Of a stretch of 40,125 nucleotides of DNA, positions 1 through 40,125 are shown piece after piece. Source of the stretch: Candidatus Paceibacter sp. (lineage in GTDB: Bacteria; Patescibacteriota; Minisyncoccia; Phycocordibacterales; BOKC01). Each line of letters opens with the position of its first letter. The stretch's first letter is position 1. The DNA lies in assembly GCA_020724885.1 (NCBI GenBank), contig DYGD01000006.1, positions 1 to 40,125 on the forward strand. The letters are read 5' to 3'. Below the pieces are notes generated by a model that worked only from the letters and a program-made list of their open reading frames with translations, searched no databases and had not been told where the DNA came from. The position numbers and the translations under genes are program-made.

Positions 1-175
1 AGGTGTTTAAGTTTACGGTATAGGTTTCAGATTGGGCTAGAGAGGTCAGTGGCGAAAACAGCGAGAACGTTAACAATAAAAAGAAAAAACGGGTGAGTTT
101 TCTTACAAGCATTAACGAAAATTATATCAAAAAAATAGGAGAAATATTAACCCAACCCCTAAACTTTCTATAATT

Positions 176-208
176 CAGAATGATCGAGATACAATCTCGG
201 TCATTCTG
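176..208. repeat. 15-bp inverted repeat (hairpin)
   Basis: Arms at 176-190 and 194-208 pair over 15 bp with a single G:T wobble and a 3-nt loop. There is no clear T-run on either side, so it is not a typical terminator. Positions 1-175 hold no convincing gene; the short reading frame running leftward through 394-122 overlaps the better-supported gene at 288-626. Confidence 0.5.
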
Positions 209-228
209 CTGGTCGGATTTTAACTCGA

Positions 229-260
229 AAAAGAAAAAGCCGCGCAAGAAATGCGGCTTT
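229..260 (-). terminator. Rho-independent terminator of the 288-626 gene
   Basis: Arms AAAGCCGC (236-243) and GCGGCTTT (253-260) form an 8-bp stem. On the minus strand the stem is followed by a T-rich tail (TTCTTTTTC), 28 bp after the stop codon of the small minus-strand gene. Confidence 0.75.
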
Positions 261-287
261 CGGGAGGAGCGGGGTTGCGCGCAAAAG

Positions 288-626
288 CTAAGCAGAGAGA
301 GCGTCGGAGAGACGATTGACATCTTCCGGAGAAAGTTTTGCGGCTCCCGCGATCGCAAAAGAATACACCCCCAAAGCAGAGCTGATCTCGCCATCAGTCA
401 GGTCTGTTCTGCCTCTGAACTCATCTCTCTCCGGCTGTGTCAGCTCGTTGGAGCCAGAAGTCAGGAATTCCACCACCCTGCTCCTCATTTCATCCACAGA
501 AAGAACACCCTCGCCGGAGTCATCCGGCGCCACGCTGGTACTGCCAGCCCTCTTGGTCATCGCGCTGTCAGTTTTCACCTTTTCCCCTTTCCACCTTTTT
601 CTTGGAACACCCGTCCGAGTGAGCAC
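288..626 (-). CDS. Small acidic hypothetical protein
   Basis: No family is recognised. The product is up to 112 aa. After a basic N-terminus (RKRWKGEK) it is mostly Asp/Glu/Ser-rich and probably helical, with no membrane segment. The gene looks real because it has its own promoter (638-666) and a terminator just after the stop. The start is uncertain: GTG at 626 lies about 5 nt from the predicted transcription start, GTG at 578 follows a purine-rich AAAGGGG, and ATG at 560 gives the core protein beginning MTKRAGS. Codon use is richer in G+C than in thrS, like the other accessory genes of this window. Confidence 0.55.
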   Translation of the reverse strand: MLTRTGVPRKRWKGEKVKTDSAMTKRAGSTSVAPDDSGEGVLSVDEMRSRVVEFLTSGSNELTQPERDEFRGRTDLTDGEISSALGVYSFAIAGAAKLSPEDVNRLSDALSA

Positions 627-637
627 TCTAAAGCTTA

Positions 638-666
638 ATTATCGCTCCTATTTTAAAATCAGGCAA
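638..666 (-). promoter_or_regulatory. Sigma70-type promoter for the 288-626 gene
   Basis: On the minus strand TTGCCT (661-666) and GATAAT (638-643) are separated by 17 bp. Confidence 0.55.
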
Positions 667-714
667 TCCGACTTATACACACCGGGTTTTATAGATTATT
701 CACGGTTATTCAGG

Positions 715-742
715 TTAACAAATCTCAAAAAAATGCTAATAT
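715..742 (+). promoter_or_regulatory. thrS promoter, nearly leaderless
   Basis: TTAACA (715-720), 16-bp spacer, then an extended -10 TGc-TAATAT (TG at 734-735, hexamer 737-742). The ATG of thrS is only 12 bp further on, so the expected mRNA leader is about 5 nt and there is no Shine-Dalgarno sequence. Confidence 0.65.
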
Positions 743-754
743 TTTGTTTATCTT

Positions 755-2494
755 ATGCCTCAAGAAAAACTGGAAAAAATTAGGCACTCATTGGCGCACC
801 TTTTGGCGGCGGCGGTTTTGAAACTCTACCCTGACACTAAAATCACTCTAGGTCCGGCGATTGAAAAAGGTTTTTACTACGACCTAGATTTTTCCTCGCA
901 TATATCAGAAAAAGATTTGCCGAGAATTGAAAAAGAAATGAAAAAAATTCTACCGAGCTGGAAAGAATTTTCTCACAAAGAAGTGACAGAAAAAGAGGTG
1001 AGAGAATTTTTTAAAGACAATCCTTATAAATTGGAACTCATTGATGAAATTGTTTCAAAAGGAGAAAAAATCACTTTTTACACTTGCGGAGAATTCACTG
1101 ATCTCTGTCGGGGTGGTCATGTTGAAAATCCATCTAAGGAGATAAGCCCGGATGCTTTCAAACTGGACAGAATCGCCGGCGCTTATTGGCGGGGCGATGA
1201 AAAAAATAAAATGCTCACCAGAATCTACGGATTGGCATTTGATACAAAAAACGAACTTGACGAATACTTGAAACAAAAAGAAGAAGCCGAAAAAAGAGAC
1301 CATCGAAAACTCGGAAAAGAGCTTGATTTATTCACATTTTCAGACCTGGTAGGTTCTGGTCTGCCGTTATTTACTCCAAAGGGCACGATTTTAAGGGAAA
1401 GGTTGGATGCATTTTCTCAAGATTTAAGAATCTCGCGGGGATTTCAAAAGGTCTGGATTCCGCACATAACTAAAAAAGACTTGTATGTAAAATCAGGGCA
1501 TTGGGCCAAGTTCGGCGAAGAATTATTTTTGGTAAAAAGCCAAGAGACAAAAGATGAGCTTGTGATAAAGCCGATGAATTGCCCGCACCATCAGCAAATC
1601 TATGCTTCAAAACCCAGAAGTTATAGGGACTTGCCTATTCGCTACATTGAAACCACCACCGTCTACAGAGACGAAAAAGCGGGAGAGCTTTTGGGCCTCT
1701 CTAGAGTGCGTTCTATTACTCAAGACGATAGCCATATTTTCTGCACTCCCGAACAAATCAAGGAAGAATATCAAACATTGGTAAAAATAGTAAAAGAATG
1801 CTACGACAAACTTGGAATGAAATTTAGAGCTCGACTTTCTCTTCATGATCCAAATCAAAAAGAAAAATACCTGGGAGAAGAAAAATTGTGGGAAAAAGCA
1901 GAAGCGATTTTATTGGAAGTGGTAAAAGAAAACAAATTAGATTACTACTTAGCTGCCGGTGAAGCGGCTTTCTACGGACCTAAGATTGACTTTATGATCA
2001 CAGACGCTATAGGTAGAGAATGGCAACTCGCCACTCCCCAACTTGATTTTGTCCAGCCGGATCGCTTCGGATTAAAATATACCGACAAAGACGGCGCAGA
2101 AAAAACACCGGTTATGATTCATTTCGCGCTTCTCGGTTCATTAGAAAGATTCCTTTCGGTTTATATTGAACATACCGCCGGCGCTTTTCCTTTTTGGCTC
2201 TCGCCCGTTCAGGTCAAGATCCTGCCGATTAGCGAAAATCACATTGAATATGCAAAGCAAATCAACCAAAAACTCAAGGAGGGTGGCATTCGTTCTGAAT
2301 TAGACCAAAGCAATGAGACCCTGGGCAAAAAAATCAGGAATGTCCGAATGGAAAAAGTTCCCTATTGGCTCGTCATCGGCGACCAGGAAAAAAGTAGTGG
2401 AATGGTAAAAATTGAGAGCCGAGACCGAGGTGATCTTGGAAGTTTGGAATTAGAAACCTTAATCAAAAACCTGAAAAGAGAACAATCTGAATAG
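755..2494 (+). CDS. thrS: Threonine--tRNA ligase, lacking the TGS domain
   Basis: Charges tRNA-Thr with threonine in the cytoplasm. The protein has 579 aa against about 640 in E. coli. It starts directly in the N2 editing domain (HSLAH near residue 11, CRGGHV near residue 120, the zinc-like editing-site residues), so the usual N-terminal TGS domain of about 60 residues is absent. The class II catalytic core follows: MNCPHH (MNCPGH in most ThrRS), motif 2 around YRDEKAGEL, TQDDSHIFC, FYGPKIDF, and motif 3 GSLERFLSVYIEH. An anticodon-binding domain completes it (PVQVKILPI onward). The start is fixed by the promoter 12 bp upstream and by alignment to the editing domain. The gene is monocistronic on the plus strand and faces the convergent gene ending at 2507. 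Confidence 0.97.
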   Translation: MPQEKLEKIRHSLAHLLAAAVLKLYPDTKITLGPAIEKGFYYDLDFSSHISEKDLPRIEKEMKKILPSWKEFSHKEVTEKEVREFFKDNPYKLELIDEIVSKGEKITFYTCGEFTDLCRGGHVENPSKEISPDAFKLDRIAGAYWRGDEKNKMLTRIYGLAFDTKNELDEYLKQKEEAEKRDHRKLGKELDLFTFSDLVGSGLPLFTPKGTILRERLDAFSQDLRISRGFQKVWIPHITKKDLYVKSGHWAKFGEELFLVKSQETKDELVIKPMNCPHHQQIYASKPRSYRDLPIRYIETTTVYRDEKAGELLGLSRVRSITQDDSHIFCTPEQIKEEYQTLVKIVKECYDKLGMKFRARLSLHDPNQKEKYLGEEKLWEKAEAILLEVVKENKLDYYLAAGEAAFYGPKIDFMITDAIGREWQLATPQLDFVQPDRFGLKYTDKDGAEKTPVMIHFALLGSLERFLSVYIEHTAGAFPFWLSPVQVKILPISENHIEYAKQINQKLKEGGIRSELDQSNETLGKKIRNVRMEKVPYWLVIGDQEKSSGMVKIESRDRGDLGSLELETLIKNLKREQSE

Positions 2495-2506
2495 ATCTCC
2501 TCCGCA

Positions 2507-3691
2507 TCAAAGATTTTTATTTCTTTGCAGACATTTCTCAACTTCATTTTTATCAATCACCGGCAATCTTTCCTCTCCTGGGGTTGTCGGATAAGGTAAT
2601 TCTTTCATTTCTGAAACCAGACAATCAAGGCATCTGACGGCTTTTACTTTGTCATTTTCGGCTTTCTCAACCAACAAATCCAAAGCGTCGGTAGAAATCA
2701 AAACTTGCCGTTCCCTGGCCTCGGATTGAATAAATTCTGCTATTTCTTTTTTCTGATGACCCTCACCAATAAGGCCGGAAATGCCGTTATTGCTGTAAGC
2801 CAAAGACATTTCTGCCTGTTCGGCTTTTCTCTGTCTTCTCAAAATCAAGACAAAAGAAAGCAAAATCAGGCCACCGATAATCAAAATTGACAGAGAAATT
2901 ATTCTCCAAACAAAAGGGACCATGCTGGTTTCCGGCAACCCGCCGACGGCGGTAGAGACGCTTTTAGTTGTAGCGATAGCGCCAATAGAATTTTTATCGC
3001 CAATTTCAACAGAACAATTAGCGGTCATTTTCTGCCCGTCCGCGGAAACCAGAACTTGGGCTGATTTTATGCCAGCAGTCCGGTAAGATATAGAAACCGC
3101 TTCGGTCCCGCCTGACAAGTCATCGACGCCAGACCATTCATATGTTCTTTCTCCGGCAAAACCAATGGTTCTAACTTGCCAGACAACGTTTTCTCCCACA
3201 CCAGCCGGATCAGGATTAGCAAAACAACTGGCTGATGGAAGCTGGCCTTCGGCAAGCATCTCACCTAAAACAGTTCCTTGACGTGACCCACCACCCCGGT
3301 CTGTAGAAAAGCCGGTACTTTCAGGATTTTCAACAACCACACTGCAATTTCTAAAGATTCGCTGTCCGCCGGACTGGACTCTTACAGTCGCGGTTTTAAC
3401 ACCGGGTGTCCGATACACCTTAGAGACGCTTGAATTGGCACTGCTTAAACTATCCGAACCGGACCAAAGATAAAGATAAGAATAAATTCCGTCACCGCCG
3501 GAAACATCAACATACCAAGTAACCGATTGGCCAACCACCGACGGCGAAGGGGACGCAAAACAATTGCCAGACAAAGAAACACCTTGGGCAGAGGCCGGGC
3601 TATTATTTGGCAACATAAAAATACCCCCAAAAACAAATACTGGAATGGCGATAATCAGAATGCTTAAATTTTTGTATGTATTATTTAACAT
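2507..3691 (-). CDS. Membrane-anchored surface protein with two PKD/Ig-like repeats
   Basis: The product has 394 aa. An N-terminal hydrophobic signal/anchor (residues about 8-35, ending in PASAQG) leads to two homologous beta-sandwich-like repeats of about 90 residues. The first begins CFASPSPSVVGQSVTW and the second CFANPDPAGVGENVVW; each has a W-SG-D-LSG motif and a closing cysteine (NCSV), suggesting one disulfide per repeat. A second transmembrane helix lies near residues 265-288 (ISLSILIIGGLILLSFVLIL), followed by a charged cytoplasmic tail of about 105 residues. Proteins of this type are common in CPR genomes, but no specific function can be assigned. The gene is preceded by a strong leaderless-type promoter and is convergent with thrS. 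Confidence 0.8.
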   Translation of the reverse strand: MLNNTYKNLSILIIAIPVFVFGGIFMLPNNSPASAQGVSLSGNCFASPSPSVVGQSVTWYVDVSGGDGIYSYLYLWSGSDSLSSANSSVSKVYRTPGVKTATVRVQSGGQRIFRNCSVVVENPESTGFSTDRGGGSRQGTVLGEMLAEGQLPSASCFANPDPAGVGENVVWQVRTIGFAGERTYEWSGVDDLSGGTEAVSISYRTAGIKSAQVLVSADGQKMTANCSVEIGDKNSIGAIATTKSVSTAVGGLPETSMVPFVWRIISLSILIIGGLILLSFVLILRRQRKAEQAEMSLAYSNNGISGLIGEGHQKKEIAEFIQSEARERQVLISTDALDLLVEKAENDKVKAVRCLDCLVSEMKELPYPTTPGEERLPVIDKNEVEKCLQRNKNL

Positions 3692-3699
3692 ATTTTTCT

Positions 3700-3728
3700 A
3701 TTATACACGAAAACAAAAAATAAGTCAA
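3700..3728 (-). promoter_or_regulatory. Promoter of the surface protein gene, leaderless
   Basis: On the minus strand TTGACT (3723-3728), 17-bp spacer, TATAAT (3700-3705). The hexamer ends 8 bp before the ATG at 3691, too close for a ribosome binding site. Confidence 0.75.
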
Positions 3729-3744
3729 ATCTAATGCTTGTCTA

Positions 3745-3792
3745 TATTAAAACAGCATTCAAAACCTTTCGGCTAAAAATGCTGTTTTAATA
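3745..3792. repeat. 15-bp perfect inverted repeat
   Basis: Arms 3745-3759 and 3778-3792 (TATTAAAACAGCATT and its complement) enclose an 18-nt loop. It lies upstream of the surface-protein promoter and next to the miniature element. On the plus strand the stem is followed by TACTTTTA, so weak terminator activity is possible. Confidence 0.5.
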
Positions 3793-3800
3793 TACTTTTA

Positions 3801-3976
3801 TCCCCACGCCTATTTTGCATAACATTTCGTTGCTAATTTCAAATTTCTATAAATATCTAAAGATTACCTGCTAATACAAGCTTTGTAAGATAACGGGTGG
3901 AAATGCGGGGGCAACCCCAATACCTTCTGCCTTCGGCAGGGCTACGGGACAGGTAATGCAAAAGTAGGCGTGGGGG
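3801..3976 (+). mobile_element. Miniature inverted-repeat element, copy A
   Basis: A 176-bp non-coding element. The ends are inverted repeats of about 20 bp: (T/C)CCCCACGCCTA-TTTTGCAT on the left and ATGCAAAAGTAGGCGTGGGGG on the right, with one or two differences. It is flanked by the 4-bp direct repeat TTTA (3797-3800 and 3977-3980), which is a target-site duplication. The interior shares AATTTCTATAAATATCTAAA and TTGTATTAGCAGG-type segments with the two copies at 8098-8408, which lie in the opposite orientation. There is no transposase, so it would need one in trans. The transposase family cannot be identified from this window. Confidence 0.85.
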
Positions 3977-3977
3977 T

Positions 3978-5042
3978 TTATTTTTTTAAATAAACTGTCC
4001 TCGTCGGATAAGCCATTGAAACTCCTTCTCTCTCCAAGGCCGACTTGATCCGCAAATGAATTTCTTGCTGAACATCCATATACGCGTTAAAATCCGGCGA
4101 CTCCGTATAATAAACAACTTCAAAATCAAGAGAGGAATCGGCAAAGCGGTGAAAATGGGCGCGATCAAAGCGAGTCAGATTAATTGAGTCAATGATTTCT
4201 TTGATCAGTCCGGGGATTTTTTCCAACTTTTCATTCGGCGTCTCATACAACACGCCAAAAGAGAAAGTTACCCTTCGCTCTTTCATCTTTTTAAAATTGT
4301 GGATTCTGGCGTTGGTCAGTTCTTGGTTGGAAATGACAATCTCTTCGCCTTGAAGAGCTCGTAGGCGGGTGGTCTTAATGCCAATATGCTCCACCACCCC
4401 CATATCCGAGCCAACAATGATAAAGTCACCAGGCACAAACGGTTTATCAAAATAAATAGCAAAAGACGAAAAAAGATCGGAAAGAATATTTTGAAGCGCT
4501 AGCGCTACGGCAATACCGCCAATGCCTAATCCCGCCATCACCGAAGTTACATTAACTCCCAGATTGGATAGCACAAACAAAGCCGCTATCACCCAGAGAA
4601 CACCTTTGGCAATTTTGCCGATTAAATTTATAGCGCCTTTGCTGCCCTCGGTCTTTTCTTTCTTGCTGTATTTTTTAACCGCATAATCAACCAAGATTCC
4701 GCTTGCTACCACTATCTGATAAACAACCCAGACGACCAAAATGATAGTTAAAATTCTCCAAACTTGCGCTTGGACTTCAATAAACCAAAGCGAGAGATAG
4801 AAGGCCAAAAAGGCGTAAAATGGCGGCCGGAGTTTTCGGATAATCAGAATGAATGTTTCGTCCAAATCGGTCTTGGTTTTTTGCGCCAGTTTTTCCAGCT
4901 TGGCCAAAATAAATTTATTGAAAACCGCAAAGACCGCCAAAAGAACGGCAAAAACAAACACAGCAAAAATATATTCGGCAATAGTATTGCCACCAAGAGA
5001 AAAATTCAAAAATTCTACTGAAAGAAAATTTATGTCTTTCAT
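3978..5042 (-). CDS. mscS: Small-conductance mechanosensitive channel (MscS family)
   Basis: A pressure-gated inner-membrane channel. The protein has about 354 aa with four or five predicted membrane helices in the first half. The pore helix and beta-domain region has the MscS signature: the glycine/alanine-rich VMAGLGIGGIAVALALQ, then ILSDLFSSFAIYFDKPFVPGDFI near residues 170-210, followed by the cytoplasmic beta and alpha/beta domains (VISNQELTNARIHNF). The start is ATG 5042; an upstream in-frame TTG at 5048 would lie inside the -10 region. The stop codon abuts the right target duplication of miniature element A, so the element inserted immediately downstream of, or into, the 3' end. The protein still ends in a normal hydrophilic tail. 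Confidence 0.9.
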   Translation of the reverse strand: MKDINFLSVEFLNFSLGGNTIAEYIFAVFVFAVLLAVFAVFNKFILAKLEKLAQKTKTDLDETFILIIRKLRPPFYAFLAFYLSLWFIEVQAQVWRILTIILVVWVVYQIVVASGILVDYAVKKYSKKEKTEGSKGAINLIGKIAKGVLWVIAALFVLSNLGVNVTSVMAGLGIGGIAVALALQNILSDLFSSFAIYFDKPFVPGDFIIVGSDMGVVEHIGIKTTRLRALQGEEIVISNQELTNARIHNFKKMKERRVTFSFGVLYETPNEKLEKIPGLIKEIIDSINLTRFDRAHFHRFADSSLDFEVVYYTESPDFNAYMDVQQEIHLRIKSALEREGVSMAYPTRTVYLKK

Positions 5043-5048
5043 AAACAA

Positions 5049-5076
5049 AATATAACATAAGATTGACCGATAACAA
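5049..5076 (-). promoter_or_regulatory. mscS promoter, leaderless
   Basis: On the minus strand TTGTTA (5071-5076), 16 bp, TATATT (5049-5054) with TG one base upstream (extended -10). The hexamer ends 6 bp before the ATG. Confidence 0.65.
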
Positions 5077-5123
5077 ATGACAAATAACTTACGACTGAAT
5101 GACTAATAACAGGTGATTTATTC

Positions 5124-5196
5124 CCCCTTTATAAAAGGGGCCCCCGACCCGGGTCGGGGGGGATTTTGTATCCATAAAAGGTGACACCTTTTATGG
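5124..5196. repeat. Three adjacent palindromes
   Basis: Three stems lie in a row: CCCCTTT/AAAGGGG (5124-5140), the perfect 20-bp palindrome CCCCCGACCCGGGTCGGGGG (5141-5160), and a 12-bp-arm palindrome at 5172-5196 (CCATAAAAGGTG, one central base, complement). They sit between the mscS promoter and the tandem terminators of the ribozyme operon, with no gene in 5077-5207. The CCCCGAC/GTCGGGG core recurs at 15601-15639 and 40067-40104. Confidence 0.6.
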
Positions 5197-5200
5197 GCTG

Positions 5201-5250
5201 AATTTTCAAAAAAAGGAGACAACTTGACGATCGTCAAGTTGTCTCCTTTT
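5201..5250 (-). terminator. Distal terminator: 40-bp perfect palindrome
   Basis: Positions 5211-5230 and 5231-5250 are exact reverse complements (20-bp arms, central GATC, no built-in loop). On the minus strand the stem is followed by a T-rich tract (TTTTTTTGAAAA including the arm end). It is the second terminator after the ribozyme operon. Because it is symmetric it could also form a hairpin on the plus strand. Confidence 0.7.
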
Positions 5251-5294
5251 AAAAATAAAAAGGCGCCCGGTCGCATCGCTGCAACTCGGGCGCC
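5251..5294 (-). terminator. Proximal terminator of the ribozyme operon
   Basis: GGCGCCCG (5262-5269) pairs with CGGGCGCC (5287-5294). On the minus strand the stem is followed by TTTTTATTTTT. It lies about 60 bp after the stop of the last operon gene and immediately before the second terminator. Confidence 0.8.
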
Positions 5295-5355
5295 TGCGGC
5301 GCTCCCGCCTATCCGCTTTCGCGAACAAACAAGAGCGCTTGTGGTGTATCCACCC

Positions 5356-5988
5356 TTATCCCCTTATCCCATATCCATCTGGGATGGTGACCACCTCCCC
5401 TCCCATCACCGTGAGAAGGGCGGTATTGGCCCACGGCTCAAGCCGGAACTGATTGGAGCCGGCTCGGTTCGTTCTGCCCAGGAAGTGCGCCAGATTCACT
5501 GCCGCTGGCACTGGCATGGATTCCGGCAGGATAAACCTTGCCGGGAATTTCAGCCGTTTGCTCTGCTGGGCGAACTGGAGGTGGAAGTAGTTCCCGAAGG
5601 ACCACCCGGACTGGCGGTTTCTTCCCGACCAGTCAATTTCCATGGGCTCTCCCAAGGACGCCCTTGTCGGGGCATCCATGGTGATGCTCTTGGTCCAAAT
5701 TGCCAAGAGCACCCCCGAGAGCTGTGCCGCCACCATCCTCTCCGAGGGGGTGGCGCCGTGAATGACGGTGATACAGTCACCGTCATGGACATACCCATCC
5801 CTGCAGAGCAGGAACAGGGTTTTCAGCCCCGAGGGCAGGCGGTCGTGTTGACCGTGCCACCAGAGGCTTCTGTCGAAGGCCTCACATGAAGCATCCTCGA
5901 CATCCGCCCAGCCCTCTCCCTGTGGGGGGTTCGACTTCCACAGATGGGCCGGCAGGTTCTCTTCTTCCGACAATATGTACCAATTCAT
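5356..5988 (-). CDS. Third gene of ribozyme-punctuated operon; unknown protein
   Basis: The product has 210 aa and no family is recognised. It is rich in Trp, Gly and Pro (NWYILSEEEN, SLWWHGQHD, DWSGRNRQSGW) with no signal peptide or membrane helix, so it is probably a soluble cytoplasmic protein. The start ATG 5988 is chosen because AAGGAG lies 6 nt upstream; the longer frame to 6036 would translate through the conserved leader hairpin. GC is clearly higher than in mscS or gyrB, and the strong ribosome binding site contrasts with the leaderless core genes, which suggests transfer or a separate expression system. In the transcript it follows hammerhead ribozyme 2 and a structured leader. A tandem terminator ends the operon after it. 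Confidence 0.75.
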   Translation of the reverse strand: MNWYILSEEENLPAHLWKSNPPQGEGWADVEDASCEAFDRSLWWHGQHDRLPSGLKTLFLLCRDGYVHDGDCITVIHGATPSERMVAAQLSGVLLAIWTKSITMDAPTRASLGEPMEIDWSGRNRQSGWSFGNYFHLQFAQQSKRLKFPARFILPESMPVPAAVNLAHFLGRTNRAGSNQFRLEPWANTALLTVMGGEVVTIPDGYGIRG

Positions 5989-5994
5989 TCTTTT

Positions 5995-6016
5995 CTCCTT
6001 CCCCGCATCAGCGGGG
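5995..6016 (-). promoter_or_regulatory. Hairpin abutting the ribosome binding site
   Basis: On the minus strand CCCCGC-tgat-GCGGGG is followed directly by AAGGAG. The same layout with a different loop (aga) precedes the 7427-7882 gene, so the stem is conserved while the loop varies. A likely role is to keep the ribosome binding site unpaired or to protect the mRNA; that is inference. Confidence 0.65.
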
Positions 6017-6039
6017 AAAATGTTTCGTTTTGCCACTTA

Positions 6040-6131
6040 CCACAAGCAGCTTTCTGGAAATCCGTAAATTCTTCTAAGGGTGTCGGAAACCCTTAGATTG
6101 TTTGCGCGGATTTTCAGAAAGCCACTCGTGG
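6040..6131 (-). ncRNA. Structured mRNA leader L, copy 2
   Basis: A 92-nt long imperfect hairpin in the leader of the 5356-5988 gene. The outer stem pairs 6121-6131 with 6040-6050 over 11 positions including wobbles, then continues CTTTCTG-AAAATCC with GGATTTCC-AGAAAG. It is capped by the perfect inner hairpin TCTAAGGGT/ACCCTTAGA. Compared with copy 1 (7938-8026), two outer-stem bases differ (A to G and C to T on the 5' strand), and both changes keep pairing (A-U to G-U, C-G to U-G). It does not match a leader class known to the annotator. Confidence 0.7.
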
Positions 6132-6178
6132 CTGTATAACCTGTCCCGTTTTAGCGGGATGACTGACTTCAAAGAACA

Positions 6179-6267
6179 ATCTGTTTCGTCCTTCTTGCCC
6201 CGTTAAATCGCGAAGCGATTTTTTCGGGGTCGGACTCATCAGCACGGACACACATCCGTGAACAGAT
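6179..6267 (-). ncRNA. Hammerhead ribozyme 2 (open stem III)
   Basis: On the minus strand the order is: ATCTGT (stem III 5'), unpaired U, stem I CACGGAT-gtgt-GTCCGTG, core CTGATGA (positions 6242-6236), stem II opening GTCC and closing GGAC with an inner CCCCG/CGGGG and AAATCGC/GCGATTT extension, core GAA, then ACAGAT (stem III 3'). All invariant core positions C3-U4-G5-A6-N7-G8-A9, G12-A13-A14 and A15.1-U16.1 are present. Predicted cleavage is after the U at 6261 (GUU triplet), between the middle and last genes of the operon. Stem I differs from ribozyme 1 by compensatory base-pair changes. Confidence 0.9.
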
Positions 6268-6311
6268 GGAGGTTTATTAAGGGAAACCTGCCTTGAAAAC
6301 CTTTCTCGCAG

Positions 6312-7238
6312 CTAGTGGAGGAGGTGCTTCGCCACCACGGCGACGACCTGGTCGATCGTCAGGGTGGAGCTGACGCCCTGCGGCGAGCCGCCGATGGTCG
6401 GGGAACCGCCCCAACCCGCCTCGAGCGTCGCGAGCTCGGCGAGCGCGGACTTGATGTCCGCAAACTTCGGCTCGAAGGCGCAGACCGTGAACTTCACGTG
6501 CGCCTCCCCGCCACCCAGCTTGAAGGCCGGGTTGCGAGCGATGACGACTGGCGCGAGGGAGTACCCCACGCTGGTGGCCGCCCGGTGCGTGCTCTCCACC
6601 ACCGCGATCTTGCCGCCGGAACGGGTCTCGTGCTTGATCGCTCCGCTTTCGAGAGCGGTGATCATGTCGAGCCGCTCCTTCTCCACGGAGTCGCGGTACT
6701 GCTTCGGCTCCTCGCCGGTGAGTAGCCACTTCTCCATCGTGGCGACGCGATCGGCCAGAGGGACCTTGAAGTCCATGACCGCCGCCGCGATCGCGGCGAG
6801 CGGGCGGGAGCTCTCGGCCGACGCCGTCTCCTCCGACCAGGGGTTGTCCCGGGTCGGGAGGGGCGTCGGACCGGGGTAGCCGCCCCGGGCGAACTTGTCG
6901 GCGATGGCGACCATGTTGATCCGCCCCTGTGCGGACTCGAGGCTCTCGCCCCGGGCCCGGACGGAGAAGACCGCCATGCTGCCGATGGCGTCCAGGTCGG
7001 CGCGAACCGTCGCGAGGGTGGAACCCTCGGCCGGGAGATCCGCCGTCAGCGCGTCCTCGATGGCCGCGCGGTTAGCGTCGCCACCCGTGTGCTGCGGGTC
7101 GAGGTTGAAGGCGCAGCGCTTCGCGAGCGCGGGCACCGTGACCTCGATTCCGTAGACCGAGTTGGCGAACACCTTGTCGTTTGCCTCCGCGGCGGCCGGG
7201 ATGTTGCGGGGATCCAAAAAAGTTGCGAACTGGTACAT
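6312..7238 (-). CDS. Middle gene of ribozyme operon; possible degenerate DHH/DHHA1-like protein
   Basis: The product has 308 aa. The start ATG 7238 has GGAGG 5 nt upstream; the longer frame to 7262 lacks a site. GC is very high compared with flanking core genes. A tentative resemblance to DHH phosphoesterases is suggested by VRADLDAIGSMAVFS near residue 80 (compare the DxDAxGS motif) and a C-terminal region ending in GWGGSPTIGGSPQG (compare the GGGHxxASG nucleotide-binding motif of DHHA1). The residue that should be His in the last motif is Ser, so if related it has diverged. LDPQHTGGDANRAAIEDAL near residue 46 is another striking conserved-looking stretch. It is cytoplasmic, with no membrane helices. 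It sits between the two hammerhead ribozymes, so its mRNA would be released by cleavage on both sides. Confidence 0.7.
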   Translation of the reverse strand: MYQFATFLDPRNIPAAAEANDKVFANSVYGIEVTVPALAKRCAFNLDPQHTGGDANRAAIEDALTADLPAEGSTLATVRADLDAIGSMAVFSVRARGESLESAQGRINMVAIADKFARGGYPGPTPLPTRDNPWSEETASAESSRPLAAIAAAVMDFKVPLADRVATMEKWLLTGEEPKQYRDSVEKERLDMITALESGAIKHETRSGGKIAVVESTHRAATSVGYSLAPVVIARNPAFKLGGGEAHVKFTVCAFEPKFADIKSALAELATLEAGWGGSPTIGGSPQGVSSTLTIDQVVAVVAKHLLH

Positions 7239-7297
7239 GACTTCCTCCGTTTCTTCGGACATCTATCGCATCCGAGTGGAATAACTTCAAAGAACAA

Positions 7298-7384
7298 TCT
7301 GTTTCGTCCTTCTTGCCCCGTTAAATCGCGAAGCGATTTTTTCGGGGTCGGACTCATCAGCAGAGATACACATCTCTGAACAGA
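7298..7384 (-). ncRNA. Hammerhead ribozyme 1 (open stem III)
   Basis: On the minus strand the order is: TCTGT (stem III 5'), unpaired U, stem I CAGAGAT-gtgt-ATCTCTG, core CTGATGA (7360-7354), stem II GTCC...GGAC with the same inner extension as copy 2, core GAA, then ACAGA (stem III 3'). Predicted cleavage follows the U at 7379. Stem I positions 3 and 4 differ from ribozyme 2 (G-C to C-G, A-U to G-C) with pairing kept, which is direct covariation evidence. It lies between the first and middle genes; after cleavage most of the ribozyme would remain as the 5' end of the downstream mRNA. Confidence 0.92.
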
Positions 7385-7426
7385 GAGGGATTTTGTTTTA
7401 CCAGTTCCCTCAAACTAGTTGGGGCA

Positions 7427-7882
7427 TCACTTCTCCGAGAAGAACCCTCCTGCCAGGTCGTCCTCCCCGAAGATCATCGTGGCGAGTGGAACCCAATCTA
7501 GTTCCACCTGCACAGTAGCGTATCTAGCACAGAGGACATGGAGACTGCCCTCTGTTGTGGCAACGACCGACCTCCAACAAAAGAGGCGAGTCGTCTGCCC
7601 GAAGACCTGCCGGAAGGACTCGGCCCTGAAGCCGTTGTCGCACGAAGAACGCCGGAGGCACTGGATTGCTATTGCATCCAGCGTCCCCAAACAGTGCTCA
7701 ATCCTCCCAGTGTCCAACAGGTGCTTGTACACCTCCTGGCCGGGCTTTTTGGGCGCGAGATAGAGTCCAACCTCCGAGAGGTCGTACTCTTCTCTTCCCC
7801 GAAGCTCCGAGTGCAGGGCCTTTTGAGCCCAACTCGGAACCGCAGGCTCTACGCCTCTTCGGATCCTCACGACATTGTCCAT
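7427..7882 (-). CDS. First gene of ribozyme-punctuated operon; unknown protein
   Basis: The product has 151 aa and no family is recognised. The start ATG 7882 has AAGGAG 7 nt upstream, preceded by the CCCCGC-aga-GCGGGG hairpin. The N-terminal half is charged (RIRRGVEPAVPSWAQKAL, DLSEVGLYLAPKKPGQEVYKHLL) and four cysteines lie in the middle and C-terminal parts; no signal peptide or membrane helix is seen. It is expressed from the near-consensus promoter at 8069-8097 through a leader of about 180 nt that contains structured element L. It ends in TGA. GC is above that of neighbouring core genes. It is the promoter-proximal cistron of the ribozyme operon. Confidence 0.7.
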   Translation of the reverse strand: MDNVVRIRRGVEPAVPSWAQKALHSELRGREEYDLSEVGLYLAPKKPGQEVYKHLLDTGRIEHCLGTLDAIAIQCLRRSSCDNGFRAESFRQVFGQTTRLFCWRSVVATTEGSLHVLCARYATVQVELDWVPLATMIFGEDDLAGGFFSEK

Positions 7883-7889
7883 TTCAATT

Positions 7890-7910
7890 CTCCTTCCCCG
7901 CTCTGCGGGG
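7890..7910 (-). promoter_or_regulatory. Hairpin abutting the ribosome binding site (copy 1)
   Basis: On the minus strand CCCCGC-aga-GCGGGG is followed directly by AAGGAG and, 7 nt later, the ATG at 7882. The stem is identical to that at 5995-6016 and the loop differs. Confidence 0.65.
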
Positions 7911-7937
7911 AAAATGAGTTTCAGTTCCTGCCACTCA

Positions 7938-8026
7938 CCACAAGCAGCTTTCTGGAAATCCGTAAATTCTAAGGGTGTCGGAAACCCTTAGATTGTTTGG
8001 GTGGATTTTCAGAAAGCCGCTTGTGG
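7938..8026 (-). ncRNA. Structured mRNA leader L, copy 1
   Basis: The outer stem pairs 8016-8026 (CCACAAGCGGC on the minus strand) with 7938-7948 (GCTGCTTGTGG), continues through CTTTCTG/CAGAAAG and AAATCC/GGATTT, and encloses the perfect hairpin TCTAAGGGT/ACCCTTAGA (7968-7992). It occupies about half of the leader of the first operon gene and matches copy 2 at 6040-6131 almost base for base, except for pairing-neutral changes and the variable terminal loop. Confidence 0.7.
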
Positions 8027-8068
8027 CCTTTATGACTGACTTCAAAGAACAAAAACTTTCCTATTTTC

Positions 8069-8097
8069 ATTATAGCAAATTCAATTCTGTTTGTCAA
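8069..8097 (-). promoter_or_regulatory. Near-perfect sigma70 promoter of the ribozyme operon
   Basis: On the minus strand TTGACA (8092-8097), 17-bp spacer, extended -10 TGc-TATAAT (8069-8074). The predicted start is near 8062. The -35 box directly touches miniature element copy B: the TCAA target duplication (8094-8097) supplies four of its six bases, so the insertion left the promoter intact. Confidence 0.9.
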
Positions 8098-8265
8098 CCC
8101 CCACGCCTACTTTTGCATTACCTGCCCCGTAGCCCTGCCGAAGGCAGATGGTATTGGGGTTGCCCTACATTTCCATCTGTTATCTTACAAAGCTTGTATT
8201 AGCAGGTAATCTTTAGATATTTATAGAAATTTGAAATTAGCAACGAAATGTAATGCAAAATAGGG
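8098..8265 (-). mobile_element. Miniature inverted-repeat element, copy B
   Basis: 168 bp, inverted relative to copy A. The left end CCCCCACGCCTACTTTTGCAT is intact; the right end is degraded to ATGCAAAATAGGG. It is flanked by TCAA at 8094-8097 and 8266-8269. It contains the same interior as copy A, including a CTGCCGAAGGCAG-like segment. Confidence 0.8.
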
Positions 8266-8269
8266 TCAA

Positions 8270-8408
8270 CCCCCACGCCTACTTTTGCATTGCCTGCCCC
8301 CGCATTTCCACCCGTTATCTTACAAAGCTTGTATTAGCAGGTAATCTTTAGATATTTATAGAAATTTGAAATTAGCAACGAAATGTTATGCAAAAGTAGG
8401 CGTGGGGG
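8270..8408 (-). mobile_element. Miniature inverted-repeat element, copy C (shortened)
   Basis: 139 bp with both terminal inverted repeats intact (CCCCCACGCCTACTTTTGCA at 8270 and its complement ending at 8408). It lacks an interior segment of about 40 bp around the CCGAAGG hairpin that copies A and B carry. It is flanked by TCAA at 8266-8269 and 8409-8412, so copies B and C share the middle TCAA and lie in tandem. Confidence 0.85.
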
Positions 8409-8490
8409 TCAAGTAAAATTAAGAATAGGAAACCAAAGCACCAAAAACAGCTATGTTTAGCCGTATATTTCTATACCCTATTGGCTAATG

Positions 8491-8532
8491 GCTATACCCC
8501 CCCCTTTTTGATGAAAAGGTGGGGGGTATACC
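8491..8532 (-). terminator. gyrB terminator hairpin
   Basis: A long stem directly after the gyrB stop pairs GGTATACCCCCCACCTTTT with AAAAAGGGGGGGGTATAGCC (minus strand, 4-nt loop, one bulge). The U-run is weak (TTAGCC), so termination may be less efficient than the stem suggests. The interval 8413-8490 holds nothing else recognisable. Confidence 0.55.
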
Positions 8533-10716
<2,184 letters not shown>

Positions 10717-10736
10717 TTATCCTGTTTTTCAAGTGT

Positions 10737-10764
10737 ATTATACCGCAAATTACCTTAAAAACAA
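10737..10764 (-). promoter_or_regulatory. gyrB promoter
   Basis: On the minus strand TTGTTT (10759-10764), 16 bp, TATAAT (10737-10742). The resulting leader is about 60 nt and contains the 10682-10705 hairpin. Confidence 0.6.
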
Positions 10765-10841
10765 AGAAAAATGTGGATTTCCCGACCTTTGGGTATTAGG
10801 CGGGATATTCTCCGCAGTTGCAATAAAAACACATAATTTTC

Positions 10842-10870
10842 TTGACAAAAAATAAAGGATATGATAGTAT
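10842..10870 (+). promoter_or_regulatory. Consensus promoter of the 10.9 kb short transcript
   Basis: TTGACA (10842-10847), 17 bp, extended -10 TGa-TAGTAT (TG 10862-10863, hexamer 10865-10870). The predicted start is near 10877. Confidence 0.85.
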
Positions 10871-10941
10871 ACAAAAAGAGGATGCGCGTGGGGCGCGTCC
10901 CAAAGCACCGGCCTAAAAGGCCACAGTTCAGGAGAGCGCCA

Positions 10942-11118
10942 ATGACGAAAGGTGCCGTGAGATCAGACAACAGGTGTCGCCGTGGTTACCGCTTGGCCGT
11001 GGCTCAGCGAGAGCCGGGTTGGCGACCGAGGAGGAGGGTCGAGGCGAATGCCTCGACGACCACCACAGTGGCAGCGGGGTCTGCTGACGACAGGGGCAAC
11101 CGGAAGATTGCCGCCTGA
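10942..11118 (+). CDS. Small Arg-rich protein, or the coding-like part of an RNA gene
   Basis: A 58-codon frame starting MTKGAVRSDN, very rich in Arg, with no recognised family and no membrane segment. AGGAG lies 7 nt before ATG 10942, preceded by a GGCCT-aaa-AGGCC hairpin. The leader also holds an 8-bp stem near 10880-10900 (GGATGCGC/GCGCGTCC). A consensus promoter upstream and a terminator downstream define a transcript of about 310 nt. The basic, GC-rich composition is also what an out-of-frame reading of a structured RNA would give, so coding is not certain. Expression layout resembles the other accessory genes with strong ribosome binding sites. Confidence 0.5.
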   Translation: MTKGAVRSDNRCRRGYRLAVAQREPGWRPRRRVEANASTTTTVAAGSADDRGNRKIAA

Positions 11119-11157
11119 ACCAAGACCCACTCACAGCGCCATGACGGCGCAAACGCG

Positions 11158-11193
11158 CCCCGGCTGTGCAAGCAGTCGGGGTGTTTTTCTTTC
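11158..11193 (+). terminator. Terminator of the 10.9 kb short transcript
   Basis: CCCCGGCTG (from 11158) pairs with CAGTCGGGG (ending 11181) with one bulge, followed by TGTTTTTCTTT. It is followed at once by the palindrome upstream of pheS. Confidence 0.8.
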
Positions 11194-11195
11194 CA

Positions 11196-11242
11196 AATGT
11201 TAAACACCTGGTGTTTAACATTCTTTCCTGGTGTTTAACATT
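11196..11242 (+). promoter_or_regulatory. Palindromic operator-like sites upstream of pheS
   Basis: A 27-bp perfect palindrome (11196-11222: 13-bp arms AATGTTAAACACC around one T) is followed by a third copy of the half-site GGTGTTTAACATT at 11230-11242, exactly 20 bp (about two helical turns) after the half-site at 11210-11222. The sites end about 36 bp before the pheS -10 box. This is the pattern expected of a dimeric repressor or activator site; the regulator is unknown. Confidence 0.6.
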
Positions 11243-11255
11243 TTTTCTTTCATTC

Positions 11256-11283
11256 TTTCAAAAAATTCAGTTTTTGATACAAT
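11256..11283 (+). promoter_or_regulatory. pheS promoter, leaderless
   Basis: Extended -10 TGa-TACAAT (TG 11275-11276, hexamer 11278-11283), ending 9 bp before the ATG at 11293. The -35 region (TTTCAA, 11256-11261) is weak. Confidence 0.6.
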
Positions 11284-11292
11284 TTCTTTCTA

Positions 11293-12429
11293 ATGGAAAT
11301 AAAAATTAACTCGGAAGAAGAAAAACAATTAAAAGAAGAATTGGCGAAAAGATCCGACCCCGAAGCTCAAAGAATGCTACGGTTCCTTAATATGCCGGAT
11401 TTATCAAGAACCTCCAAAAACCCGTTAGCCGAATTGGCGGAAAAAATAAAGGCAATGCCGGATTTTAAAGATTTTGACGAAGTAGAAGCGCCGGAGATTG
11501 TCTCAACAGCAATCAGTTTTGATTTGTTCAACTTTGCGCCTAATCATCCCGCCCGTTCACGTTCCGATACTTATTTTGTAGATGACAACAATATTCTCCG
11601 ACCCCATACCACTGTTATGTGGTATTACCATCTCAATCAGCCGGAGATAAAAGAAAAAATCGCTCGCGGGGAAAGTGTCGGCGCTCTCTCTCGCGGCAAG
11701 GTCTATCGCAAAGACGAAATTGACCGCAATCATATGAACATTTTTCACCAAATGGACGGCTGGTTTCTATGCCGAAGAGAAGAAAAAATTATTGATAGAA
11801 GCGACTTGGAAGACATTTTGAACAAAATTGTCAAAACAATTTTCGGTCCCGATATTGAGTACCGCTTTAATCCGGACACATTCCCTTACACAGACCCGAG
11901 TTTAGAAATTGAGGTAAAAATCGGAGACAGATGGATAGAAGTTTTGGGCGCCGGGGTTGTCAGCGGAAAAGTTTTAGAAAATTTAGCCGTTGATTCAAGT
12001 GTTTGGAGCGGTTGGGCTTTCGGTTTCGGTTTGGAACGACTGGCGATTTTAAGCATGGATTTGCCTGATATTCGCCTGCTTTGGTCTGAAGACGAACGGG
12101 TAAAAAAACAATTAAAACTCGGACAAAAGTTTCAGGAGGTTTCCAAGTTCCCGCCGGCCCCGCGCGATATTTCTTTTATCGTCCCAAAAACTTTCGTGCC
12201 GAATAATTACTTTGACCTTATCCGCGACATCGGCGGAGATTTTATAGAAGAAGTTGAGCTTTTGGACAAATACGAAAATGCCGACAAATTCGGCACGGAT
12301 AAAACGAGCTATACTTACCGGATTGTTTATCGATCAATGGAACGAACACTGACTTCTGAAGAAGTTGAAACAATCCACAAAAAAATAGAGGAAGAAACAA
12401 AAAATCAGTTTGGCGCTGAGATTAGGTAA
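11293..12429 (+). CDS. pheS: Single-subunit (mitochondrial-type) phenylalanine--tRNA ligase
   Basis: Charges tRNA-Phe. The product has 378 aa and contains a PheS-like class II catalytic core: HPARSRSDTYFV near residue 90, motif 2 GKVYRKDEIDRNHMNIFHQMDG around 155, and motif 3 SGWAFGFGLERLAILSMDLPDIR around 245. This is fused to a C-terminal ferredoxin-fold anticodon-binding (FDX-ACB) domain, residues about 290-378 (FPPAPRDISFIVP, DLIRDIGGDFIEEVELLDKY, YRIVYRSMERTLTSEEV). In most bacteria FDX-ACB is at the end of the separate PheT subunit. The one-chain layout, and the C-terminal wording, match mitochondrial PheRS (FARS2). No pheT follows: the next features are tRNA genes. The ATG is nearly leaderless. 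Confidence 0.93.
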   Translation: MEIKINSEEEKQLKEELAKRSDPEAQRMLRFLNMPDLSRTSKNPLAELAEKIKAMPDFKDFDEVEAPEIVSTAISFDLFNFAPNHPARSRSDTYFVDDNNILRPHTTVMWYYHLNQPEIKEKIARGESVGALSRGKVYRKDEIDRNHMNIFHQMDGWFLCRREEKIIDRSDLEDILNKIVKTIFGPDIEYRFNPDTFPYTDPSLEIEVKIGDRWIEVLGAGVVSGKVLENLAVDSSVWSGWAFGFGLERLAILSMDLPDIRLLWSEDERVKKQLKLGQKFQEVSKFPPAPRDISFIVPKTFVPNNYFDLIRDIGGDFIEEVELLDKYENADKFGTDKTSYTYRIVYRSMERTLTSEEVETIHKKIEEETKNQFGAEIR

Positions 12430-12533
12430 TTAACCCTAGATTATTTTATTTTTTGGGTTTGCCTCTGTACAATAAAACAAAAGAGAAGTTTGCATCATAC
12501 CCCGTAGCAAAATACTTAACATCGTAATCCGAT

Positions 12534-12587
12534 GGTCGGACTTGAATCCCGATACCAAAGCAAAGCTTGGTACGGGACAAGCCGACC
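12534..12587. repeat. Long imperfect hairpin with a tRNA T-arm-like segment
   Basis: GGTCGG-ACTTGAATCCCGATACCAAAGC on the left pairs imperfectly with GCTTGGTACGGGACAAGCCGACC on the right (small bulges). The left arm, read on the minus strand, contains TCGGGATTCAAGTCCGA, which has the 5-7-5 layout of a tRNA T-arm, followed by CCATCGG. It lies just downstream of tRNA-Thr. No gene is seen in 12430-12610. Confidence 0.45.
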
Positions 12588-12610
12588 GCCTGTTCATCCC
12601 GTTAGAAGTG

Positions 12611-12683
12611 AGCCGGAGAGAGGACTTGAACCTCCAAACCTTTCGCTTACAAAGCGATTGCTCTACCATTGAGCTACTCCGGC
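12611..12683 (-). tRNA. tRNA-Thr (anticodon TGT)
   Basis: 73 nt without encoded CCA. Acceptor GCCGGAG pairs with CTCCGGC; D-arm GCTCAATGGTAGAGC; anticodon loop TTTGTAA with anticodon TGT; T-arm GGAGG-TTCAAGT-CCTCT. The anticodon stem has one mismatch at its base. It reads away from the tsf/rpsB operon on the same strand. Confidence 0.9.
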
Positions 12684-12692
12684 ATAAAAGTT

Positions 12693-12734
12693 GGCGGACA
12701 AGAAGCGGTTGCTCTGCCATTGAGCTACATCGGC
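12693..12734 (-). pseudogene. Truncated 5' half of a tRNA
   Basis: On the minus strand GCCGATGTAGCTCAATGGCAGAGC gives a full 5' acceptor strand, TA and D-arm, then CCGCTTCTTG where the anticodon arm should be, after which tRNA similarity stops. It lies 9 bp upstream of the intact tRNA-Thr and has no matching 3' half directly after it. A CATCGG that could pair with its acceptor occurs at the far side of tRNA-Thr (12529-12534). Confidence 0.6.
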
Positions 12735-12753
12735 AAATAAAATAGTGGGGGAG

Positions 12754-13149
12754 TTAAGAATTTATATCCGCCTTACCGTTCTCTCTGTTTTCCTCTTTTA
12801 CTTTAGCAATTTCCTTCAGAAAATGCGAGGTGGAAACTTTATCTTTCCTAATCTGAAGCTTCCCTCTCACATAGTATCTCAGACGATTATAATAGTCGGA
12901 CAACTTTGCCACTGCTCTCTCCAACATTAAAAAACAGTGAGCCGGCAGTTGAGAAAAAATGAATAACTTCGTTCGTCTTTTCAGATCTAACCATTTCTTA
13001 AAAATCAATATTCCAAAATTTCTTAATCTTTCGTCTTGAGAAGCTAGCATTCTGGACAACCGAGAGGTTTTACTTGATTTTAATTCCCAAAGTTTCAATA
13101 GAGCAAACAAAACCAGAAGAATTATTGAGGTTAAAAGAAGATAAAACAC
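12754..13149 (-). CDS. Small membrane-anchored hypothetical protein
   Basis: The product has 131 aa. One N-terminal membrane helix (LLLTSIILLVLFALLKLW) is followed by a very basic, helical cytoplasmic part (KKWLDLKRRTK, RGKLQIRKDKVSTSHFLKE). No family is recognised. The start is GTG 13149, 21 bp after the tsf stop, so it is probably the last gene of the rpsB-tsf unit. A membrane association near translation genes is all the context says. Confidence 0.6.
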   Translation of the reverse strand: MFYLLLTSIILLVLFALLKLWELKSSKTSRLSRMLASQDERLRNFGILIFKKWLDLKRRTKLFIFSQLPAHCFLMLERAVAKLSDYYNRLRYYVRGKLQIRKDKVSTSHFLKEIAKVKEENRENGKADINS

Positions 13150-13170
13150 GTTATTATTCTAAACAAAAAA

Positions 13171-13752
13171 TTAAACGGAAAATCTGACAAATCTTCTTAC
13201 TTCAATTTTTTCGCCGAATTTCTGAATGGCCGACTCTATGAGCTCTCGGACTTTGAGTTCCGGATTTTTAATAAACGGCTGTTCCAGAAGAATTTGCTCG
13301 GCAAAAAAAGCGTCTAGTTTGCCGGACAAAATTTTTTCTTTCAAATCTTCCGGCTTGCCTTCAACTTCTTTGGCAAAAACCTCGCCAGCTTCTTTTCGAG
13401 CTCCCTCGCTGATATCGTCCTTTTTCAGATACTTCGGAGAAGAGGCGGCTACTTGCATCGCCAAATCATAAGCCAAATCTTTGAATTCTTTATTGCCGGC
13501 AACAAAGTCGGTTTCGCAATTCAACTCCACCATCGCGCCAACGCTGGCATTGGAATGAATATAAGAAGCTACAACACCGGCATTTAATTCTCGATCGGAC
13601 TTTTTGTCAGCCACCGCCTTACTTTGTTTTTGGAGAACAATTTGAGCTTTGCTCATATCACCCCCCGCTTCTTCCAAGGCCTTTCGACATTGCATAATTG
13701 AAACGCCGGTTATATTGCGCAACTCTTTGACTTGTTCAGTGCTTATTGACAT
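13171..13752 (-). CDS. tsf: Elongation factor Ts
   Basis: Guanine-nucleotide exchange factor for EF-Tu. The product has 193 aa, near the short end for EF-Ts (283 in E. coli). The N-terminal UBA-like domain has the family signature ELRNITGVSIMQCRKALEEAGGD (residues about 11-33). The core has GVVASYIHSNASVGAMVELNCETDFVAGN near residues 60-88 (the TDFVA motif contacts EF-Tu). The C-terminal part is compact (GEKIEVRRFVRFSV). It lies downstream of rpsB, the usual bacterial order. Confidence 0.96.
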   Translation of the reverse strand: MSISTEQVKELRNITGVSIMQCRKALEEAGGDMSKAQIVLQKQSKAVADKKSDRELNAGVVASYIHSNASVGAMVELNCETDFVAGNKEFKDLAYDLAMQVAASSPKYLKKDDISEGARKEAGEVFAKEVEGKPEDLKEKILSGKLDAFFAEQILLEQPFIKNPELKVRELIESAIQKFGEKIEVRRFVRFSV

Positions 13753-13817
13753 TTTTTCTAAAAATTTTAAAAAATAAAAAGAGCTACAGACACCACCTCC
13801 TCGGAAACTACAAGAAT

Positions 13818-14543
13818 CTACTCTGCTTTATCAGCGTCTGATTTTACTTTTTTCTTACCGGCGACGACCGCGTCAACAATCTGCTTCACAAAAAATTCTA
13901 TACTTGAAACGGCAGAGTCATTTGCCGGAATCGGGAAGTCGATTTCTTTCAAATCACAATCAGAATTAGCCAAGGCAACTATCGGAATCTTCTTTCTTCT
14001 GGCTTCAGACACAGCTGTTTTTTCTTTTCGAGGATCAACGATAAAGATAGCTGCTGGAGGTTTTTTCATAGAAACCAGACCGGAAAACATCTTCTCCAGT
14101 ACTTCTATTTCTCTGTCCAAAAGCAATCTTTCTTTTTTTGTATATTTAACCAGTTCGCCTTTTTCTCTTTGCTCTGAAAGTTCTTGCAATCTTTCCACCC
14201 TCTTTTTTATTTCAGAAAAATTGGTGATGGTGCCGCCAATCCAACGATTCTCCACAAATGGCATCTCGGATGACAGAGCGCCACTTTTGACAACCTCTTT
14301 GGCTTCGTTTTTCGTTCCGACAAAAAGTATCTGCTTCCCAGAAGCAACCGTGCTGTCTACAAAATCTTTGGCAGCGGCAAGCATGGGCGCCATTTTTTCC
14401 AAATCAAAAATTTCCACATTATTCTTTGAACCCAAGATAAATTCCTTGGTGGACGGATGCCTTCTTGATTTGGAGTAACCATAATGAGCCCCCACTTCAA
14501 AAAGGCTTTTTATATCAATTTTTGTATCGGCTTTTGTTGGCAT
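13818..14543 (-). CDS. rpsB: 30S ribosomal protein S2
   Basis: Component of the small ribosomal subunit. The product has 241 aa, full length for the family. Signatures: LFEVGAHYGYSKSRRHP near residue 14 (usual GxHxGH; here HYGYS), FVGTKNEAKEVV, ENRWIGGTITNF near residue 107, and FIVDPRKEKTAVSEARRKKIPIVALANSDCDLKEIDFPIPANDSAVSSI near 165-215. It is the first gene of rpsB-tsf, 65 bp upstream of tsf and 61 bp downstream of prfA. A TATTAT box lies 14 bp before the ATG. Confidence 0.97.
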   Translation of the reverse strand: MPTKADTKIDIKSLFEVGAHYGYSKSRRHPSTKEFILGSKNNVEIFDLEKMAPMLAAAKDFVDSTVASGKQILFVGTKNEAKEVVKSGALSSEMPFVENRWIGGTITNFSEIKKRVERLQELSEQREKGELVKYTKKERLLLDREIEVLEKMFSGLVSMKKPPAAIFIVDPRKEKTAVSEARRKKIPIVALANSDCDLKEIDFPIPANDSAVSSIEFFVKQIVDAVVAGKKKVKSDADKAE

Positions 14544-14604
14544 ACTTGATTAAACAAATAATACAGGTAGAGATACTAACAAATCCGGACGGGTTATGCA
14601 AACC

Positions 14605-15573
14605 TTATTCCGAGCTTCCCGACACCTCTAACAAATCTTCAATTATCTGATCTACAAAACCACCAAGAATCTTTTCCGCTTGGGACCAGCTTTTTTTAAT
14701 TCGATGGTCAGTCACCCTGTCTTGCAAGATGTTATATGTCCTGATTTTTTCCGACCGGTCGGCGGTACCTATCTGGCTTTTTCTCTGTTCTGAATATTTT
14801 TGGGCTTCTTTTTCTTGGTGTAATGCCTCCAATTTGGCCGCTAAAATACTCATCGCTTTTTCTTTATTTTTAAGCTGGCTTCTTTCGGCGGTTGAACGAA
14901 CGTCAATTCCGGATGGTTTGTGGATAACCCTTACCGCGGTTTCCACCTTATTGACGTTTTGCCCGCCGGCGCCTCCCGAGCGCGAGGTCTCAATTTCCAG
15001 ATCGGCCGGATTTATTTCAACCTTGGTTTTTTTTCTAATTGGCAAAATCGCCACCGAAGCGGTAGAGGTATGAACTCGGCCTGATTTTTCTGTCGGCGGA
15101 ACTCGCTGAATCCGGTGAACTCCGGTTTCAAATCTCAAATTATTAAAAACCCCTTGACCCTTGATTTCAAATGACGCCTCTTTGTATCCGCCCAAAGCGC
15201 TTTTTGATTCGTGCAGGTTTCTAAACACCCAACCCTGACTCGCGGCATATTCCCCATACATTTCCGCCAGACGTTTGGCAAATAAAGCCGCCTCCTCGCC
15301 ACCAGCGCCGGCTCTAACCTCAAGCACAACTTCGTTGAGTCCGCCTTGGCTGGAATCTGATTCCTCGCCTTTCAAGATGTCTTCCATCTGTCGAAGAATT
15401 TCTGCTTTCTGGTTTTCAATATTCTTTAATTCATCATCAGACAAATCCTTGAGGTCGGGATCCTCCTGTAGTAATTTCCCAACTTCAATTTTCTCCTTTT
15501 CTAATTTTTCAAAGACAGAAAAAAGAAAGCTGGTTTTAGGATTGTTTTTGAATTTTTCTAAATCAGTAGCCAT
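14605..15573 (-). CDS. prfA: Peptide chain release factor 1
   Basis: Releases polypeptides at UAA/UAG. The product has 322 aa, about 35 shorter than E. coli RF1, mainly at the N-terminus. The stop-codon-reading tripeptide is PPT within [18 protein letters not shown] (PxT of RF1, not SPF of RF2), and the catalytic loop is [18 protein letters not shown]. The C-terminal [15 protein letters not shown] is also typical. The start ATG 15573 has TATAAT only 7 bp upstream, so the mRNA is predicted leaderless. It lies between rpmE and rpsB on the same strand. Confidence 0.97.
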
Positions 15574-15580
15574 AAGAATA

Positions 15581-15586
15581 ATTATA
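15581..15586 (-). promoter_or_regulatory. prfA -10 box, leaderless
   Basis: TATAAT on the minus strand, 7 bp before the ATG. No good -35 is visible at 16-18 bp; that area is the 3' arm of the rpmE terminator hairpin. Confidence 0.5.
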
Positions 15587-15600
15587 TTCTAGCAAGAAAT

Positions 15601-15639
15601 ACAAGCCACGCCCCGACCTAAAGTCGGGGCGTGGCTTGT
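15601..15639 (-). terminator. Perfect 17-bp hairpin after rpmE
   Basis: Arms 15601-15617 and 15623-15639 are exact complements with a 5-nt loop. The tail on the minus strand (ATTTCTTG) is only moderately T-rich. It contains the CCCCGAC/GTCGGGG core seen also at 5141-5160 and 40067-40104, and lies between rpmE and the prfA -10 box. Confidence 0.65.
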
Positions 15640-15647
15640 AAGTAAAA

Positions 15648-15926
15648 TTAGGATTCTTTCTTGACCGCATCTCTTTTCTGCTTTTTCTCGGCTTTCTTTG
15701 CGGTTTTGGATTTTACCGCCGGACCGGCTGCCGCTCTTTTGGCCCTAAACTTCTCCACCCGGCCGGCAGTATCAAGCACTTTATCTTGACCGGTAAAAAA
15801 AGGATGGCAACTATCGCAAATCTCAACATTCAGCTCCTTTTGGGTAGAGCCGACTTTTATTTCTTTGCCACAAGCGCATTTTATAATCGCTTGGGAAAAA
15901 TATTCCGGATGAATTTCTTTTTTCAT
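15648..15926 (-). CDS. rpmE: 50S ribosomal protein L31 with basic extension
   Basis: Zinc-type L31: cysteines in CACGKE and [10 protein letters not shown], preceded by [10 protein letters not shown]. The product has 92 aa; the conserved part ends near residue 60 (DTAGRVEKF) and is followed by a Lys/Ala-rich tail of about 30 residues ([14 protein letters not shown]), longer than in E. coli (70 aa). A good promoter lies 25 bp upstream. It is monocistronic by the strong hairpin downstream. Confidence 0.95.
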
Positions 15927-15951
15927 GATTGATTTTGTTTAATAAGCGAGC

Positions 15952-15979
15952 ATTATACACAATGCGAGTGAATTTGCAA
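15952..15979 (-). promoter_or_regulatory. rpmE promoter
   Basis: On the minus strand TTGCAA (15974-15979), 16 bp, TATAAT (15952-15957). The leader is about 19 nt. Confidence 0.7.
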
Positions 15980-15987
15980 AATCATCA

Positions 15988-16054
15988 CCCTGTTAAATAA
16001 ATTTGAGCTTAAGCTCGAATCTAGAAATTCCAAAGGAATTTCTATTTAACAGGG
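15988..16054. repeat. Nested inverted repeats able to form a three-way junction
   Basis: Outer stem CCCTGTTAAATA (15988-15999) with TATTTAACAGGG (16043-16054), 12 bp perfect. It encloses two independent inner palindromes: GAGCTTAAGCTC and AGAAATTCC-aaa-GGAATTTCT. It is non-coding, between the transglycosylase terminator and the rpmE promoter. Confidence 0.65.
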
Positions 16055-16094
16055 TTTAGAAAAATATAGTCGCTTCGCTCCTTATTTTTCTAAA
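16055..16094 (-). terminator. Terminator overlapping the end of the transglycosylase gene
   Basis: TTTAGAAAAATA (16055-16066) pairs with TATTTTTCTAAA (16083-16094). The stem includes the stop codon of the 16090-17445 gene, and the A/T-rich arm supplies a T-run. Confidence 0.55.
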
Positions 16095-17445
16095 AACTCA
16101 ACGGATCAATCATTTCTTCCTGAATTCTTCTGGCATGAGCCATCACTTGATCGCCGTAAAAGGCGTTTTGCGGTTTATTCCAGTTGCCCCCTGCATAATA
16201 TTTAAGAGCGGCAGTCCGTTCAGCTGTAAAACCACCGGCGCCCGCACCCAATTCACTGAGGTAAATCGCGGAAGCCATAAAAGCATCTTGCGGGTCCCAA
16301 GGGTTGGCTATTGATTTGCCAAGCGCCGCAGCCACTTTGCTTTTATAAATTTCCCAAGTGGTTGGAATAAATTGCGACGGCCCCATCGCTCCCCCCCAGC
16401 CATTACCCCAAGGACAAGACAAAGGCATTGAATCCGGATCAAGCCCCAGCTCCCCAGTTATTCTCAAAAAAGCCGCTTGGTCATTTCTTTTGGACCAGCC
16501 CTTAGCAATATCATCAGGCCCCGGCATTATATCCCGCCACTTCAAAGTGTCCTGCGGTCGATTACAAGTGCCAATATTAGCCCCCAGATTGGATTCTTGG
16601 GTCAAGATAGCAAGAACAAAAGCTGGACGAACCCCTGTTACCTTTTGAGCGGCTTCAGCATACCGCAAAGCATCTCCGAACGGAATCGCCGCCGTATCGC
16701 GCAAAGCGAACAGGGCGGCTCTGATTTGGGCCGCCTTTTTCTGTCGGTCGGCGACAATTTGGGCATAAGTTCTCTCTTGGGTCCGATTTATTTCCAAAAG
16801 ATGCTTCTGTTCGGCTTCATTCTGTTCTATCCTGCGCCTCTCGGCTTCATTAGCCGCTCGGACATCAACCTCGCGGTTACGCTGAACTCCCAACTGCTCT
16901 TTTTCAATTTCAAGCTGAATTTTGGTGTCCCTGATTTCAACAAAAGACGAAAGCATCGCTTTATTAATTGACTCCATATTGTCCCAATCAATCAGAAAAT
17001 CAGAAAGATTTTCATTACTCAAAACAACTTCAACTAAAGAAAATGACTGCGCTTCATTGGTTCGGCGGATCAACTGCGAGAGAGATTCTTTACTCCTCTC
17101 AACTTTAGCGTCCAGTTCCCCTATAGTTTGTAATCGTAAATTTATCTCGCGGCCTAACCGTTCAATTTCAATGTTCCTAGCTTTTATTTGGGCCTGGGCT
17201 TCTTTGATCTTGGCATTCAGAATAGCAATGTCTCGTTCAAAAGAAGCTGACTGGCTTTGTTTTTGCTGAAGTTCCTTTTGCCAAACAGCTATTTCTTTCT
17301 CAATTTCTGATAATTCGGCCCGGAGTTGCGCTTCCCGCCTTTCTAGGTTGTCACTTAATTGGCCAAAAGTTGCGGAAGAAAAAGACATCTGTGACAAGAT
17401 GATTGCCACTGTTACAAAAAGAGAGATTTTTTTTGCAAGAGACAT
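16090..17445 (-). CDS. Secreted coiled-coil protein with lytic transglycosylase domain
   Basis: Cell-wall remodelling enzyme. The product has 451 aa. A signal peptide is at residues 1-28 (LFVTVAIILSQMSFSSATF). Residues about 30-240 form a long EnvC-like coiled coil (LERREAQLRAELSEIEKEIAVWQKELQQKQ and similar heptads). Residues about 255-451 form an SLT/MltB-like transglycosylase domain with the catalytic-acid motif FVLAILTQESNLGANIG (the Glu of the ES pair) and GGAMGPSQFIPTTW, followed by the ALKYYAGGNW motif. The coupling of an EnvC-type coiled coil with a transglycosylase suggests a divisome-linked peptidoglycan hydrolase; that link is inferred. It sits just upstream (in reading direction) of rpmE, with rplY on its other side. 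Confidence 0.88.
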   Translation of the reverse strand: MSLAKKISLFVTVAIILSQMSFSSATFGQLSDNLERREAQLRAELSEIEKEIAVWQKELQQKQSQSASFERDIAILNAKIKEAQAQIKARNIEIERLGREINLRLQTIGELDAKVERSKESLSQLIRRTNEAQSFSLVEVVLSNENLSDFLIDWDNMESINKAMLSSFVEIRDTKIQLEIEKEQLGVQRNREVDVRAANEAERRRIEQNEAEQKHLLEINRTQERTYAQIVADRQKKAAQIRAALFALRDTAAIPFGDALRYAEAAQKVTGVRPAFVLAILTQESNLGANIGTCNRPQDTLKWRDIMPGPDDIAKGWSKRNDQAAFLRITGELGLDPDSMPLSCPWGNGWGGAMGPSQFIPTTWEIYKSKVAAALGKSIANPWDPQDAFMASAIYLSELGAGAGGFTAERTAALKYYAGGNWNKPQNAFYGDQVMAHARRIQEEMIDPLSF

Positions 17446-17468
17446 TGGAGATATCTAGATATTAGAAG

Positions 17469-18125
17469 CTAGGTGCCAGGTTTCTGCGCTTCGACTTGTT
17501 CTCCTCCTTCCTCATCTTTCTTTCCTTTCTTTTCAACTTCAATTGAAGATAGATCCGGCGCTACGCTTTCTTCTTCCACTTCTTCTTTGGCTTCTTCAAC
17601 CAAAGCTACCACTTCTTCCATGCCTTCTACAAGCTCAACTCCGGAGGGTAAATTTATATCTTTGGCTAAAATTTGGCTGTCAAAATCTTTCAAGATTGAA
17701 ATATCAACCGAGAGTTCGTGCGGTAAGTCCTTCGGCATAGCTTTAATTTTCAACTCATGCAAAACCTTTAACAAGATTCCGCCTAATTCTTTAACCGCCG
17801 GAGAAACGCCTTCAAACTTAATCGGGACATCAACTTCCAACTTGTGATCTTTTTCAAAAACATAAAAGTCAGCGTGAATTGGCAAATCAGTAATCGGATC
17901 AAACTGAACATCCTTGATCAAGGCCTGTTTTTCACCCGCTTCGGTCTTTAATGTTACGACGGATGACTCGCCGGCCTCTTTCAAGACCTTGCCGAAAGCT
18001 GTCGCATCAACCACAATTGCGGTAGCCGGTTCTTTCTTGCCGTAAAAAACAGCCGGAATCCGCCCTTCATTGCGAAGTTTTTTATTATCGTTCTTTTCCC
18101 GATTTTTTGTTTCTAAAGTAAGCAT
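17469..18125 (-). CDS. rplY: 50S ribosomal protein L25/general stress protein Ctc
   Basis: 5S rRNA-binding ribosomal protein of the TL5/Ctc type, 218 aa from ATG 18125. The N-terminal L25 domain is at about 1-90 (LETKNREK, NEGRIPAVFYGKKEPATAIVVDA, QALIKDVQFDPITDLPIHADFYVF), then the C-terminal TL5 domain (DVPIKFEGVSPAVKELGGILLKVLHELKIKAMPKDLPHEL). It ends in an acidic, disordered tail (EEAKEEVEEES). An upstream in-frame extension to 18314 is rejected because it would cross the neighbouring gene's terminator and the promoter. A leaderless promoter precedes the ATG by 7 bp. Confidence 0.95.
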   Translation of the reverse strand: MLTLETKNREKNDNKKLRNEGRIPAVFYGKKEPATAIVVDATAFGKVLKEAGESSVVTLKTEAGEKQALIKDVQFDPITDLPIHADFYVFEKDHKLEVDVPIKFEGVSPAVKELGGILLKVLHELKIKAMPKDLPHELSVDISILKDFDSQILAKDINLPSGVELVEGMEEVVALVEEAKEEVEEESVAPDLSSIEVEKKGKKDEEGGEQVEAQKPGT

Positions 18126-18132
18126 AGTTGGT

Positions 18133-18161
18133 ATTATCGCATAATTAAATCCGAAAATCAA
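18133..18161 (-). promoter_or_regulatory. rplY promoter, leaderless
   Basis: On the minus strand TTGATT (18156-18161), 17 bp, extended -10 TGc-GATAAT (18133-18138), 7 bp before the ATG. Confidence 0.7.
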
Positions 18162-18193
18162 TAAAAAATCCCCGGCACTCGACGTACCGGGGA
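18162..18193 (-). terminator. Terminator of the GHKL ATPase gene
   Basis: TCCCCGG (18169-18175) pairs with CCGGGGA (18187-18193). The minus-strand tail is TTTTTTATTG, which runs straight into the rplY -35 box. Confidence 0.8.
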
Positions 18194-18222
18194 GTTGTAG
18201 AACTTCGAGTAGTTTACTCGGC

Positions 18223-19923
18223 CTACTTTTCTGCGGATTTCCTCCTGCCTGCAGGGGTCCGCACTTTGTCGCTGGTGAGAATCCACGAGACAAGCGAGTG
18301 GTTGAACTCATCAAGAACTTGTCGTTGGGCGTATCGGAGATTCTCAGGCATCATCTGAAGAGTCAGTGCTTGCATAGCCACACACTCCTGCAACTTCATG
18401 AGGGTGGTGTCTTTGACATCGCAAGCCCTCCAGAGCGGATGCCGGATATTGAAGGTCAGAATCCCTTCGGTTGCGTCCAGCTTCCACAGATCGGGGGAAC
18501 CTTCCATTGGTTCGTGAGCAAATTGCAAGCCGAAGCTTGAACCCCTCACAACCTTTCGTGTTCGTCCTTTCGGACCTGCCACAGTCATTGGGGAGTGCTT
18601 CTCCCTTTCCAGGGCCGGATCACTACGGACGCGCGGCTCTGCTTCAGGATCTGTGGAGTGAGCTCCGGGCTTGCCCTCAACGGAGAGTGATGGCCGGTCT
18701 TGTTCACCAACCACCTTCTTTTGGAAGTGCCCTTCACCGATCGTGCCCTTGCCGAACGACCTGATGACCTCTAGAAGAGATGCGTGAGCCGGGTCCCTAA
18801 GAAGGTGCTCCACAACCTTCATAGAACGCAGGCCAAGTTCCTGAAGCCTCTGTTCCTGACGAGATTGCTTCAGTTCATCGAGGTGATGTGACCCGACTGT
18901 GCTGAACCACTCTTCGATGGAACAACACAAACCGATGAAAGCGTCATCCTTTTCAAACGCTTGCCGATTCGGGTGGAGCTTTGCTCGCTCTGAGATGATC
19001 TCTCCTTCGAAGATCCCGGAGGAAAGTGCCGCGATCGCTTCTCCATCGATGAGATTCTCTGCGGCACGGGCGAAGAAGTGGAAGGGGAACCGGAAGTCAT
19101 TCCCGGAAACCCCCAGAAGCACTTTGCCGCCAGGACCTCTGCCTTTCTTCTTGCGTGCGACGAACAGGCGGAATGTAGTAACCCCCGAATCAGGGTTTTT
19201 GAACGTCTGGACGGGAAGAGCTTGGCCTGAGAAATCCTGTGCTGTGACATTGTCACGGGTTTCGGTTCTTCCGTCTTTGTGGGTAATCGCCACCGAGATG
19301 ACAGTTTTGTTGCTCCTCATGGTCATCGCGTAGCGATCTTGAATCCCACCGACTAGCGAGTCCATGTCAACCCTGCTCTGGAACGTGTCATCGGTGAACC
19401 CGATGAGGCACATCTCGGATCGCCACTCCACTCGGGTCTTACCGCTACCGACTGGCACTCTCTTGTTGAGAGTCAGATCCGGCCGATCGCGAAGAGGAAC
19501 CGTGAGGTTCTCCTTTTGCTCGGCGATCTTCTTACTGTCAAACGTCCATTCCCGAAACTCGTTGTTGTAGAGCGCGGCACAGGAAATGAACGTGAACGTA
19601 TCGCACTTGCCGAGAGGTGAGATGAGACCGATGCCGAATTGGCCCAGACTCCCTTCTCCCTTCCGGCCCGGTTCTGCCACTGAAGCAAGCGCTGCGTTGA
19701 ACTTTTCAAGGGAGACGCCGCTACCATTGTCTCGCACCGAAAGGTGCCGAGTTTTGTAGTTGATCTTTATCCAGATTCTTTTGGCCTGGACATCTTTGTC
19801 GAGAGCGTTCTGGACAAGCTCAAGGATGACCTCAAGCAGAGTCGGGTACATCCCCGCCAGATGAAGAAGAGCACGGCCCTGATTGAATCTGATGGCTGTG
19901 TTCCTTGTCGCCGTATGTGTCAT
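18223..19923 (-). CDS. GHKL (Hsp90/MutL/MORC-like) ATPase, accessory
   Basis: The product has 566 aa from ATG 19923, which has AAAGGAGG 5 nt upstream; the longer frame to 20226 overlaps the preceding gene and is rejected. The Bergerat ATP-binding fold lies in the first 130 residues: N box ELVQNALDKDVQA near 32, G1 DNGSGVSL near 58, G2 GSLGQFGIGLISPLG near 83. A middle region has KKKGRGPGGKVLLGVSGNDF, and the C-terminal half is helical and charged without recognised motifs (VEHLLRDPAHASLLEVIRSFGKG). The layout resembles Hsp90/MutL/MORC-type proteins rather than histidine kinases, since no DHp domain or phospho-His is seen. It lies 25 bp after an HTH protein gene. GC is raised and the gene has its own terminator, so it is probably an acquired two-gene module, possibly defensive. 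Confidence 0.75.
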   Translation of the reverse strand: MTHTATRNTAIRFNQGRALLHLAGMYPTLLEVILELVQNALDKDVQAKRIWIKINYKTRHLSVRDNGSGVSLEKFNAALASVAEPGRKGEGSLGQFGIGLISPLGKCDTFTFISCAALYNNEFREWTFDSKKIAEQKENLTVPLRDRPDLTLNKRVPVGSGKTRVEWRSEMCLIGFTDDTFQSRVDMDSLVGGIQDRYAMTMRSNKTVISVAITHKDGRTETRDNVTAQDFSGQALPVQTFKNPDSGVTTFRLFVARKKKGRGPGGKVLLGVSGNDFRFPFHFFARAAENLIDGEAIAALSSGIFEGEIISERAKLHPNRQAFEKDDAFIGLCCSIEEWFSTVGSHHLDELKQSRQEQRLQELGLRSMKVVEHLLRDPAHASLLEVIRSFGKGTIGEGHFQKKVVGEQDRPSLSVEGKPGAHSTDPEAEPRVRSDPALEREKHSPMTVAGPKGRTRKVVRGSSFGLQFAHEPMEGSPDLWKLDATEGILTFNIRHPLWRACDVKDTTLMKLQECVAMQALTLQMMPENLRYAQRQVLDEFNHSLVSWILTSDKVRTPAGRRKSAEK

Positions 19924-19948
19924 GACTACCTCCTTTCTGCCCCTTTGA

Positions 19949-20725
19949 CTAGCGGGACATTTCCCTGCGCGCCCGCTCACTGCAGAGACGGCTGAGCAGA
20001 TTTGACAATTCGAACAACGCATTGGAACGACCGACCTGAGTTTGTCTCCTGAGGTTTTCCCTTTCGTCCGGACTGTACGTGTCCGAGAGAATCTGTTCAG
20101 CCAGAGATCTTGCCGCCAGAATGAGGTGGGCGAGTGCATAAATCTGTTGGCCATGCAGAGAACCGTCATGTCCGTCTCTGTGTTCTCCGCCAGTCGGCGC
20201 AAACTTCTCGCCCTCCGTGTGAACACGGACAGGGATGTAGTTAAGTTCTTGTAGAGTCATCCGCCAAGAATCTTGCTTCTCTTTCATCTTTGTCTCTTGA
20301 AGAGAGATGAAGGTCTTGATCAGATCTGCTTTCTGATCGGGGGGCTGGATTCTGCCTGTAGACCATCTCAGGATGGTGTTTCTGGTCACTCCGGTGTATT
20401 GGCCGACATGGTCAAGAGAAACAACGTCAAGCGCCAACAGAATCGCGAGGTCGCGCTGTGCTTGCGACAGGTTTTCGCGCTCCACAATGGTGTACCCAAT
20501 CTGCTCCAAGAAATATTGGAGTTTGAGAAGGTTGACACCAGAGGGCATCACGTGTTTCCCGAACCAGTCGTAGCCGGCAGAAAGGCCGATCTTAAGCAAT
20601 TTGCAAATCTTGTTACGCGGCTTGTAGACCGCTCTCGGTGTATCTCTGCCGACATGGTTGAGACCCGCGGCACTTGAGAAGTGCCTGAGACACGCATCGG
20701 TCGTGCCAGTAATTGGCTCTATCAT
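19949..20725 (-). CDS. HTH DNA-binding protein paired with the GHKL ATPase
   Basis: The product has 258 aa from ATG 20725 (AAAGGA 6 nt upstream). A helix-turn-helix of Xre-like appearance is centred near residues 92-118 (LDVVSLDHVGQYTGVTRNTILRWSTGRIQPP). N-terminal to it lies a region with LSAGYDWFGKHVMPSGVNLLKLQYFLEQIGYTIVE that also resembles an HTH/plasmid-control type domain; the C-terminal part is helical (LAHLILAARSLAEQIL). No enzyme motifs are seen. The reading order and 25-bp spacing make it the first gene of a two-gene operon with the ATPase, where it could act as regulator or DNA-targeting partner. Confidence 0.65.
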   Translation of the reverse strand: MIEPITGTTDACLRHFSSAAGLNHVGRDTPRAVYKPRNKICKLLKIGLSAGYDWFGKHVMPSGVNLLKLQYFLEQIGYTIVERENLSQAQRDLAILLALDVVSLDHVGQYTGVTRNTILRWSTGRIQPPDQKADLIKTFISLQETKMKEKQDSWRMTLQELNYIPVRVHTEGEKFAPTGGEHRDGHDGSLHGQQIYALAHLILAARSLAEQILSDTYSPDERENLRRQTQVGRSNALFELSNLLSRLCSERARREMSR

Positions 20726-20769
20726 GACGTTTCCTTTCTTTTTTTGACTCGTGGTTCTGAGTACGATGA

Positions 20770-20790
20770 GGCGCACAAACGTTGTGCGCC
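20770..20790 (-). promoter_or_regulatory. Leader hairpin of the HTH-GHKL operon
   Basis: GGCGCACAA-acg-TTGTGCGCC, 9-bp perfect stem without a T-run, 45 bp before the ATG at 20725. The lack of a T-run argues against a terminator for the upstream dehydrogenase gene. Confidence 0.5.
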
Positions 20791-20816
20791 CAACTTGAAC
20801 ATACCGCCGTGCGTGT

Positions 20817-21779
20817 TTAAACCGCGTTGGGAGGAGTTTGCCCTTCAAAAAAAGCAATAATATTTTCCGCCGCCATAGTTGACATTGCCGAACGGGTTTC
20901 CAAAGTCGCTGAGGCGATGTGTGGAGTTAAAATGACATTTTGTAATTTTTCGAGTCCCGGATAAACTTTCGGTTCGTTTTCAAAAACGTCTAGCGCCGCG
21001 CCGGCAATTATCCCATCGCGCAACGCCTCAAACAGCGCTTTCTCATCCACCACCGGCCCGCGAGAGGTGTTGATCAAATAAGCTGTTGGTCTCATTTTCG
21101 CAAGCCGAGAAGTGTTTATCATGTGACGAGTCGAGTCTAAAAGTGGCACATGAATTGAGACAAAATCCGAAGCCGACAACAAACCTTCCACTGACGGATA
21201 AAAAGTTGCTTGAAATTCTTTCTCAATAGCTTCATTGGGTTTGATGTCGTAATAAGCGATTTCCATTCCAAAGCCGTTTTTGCCCTGAAAAGCCACTCGC
21301 GCGCCGATTCTACCAGCCCCTAAAATCCCCAAGGTCTTCCCTTTTATATCCGTGCCGAGCAAAAGTTCCGGTGCCCAGCCCTCATACTTGCCGTCTCGGA
21401 CAAATTTGTCGGCCTCTGCCACGCGGTGAGCAATCGCCATTATCAAAGCAAAAGTGTGTTCGGCAACGGTGTCAGTCAGAACATCGGGCGTGTTGGTCAC
21501 TACAATCCCTCGCCTCTTGGCTTCTTCAATGTCAATGTTGTTGAAACCGACGGCGTAATTGGCAAAAATTTTGGCATTTGGCGATGCCTCAAAAATTTCC
21601 GCATCAATTTTATCTGTCAAAAGGCAAAGCACCGCATCATAGGGTTTTTGTTTCAAAGCAGAGACCAGCTCTTCCTTGGATAACACCCTGTCATGCGGGC
21701 TGACATCAATTTCATAGCCATTTTCTTTGAGTAGATTTATGCCGGTCTCGGGAACTTTGCGAGTAATAAAGATTTTCAT
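20817..21779 (-). CDS. D-isomer-specific 2-hydroxyacid dehydrogenase (glyoxylate/hydroxypyruvate reductase-like)
   Basis: An NAD(P)H-dependent oxidoreductase of 320 aa, full length. The Rossmann nucleotide-binding motif is GKTLGILGAGRIGARVA near residue 150. Catalytic residues are Arg in INTSRGPVVDEKAL (near 240), Glu in DVFENEPKV (near 268) and His in LTPHIASATLETR (near 286). The N-terminal half has NYAVGFNNIDIEEAKRRGI, typical of the GyaR/GhrB branch. The exact substrate (glyoxylate, hydroxypyruvate or another 2-oxoacid) cannot be told. It is divergent from the PfkB kinase gene, with 144 bp between them. Confidence 0.93.
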   Translation of the reverse strand: MKIFITRKVPETGINLLKENGYEIDVSPHDRVLSKEELVSALKQKPYDAVLCLLTDKIDAEIFEASPNAKIFANYAVGFNNIDIEEAKRRGIVVTNTPDVLTDTVAEHTFALIMAIAHRVAEADKFVRDGKYEGWAPELLLGTDIKGKTLGILGAGRIGARVAFQGKNGFGMEIAYYDIKPNEAIEKEFQATFYPSVEGLLSASDFVSIHVPLLDSTRHMINTSRLAKMRPTAYLINTSRGPVVDEKALFEALRDGIIAGAALDVFENEPKVYPGLEKLQNVILTPHIASATLETRSAMSTMAAENIIAFFEGQTPPNAV

Positions 21780-21885
21780 AAAAAAGATAAAAAATTTTCA
21801 AATGTATTGATTGGAAATTGGAGTTTGGAATTTGATTGATAATTGAAAATTGATAATTGATAATTCAAGCTGTAGAAAAGCGCTA

Positions 21886-21915
21886 TTACCATTTTAACAT
21901 CATATTTGCTACAAT
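21886..21915 (+). promoter_or_regulatory. pfkB-family gene promoter, leaderless
   Basis: TTACCA (21886-21891), 18 bp, extended -10 TGc-TACAAT (21910-21915), 8 bp before ATG 21924. The rest of the divergent spacer (21780-21885) is AT-rich with short GATAATTGAAAATT repeats. Confidence 0.6.
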
Positions 21916-21923
21916 AACAACCA

Positions 21924-22919
21924 ATGAAACAACTTGATTTCCTCGCTATTGGCGACATCGTCACCGACGCTTTTATAGAGCTTGAAGAGGCCTGGATAGA
22001 AACCGACAATCCGGAAAAAAATAAAGAGCTTTGCATGCGTTTCGGCGAAAAATTGCCGTTTCGCGACGTCGTGGTAGTGCCGGCGGTCGGCAACAGCCCG
22101 AACGCCGCCGTTGCCGCTCATCGCCTAGGCCTCAACTCTGGCCTAGTTACCAATACGGGCGACGACTCATACGGAGAGGAACAGATAGCGCAACTTAAAA
22201 AAGAGGGAGTAAAAACCGATTATGTCCAAATCCACAAAGGGATGAAATCCAACTATCACTTCGTCTTGCGCTACAAAGAAGAGCGAACGATTCTCGTCAA
22301 ACACCAAGAATATGACTACAAACTGCCAAAGATAGAGCCGCCGCCAAAATGGATTTATTTAAGCTCCTTGGCTTCCAATTCTCTGCCACACCATCACGAG
22401 ATTGCCGACTGGCTTCGCAAAAATCCGGAAATAAAACTGGCTTTCCAGCCGGGGACTTTCCAAATCAAACTCGGCGCCGAGAAACTGAAGGACTTATATC
22501 AATTGAGCGAATTGTTTTTCTGCAACAAAGAAGAAACGCAAGCGATCACCGGGCGGAAAGGGGCCAAACTGTCAGAGCTTCTCAAAGCAATGAAGGAATT
22601 GGGGCCAAAAATTGTCGTGCTCACCGACGGACCAGCCGGCGCCTACACTTACGACGGAAAAGAAATCTGGCATATGCCGATGTATCCCGACCCAAAGCCA
22701 CCGGTAGACAGAACCGGCGCCGGCGACTCTTTTTCTTCAACTTTCACTTGCGCTCTGGCTTTAGGCAAATCAATTCCCGAAGCGCTTGCTTGGGGACCGA
22801 TAAATTCAATGTCAGTCGTGCAATACATCGGCGCCCAGGAAGGTCTTTTAATTAGGGAAAAGTTGGAAGAATATCTTAAAAACGCTCCGGAAAATTATAG
22901 ACCGGAAAGATTGGAATGA
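21924..22919 (+). CDS. PfkB-family carbohydrate kinase
   Basis: A sugar or nucleoside kinase of 331 aa. The N-terminal part has AVGNSPNAAVAAHRLGLNSGLVTNTGDDSYGEEQIAQLK (residues about 55-95, the usual lid/substrate region). The C-terminal signature is VDRTGAGDSFSSTFTCAL near residue 262, where the Asp is the catalytic base and GAGD forms the anion hole. The substrate is unknown: adenosine, ribokinase-like and fructose-type are all possible. The neighbourhood of a hydroxyacid dehydrogenase and pentose-phosphate genes suggests sugar metabolism. Confidence 0.92.
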   Translation: MKQLDFLAIGDIVTDAFIELEEAWIETDNPEKNKELCMRFGEKLPFRDVVVVPAVGNSPNAAVAAHRLGLNSGLVTNTGDDSYGEEQIAQLKKEGVKTDYVQIHKGMKSNYHFVLRYKEERTILVKHQEYDYKLPKIEPPPKWIYLSSLASNSLPHHHEIADWLRKNPEIKLAFQPGTFQIKLGAEKLKDLYQLSELFFCNKEETQAITGRKGAKLSELLKAMKELGPKIVVLTDGPAGAYTYDGKEIWHMPMYPDPKPPVDRTGAGDSFSSTFTCALALGKSIPEALAWGPINSMSVVQYIGAQEGLLIREKLEEYLKNAPENYRPERLE

Positions 22920-22940
22920 AAAAGGGCGCCGGTAGCGCCC
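22919..22940 (-). terminator. Terminator of the 23004-23246 gene
   Basis: GGGCGC/GCGCCC stem (22924-22940) with TTTTT on the minus-strand side. It lies at the stop codon of the convergent kinase gene. Confidence 0.75.
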
Positions 22941-23003
22941 TCACGAACGATGCGAAGTAGTGATGTTTTAAGTCGCCTTGAGACCGGCGGTTCAACACTA
23001 ATG

Positions 23004-23246
23004 CTAGTCGGCCGGCTCACCCTCTCTTTCTCCTTCAGCCAGCACACGAGCGCCGGCGCGAAGTTGCATCCAGCACTCGACCGCACGCTCGAACGCATGG
23101 ACTTCGTCCCGGGTTGTGCATCGTTCGAGCCATCGGTCCACAAAGCGGTCGTAGTCGTCGCGCGGAATGCGCTCGTGCCGGCACAATTCAACGAACTCAT
23201 CGTGCGCCTCTTCAAGCCACTCCGGAACAGGGTTTCTGGCGGACAT
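23004..23246 (-). CDS. Small accessory hypothetical protein
   Basis: The product has 80 aa from ATG 23246, chosen because AAGGAGG lies 4 nt upstream; an extension to 23282 lacks a site. The protein is charged and helical (VPEWLEEAHDEFVELC, DDYDRFVDRWLERC, DEVHAFERAVECWMQL), with no membrane part and no recognised family. The regular spacing of Trp/Arg/Glu suggests a small helical bundle. It has its own promoter, leader and terminator and high GC, like the other accessory genes here. Confidence 0.7.
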   Translation of the reverse strand: MSARNPVPEWLEEAHDEFVELCRHERIPRDDYDRFVDRWLERCTTRDEVHAFERAVECWMQLRAGARVLAEGEREGEPAD

Positions 23247-23290
23247 ATGCCCTCCTTCGCTTTTGTGCGTGATTTTGTACACCTAAATTC

Positions 23291-23318
23291 AGTATATCCG
23301 GAAATCCTGGAATTACAA
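23291..23318 (-). promoter_or_regulatory. Promoter of the 80-aa accessory gene
   Basis: On the minus strand TTGTAA (23313-23318), 16 bp, TATACT (23291-23296). The leader is about 40 nt and carries the AAGGAGG site. Confidence 0.65.
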
Positions 23319-23413
23319 ATGAGAACCCCTCTGCTCTCGACACTCGCTATCACATGAAAAAACCCGCAACGGAGCGCGCAATAAGTTGACTGGTCTTGCC
23401 ACCTAACCTTTTG

Positions 23414-24403
23414 TCAATTTTTTCGACCCAACACTTTTAGCACCGCTTCTTTAACATGTCGGACTTCCATTCCGTAATGATCCAAAAGTTGGTCGGGTAA
23501 ACCGCTTTGGCCAAACTGGTCATCCACTCCGATAAACTCTATCGGCACCGGATAATTTTTTGCCAAACACTCTGAAACAGCGCTTCCCATTCCGCCCCTG
23601 ATCTGGTGTTCTTCAACTGTCACAACCGCCCCGCATTCTTTAGCGAAAGAAATTACGGCTTCTTCGTCCAATGGCTTAATTGTTGAAAGATTAAGAACTT
23701 TAACTGAAATTTCGTTCTCTAATTCTTTGGCAACGACCAGAGCCTTATGAACCAACGCTCCCGTCGCCACAATTCCAACTTGAGGATTTTTACCATCCCA
23801 GAAGATTTGTCCTTTACCTATTTCAAACGGTGTATCAGAAGTCGTAATAATCGGGGTTTTTTCACGAGCCAAACGAATGTAGGTCGGGGAATCAGTTTTC
23901 GCGACCGCAATCGTCGCTTTTTCCGCTTCAATTGAATCGCAAGGCGAAAGCACAACCATTCTCGGCATTACCCGCATAATAGCAATGTCTTCAACTGCCT
24001 GATGCGTTCCGCCATCGGGACCAACGGAAATCCCCGCGTGCGAGCCGGCGATTTTTACCGGTCGGTCGTTATAGCAAATTGTTGTCCGGATTTGCTCCCA
24101 GTTCCGCCCAGGAGAAAACATCGCGTAAGAAGTAATGAAAGGAATTTTTCCCATCGCTGCCATGCCGGAGGCAACCGTAGCCAAGTTCTGCTCGGCAACG
24201 CCAATCTGAACATAGCGTTCCGGAAACTTGTCCCGGAAAAGATGCATCTGGGTTGACTCGGTTAAGTCCGCGCAAAGTCCGACAACTCTTTCGTCATTCT
24301 CCCCTGCTTTGAGCAGTCCTTTTCCAAAACCCTTCCGAATCGGCTCCTGTTCAACTTCTTTACTGAAAATATTAGGATTTAATTTTGACTTTGAATGCAA
24401 CAT
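23414..24403 (-). CDS. Transketolase, C-terminal half
   Basis: With the N-terminal half encoded next to it, this makes a split transketolase. It transfers two-carbon units in the non-oxidative pentose-phosphate pathway. The product has 329 aa and contains the pyrimidine-binding domain (IQIGVAEQNLATVASGMAAMGK near residue 66 with the catalytic Glu, FITSYAMFSPGRNWEQIRT, GSHAGISVGPDGGTHQAVEDIAIMR) and the C-terminal regulatory-like domain (LNLSTIKPLDEEAVISFAKEC, TVEEHQIRGGMGSAV). 1-deoxyxylulose-5-phosphate synthase halves look similar, but the companion subunit fits transketolase. Confidence 0.93.
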   Translation of the reverse strand: MLHSKSKLNPNIFSKEVEQEPIRKGFGKGLLKAGENDERVVGLCADLTESTQMHLFRDKFPERYVQIGVAEQNLATVASGMAAMGKIPFITSYAMFSPGRNWEQIRTTICYNDRPVKIAGSHAGISVGPDGGTHQAVEDIAIMRVMPRMVVLSPCDSIEAEKATIAVAKTDSPTYIRLAREKTPIITTSDTPFEIGKGQIFWDGKNPQVGIVATGALVHKALVVAKELENEISVKVLNLSTIKPLDEEAVISFAKECGAVVTVEEHQIRGGMGSAVSECLAKNYPVPIEFIGVDDQFGQSGLPDQLLDHYGMEVRHVKEAVLKVLGRKN

Positions 24404-24468
24404 AATTTATTTCAAAACCCTTTCATTTTTCTAATTTTATCTAAATTCTATTCTCTATAATCTAATTT

Positions 24469-25341
24469 CTATTCATGCTCGCTTTTTACTTTACCACCAA
24501 AGGTTCGCAGTTCTTTTAAAGCCATCTCGGCTTCTTCTTTGCCCGGCGGTTTGCCGTGCCATTCAAATTTTCTTTCAAATTCTCTGACTCCTTTTCCAGG
24601 AATCGTTCTAGCTAAAATAACCGACGGCTTGTTGAAAACAACTTTCGCTTCATTTATAGCATTATTAATCTCCTCAAAATTATGCCCATCTATTTCAATT
24701 ACGTGCCAATTCCATGATTCCCATTTAGCCACTAAAGATTCCAAAGGCATTATATCTTCCGTAAAACCATCAATTTGAATATTGTTTCTGTCTACTATGG
24801 CAATTAAGTTATAAAGTCTTTCTTTCGCCGCAAGCATTGCCCCCTCCCAAGAATTTCCAGCGTCTAATTCGCCGTCAGACATTAAGCAATAAAAAAAACG
24901 GCCGGAAGAATTTGCGTGATCCATTCTATCGGCAATCGCCATACCGACTGCCTGCGAAAGTCCGGACCCTAAAGGGCCAGAGCTTGTTTCAAGCATAGGC
25001 AAATATTCGCGATGCGGATGACCTTGAAGCCGGCTTCCAAATTTTCTTAAAGTTTTTAACTCTTCCACGGAAAAATATCCGGCATGAGCCATTGTCGCGT
25101 AAAGAACCGGACAAATATGCCCGTTTGAAAGAACAACTCTATCCCTGTCTTCCCATTCGGGATTTTTAGGATCATGTTTCAAAGCGTGAAAATAGAGAGT
25201 CGTAAAAACATCGGCCATGCCCAAAGGGCCAGCGGTGTGTCCGGAACCAGCTTCCAAAAGCATCTCAATTATTGATTGCCTGATATTATTGGCAATCCCC
25301 GCTAGTTCGTCTTTTTTCTGGTCGGTTAGTTTGTGGGACAT
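24469..25341 (-). CDS. Transketolase, N-terminal half
   Basis: Thiamine-diphosphate binding half, 290 aa. ThDP/Mg signature near residue 150: SDGELDAGNSWEGAMLAAKERLYNLIAIVDRNN (usual GDG is SDG here). Early motifs are EAGSGHTAGPLGMADVFTTLYFHAL, LSNGHICPVLYATMAHAGYF and GPLGSGLSQAVGMAIADRMD. It lies 65 bp before the C-terminal half on the same strand, so the two are co-transcribed. Split transketolases are widespread in archaea and some bacteria. Confidence 0.94.
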   Translation of the reverse strand: MSHKLTDQKKDELAGIANNIRQSIIEMLLEAGSGHTAGPLGMADVFTTLYFHALKHDPKNPEWEDRDRVVLSNGHICPVLYATMAHAGYFSVEELKTLRKFGSRLQGHPHREYLPMLETSSGPLGSGLSQAVGMAIADRMDHANSSGRFFYCLMSDGELDAGNSWEGAMLAAKERLYNLIAIVDRNNIQIDGFTEDIMPLESLVAKWESWNWHVIEIDGHNFEEINNAINEAKVVFNKPSVILARTIPGKGVREFERKFEWHGKPPGKEEAEMALKELRTFGGKVKSEHE

Positions 25342-25367
25342 GTAACTAGATGTTAGATAGTTAGGTT

Positions 25368-25793
25368 TTAGTTATCAGAGGGGCTCCAGATACCTCCTTC
25401 TACATCTCCAAAATTAGGATCGTTCAACAAAAGAATAAATTCTTCTAACTGTTCCCTACGAAGATTCGCTTCTATTCTTTTAGGCTCTTCTGACTTAACG
25501 TTTATCACGAGAAAGCCTTTATTTATTCCAAAACACAAAAATTCAACACTAAAATCACGGCTTCTCAAGTTTTCGTCGGGAAAGGTTTTATAGATAAACT
25601 CTTGTATTGCTAGGCTAATCTTTCCTTTATCAATCGGATTTTCTGTTTTTAAAACAGGTGGGAAATCTTCTGGAGTATTGCCTTTCTCAAAACTTATATC
25701 TCTTTTTTTAGATTCATCACTTTCTCCTAAATTTTCAAATCTATTTTTCATATGAAATATTTTTTTAACTTTATAACTACTAAATTCTAACAT
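25368..25793 (-). CDS. Hypothetical protein in the pentose-phosphate cluster
   Basis: The product has 141 aa from ATG 25793 (an internal ATG at 25751 is also possible). No family is recognised. It is acidic and polar at the N-terminus (RFENLGESDESKKRD), with an alpha/beta-looking core (ISLAIQEFIYKTFPDENLRSRDFSVEFLCFGINKGFLVINV) and the end DPNFGDVEGGIWSPSDN. The start codon lies within a base or two of the rpe stop, so it is translationally coupled or at least co-transcribed with rpe and tkt. Confidence 0.6.
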   Translation of the reverse strand: MLEFSSYKVKKIFHMKNRFENLGESDESKKRDISFEKGNTPEDFPPVLKTENPIDKGKISLAIQEFIYKTFPDENLRSRDFSVEFLCFGINKGFLVINVKSEEPKRIEANLRREQLEEFILLLNDPNFGDVEGGIWSPSDN

Positions 25794-25794
25794 A

Positions 25795-26496
25795 CTAGGT
25801 TCCAACTTTCCTTAATTCTTCTATAGTATTTTTTATATTATCACTTTCAAAGATTGCCGAGCCGGAGACCAGACGAGTGGCGCCGGCTTCTACCAATAGC
25901 GGAGCGGATTCCAAGTTAACTCCGCCGTCAACACTCACAACTGCTTCGGGAAATTTTTCTTTAAGTTCTCTGATTTTTAAAATTACCCTTTCATCAAACG
26001 GCTCTCCTTGAAAACCAATTTGAGCTATACCCATAAACTGCACAAAATCCAATTCAGAAACAAAAGGATAAATCTGGTCGTTCTCCGTATCAATATCAAG
26101 CGCCAAGCCAAGCCCAATGTAAAGCGCTGAATCCTTTGAAACCAACCGGCTTCTAAAATCTTTTATCAACGAACCAATATTGTCTGTTGATTCAATATGA
26201 AAAATTATTCTTTTGGCGCCGGCAATAACCCAGTCAAACCAGACATCTTCCGGCCTTTTAATCATCAAGTCAACCTCAAAATCAATCTGATCCCAAAAAG
26301 GAAATTCTTTTTCTTCCTTTTTAATTGCGACAAAATCCGTGTCTTCAGAATTTAAATACGGCCAAGACGGTTTAGGTGTCAATTTCCCATCCATCACATC
26401 AATCTGCACCAAAGGAGCGAGTCCTACGACTTGAGACATTTTGTCCTTTAAATCGTGAAAATCTTTGGGAATGATTGCTGGAATTATTTCAACCAT
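25795..26496 (-). CDS. rpe: Ribulose-phosphate 3-epimerase
   Basis: Interconverts ribulose-5-P and xylulose-5-P; TIM barrel, 233 aa from ATG 26496 (MVEIIPAIIPKDF). Signatures: VQIDVMDGKLTPKPSWP near residue 33 (metal-binding D-x-MDG), FEVDLMIKRPEDVW, IIFHIESTD, and VVSVDGGVNLESAPLLVEAGATRLVSGSAIFES near 185-215. It is somewhat divergent: the usual H of DLHLM is replaced in FEVDLMI. It is part of the tkt-rpe-rpiB cluster. Confidence 0.9.
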   Translation of the reverse strand: MVEIIPAIIPKDFHDLKDKMSQVVGLAPLVQIDVMDGKLTPKPSWPYLNSEDTDFVAIKKEEKEFPFWDQIDFEVDLMIKRPEDVWFDWVIAGAKRIIFHIESTDNIGSLIKDFRSRLVSKDSALYIGLGLALDIDTENDQIYPFVSELDFVQFMGIAQIGFQGEPFDERVILKIRELKEKFPEAVVSVDGGVNLESAPLLVEAGATRLVSGSAIFESDNIKNTIEELRKVGT

Positions 26497-26582
26497 AATT
26501 TTTGATTGTGGCATAATGTGAATAAATACTTGACATTCTTTTTGGTTTTGATAGTATGGACTCACAAATGGCTTCGGCCCGA

Positions 26583-26648
26583 CTCCACCGTAAGGTGGAG
26601 GAAATAAACAAGAAACTCAAGGCAACAATGCCTTGAGTTTCTTGTTTA
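26583..26648 (-). terminator. Hairpins overlapping the 3' end of rpiB-pemK
   Basis: A 20-bp perfect stem (26605-26624 with 26629-26648, 4-nt loop) contains the last ten codons and the stop (26617-26619) of the fusion gene. A second stem, CTCCACC-gtaa-GGTGGAG (26583-26600), follows. The T-run is weak, so it could equally protect the 3' end or attenuate read-through into rpe. Confidence 0.55.
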
Positions 26649-27477
26649 ACTGCTGAAATTCTTCATCTTTCATCGTTCCAATATGGCGACTTAATCTCCT
26701 AGCATCAATGAGGCGGACTTGAGATAAAATAGCAACACTTGTTGTGTTTTCATCAAAGGGAAAGGCAAAGTAATATTTACTTCTTTTTTCAGTCTTAGAC
26801 AGAGGAACAGCTAAAAAAATTTCGTTGTTAAATTTCCGAATAATAACCACTGGTCGCAGAAAATCTTCGCCTTGGCCATCCTGCTCAAATCCCACATTAG
26901 CTCCCACATAACAAAACCAGATTTCTCTTTCATGAAAAAAAGGACGTCTCTCAATGGAATGAATATTTTTCTTTTTTAAATTCCAACTATCAAAATCTTT
27001 AGAGGAATCTGAGTCAATTACCGACTTATTAACCAGAAATTCCAACTTCTCCAGTCTACGCTTATGCCGCTCATCTTTTGAGAAATCGGTTTCCAGCCAC
27101 AACTTCACCGCTTCAATTGCTTCTGTCTCTTTGAGAAAACGCGCGCCAAGCGAGAGAATATTTGCGTTGTTATGCTCCCGAGAAAGTGTCACTATATCTA
27201 AACTGCTCCCGTAAAAAACTACGGCGCGAACGTTTGTAAATCTATTGGCGCAAATTGCTTCGCCTTGTCCAGAGCCACCAAAAATTATGCCTCGACTGTT
27301 TTCCGGATTTTCCGAAACTGCTTTGGCTACTGGAGCTATGTAGTCGGGATAATCGTCTTCCGGGTTTAATTCAAAAGCGCCTTTATCTTCCACTTCATAA
27401 CCCCCAGCCAAAAGAAATTTTTTAATTTCCTCCTTTAATTCAAACCCTGCGTGGTCGGCGCCTAAAAATACTTTCAT
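26617..27477 (-). CDS. rpiB: Ribose-5-phosphate isomerase B fused to a PemK/MazF-like domain
   Basis: The product has 286 aa in one uninterrupted frame. Residues 1-150 are RpiB: MKVFLGADHAGFELKEEIKKFL, GIIFGGSGQGEAICANRFTNVRAVVFYG (active-site region, here with GSGQG where Cys is often GTG/CGSG), and REHNNANILSLGARFL. Residues about 165-286 match the PemK/MazF toxin fold: FHEREIWFCYVGANVGFEQDGQGEDFLRPVVIIRKFNNEIFLAVPLS, then SVAILSQVRLIDARRLSRHIGTM. The junction is a charged linker (SVIDSDSSKDFDSWNLKKK). The RpiB part fits its position in the pentose-phosphate cluster. Whether the PemK-like domain is an active RNase is unknown; no antitoxin gene is adjacent. Confidence 0.88.
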   Translation of the reverse strand: MKVFLGADHAGFELKEEIKKFLLAGGYEVEDKGAFELNPEDDYPDYIAPVAKAVSENPENSRGIIFGGSGQGEAICANRFTNVRAVVFYGSSLDIVTLSREHNNANILSLGARFLKETEAIEAVKLWLETDFSKDERHKRRLEKLEFLVNKSVIDSDSSKDFDSWNLKKKNIHSIERRPFFHEREIWFCYVGANVGFEQDGQGEDFLRPVVIIRKFNNEIFLAVPLSKTEKRSKYYFAFPFDENTTSVAILSQVRLIDARRLSRHIGTMKDEEFQQLNKKLKALLP

Positions 27478-27591
27478 GAAAAATTAGGTAATAATAAAAT
27501 GGAAAAATTTTTGTTATCTTGTAAATCTCACTAACAAGATCTATAGCTTTCTGCCAAACAGTCCAATCTTTATGATCCCGCATCATTATTA

Positions 27592-28623
27592 TTACTTATT
27601 TACTGCTTGTCCCGCTTTAATCACATGCTCTACCAGAGTATGAGTATACCCCGCCTCATTGTCATACCAAGTCATCACCTTCACCAGATTACCATCAATA
27701 ACTCTGGTAAGTTCAAGGTCGGCAATAGAGCCATATTTGCTTCCTAAAATATCAGAAGAAACGAGCGGGTCGCGGGTAACGGCAAAAATTCCCCGCCATC
27801 TGTCTTCTTTGGAAGCATCCTCTAAAATTTTATTTACCTCTTCAACTGTTGTGTCTCTTTTGGCGATGAAAGTGATATCGGCAATAGAGCCGGCTAAGAC
27901 CGGAACTCTTAGAGAAATTCCATCAAATTTTCCTTCCAATTCTTTTATAACCTTTGTTGTCGCCTTAGCCGCGCCGGTGGAAGTCGGAATAATATTTTGT
28001 CCGGACGCTCTGCCGAGCCGAGGGTTTTTTGCGTTCGGACCGTCAACAACCGACTGACTGGCCGTTACGCCATGCACCGTGCTCAAAATTGCTTTTTCAA
28101 TTCCCAACTTTTTATTCAAGATTTGTACAACCGGACTGCCAGCATTAGTAGTGCAAGAAGCGTTTGAAGTGATATTGCAGGTTTTTAAACTTTCTTCATT
28201 TATACCCATCAAAACGGTCGCTTGCCCTTCGCCTGCTTCATCTTTGGCAGGGGCAGTGATCACCACGCGTCTGGCACCAGCTTCCAAGTGCACTTTAGCT
28301 GATTCAAACTTGGTGAATGCACCAGTGGATTCGACTACCACATCAATGTCCAAATCCTTCCAAGGCAAAGCCATCGGGTCCTTTTCGCTGAAGAAAAAAA
28401 ACTTTTTGCCATCAACGATCAGAGATTTACCGCCGTCACCGACTTCAACTTTAAAATCGCTCTTGCCATAAACCGTGTCGTACCGCAAAAGGTAGGCAAT
28501 ATTTTCAACATCGCCAAGGTCGTTTATCGCAACTATATCCAACTCATCACGCTGGCGAGCCGCCTTAATAAAGGCCCTACCGATTCTCCCAGCGCCATTA
28601 ACAGCAATTTTTATTTTTTTCAT
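27592..28623 (-). CDS. gap: Glyceraldehyde-3-phosphate dehydrogenase, type I
   Basis: Glycolytic oxidation/phosphorylation of GAP. The product has 343 aa, full length. NAD-binding N-terminus IKIAVNGAGRIGRAF; catalytic NASCTTNAGSPVVQIL near residue 158 (active Cys); STVHGVTASQSVVDGP with catalytic His; GAAKATTKVI; C-terminal WYDNEAGYTHTLVEHV. It directly follows nrdJ (14 bp) and precedes rpiB-pemK on the same strand. Confidence 0.97.
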   Translation of the reverse strand: MKKIKIAVNGAGRIGRAFIKAARQRDELDIVAINDLGDVENIAYLLRYDTVYGKSDFKVEVGDGGKSLIVDGKKFFFFSEKDPMALPWKDLDIDVVVESTGAFTKFESAKVHLEAGARRVVITAPAKDEAGEGQATVLMGINEESLKTCNITSNASCTTNAGSPVVQILNKKLGIEKAILSTVHGVTASQSVVDGPNAKNPRLGRASGQNIIPTSTGAAKATTKVIKELEGKFDGISLRVPVLAGSIADITFIAKRDTTVEEVNKILEDASKEDRWRGIFAVTRDPLVSSDILGSKYGSIADLELTRVIDGNLVKVMTWYDNEAGYTHTLVEHVIKAGQAVNK

Positions 28624-28637
28624 TTAAAATCCAATTT

Positions 28638-30995
28638 TTAACTCTTTGTGGCCGCGGGTACGACCTGAACCAGTTCGTCTACCTCGCAAACTCCGGCAAC
28701 ACAAGCCAATTCTTTTTTGGCTTCGGTTTCATCCTGTTTTTCATAAGTCATAATTTTTGAGAAATCTATGTGCTCCATCCGAGCCGCCATATCTTTATAT
28801 ATCTTCTCGTCTATTTCTTCAAAAGGCGCCAATTGATAAACATGGTTGTCCCGTGGCAAGAAAGACAGACCGCCAATCATGTCCCAGTTTTTATAAAGCC
28901 AGTTTGCGACTTCAATCCATTCGTTTTCGCCAATAGAAACCGTCACCGAAGGATTGTGTTCGGTGTAATTTTCTTTCACCAACTTCCAATACTCCAATTG
29001 TTCTATAGCGGATAAATCATTTTTGAAAATATGCGAACCGGCAGGCGACTTCACCGGAAACTCAAACACGTAAGTATAAGCACTCTCCATTGTCTGTCCG
29101 ACCTCTGGCTTGTAGGGCACACCTTGGTCGCGCAACATTTTGAAGAGAGAGTCGGTGGCAGAGATCCTGATCCGTCTGATGTAATATTTTGAGTGTCTCG
29201 GGTGCATACCAGAAGAGCAATCAACCATCTGCGACAAAGTTCCTGATGGCTTAACGCAGGTGATACAGGTTGAGGCATTGATGCCAAATTTCTTGGCATA
29301 CTGTCGATTGATTTTTATTGACTCATTCCTCAATACTTTCAAAACCTTTTCGTCTCTCAAAGACGGGCAGTCCCAATGGCCGGTGATTGATACACCGAGT
29401 AATCTTTCCGATTCACAATTCTCTTTCCACTTCTTAGAGATGTATGGAAAATTAGTGAGAGTTGACTGGTATGTCCCCAAAATGGTAGCCAACCTCATCT
29501 TTTTCAGGAGTGTTTCAAGGTTGTCTTCTTTTCTGGCAACAATTTCCGAAAGATTGCAAAACTGCTTTGATTGCAAAATAATCTCGCCACAAGGATTGGT
29601 CCCGATTGAGCCAATAATATTCCCGCCTTGGCTGTCAAAATAACCTTCCGGACTCTCTTTCAGCACCTTAATCCTCCTTTCTGGTAGGGTTTTAGCTAAT
29701 GAACCTCTATTGAAAATCCCTCGCTCGCCACTTCCGGACTTCATAAGCGCAATCCATTCTTCCAAAAACTCGGTGCTGGTTGGCTTATTGGTATAAACCG
29801 CCGAATTATTAGCCAAACTTCTTTGGGGTTCAGTGATATAGAACTGGCCTTTTTTGGCGTCGCGAATCTCTTGATCGTCAAAATCAGAAAGAGAAATCAT
29901 GGCACTTCTTCTGACGCCACCGGAAACCACACAATCGCCGATCATACATATAATATCGTGAACGTCTATATTTGAAAGTCGCTTTCCTTGTTTCTTCAGC
30001 ATTTTGTCGCGGGTAAAACTAAGGAGTCGCTTCAAAGGTTCCGGGCCGGAGGCCTTGCCACCCATTGTTTTGAGACGTTCACCGGCCGGACGGATTTTTG
30101 AATAATCAAATTCAATATCATTCCCTTCCGCCCATGTCTTCATTCCCAAAACAAAAGCATTGCACCACCCCTCTTTGCTGTCTTCTATCGTATGGACCGG
30201 CAAGCTTTTGCCGGTTTGAATTTTTATCTGCGGAAATTTTTGGACATTCTGACTTTCAGCCGACCAACCAACTCCAGTGCCACACATTGACACATACATT
30301 ATCTCGGTTAAATCCTGAAAATTTTCCGGCGCAATGTAAGAACAATTATACGCACAAACGTTTGTGGAGCGAGCCGCCTTGCCGGAAAATTGCAAAAGTC
30401 GCATTGACGGCATCGCTTGATGTTCCAGAATACCTTCTCGGATTTCCTGATATTCATTCTTGCTTAATTTGTTGCCAAGATTTTCTTTCATAAAATCAAC
30501 ATAGCGATCAACAGTTTCAATCCAGGTTTCTCTTCTTTGTTCCGATTCAATCCAACGAGCATAAGTTCTGTAATAAACAAATTCTGCCAAAGAGTTTTTA
30601 AAATATTTTTTACTTTCCGCCGCAAGTTTCCTGACCTTCTCTGGAACTTGCATACCAACCATTCTCATTTTATTTCTTTGCTCGCGATAGAGAATATATG
30701 ATTTGGCTGTGGCAATATATTCGGAAAGCATTAATTCCTTTTCAACGGAATTTTGGATTCCTTCAACTGTTGGCAGAAAGTTCGGATGTTTTTTTGAAAT
30801 TCTGACTAGATCAGCCAGAACTTTGTTGGCAACAATTTGCGCTTCTTCTAAAGATCCCTCTCCGGTCGCCAACATTGCTTTGTGAATCGCATTTGAAACT
30901 CTATCAATGTCAAAATCTACGACTTCGCCGCTTCTCTTTTGAACTTTTTTTATAAGATTCGACCTTTTACCCTTCGGTTTTGCAGTTTTTACCAT
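28638..30995 (-). CDS. nrdJ: Adenosylcobalamin-dependent (class II) ribonucleoside-triphosphate reductase
   Basis: Makes deoxyribonucleotides using a cobalamin-derived radical. The product has 785 aa. An N-terminal ATP-cone-like part (VQKRSGEVVDFDIDRVSNAIHKAML) precedes the barrel. Redox cysteines: NVCAYNCSY near 215, thiyl-radical loop GTNPCGEIILQSKQFCNLSEI near 465, and C-terminal pair CVAGVC near 769 for external reduction. SMCGTGVGWSAESQNV and FNRGSLAKTLPERR are typical of the Lactobacillus-type monomeric enzyme. GGAAAG lies 7 nt before the ATG. No intein or nrdB/nrdD is present. Cobalamin must be salvaged, since no B12 genes are in view. Confidence 0.93.
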   Translation of the reverse strand: MVKTAKPKGKRSNLIKKVQKRSGEVVDFDIDRVSNAIHKAMLATGEGSLEEAQIVANKVLADLVRISKKHPNFLPTVEGIQNSVEKELMLSEYIATAKSYILYREQRNKMRMVGMQVPEKVRKLAAESKKYFKNSLAEFVYYRTYARWIESEQRRETWIETVDRYVDFMKENLGNKLSKNEYQEIREGILEHQAMPSMRLLQFSGKAARSTNVCAYNCSYIAPENFQDLTEIMYVSMCGTGVGWSAESQNVQKFPQIKIQTGKSLPVHTIEDSKEGWCNAFVLGMKTWAEGNDIEFDYSKIRPAGERLKTMGGKASGPEPLKRLLSFTRDKMLKKQGKRLSNIDVHDIICMIGDCVVSGGVRRSAMISLSDFDDQEIRDAKKGQFYITEPQRSLANNSAVYTNKPTSTEFLEEWIALMKSGSGERGIFNRGSLAKTLPERRIKVLKESPEGYFDSQGGNIIGSIGTNPCGEIILQSKQFCNLSEIVARKEDNLETLLKKMRLATILGTYQSTLTNFPYISKKWKENCESERLLGVSITGHWDCPSLRDEKVLKVLRNESIKINRQYAKKFGINASTCITCVKPSGTLSQMVDCSSGMHPRHSKYYIRRIRISATDSLFKMLRDQGVPYKPEVGQTMESAYTYVFEFPVKSPAGSHIFKNDLSAIEQLEYWKLVKENYTEHNPSVTVSIGENEWIEVANWLYKNWDMIGGLSFLPRDNHVYQLAPFEEIDEKIYKDMAARMEHIDFSKIMTYEKQDETEAKKELACVAGVCEVDELVQVVPAATKS

Positions 30996-31228
30996 ATTGC
31001 TTTCCTGTTTAGATTAATAAAATATTTTGCCAATACATTTTACCCCAAAAAAGTTTTCCACAGAACACAAAAAAGCTGTTTTTTACGACTCAATGAAATA
31101 AAACAATGCTCTTGTAAAGACAGATCGAGTCCGCCCTCAAAATACATTGGAAAATAAGAGCCACTGACCCTTACTTTCCGAGGGAAAAAACGTCAAACTG
31201 AAAGCTAGGCGGTTAATTGTGGAAAACT

Positions 31229-31726
31229 TTAGTTGAGTTGAACTGTTTCGCCATCTTTAATTCTGTTTTTTCCCAAAAATCCGGCATTGACTTCCAACAC
31301 ATAGAGCGCCGGTGAAGAGGGGTAAAAAACTTGCGGATAAGTATCAGGCGACACCGAGCGACTTGAATTAATTATCTTTAATTCTTCATCTAGCCAGACA
31401 ATATCAATAGGAAAATTCATTTCTTTCATCCAGATTCCGTGCCAACCAGGTTCATCAAATATAAAAAAGAGTCCCGTATTTTCGTTAAGACCTTCTCGAC
31501 CGGACAGACCGCGCGCGCGAAGTTCTGGGGAGTCGGCAATTTCCAATCTGATAGTTGCGCCGTTATCAAACAACAACTCGGTAAAGGAATTTTGGAAATT
31601 TTCTTTCTGGTTCTCAACTCCCAATAAAGAGTTTTCCCATCGCCAGACAAAAAACATAAAGATCAGAAATAACAGAATTACCAGCAGTGCGGTGAGGATT
31701 TTGTTTTTTTTGTATTTATTCGCCAC
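31229..31726 (-). CDS. Membrane-anchored DUF192 protein
   Basis: The product has 165 aa. One N-terminal membrane helix (ILTALLVILLFLIFMFFVW) is followed by a DUF192 domain at about 55-165: LEIADSPELRARGLSGREGLNENTGLFFIFDEPGWHGIWMKEMNFPIDIVWLDE. The W-MK-M-x-F-PIDIV-x-LD signature is clear. The biochemical function of DUF192 is not established. The 233 bp upstream of it (30996-31228, leader of nrdJ on the other side) shows no gene and no RNA family recognised. Confidence 0.88.
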   Translation of the reverse strand: MANKYKKNKILTALLVILLFLIFMFFVWRWENSLLGVENQKENFQNSFTELLFDNGATIRLEIADSPELRARGLSGREGLNENTGLFFIFDEPGWHGIWMKEMNFPIDIVWLDEELKIINSSRSVSPDTYPQVFYPSSPALYVLEVNAGFLGKNRIKDGETVQLN

Positions 31727-31754
31727 GATTTTGAATTTTTATTAAAATTTTATC

Positions 31755-32630
31755 TTATCGTTTATTTTCAGACAGATAAGCTTCCAATCCATCCTTAACC
31801 TCCGGGTGTTCCAGTCCAAGTTCTATTTGAGCAATGATGAATTGCAGTTTGTTGCCACAATCAAATCTTTTGCCGCTGATTTTTTTACTACGCAAAACTG
31901 CTCCGCCTTCAATCAATTTCATAAAAGCATCCGCCAAACGTATTTCGTCATCTTTACCTCCTTTCAATTCCTTAAGTGTCTGAAAAACCTGCGGGGTGAT
32001 GATAAATCGCCCGACAACTCCGAGATCGGACGGAGCATCTTTGACTTCTGGCTTTTCAACGAATTTTTTTACTAATAAGACATTGTCTCCAAGATCCTCG
32101 CCGCCAACCATGCCGTAGCTTGAATACCGGCTCTCGTGAATTTGTTCAACTGCCACCACCGGATTTCCATATTTATAAAAAGTGTCAATTAATTCTCCAA
32201 TCGCCGGTCTTTGGCCAGTAATAATGTCATCACCAAAAAAGACAGCGACTGACTCATCATCACCAACAAAAGGAAAAGCTGCGAGGATAGCATGGCCGTC
32301 ACCTAGTGGTTTGTTCTGACGGACAAAAGCAAACTTGGCCAGTTTGCCTATTTTTCTAATTTCTTCAAGTTCAGCTTGCTTGCCGCTCTGATCCATGCGG
32401 TATTCAAGTTCAAAATTGCGGTCAAAGTGGTCTTCAATCGCCCGCTTGCCAATGGCAGTCACAAAAATTATTTCTTCAATGCCGGCCGCTACCGCCTCTT
32501 CCACAATATATTGAATGACCGGCTTATCAACTACAGAAAGCATCTCCTTGGGCTGGGCTTTTGTCGCTGGCAAAAAACGAGTTCCCATTCCGGCCACCGG
32601 AATAATGGCTTTTTTTATGGTCTTAATCAT
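31755..32630 (-). CDS. galU: UTP--glucose-1-phosphate uridylyltransferase
   Basis: Makes UDP-glucose for glycan synthesis. The product has 291 aa from ATG 32630; AGGAG is 2-4 nt upstream. The longer frame to 32753 is rejected because it crosses the -10-like TATAGT and lacks conservation. Nucleotidyl-transferase signature IIPVAGMGTRFLPATKAQPKEML, VDKPVIQYIVEEAVAAGIEEIIFV, LGDGHAILAAFPFVGDDESVAVFFGDDII, VEQIHESRYSSYGMVGG, C-terminal RFDCGNKLQFIIAQIELGL. Confidence 0.95.
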   Translation of the reverse strand: MIKTIKKAIIPVAGMGTRFLPATKAQPKEMLSVVDKPVIQYIVEEAVAAGIEEIIFVTAIGKRAIEDHFDRNFELEYRMDQSGKQAELEEIRKIGKLAKFAFVRQNKPLGDGHAILAAFPFVGDDESVAVFFGDDIITGQRPAIGELIDTFYKYGNPVVAVEQIHESRYSSYGMVGGEDLGDNVLLVKKFVEKPEVKDAPSDLGVVGRFIITPQVFQTLKELKGGKDDEIRLADAFMKLIEGGAVLRSKKISGKRFDCGNKLQFIIAQIELGLEHPEVKDGLEAYLSENKR

Positions 32631-32767
32631 CTCTCCTCTACAAACTATACCAAAGATTCTTCTTTTGTGCAGAAAACGCCTCGCCACACCAGTCAGCTCA
32701 TTGTCGACAACACCGACTCTCACAACACAAGTATCAAAACTTTCTTCCAGCAATTAATTTTCTCCTG

Positions 32768-32856
32768 TGCGGAGGAGGAGGGATTCGAACCCTCGACACC
32801 TTTCGGCATACTCGCTCTCCAAGCGAGCGCACTAGACCACTATGCGACTCCTCCGC
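32768..32856 (-). tRNA. tRNA-Ser (anticodon GGA)
   Basis: A class II tRNA of 89 nt without encoded CCA. Acceptor GCGGAGG/CCTCCGC; anticodon arm CTCGC-TTGGAGA-GCGAG with anticodon GGA; long variable arm TATGCCGAAAGGTGTC; T-arm GAGGG-TTCGAAT-CCCTC. The discriminator reads A, whereas Ser tRNAs usually have G. Confidence 0.88.
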
Positions 32857-32895
32857 ACAAGAGAAAATTTAAATTGAAAAGAGTTCTCGATTTTA

Positions 32896-32932
32896 GACAG
32901 GCATGTGCATTAGACCACTCTGCCATCTCCCC
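32896..32932 (-). pseudogene. Truncated 5' half of a tRNA-Ser-like gene
   Basis: On the minus strand GGGGAGATGGCAGAGTGGTC and TAATGCACATGCCTG give the acceptor 5' strand, T8/G9, a class II D-arm and the 5' anticodon stem of a Ser-type tRNA. Similarity ends in the anticodon loop. It lies about 40 bp upstream of the intact tRNA-Ser on the same strand. Confidence 0.6.
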
Positions 32933-32986
32933 GCCATAAACGGAATGAATAAATCAAAAAAACCTACAAATTATAAAAAGTTCAAG

Positions 32987-33589
32987 CTAGATAGAACTAT
33001 AAACTATTAGGCTGATCAGCGCAAAAAAGATTGAGAGATATAAAAGCAGGGCGGCTAAAGACAGAATCCAAGGCAAAGGCAGGACCACAAAAAGCAAAAC
33101 TAGGCCGACCCCAAACGATTGCAAAACCATTTTTATTTTGCCCGGCAAAAGAGCGGTGATCGTCTGCCCGCCTTTCCGAATTTTTATCAGAGCGTTTAAA
33201 ATTAAAAACAATTCAATGGCAACGATAACCGCCATTAAGAAAAAACTCAAGTAAATAGAAACCGCCACCGCACCGACACTGCCGATTAGAAGTTTGTCGG
33301 CCAGCGGGTCGTGCAATTTACCCCAGTCGGTTATCTGCTGTCTGGTGCGCGCCAAAGAGCCGTCTACCGCGTCGGAAAAAGCTGAAACCGAAAATAAAAT
33401 GATACTCCAACCGTGGTAGCCGGAGAGCAAAAGATAGAGAATAACCGGAATGGAAAGATAACGGAAGGTGGTAACATGATTTGGCAAAACGGTTTTGGGA
33501 AACAGGTACAAAAGCGAATGCGCCAAAATTTTGTCAAAGAAATTCGGTTTTTCGGAAACGGTTGAATGAATTCTCAAATTTTCAAACAT
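32987..33589 (-). CDS. CDP-alcohol phosphatidyltransferase
   Basis: A membrane phospholipid-synthesis enzyme of about 200 aa with six predicted helices. The full catalytic motif is present near residues 75-100: DAVDGSLARTRQQITDWGKLHDPLADK, that is D-x2-DG-x2-AR-x8-G-x3-D-x3-D. The product could be phosphatidylglycerophosphate or cardiolipin/phosphatidylinositol-type lipid; the motif does not say which. The start may be ATG 33589 or GTG 33607, which would overlap the htpX stop by 8 bp. It is translationally linked to htpX. Confidence 0.9.
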   Translation of the reverse strand: MFENLRIHSTVSEKPNFFDKILAHSLLYLFPKTVLPNHVTTFRYLSIPVILYLLLSGYHGWSIILFSVSAFSDAVDGSLARTRQQITDWGKLHDPLADKLLIGSVGAVAVSIYLSFFLMAVIVAIELFLILNALIKIRKGGQTITALLPGKIKMVLQSFGVGLVLLFVVLPLPWILSLAALLLYLSIFFALISLIVYSSI

Positions 33590-33599
33590 TTTGTTGCTG

Positions 33600-34478
33600 T
33601 TACCCACGCAATGCTCTTATCCTTTCTTGCGCCGGTGGGTGTGTGGAAAATAATTTATTCATAAATCCGGCAAAACCCTGCGCGCCGAAAGGGTTGGAAA
33701 TAAAAAGATGAGAAGTCGCATGACTGGCATGTCTCATCGGCCGGCTGTAATTTGAAATTTTTTCCAGAGCGGAAGCAAGACCTTCCGGATAGCGAGTCAA
33801 AAGCGCGCCGGAAGCGTCAGCCAAAAACTCTCTTCTGCGCGATACGGCAAGCTGAATAACTTTTGCGGCAATCGGCGCTAAAATTATCGCCACAATTGCC
33901 AAAACCATAAGCCAACCGGCTCCTTTGTCCCGTCTACCGCCACCGAAAAAAGCCATCCGCCATGAGATATCCGCCAAAATAGCAATAAAACCGACCAGAG
34001 TGACGGCAATTGTTGAGACCAGCATATCTCGGTTGCCGATGTGAGAAAGCTCGTGAGCGATAACACCTTCAAGCTCCGTTCTGTCCAGTATTTGAAGCAA
34101 ACCGGTTGTCACCGCCACTGCTGAATGTTTAGGACTTCTTCCAGTAGCAAAAGCGTTTGGCGCCGGATCATCAACAATATAGAGTTTTGGCATCGGAAGC
34201 CCGGCCGTAATTGAAAGATTTTCAACAATGTTCCAAAGCTCGCGGTGAGAATCGCGGGAAACCGGCTTGGCCCGGGTTAATTTAATGACAATTTTGTCAG
34301 AATACCAGTAGCTGAAAAAATTCATTAGGATGGCAAAGGCGACAGCGATGTAAAGAACGCTAGGCGAGTCAAAATACCAGCTGATAAGCCAGCCAACAAA
34401 AATAACGACCACCAAAAAGAAAAACATCAAAAACCATGTTTTGCGAACGTTTTTGTCTTTTTCGTTATAGATGTTCAT
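33600..34478 (-). CDS. htpX: HtpX-family membrane metalloprotease
   Basis: M48 zinc protease for membrane-protein quality control. The product has 292 aa. Two N-terminal helices; VIAHELSHIGNRDM near residue 140 supplies the HExxH-type zinc site (HELSH); two further helices; RRREFLADASGALLTRYPEGLASAL near 212 supplies the third zinc ligand (Glu of EFxAD). C-terminal THPPAQERIRALRG. It follows the RDD and lemA genes on the same strand, an association seen in many bacteria. Confidence 0.94.
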   Translation of the reverse strand: MNIYNEKDKNVRKTWFLMFFFLVVVIFVGWLISWYFDSPSVLYIAVAFAILMNFFSYWYSDKIVIKLTRAKPVSRDSHRELWNIVENLSITAGLPMPKLYIVDDPAPNAFATGRSPKHSAVAVTTGLLQILDRTELEGVIAHELSHIGNRDMLVSTIAVTLVGFIAILADISWRMAFFGGGRRDKGAGWLMVLAIVAIILAPIAAKVIQLAVSRRREFLADASGALLTRYPEGLASALEKISNYSRPMRHASHATSHLFISNPFGAQGFAGFMNKLFSTHPPAQERIRALRG

Positions 34479-34557
34479 AATTAACCAACAACTAACAACC
34501 TTTACTACCTATGCCCATACAACCTATACCACCTATACAACAAAAAACTAAAAATTG

Positions 34558-34596
34558 TGTTGTAGAGGTTGTTGGTTGTAGAGGTTGTAGAGGTTT
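34558..34596. repeat. Short tandem repeat TTGTAGAGG
   Basis: Copies at 34560-34568, 34576-34584 and 34585-34593, with GTTG linkers. The preceding 34495-34555 holds related CCTATACAAC-type units in the opposite sense, so the spacer between htpX and the RDD gene can fold back on itself. Confidence 0.5.
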
Positions 34597-35063
34597 TATT
34601 GATGCCTTATCACCAACGTTTTGGCAATAATATCGTGGAGTCCTTGTTTTTTCTTGGTCCAACCAATCATTAGGTAGCCGATGAAGAGAATAATAGCAGA
34701 AATTATTTTGGCAAAATGCCGGCCGGTGGCTCGCCAAAAGGAAAGTTTTCGTCCATGGTCGTCGGTAACTTGAAGATGCAAAACCATTTTCCCGGGAGTC
34801 GCCTGCTTAACCGAACTTTCAAAGAAAGCGAAGTAAAGCCAAGCGCCTAAAGTGTTGAAAATTCCGGCGGCGTTTCCAAAAATAAAAGACAAAATACTTA
34901 CGGCAACACCTAAAATAACCATATCTATAATTCCAGCGCCAAATCGCCGCCAAAAACCAGCATAAAGAACTTCCGGCAAAGCGGCAACAGACGCGGTGGC
35001 TTGCGGATTTCCTGAAGAAACCCCTTGGTCAGGAGTGGGTGTGTTTGATTGATTTTGTTCCAT
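34596..35063 (-). CDS. RDD-family membrane protein
   Basis: The product has 155 aa. The RDD signature is near residue 32 (LYAGFWRRFGAGIIDMVILGVAVSIL, with Arg and Asp in the first helix), a second hydrophobic helix near 66-85, then TPGKMVLHLQVTDDHGRKLSFWRATGRHFAKII and a third helix. The conserved GQTPGKxxxxLxVxDxxG-like stretch is clear (here KQATPGKMVLHLQVTDDHG). The N-terminus is a disordered Gln/Asn/Pro-rich stretch. The function of RDD proteins is mostly unknown; transport is suspected for some. Confidence 0.88.
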   Translation of the reverse strand: MEQNQSNTPTPDQGVSSGNPQATASVAALPEVLYAGFWRRFGAGIIDMVILGVAVSILSFIFGNAAGIFNTLGAWLYFAFFESSVKQATPGKMVLHLQVTDDHGRKLSFWRATGRHFAKIISAIILFIGYLMIGWTKKKQGLHDIIAKTLVIRHQ

Positions 35064-35102
35064 AAATTTAATTTTTAGAAATTAAAAATTTCCCACAATT
35101 TT

Positions 35103-35672
35103 CTAAAACTGCACGGCTACCGGTTCTTTAGCCGCCGCTTCACCCTCCCCCAGCTCAAAGAAATCCCTTCTGGCAAACCTAAACATTTTAGCGACAATGT
35201 TTGCCGGGAAGGATTCAATGCCGATGTTTAGGTTTCTGACGTTGGTGTTGTAAAAACGGCGCGCCGCCTGAATTTTGTTTTCGGTGTCAGAAAGCTCTCG
35301 CTGAAGTTCCAGAAAATTTTGATTGGCTTTAAGGTCGGGATAATTTTCAGCCACGGCAAAAAGCGACTTCAAAGCGCCGGCGAGTATCCCTTCGGCTTGG
35401 GCCACACCTTTAATGTCACCCTTGACTTCGGCATTCATGGAGCGAGTACGAGCTTCGGTTACTGATTCAAAAACGCCTTTTTCATGCGCGGCGTAACCTT
35501 TTACCGTATTCACTAAATTAGGAATAAGGTCATATCGCCTTTTTAATTGGACATCAATATCGGCCCAACTTTCCTTGGCGCGATTGACCAAACGAACAAA
35601 ACGATTGTAGGCCATAATGACCCAGAGAACGATTAGAACTAAAATTCCTATTAAGATGTATGTGAAATTCAT
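35103..35672 (-). CDS. lemA: LemA family protein
   Basis: A membrane-anchored coiled-coil protein of 189 aa from ATG 35672 (MNFTYILIG). One N-terminal helix, then the LemA signature YNRFVRLVNRAKESWADIDVQLKRRYDLIPNLVNTVKGYAAHE, NYPDLKANQNFLELQRELSDTENKIQAARRFYN and the C-terminal FPANIVAKMFRF. It is the first gene of the lemA-RDD-htpX-CDP-alcohol transferase unit. LemA has an N-out topology in known members; the role is unclear. Confidence 0.94.
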   Translation of the reverse strand: MNFTYILIGILVLIVLWVIMAYNRFVRLVNRAKESWADIDVQLKRRYDLIPNLVNTVKGYAAHEKGVFESVTEARTRSMNAEVKGDIKGVAQAEGILAGALKSLFAVAENYPDLKANQNFLELQRELSDTENKIQAARRFYNTNVRNLNIGIESFPANIVAKMFRFARRDFFELGEGEAAAKEPVAVQF

Positions 35673-35817
35673 GATAAATGATTTATGACTGATAACCCCA
35701 GTAGTAGAAAATTTTATTTTCACTACAGGGCAAGCTTATAACTGAATAACTGCTACATAATACCACGCCCTAGCAATAGAACATAGGGATTAGAAAACAG
35801 AGTTATGTAGTACAATA

Positions 35818-37437
35818 CTATAGAGAAACCGTAACAGCAATGATTTTTGCTTCGTCTATTTCCCGATCTATATTCACAGCAAAATATTTTAATTTACTGC
35901 CATCGTCGCTAAATACAGGTCGAGTAACATCATCGTACCATCCCATCTTTTCACCGTTTAAGATAACTACCTCCCTAGTTGTATCCCACCACTCTCTTCT
36001 TTCCCACTCTGGGGATCTCAGGGTGATAACATAAGCGTAGTTTTTGCCATCAGGGCTGAAAGAGAAATCTCTAACAGAGAACCCATGTTCCTGTCTCTCT
36101 CCATCTATAACGAAAAACCTCTCTGACGGTGTTTCTTCTGTAGAGTAGGCATACCTATTGCTGTCCAGACTAAAATTGATTTCTCTGATAGAACCATAGG
36201 GGAGAGAACCGTAAGGACCCTCTTCTCTATTGCTTCCTCTCTTGTTAAGAATAAAATAGCTCTTTTCGTCCCATCTAGCCATATAAGCAAATGATTTGCT
36301 GTCCGGACTAAAAATTACATTTCCTACCGAAGAAAAAGATTTAAGCTCTTCTCCATCAACAATAACAAACTTTTCTTCTCCCCTTCCTGCGCTGTAGGCA
36401 AACCTATTTCCATCTGGACTAAAAATCAATCTTGTAGATGTTTTATCGTATCTCTCTTGCTCCTCTCCATTTATGACAACAAATTCCTCGTTTCCAATAG
36501 CAGCGCTATAGGCAAAATCATTTTGAGAACTGAAATATGCCATACTGACTTTTTCATACAAACTTTGTTTTACTCCATTAAGTACAAAATAGCTGCCACC
36601 TGCACCTTTTACTCTATAAACATAACTTTGGCTATCTGGACTAAAAATAATCCCTTCTTCGCCTATTTGCCAACCATCGATATCTTCTCTTTCCCCGTCT
36701 ACCACAACAAAGGGCCTACCACCATGTCTGTCTCCTTCCCACCCAACATAGGCGAATCTTTTACTGTCAGGACTAAAGCTTGCGTTAATAGTAGAGGGAT
36801 GGAAGGTCTTAGACAGCTCTATTTTTTTGCCATCACTAAAAATCAAGAAGGTTCTATATGACACATAAAAGTCTGAAGCTGTTTCGGATATTTCTTGGGC
36901 TGTGTAAACAAACTTTTTGCCGTCTGGACTAAATAAAATATTTTTTTGGGTAGGACTCTCGATTTTTGTTGTGTCTGTAGTAAATCTCTCCACCCAATCA
37001 TGTCTTTCTAATTCCTCCCTATTTAATACAATAAATTCTTGATCTCCTTGCCGGGCTATATAGGAAACGCCTTGTTCATCCAAGCTAAGATATTCAATAG
37101 AGTCATATCTATTATGCTCCTCCCCGTTTAAAACCACGAATTGTTTTTCACCCTCATATCTTACAAAAGCAAAATTTTTACCGTGCGGATCTGTCGAAAT
37201 ACGATGAAATTGACCTGTACCGGTAAAAGAGTAAACTATTGTTTCTTGCTTTTCGACAACTTTTTCTGTGGATGTTTCCTCCCTCTCCCCAAAACCACTA
37301 AACACAAAATATCCTCCGACGATAAGCGCGACAACGGCTAAAATAACTATCCCGATAATTAAAGGTGTTTTGTTTTTCGGAGCATTAACCTCCTGATTTT
37401 GAAATTCTGCTTGTGGAGTTTGATTTTCCGGTGGCAT
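35818..37437 (-). CDS. Membrane-anchored beta-propeller (TolB/PD40-like) protein
   Basis: The product has 539 aa. A disordered Gln/Asn-rich N-terminus (first 20 residues) leads to one membrane helix (LIIGIVILAVVALIVGGYFVF), then about ten repeats of 35-45 residues built on FSPDxxxFAY...xFVVxNGEE, as in FSPDSKRFAYVGWEG, FSPDSQSYVYRVKG, FSPDGNRFAYSAGRG and FSPDSKSFAYMARWD. These are PD40/WD40-type blades that would form an extracellular propeller. The repeat FVV(V/L)DGE motif is unusually regular. No catalytic site is seen. The first 20 codons and upstream bases are duplicated at 39063-39136. Confidence 0.85.
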   Translation of the reverse strand: MPPENQTPQAEFQNQEVNAPKNKTPLIIGIVILAVVALIVGGYFVFSGFGEREETSTEKVVEKQETIVYSFTGTGQFHRISTDPHGKNFAFVRYEGEKQFVVLNGEEHNRYDSIEYLSLDEQGVSYIARQGDQEFIVLNREELERHDWVERFTTDTTKIESPTQKNILFSPDGKKFVYTAQEISETASDFYVSYRTFLIFSDGKKIELSKTFHPSTINASFSPDSKRFAYVGWEGDRHGGRPFVVVDGEREDIDGWQIGEEGIIFSPDSQSYVYRVKGAGGSYFVLNGVKQSLYEKVSMAYFSSQNDFAYSAAIGNEEFVVINGEEQERYDKTSTRLIFSPDGNRFAYSAGRGEEKFVIVDGEELKSFSSVGNVIFSPDSKSFAYMARWDEKSYFILNKRGSNREEGPYGSLPYGSIREINFSLDSNRYAYSTEETPSERFFVIDGERQEHGFSVRDFSFSPDGKNYAYVITLRSPEWERREWWDTTREVVILNGEKMGWYDDVTRPVFSDDGSKLKYFAVNIDREIDEAKIIAVTVSL

Positions 37438-37457
37438 GGAATTAGTTTTTAGTTTAT
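37384..37457. repeat. 74-bp direct repeat, copy 1
   Basis: It covers the first 18 codons of the beta-propeller gene and 20 bp upstream. An identical copy lies at 39063-39136, same orientation. Confidence 0.85.
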
Positions 37458-37497
37458 CAAAAAAATTTCAAACTGGATAAAAGTTATCAACTCCTCT

Positions 37498-38502
37498 CTA
37501 CCTAGATTTTGGAATAAAACTGACGCTGTCTTCATCAAAAAACATTAGCAAACAACTTCTCTTCTTTTCATCCGAACCGGTGAAGCTACCAAATACCTCA
37601 CACAATCTTAATTGGTAAAAAAAATCAAGACTAGAGATGTCCTCTACTACTATCCTAAAGGGACTAGTTTTTGATACGACAGGTAATGGAATTTCTGCTA
37701 TGAATCTTTGATGGAAATCAACTGCTAACGGTTCTAGTTCTCCAGTAGCAGGAATAACCCGTGGCCGAAGATAGGGTTCTATGGTAAAAATGCAAAACTC
37801 CTGGAAGGTAGCATTCAAAGGAATATCTGTAATAGAATCCGGAGGCACAACGGCTATTTTCTCATCTGACAGCTGAACACAGAAATCTATCAGCTCCTTG
37901 GCATCTGTTTTGTCCCCCGGACCCAAACCTGGAGAATCAAAGATTATGTCTCTCAAACAAAAGTCAGGGCCGGCCGTTTTTCTTCCTGAAGGAGTTGTAA
38001 TGCTAAGCTGAATTTGACCTAAAAGACACTTTTCAACTATAGAAGAGTCGGCGGTTTTGTCTGAAAGAACTACAACTGGAATCGAAAGTGTGAATACTAG
38101 CACCAAGGGCATTGCGTAGAAAACAATGACGGATAAAATCAATCTTCTTATTAACCACAACAAAAAGACAAAAACAACGTACCAAAAAACAAAAGCGAAC
38201 GCTGGAATAAGTATTTGTGCTCCAAATGCTAGTGACATAGAGCGTGTTAATAAAATAATTACAGAAAATATTACTTCTGGAAGAAAAAGTATACCTCCTG
38301 AAATTTTGTAAAATAGATTTACTTCTGCATCGAAACTATAAGGATTTAATGTTTGATATAAAACGTTATTAAAATACGAATACAAAATTGCAGACGACAA
38401 AACCAGAGAAAGAAAAACAGGAAATATAAAAACCGCCCAATTTGAAGGCCTTCTCTTCCGCGCCGGTTCCACATTTAATTGAGCTTGATTTTCCGAGGGC
38501 AT
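37498..38502 (-). CDS. Multi-pass membrane protein of unknown function
   Basis: The product has 334 aa. The N-terminus (MPSENQAQLN) resembles that of the beta-propeller protein (MPPENQTPQA), and the upstream bases are also similar, so the two genes share a common 5' module. Four membrane helices lie in the first 150 residues (FIFPVFLSLVLSSAILYSYF, GGILFLPEVIFSVIILLT, FAFVFWYVVFVFLLWLI, VIVFYAMPLVLVFTLSIPVVV). A C-terminal extracytoplasmic domain of about 180 residues has six or more cysteines (CLLGQIQLS, FCLRDI, DFCVQLS, FCIFTIEP, RLCEVFG, RSCLLM), suggesting disulfides. No family is recognised. Confidence 0.75.
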   Translation of the reverse strand: MPSENQAQLNVEPARKRRPSNWAVFIFPVFLSLVLSSAILYSYFNNVLYQTLNPYSFDAEVNLFYKISGGILFLPEVIFSVIILLTRSMSLAFGAQILIPAFAFVFWYVVFVFLLWLIRRLILSVIVFYAMPLVLVFTLSIPVVVLSDKTADSSIVEKCLLGQIQLSITTPSGRKTAGPDFCLRDIIFDSPGLGPGDKTDAKELIDFCVQLSDEKIAVVPPDSITDIPLNATFQEFCIFTIEPYLRPRVIPATGELEPLAVDFHQRFIAEIPLPVVSKTSPFRIVVEDISSLDFFYQLRLCEVFGSFTGSDEKKRSCLLMFFDEDSVSFIPKSR

Positions 38503-38518
38503 AAGTTAAACGTTAGTT

Positions 38519-38746
38519 TTATAAATCATCAAACTCGTCTACCGATAGTCCGGCCTGCCTGACAACAATGTTATAGAGTGTCCCAATCGGTATATCTTTA
38601 GAACTATGTACCGGAACAGTCACAATCCTAGACCCGTCTTTGCTCTTAAGGTAAAGGTGGCTCCCCCGCTGATGCGTCTCAGAAAAACCGGCTTTCTTGA
38701 GTTTTTGAATGACTTTTCTTGCCGGCAGTCGTTTGAGCTTACCCAT
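38519..38746 (-). CDS. hicA: HicA family toxin (mRNA interferase)
   Basis: The product has 75 aa with the compact dsRBD-like fold: ARKVIQKLKKAGFSETHQRGSHLYLKSKDGSRIVTVPVHSSKDIPIGTLYNIVVRQAGLSVDEFDDL. The catalytic His is in RGSHLYL. It lies 5 bp after hicB, so the antitoxin comes first, opposite to the classical hicAB order but common elsewhere. Confidence 0.93.
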   Translation of the reverse strand: MGKLKRLPARKVIQKLKKAGFSETHQRGSHLYLKSKDGSRIVTVPVHSSKDIPIGTLYNIVVRQAGLSVDEFDDL

Positions 38747-38751
38747 GGAAT

Positions 38752-39000
38752 TTAAACAGCTTCTGGAATAAAAAGTTTGATGTAAGTACCTTCAGTATGA
38801 AAAGCTGGTTTAGGAATTTCTTTCTGTTCTTTAACAAGCACCTCCAAATAACCCAAGGCCGCTTCTCTGACATTGGCTTCCGCCTCGGCAAAGGAATCAC
38901 CAAAAGAAGAAACATGGTTAAGCTCCGGAATGGTAGCAACTACCTGCCTTGTTTCTTTATCCACTTCATATTCAATTTTGTACTGAAACTCTTTTGACAT
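38752..39000 (-). CDS. hicB: HicB family antitoxin
   Basis: The product has 82 aa from ATG 39000. The partly degraded RNase H-like fold is recognised by IEYEVDKETRQVVATIPELNHVSSFGDSFAEAEANVREAALGYLEVL (a usual HicB pattern of P-GD-x-EA-x-x-x-EA). There is no C-terminal DNA-binding domain, so it would bind HicA rather than also repress. TATAAT is 6 bp before the ATG (39007-39012), giving a leaderless hicB-hicA mRNA. Confidence 0.92.
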   Translation of the reverse strand: MSKEFQYKIEYEVDKETRQVVATIPELNHVSSFGDSFAEAEANVREAALGYLEVLVKEQKEIPKPAFHTEGTYIKLFIPEAV

Positions 39001-39006
39001 GCTTCT

Positions 39007-39012
39007 ATTATA
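39007..39012 (-). promoter_or_regulatory. hicBA -10 box, leaderless
   Basis: TATAAT on the minus strand with TGt in front (extended -10), 6 bp before the hicB ATG; a TTGGAT lies 18 bp further upstream. Confidence 0.6.
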
Positions 39013-39062
39013 ACACTTAATTTGCTTGAAATCCAAGAATTTGTATGCCGTATCTAGAATTT

Positions 39063-39136
39063 ATTAACCTCCTGATTTTGAAATTCTGCTTGTGGAGTTT
39101 GATTTTCCGGTGGCATGGAATTAGTTTTTAGTTTAT
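39063..39136. repeat. 74-bp direct repeat, copy 2 (orphan gene start)
   Basis: Identical to 37384-37457, carrying ATG and 18 codons of the beta-propeller gene, after which the frame meets AAA TTC TAG. It is therefore an 20-codon remnant and not a gene. The region between the copies holds the membrane protein and hicBA. Confidence 0.85.
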
Positions 39137-39141
39137 AGCCC

Positions 39142-39573
39142 TTAGTTTTGTTTATCCATAAACTCTACGAAATATTTAGCAAAAGCGCGAAAGACATCCG
39201 GAGCTTTTTGGAGATAATCATGAATTTTTACTTCATCAATTTTATCGTAATCGTGAACCAAAAAATTCCTAAATTTCGCCATATCAATATTTTCATCCGC
39301 AAACTGTCTTGGGACAATTTCACTTTCCCCAAGCATTCGCACCACGTCTTTGTATTCTTCCGCGGTTTTGCCGACTACTTTTGATAAGAAATGTTGTCCA
39401 ACATCCAAAATTATCGTTATGCCTATGAGTAAATTGAACATAGCAACATTATTCAATTTAAAATCTTTTACAAACTCGTCTTTTGGAGAACGGGACACTT
39501 CCTCAAGTATTTTAATTACTTCCTTGAGGCGGAACAGTTTGCTGTTCATTGATTCTTTTTCAAACAATTTCAT
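39142..39573 (-). CDS. hepT: HepT-like toxin of the HepT-MntA pair
   Basis: The product has 143 aa, all helical, DUF86/HEPN type. The HEPN RNase motif R-x4-H-x-Y appears as RNFLVHDY near residue 106. ILDVGQHFLSK near 56 is also typical. It overlaps neither neighbour: the mntA stop is 10 bp upstream. In characterised pairs MntA adds AMP to a Tyr next to the HEPN motif to silence HepT; the Tyr in HDY is present here. Confidence 0.92.
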   Translation of the reverse strand: MKLFEKESMNSKLFRLKEVIKILEEVSRSPKDEFVKDFKLNNVAMFNLLIGITIILDVGQHFLSKVVGKTAEEYKDVVRMLGESEIVPRQFADENIDMAKFRNFLVHDYDKIDEVKIHDYLQKAPDVFRAFAKYFVEFMDKQN

Positions 39574-39582
39574 ATTTCTTGT

Positions 39583-40017
39583 TTATACTGGTAATTTGCC
39601 AAAGCTACCATCTTTTAGCTCCTGCCTTAAAACATTGTCGCGAATACGCCTTAATTCTTTTGTATCTTCGTACTCTCTGACAATCATCCGTTCTAGCGCA
39701 AAACGGGCATCAGAATCTACATCAAGAATCAACTCTCCGCCAAATATCGCTTGATATTTTATAAGAGGTCCGCGAGCGGTTTTGAGATCTATGACATCGG
39801 TATCAACAACTCCTAATTCTCTTGTAATATCAAAAGAGAGTTTCATTCTTTTATTAAAGTTGTCCTGCCCAAAAGCATCTTCGCCGAAAAGCACGCCGAC
39901 ATCAATATCAGAATGTGGCCCCATTGTGCCCCGAAGGGCTGAGCCAAAAAGATACCCGACAATTACGCCGTGCTGTTCCATAATTTCCGCTATTCTTTTT
40001 TTATCTTTCTCGTTCAT
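39583..40017 (-). CDS. mntA: MntA-type nucleotidyltransferase antitoxin
   Basis: The product has 144 aa with the minimal nucleotidyltransferase motif GSALRGTMGPHSDIDVGVLF near residue 27 (GS-x10-D-x-D), plus a downstream Asp in DVIDLKTA. It is first of the mntA-hepT pair, with TATAGT 7 bp before the ATG (40025-40030). Confidence 0.92.
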   Translation of the reverse strand: MNEKDKKRIAEIMEQHGVIVGYLFGSALRGTMGPHSDIDVGVLFGEDAFGQDNFNKRMKLSFDITRELGVVDTDVIDLKTARGPLIKYQAIFGGELILDVDSDARFALERMIVREYEDTKELRRIRDNVLRQELKDGSFGKLPV

Positions 40018-40024
40018 ATCAATA

Positions 40025-40030
40025 ACTATA
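40025..40030 (-). promoter_or_regulatory. mntA-hepT -10 box, leaderless
   Basis: TATAGT on the minus strand with TGg in front (extended -10), 7 bp before the mntA ATG. TTAAAA lies 17 bp upstream. Confidence 0.55.
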
Positions 40031-40062
40031 CCATAAAGTTGATGAAATTTTAACGGCTTTCT

Positions 40063-40112
40063 TAAAAATCCCCCCGCCCCGACTAAAGTCGGGGCGGGGG
40101 GATTTTTTTTTC
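40063..40112. terminator. Bidirectional terminator with 17-bp perfect stem
   Basis: Arms 40067-40083 and 40088-40104 pair perfectly with loop TAAA; a T8-9 run follows on the plus strand and TTTTTAAG on the minus strand. It carries the same CCCCGAC/GTCGGGG core as the hairpins at 5141-5160 and 15601-15639. It ends whatever lies beyond the window edge. Confidence 0.85.
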
Positions 40113-40125
40113 TAATTTCTATTTT

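Follow-up and report, generated by a model that had tools for sequence, protein, structure and literature searches.

Introduction

The usual bacterial phenylalanyl-tRNA synthetase (PheRS) is a large, two-part enzyme with a proofreading domain, whereas the small single-chain PheRS is the textbook form for mitochondria only. The bacterial (alpha-beta)2 enzyme consists of PheS, which carries the catalytic core, and PheT, which carries the B3/B4 editing site and normally ends with the B8 (FDX-ACB) domain. The mitochondrial enzyme (human FARS2; PheRS-M of AARS Online) is one chain of PheS core and B8 without an editing domain; FARS2 undergoes a large hinge motion (PMC3275996, PMC9976931) and stably attaches tyrosine (PMC3275996). 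The roles of the pocket residues F258/F260/V261 in PheRS have been described, and Thr at the T235/V261 position, the state found in FARS2, has been linked to tighter tyrosine binding (PMC3275996).

Here, we analyzed a contig of 40,125 nucleotides (hereafter, the window) from a tiny, uncultured member of the Patescibacteria (assembly of 592 kb in 18 contigs, 92.8% complete), in which a first-pass annotation had noticed a mitochondrial-type, single-subunit PheRS. Very probably, this protein (P0001) is the cell's working PheRS, has the one-chain FARS2/PheRS-M build, and is part of a patescibacterial clade whose genes took the place of pheST beside gyrB and moved repeatedly between lineages, and which shares an ancestor with mitochondrial PheRS. 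This view rests on the sequence, the predicted fold, the lack of pheT throughout the genome, the mutual exclusion of the single-chain gene and PheT, synteny, and the phylogenetic tree. The single-chain build is already known, and the NCBI mitochondrial model already captures some bacterial members (e.g., L029). In the open literature that we searched (subscription journals and bioRxiv lay outside the search), we found no description of a single-chain PheRS in CPR/Patescibacteria, and its role as the only PheRS of a bacterium seems not to have been described.

Results

The P0001 ORF is intact from ATG through stop and encodes 378 aa (Table 1). As annotated, the catalytic core and the FDX-ACB domain lie in one chain (PF01409, 180 bits; PF03147, 84 bits), the PheS-type class II core being followed directly by B8. 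P0001 shares a homologous core and B8 with PheS-PheT, but lacks B1-B7, the B3/B4 editing site, and the PheS coiled coil. Across 27 P0001 homologues, the arginines of motifs 2 and 3 are invariant, as are FHQ and the F-P-x-T pocket; the motif 2 region presumably binds ATP and the amino acid. In the alignment, FPYT of P0001 corresponds to F258/F260/V261 of the Thermus enzyme and F232/F234/T235 of FARS2, these positions reading F/Y/T in P0001. P0001 departs from the pocket in having Tyr for F260, which is the state of eukaryotic cytosolic PheRS, and Asp for the conserved Glu after FHQ (Gly in many sisters). Since relatives reaching 87% identity are present in dozens of genomes, the ORF is not a chance product.

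Table 1. Features of the single-chain PheRS locus (window positions, except for the contig 14 gene).
Feature	Position	Strand	Basis
thrS-like threonyl-tRNA synthetase, conserved neighbourhood	755..2494	+	
gyrB, conserved neighbour	8533..10713	-	pheST adjoins gyrB in related genomes
Single-chain phenylalanyl-tRNA synthetase P0001, 378 aa	11293..12429	+	Intact ORF, domains, homology, model
Class II catalytic core, PF01409 tRNA-synt_2d, PheS-like CAM	11398..12111	+	Residues 36-273, 180 bits
Motif 2 region GKVYRKDEIDRNHMNIFHQ	11695..11751	+	Residues 135-153; invariant residues in 27 homologues; aligned to FARS2, PheS
Phenylalanine-pocket motif FPYT	11881..11892	+	Residues 197-200; alignment with FARS2, PheS; roles from PMC3275996
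Motif 3 WAFGFGLERL	12013..12042	+	Residues 241-250; conservation among homologues
FDX-ACB anticodon-binding domain, PF03147, B8 of PheT	12142..12426	+	Residues 284-378, about 84-85 bits, model 1-94 in full
tRNA-Thr (TGT), convergent with the synthetase gene	12610..12683	-	tRNA match
tsf (EF-Ts), conserved neighbourhood	13171..13752	-	
rpsB	13818..14543	-	
SrmL gene, contig 14	L217:4559-5815, contig 14 about 37.6-38.8 kb	-	NF051887 381.6 bits, cut-off 300

The C-terminal domain had been described as FARS2-like in wording, and the quoted words do align with FARS2: IGGDFIEEVELLDKY of P0001 with IGGDLVEKVDLIDKF, and YRIVYRSMERTL with YRITYRHMERTL. P0001 is 40% identical to FARS2, and 47% identical in the B8 domain. 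Over the full length of P0001, FARS2 was the best match in both sequence and structure. When P0001 was searched against PDB sequences, human FARS2 scored 207 bits and the best bacterial PheS 124, and the control, a two-subunit PheS of a relative within its order, gave the reverse (bacterial PheS, 248 bits; FARS2, 103 bits). The AlphaFold model of P0001 (pLDDT 90.2, pTM 0.85) shows the FARS2 fold, and its top seven Foldseek matches were FARS2 over ~390 columns, followed by PheS chains matching the core only. P0001 and FARS2 both lack an editing domain and have Thr at the V261 position. In contrast to FARS2, the P0001 gene is bacterial, chromosomal, and located beside gyrB, Tyr replaces F234, and the bacterial single-chain enzymes form a separate clade (98/93), most tested members of which score below the cut-off of NCBIfam TIGR00469 (pheS_mito). 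Because P0001 itself reaches 230.6 bits, under the cut-off of 258.35, we do not assign it to the organellar equivalog; it is mitochondrial-type in build and kinship. The sister L029 clears this cut-off (263.3 bits).

No pheT follows P0001, in line with the annotation; tRNA-Thr, tsf, rpsB, and prfA lie downstream on the other strand. Elsewhere in the genome, profile searches with PF01409, TIGR00472, PF03147, and PF03483 found no pheST pair and no separate pheT. TIGR00472 matched only the P0001 C-terminus and a 128-aa frame at model positions 35-125 (the N-terminal OB-fold region), and PF01409 gave, besides P0001, another single-chain protein encoded on contig 14 and one weak match. The B3/B4 editing domain (PF03483), predicted to be missing, had no match in the genome, whereas all 14 control genomes were positive. 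The assembly does have real gaps, as seen from its 92.8% completeness and from tRNA-Phe, which was not among its 36 tRNA matches.

The single-chain enzyme was found in 35 of 381 sampled Patescibacteria genomes (about a tenth of the phylum) and in 30 of 148 genomes of the window's order; the two sets share four genomes, which leaves 61 distinct carriers (hand counts from tables). The PheT core was absent in 61/61 carriers, so that neither the window's genome nor the 60 others contain a complete pheST, and PheT was present in nearly all other genomes (Fisher test on the hand-counted phylum set, p about 2e-41). Incompleteness therefore does not explain the absence of pheT, and an assembly-gap artefact in the window's genome is unlikely. 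In the 35 phylum carriers, two of which were fragmentary matches, the TIGR00472 matches did not go beyond about 1e-33, a level typical of B8 domains; this set was scored without match positions, and a very short PheT could escape there. In the 30 order carriers, TIGR00472 matched at C-terminal positions 620-798 (mostly 690-798), inside the single-chain protein, and otherwise only occasional N-terminal OB-fold fragments. The original wording, a mitochondrial-type enzyme "in a bacterium", is an understatement: single-chain PheRS is a real, widespread bacterial clade spanning several orders and classes of Patescibacteria. A search with the family alignment found no P0001-type carriers among viral contigs; the phage and plasmid matches were ordinary PheS or SrmL (see below). 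In four Patescibacteria genomes that are 90-98% complete (G343, G328, G194, and G291), these models detected no convincing PheS, PheT, or single-chain PheRS, which reflects either gaps or very divergent enzymes.

Of 80 relatives retrieved in the similarity search, 64 had gyrB next to the single-chain gene, as did 43 of a further 52 loci in other genomes; where gyrB was not scored, the flanks were often short. In pheST genomes of several classes, pheST lies upstream of gyrB on the same strand, with gyrB 3' of pheT. Among the 107 single-chain loci with gyrB, 67 show this pheST-like, co-directional position and 40 are divergent from gyrB, as in the window. Because the single-chain gene usually sits in the gyrB-adjacent slot held by pheST in other Patescibacteria, pheST was replaced in place. 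Additionally, four genera (g3, g334, g365, and g368) contain both types; recombination between gyrB-linked alleles therefore fits better than one ancient loss.

According to the first-pass annotation, a complete pheST pair elsewhere would make P0001 a paralog. No such pair was found in the assembly, but contig 14 holds another single-chain PheRS-like gene, encoding 406 aa, which the annotation missed. Its product belongs to NCBIfam NF051887, "PheS-related mystery ligase" (SrmL), for which P0001 scores 249 bits and remains below the cut-off. SrmL shares with P0001 the single-chain build and the side of the tree. However, all eight SrmL copies compared (L217, L088, L090, L091, L118, L179, L180, and L182) carry His in place of F258 and Glu in place of the invariant pocket Gly (HPYT, LExG), whereas P0001 retains both Phe and Gly. 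The SrmL pocket is shared by the window's genome and by plasmids of actinobacteria and Azotobacter; a copy on a 635-kb phage reads HYYT.

We also found two-subunit PheRSs with a PheT of 396-439 aa in G177, G239, and G231 (the last from another class), in which B5, a core-like part, and B8 are kept and B3/B4 are gone. Like P0001, they have lost the editing domain, but they are still two genes with PheS of the ordinary bacterial type. Since such short PheTs exist besides the single-chain enzyme, editing was lost in more than one way in Patescibacteria. At L145, L146, L164, and L161, a PheT of ~400 aa without B3/B4 has as its neighbour a short PheS that lacks the coiled coil; L161, truncated at a contig end, is only a candidate for B3/B4 loss.

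In the tree of the catalytic core, one branch (99/95) separated 20 PheS proteins from a group made up of 40 single-chain enzymes of bacteria, FARS2, and SrmL, and the B8-only tree gave the same split weakly (89/78). When core and B8 were combined with 29 two-subunit PheRSs of several phyla, including alphaproteobacteria, the split had support of 100/99, the P0001 core falling outside the PheS clade, and 100/100 after removal of SrmL and four long or odd rows. The phylogeny that the annotation had proposed thus joined Patescibacteria and FARS2, apart from the two-subunit enzymes; the trees are unrooted, and human FARS2 is the only sequence on the mitochondrial (and eukaryotic) side. AU tests rejected joining FARS2 with alphaproteobacterial PheRS (p = 0.0004) or with E. 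coli/Acinetobacter PheRS (p 0.013), and did not reject placing FARS2 outside the bacterial single-chain and SrmL group (p 0.33). The short PheS proteins of the window's order were ruled out as the source of the single-chain enzyme, as they sit in the ordinary bacterial clade. In the core and B8 tree, a plasmid pheST from Azospirillum sp. B510 (pAB510a, L226) fell with the PheST of Patescibacteria and not with that of alphaproteobacteria; its letter make-up is odd and its placing unsure.

Discussion

For P0001 as the working PheRS, we infer catalysis, a monomeric state, a domain swing, and mischarging. By homology, the adenylate would form from phenylalanine and ATP in the class II core, which would then pass the activated phenylalanine to the end of tRNA-Phe. 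The C-terminal B8 domain would read the anticodon, presumably after a large closed-to-open swing as in FARS2. As the genome contains no B3/B4, mistaken Tyr-tRNA-Phe would not be hydrolysed by PheRS in this cell. Against P0001 as the working PheRS weigh its NCBIfam scores below both cut-offs, the two pocket departures, and the gaps in the assembly.

Alternatively, P0001 could be a paralog with another substrate, phenylalanine being charged by SrmL or by a pheST that the gaps in the assembly hide. Two single-chain PheRS-like genes do coexist in the window's genome, and in three genomes that are 92-97% complete, G392 (L090/L219), G448 (L088/L220), and G458 (L091/L221), the searches found no PheRS-like gene other than one of SrmL type, which in G448 stands beside gyrB in the PheRS slot. 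However, the phenylalanine pocket is kept in P0001 (FPYT, LGAG) and altered in the contig 14 protein (HPYT, LEAG), the 60 other genomes with a P0001-type gene lack pheT and nearly all lack SrmL, and a genome of the same genus (G493) has the P0001-type gene without SrmL. We consider this alternative highly improbable.

The origin of the clade can also be read differently from common descent with FARS2. A deletion between PheS and the B8 of PheT within a pheST operon could have produced the single-chain build independently in Patescibacteria and mitochondria, the likeness to FARS2 being convergence. The exact position of the gene in the pheST-gyrB slot is what an in-place deletion would leave, and PheT shrinkage is graded in Patescibacteria, down to the short editing-less PheT beside a short PheS. 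Still, convergence is quite unlikely given that core and B8 each group with FARS2, that both AU placements of FARS2 with two-subunit enzymes were rejected, and that the local short PheS falls outside the single-chain clade. Another possible source is a eukaryote (mitochondrial PheRS) or a giant virus, from which Patescibacteria would have acquired the gene before passing it among themselves. Organellar-type PheRS has been reported in giant viruses (PMC11304981), so that mobile copies exist, and the distribution across Patescibacteria is patchy; the breadth and diversity of the bacterial clade, its presence in several classes, and its native operon slot make such a source doubtful, as judged with a single eukaryotic sequence in the trees. 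Returning to shared ancestry, the tree split and the AU rejections suggest that the fused enzyme probably had one origin. A more tentative possibility, which we do not favor at present, is that mitochondrial PheRS came from a bacterial single-chain PheRS and not from alphaproteobacterial pheST, with the patescibacterial enzymes as its living relatives. If so, eukaryotes acquired an already fused, editing-free PheRS, which ultrasmall bacteria continue to exchange today.

A natural bacterial clade with only a monomeric-type PheRS breaks the mitochondria-only rule and is directly relevant to the question, still unsettled, of where mitochondrial PheRS came from. It also offers small soluble models for FARS2, a human disease enzyme, and intact cells possibly living with no proofreading by PheRS. 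As the change of type took place within genera, closely related lineages lend themselves to studying what editing loss costs.

In G000 and G143, SrmL is supernumerary, but in G392, G448, and G458 it may act as PheRS. Two plasmid copies (L179 and L181) lie near antibiotic-resistance genes (chloramphenicol efflux; erm(X) and tet(65)). One idea is that plasmid SrmL serves as a spare synthetase that resists an inhibitor, which would fit these neighbours.
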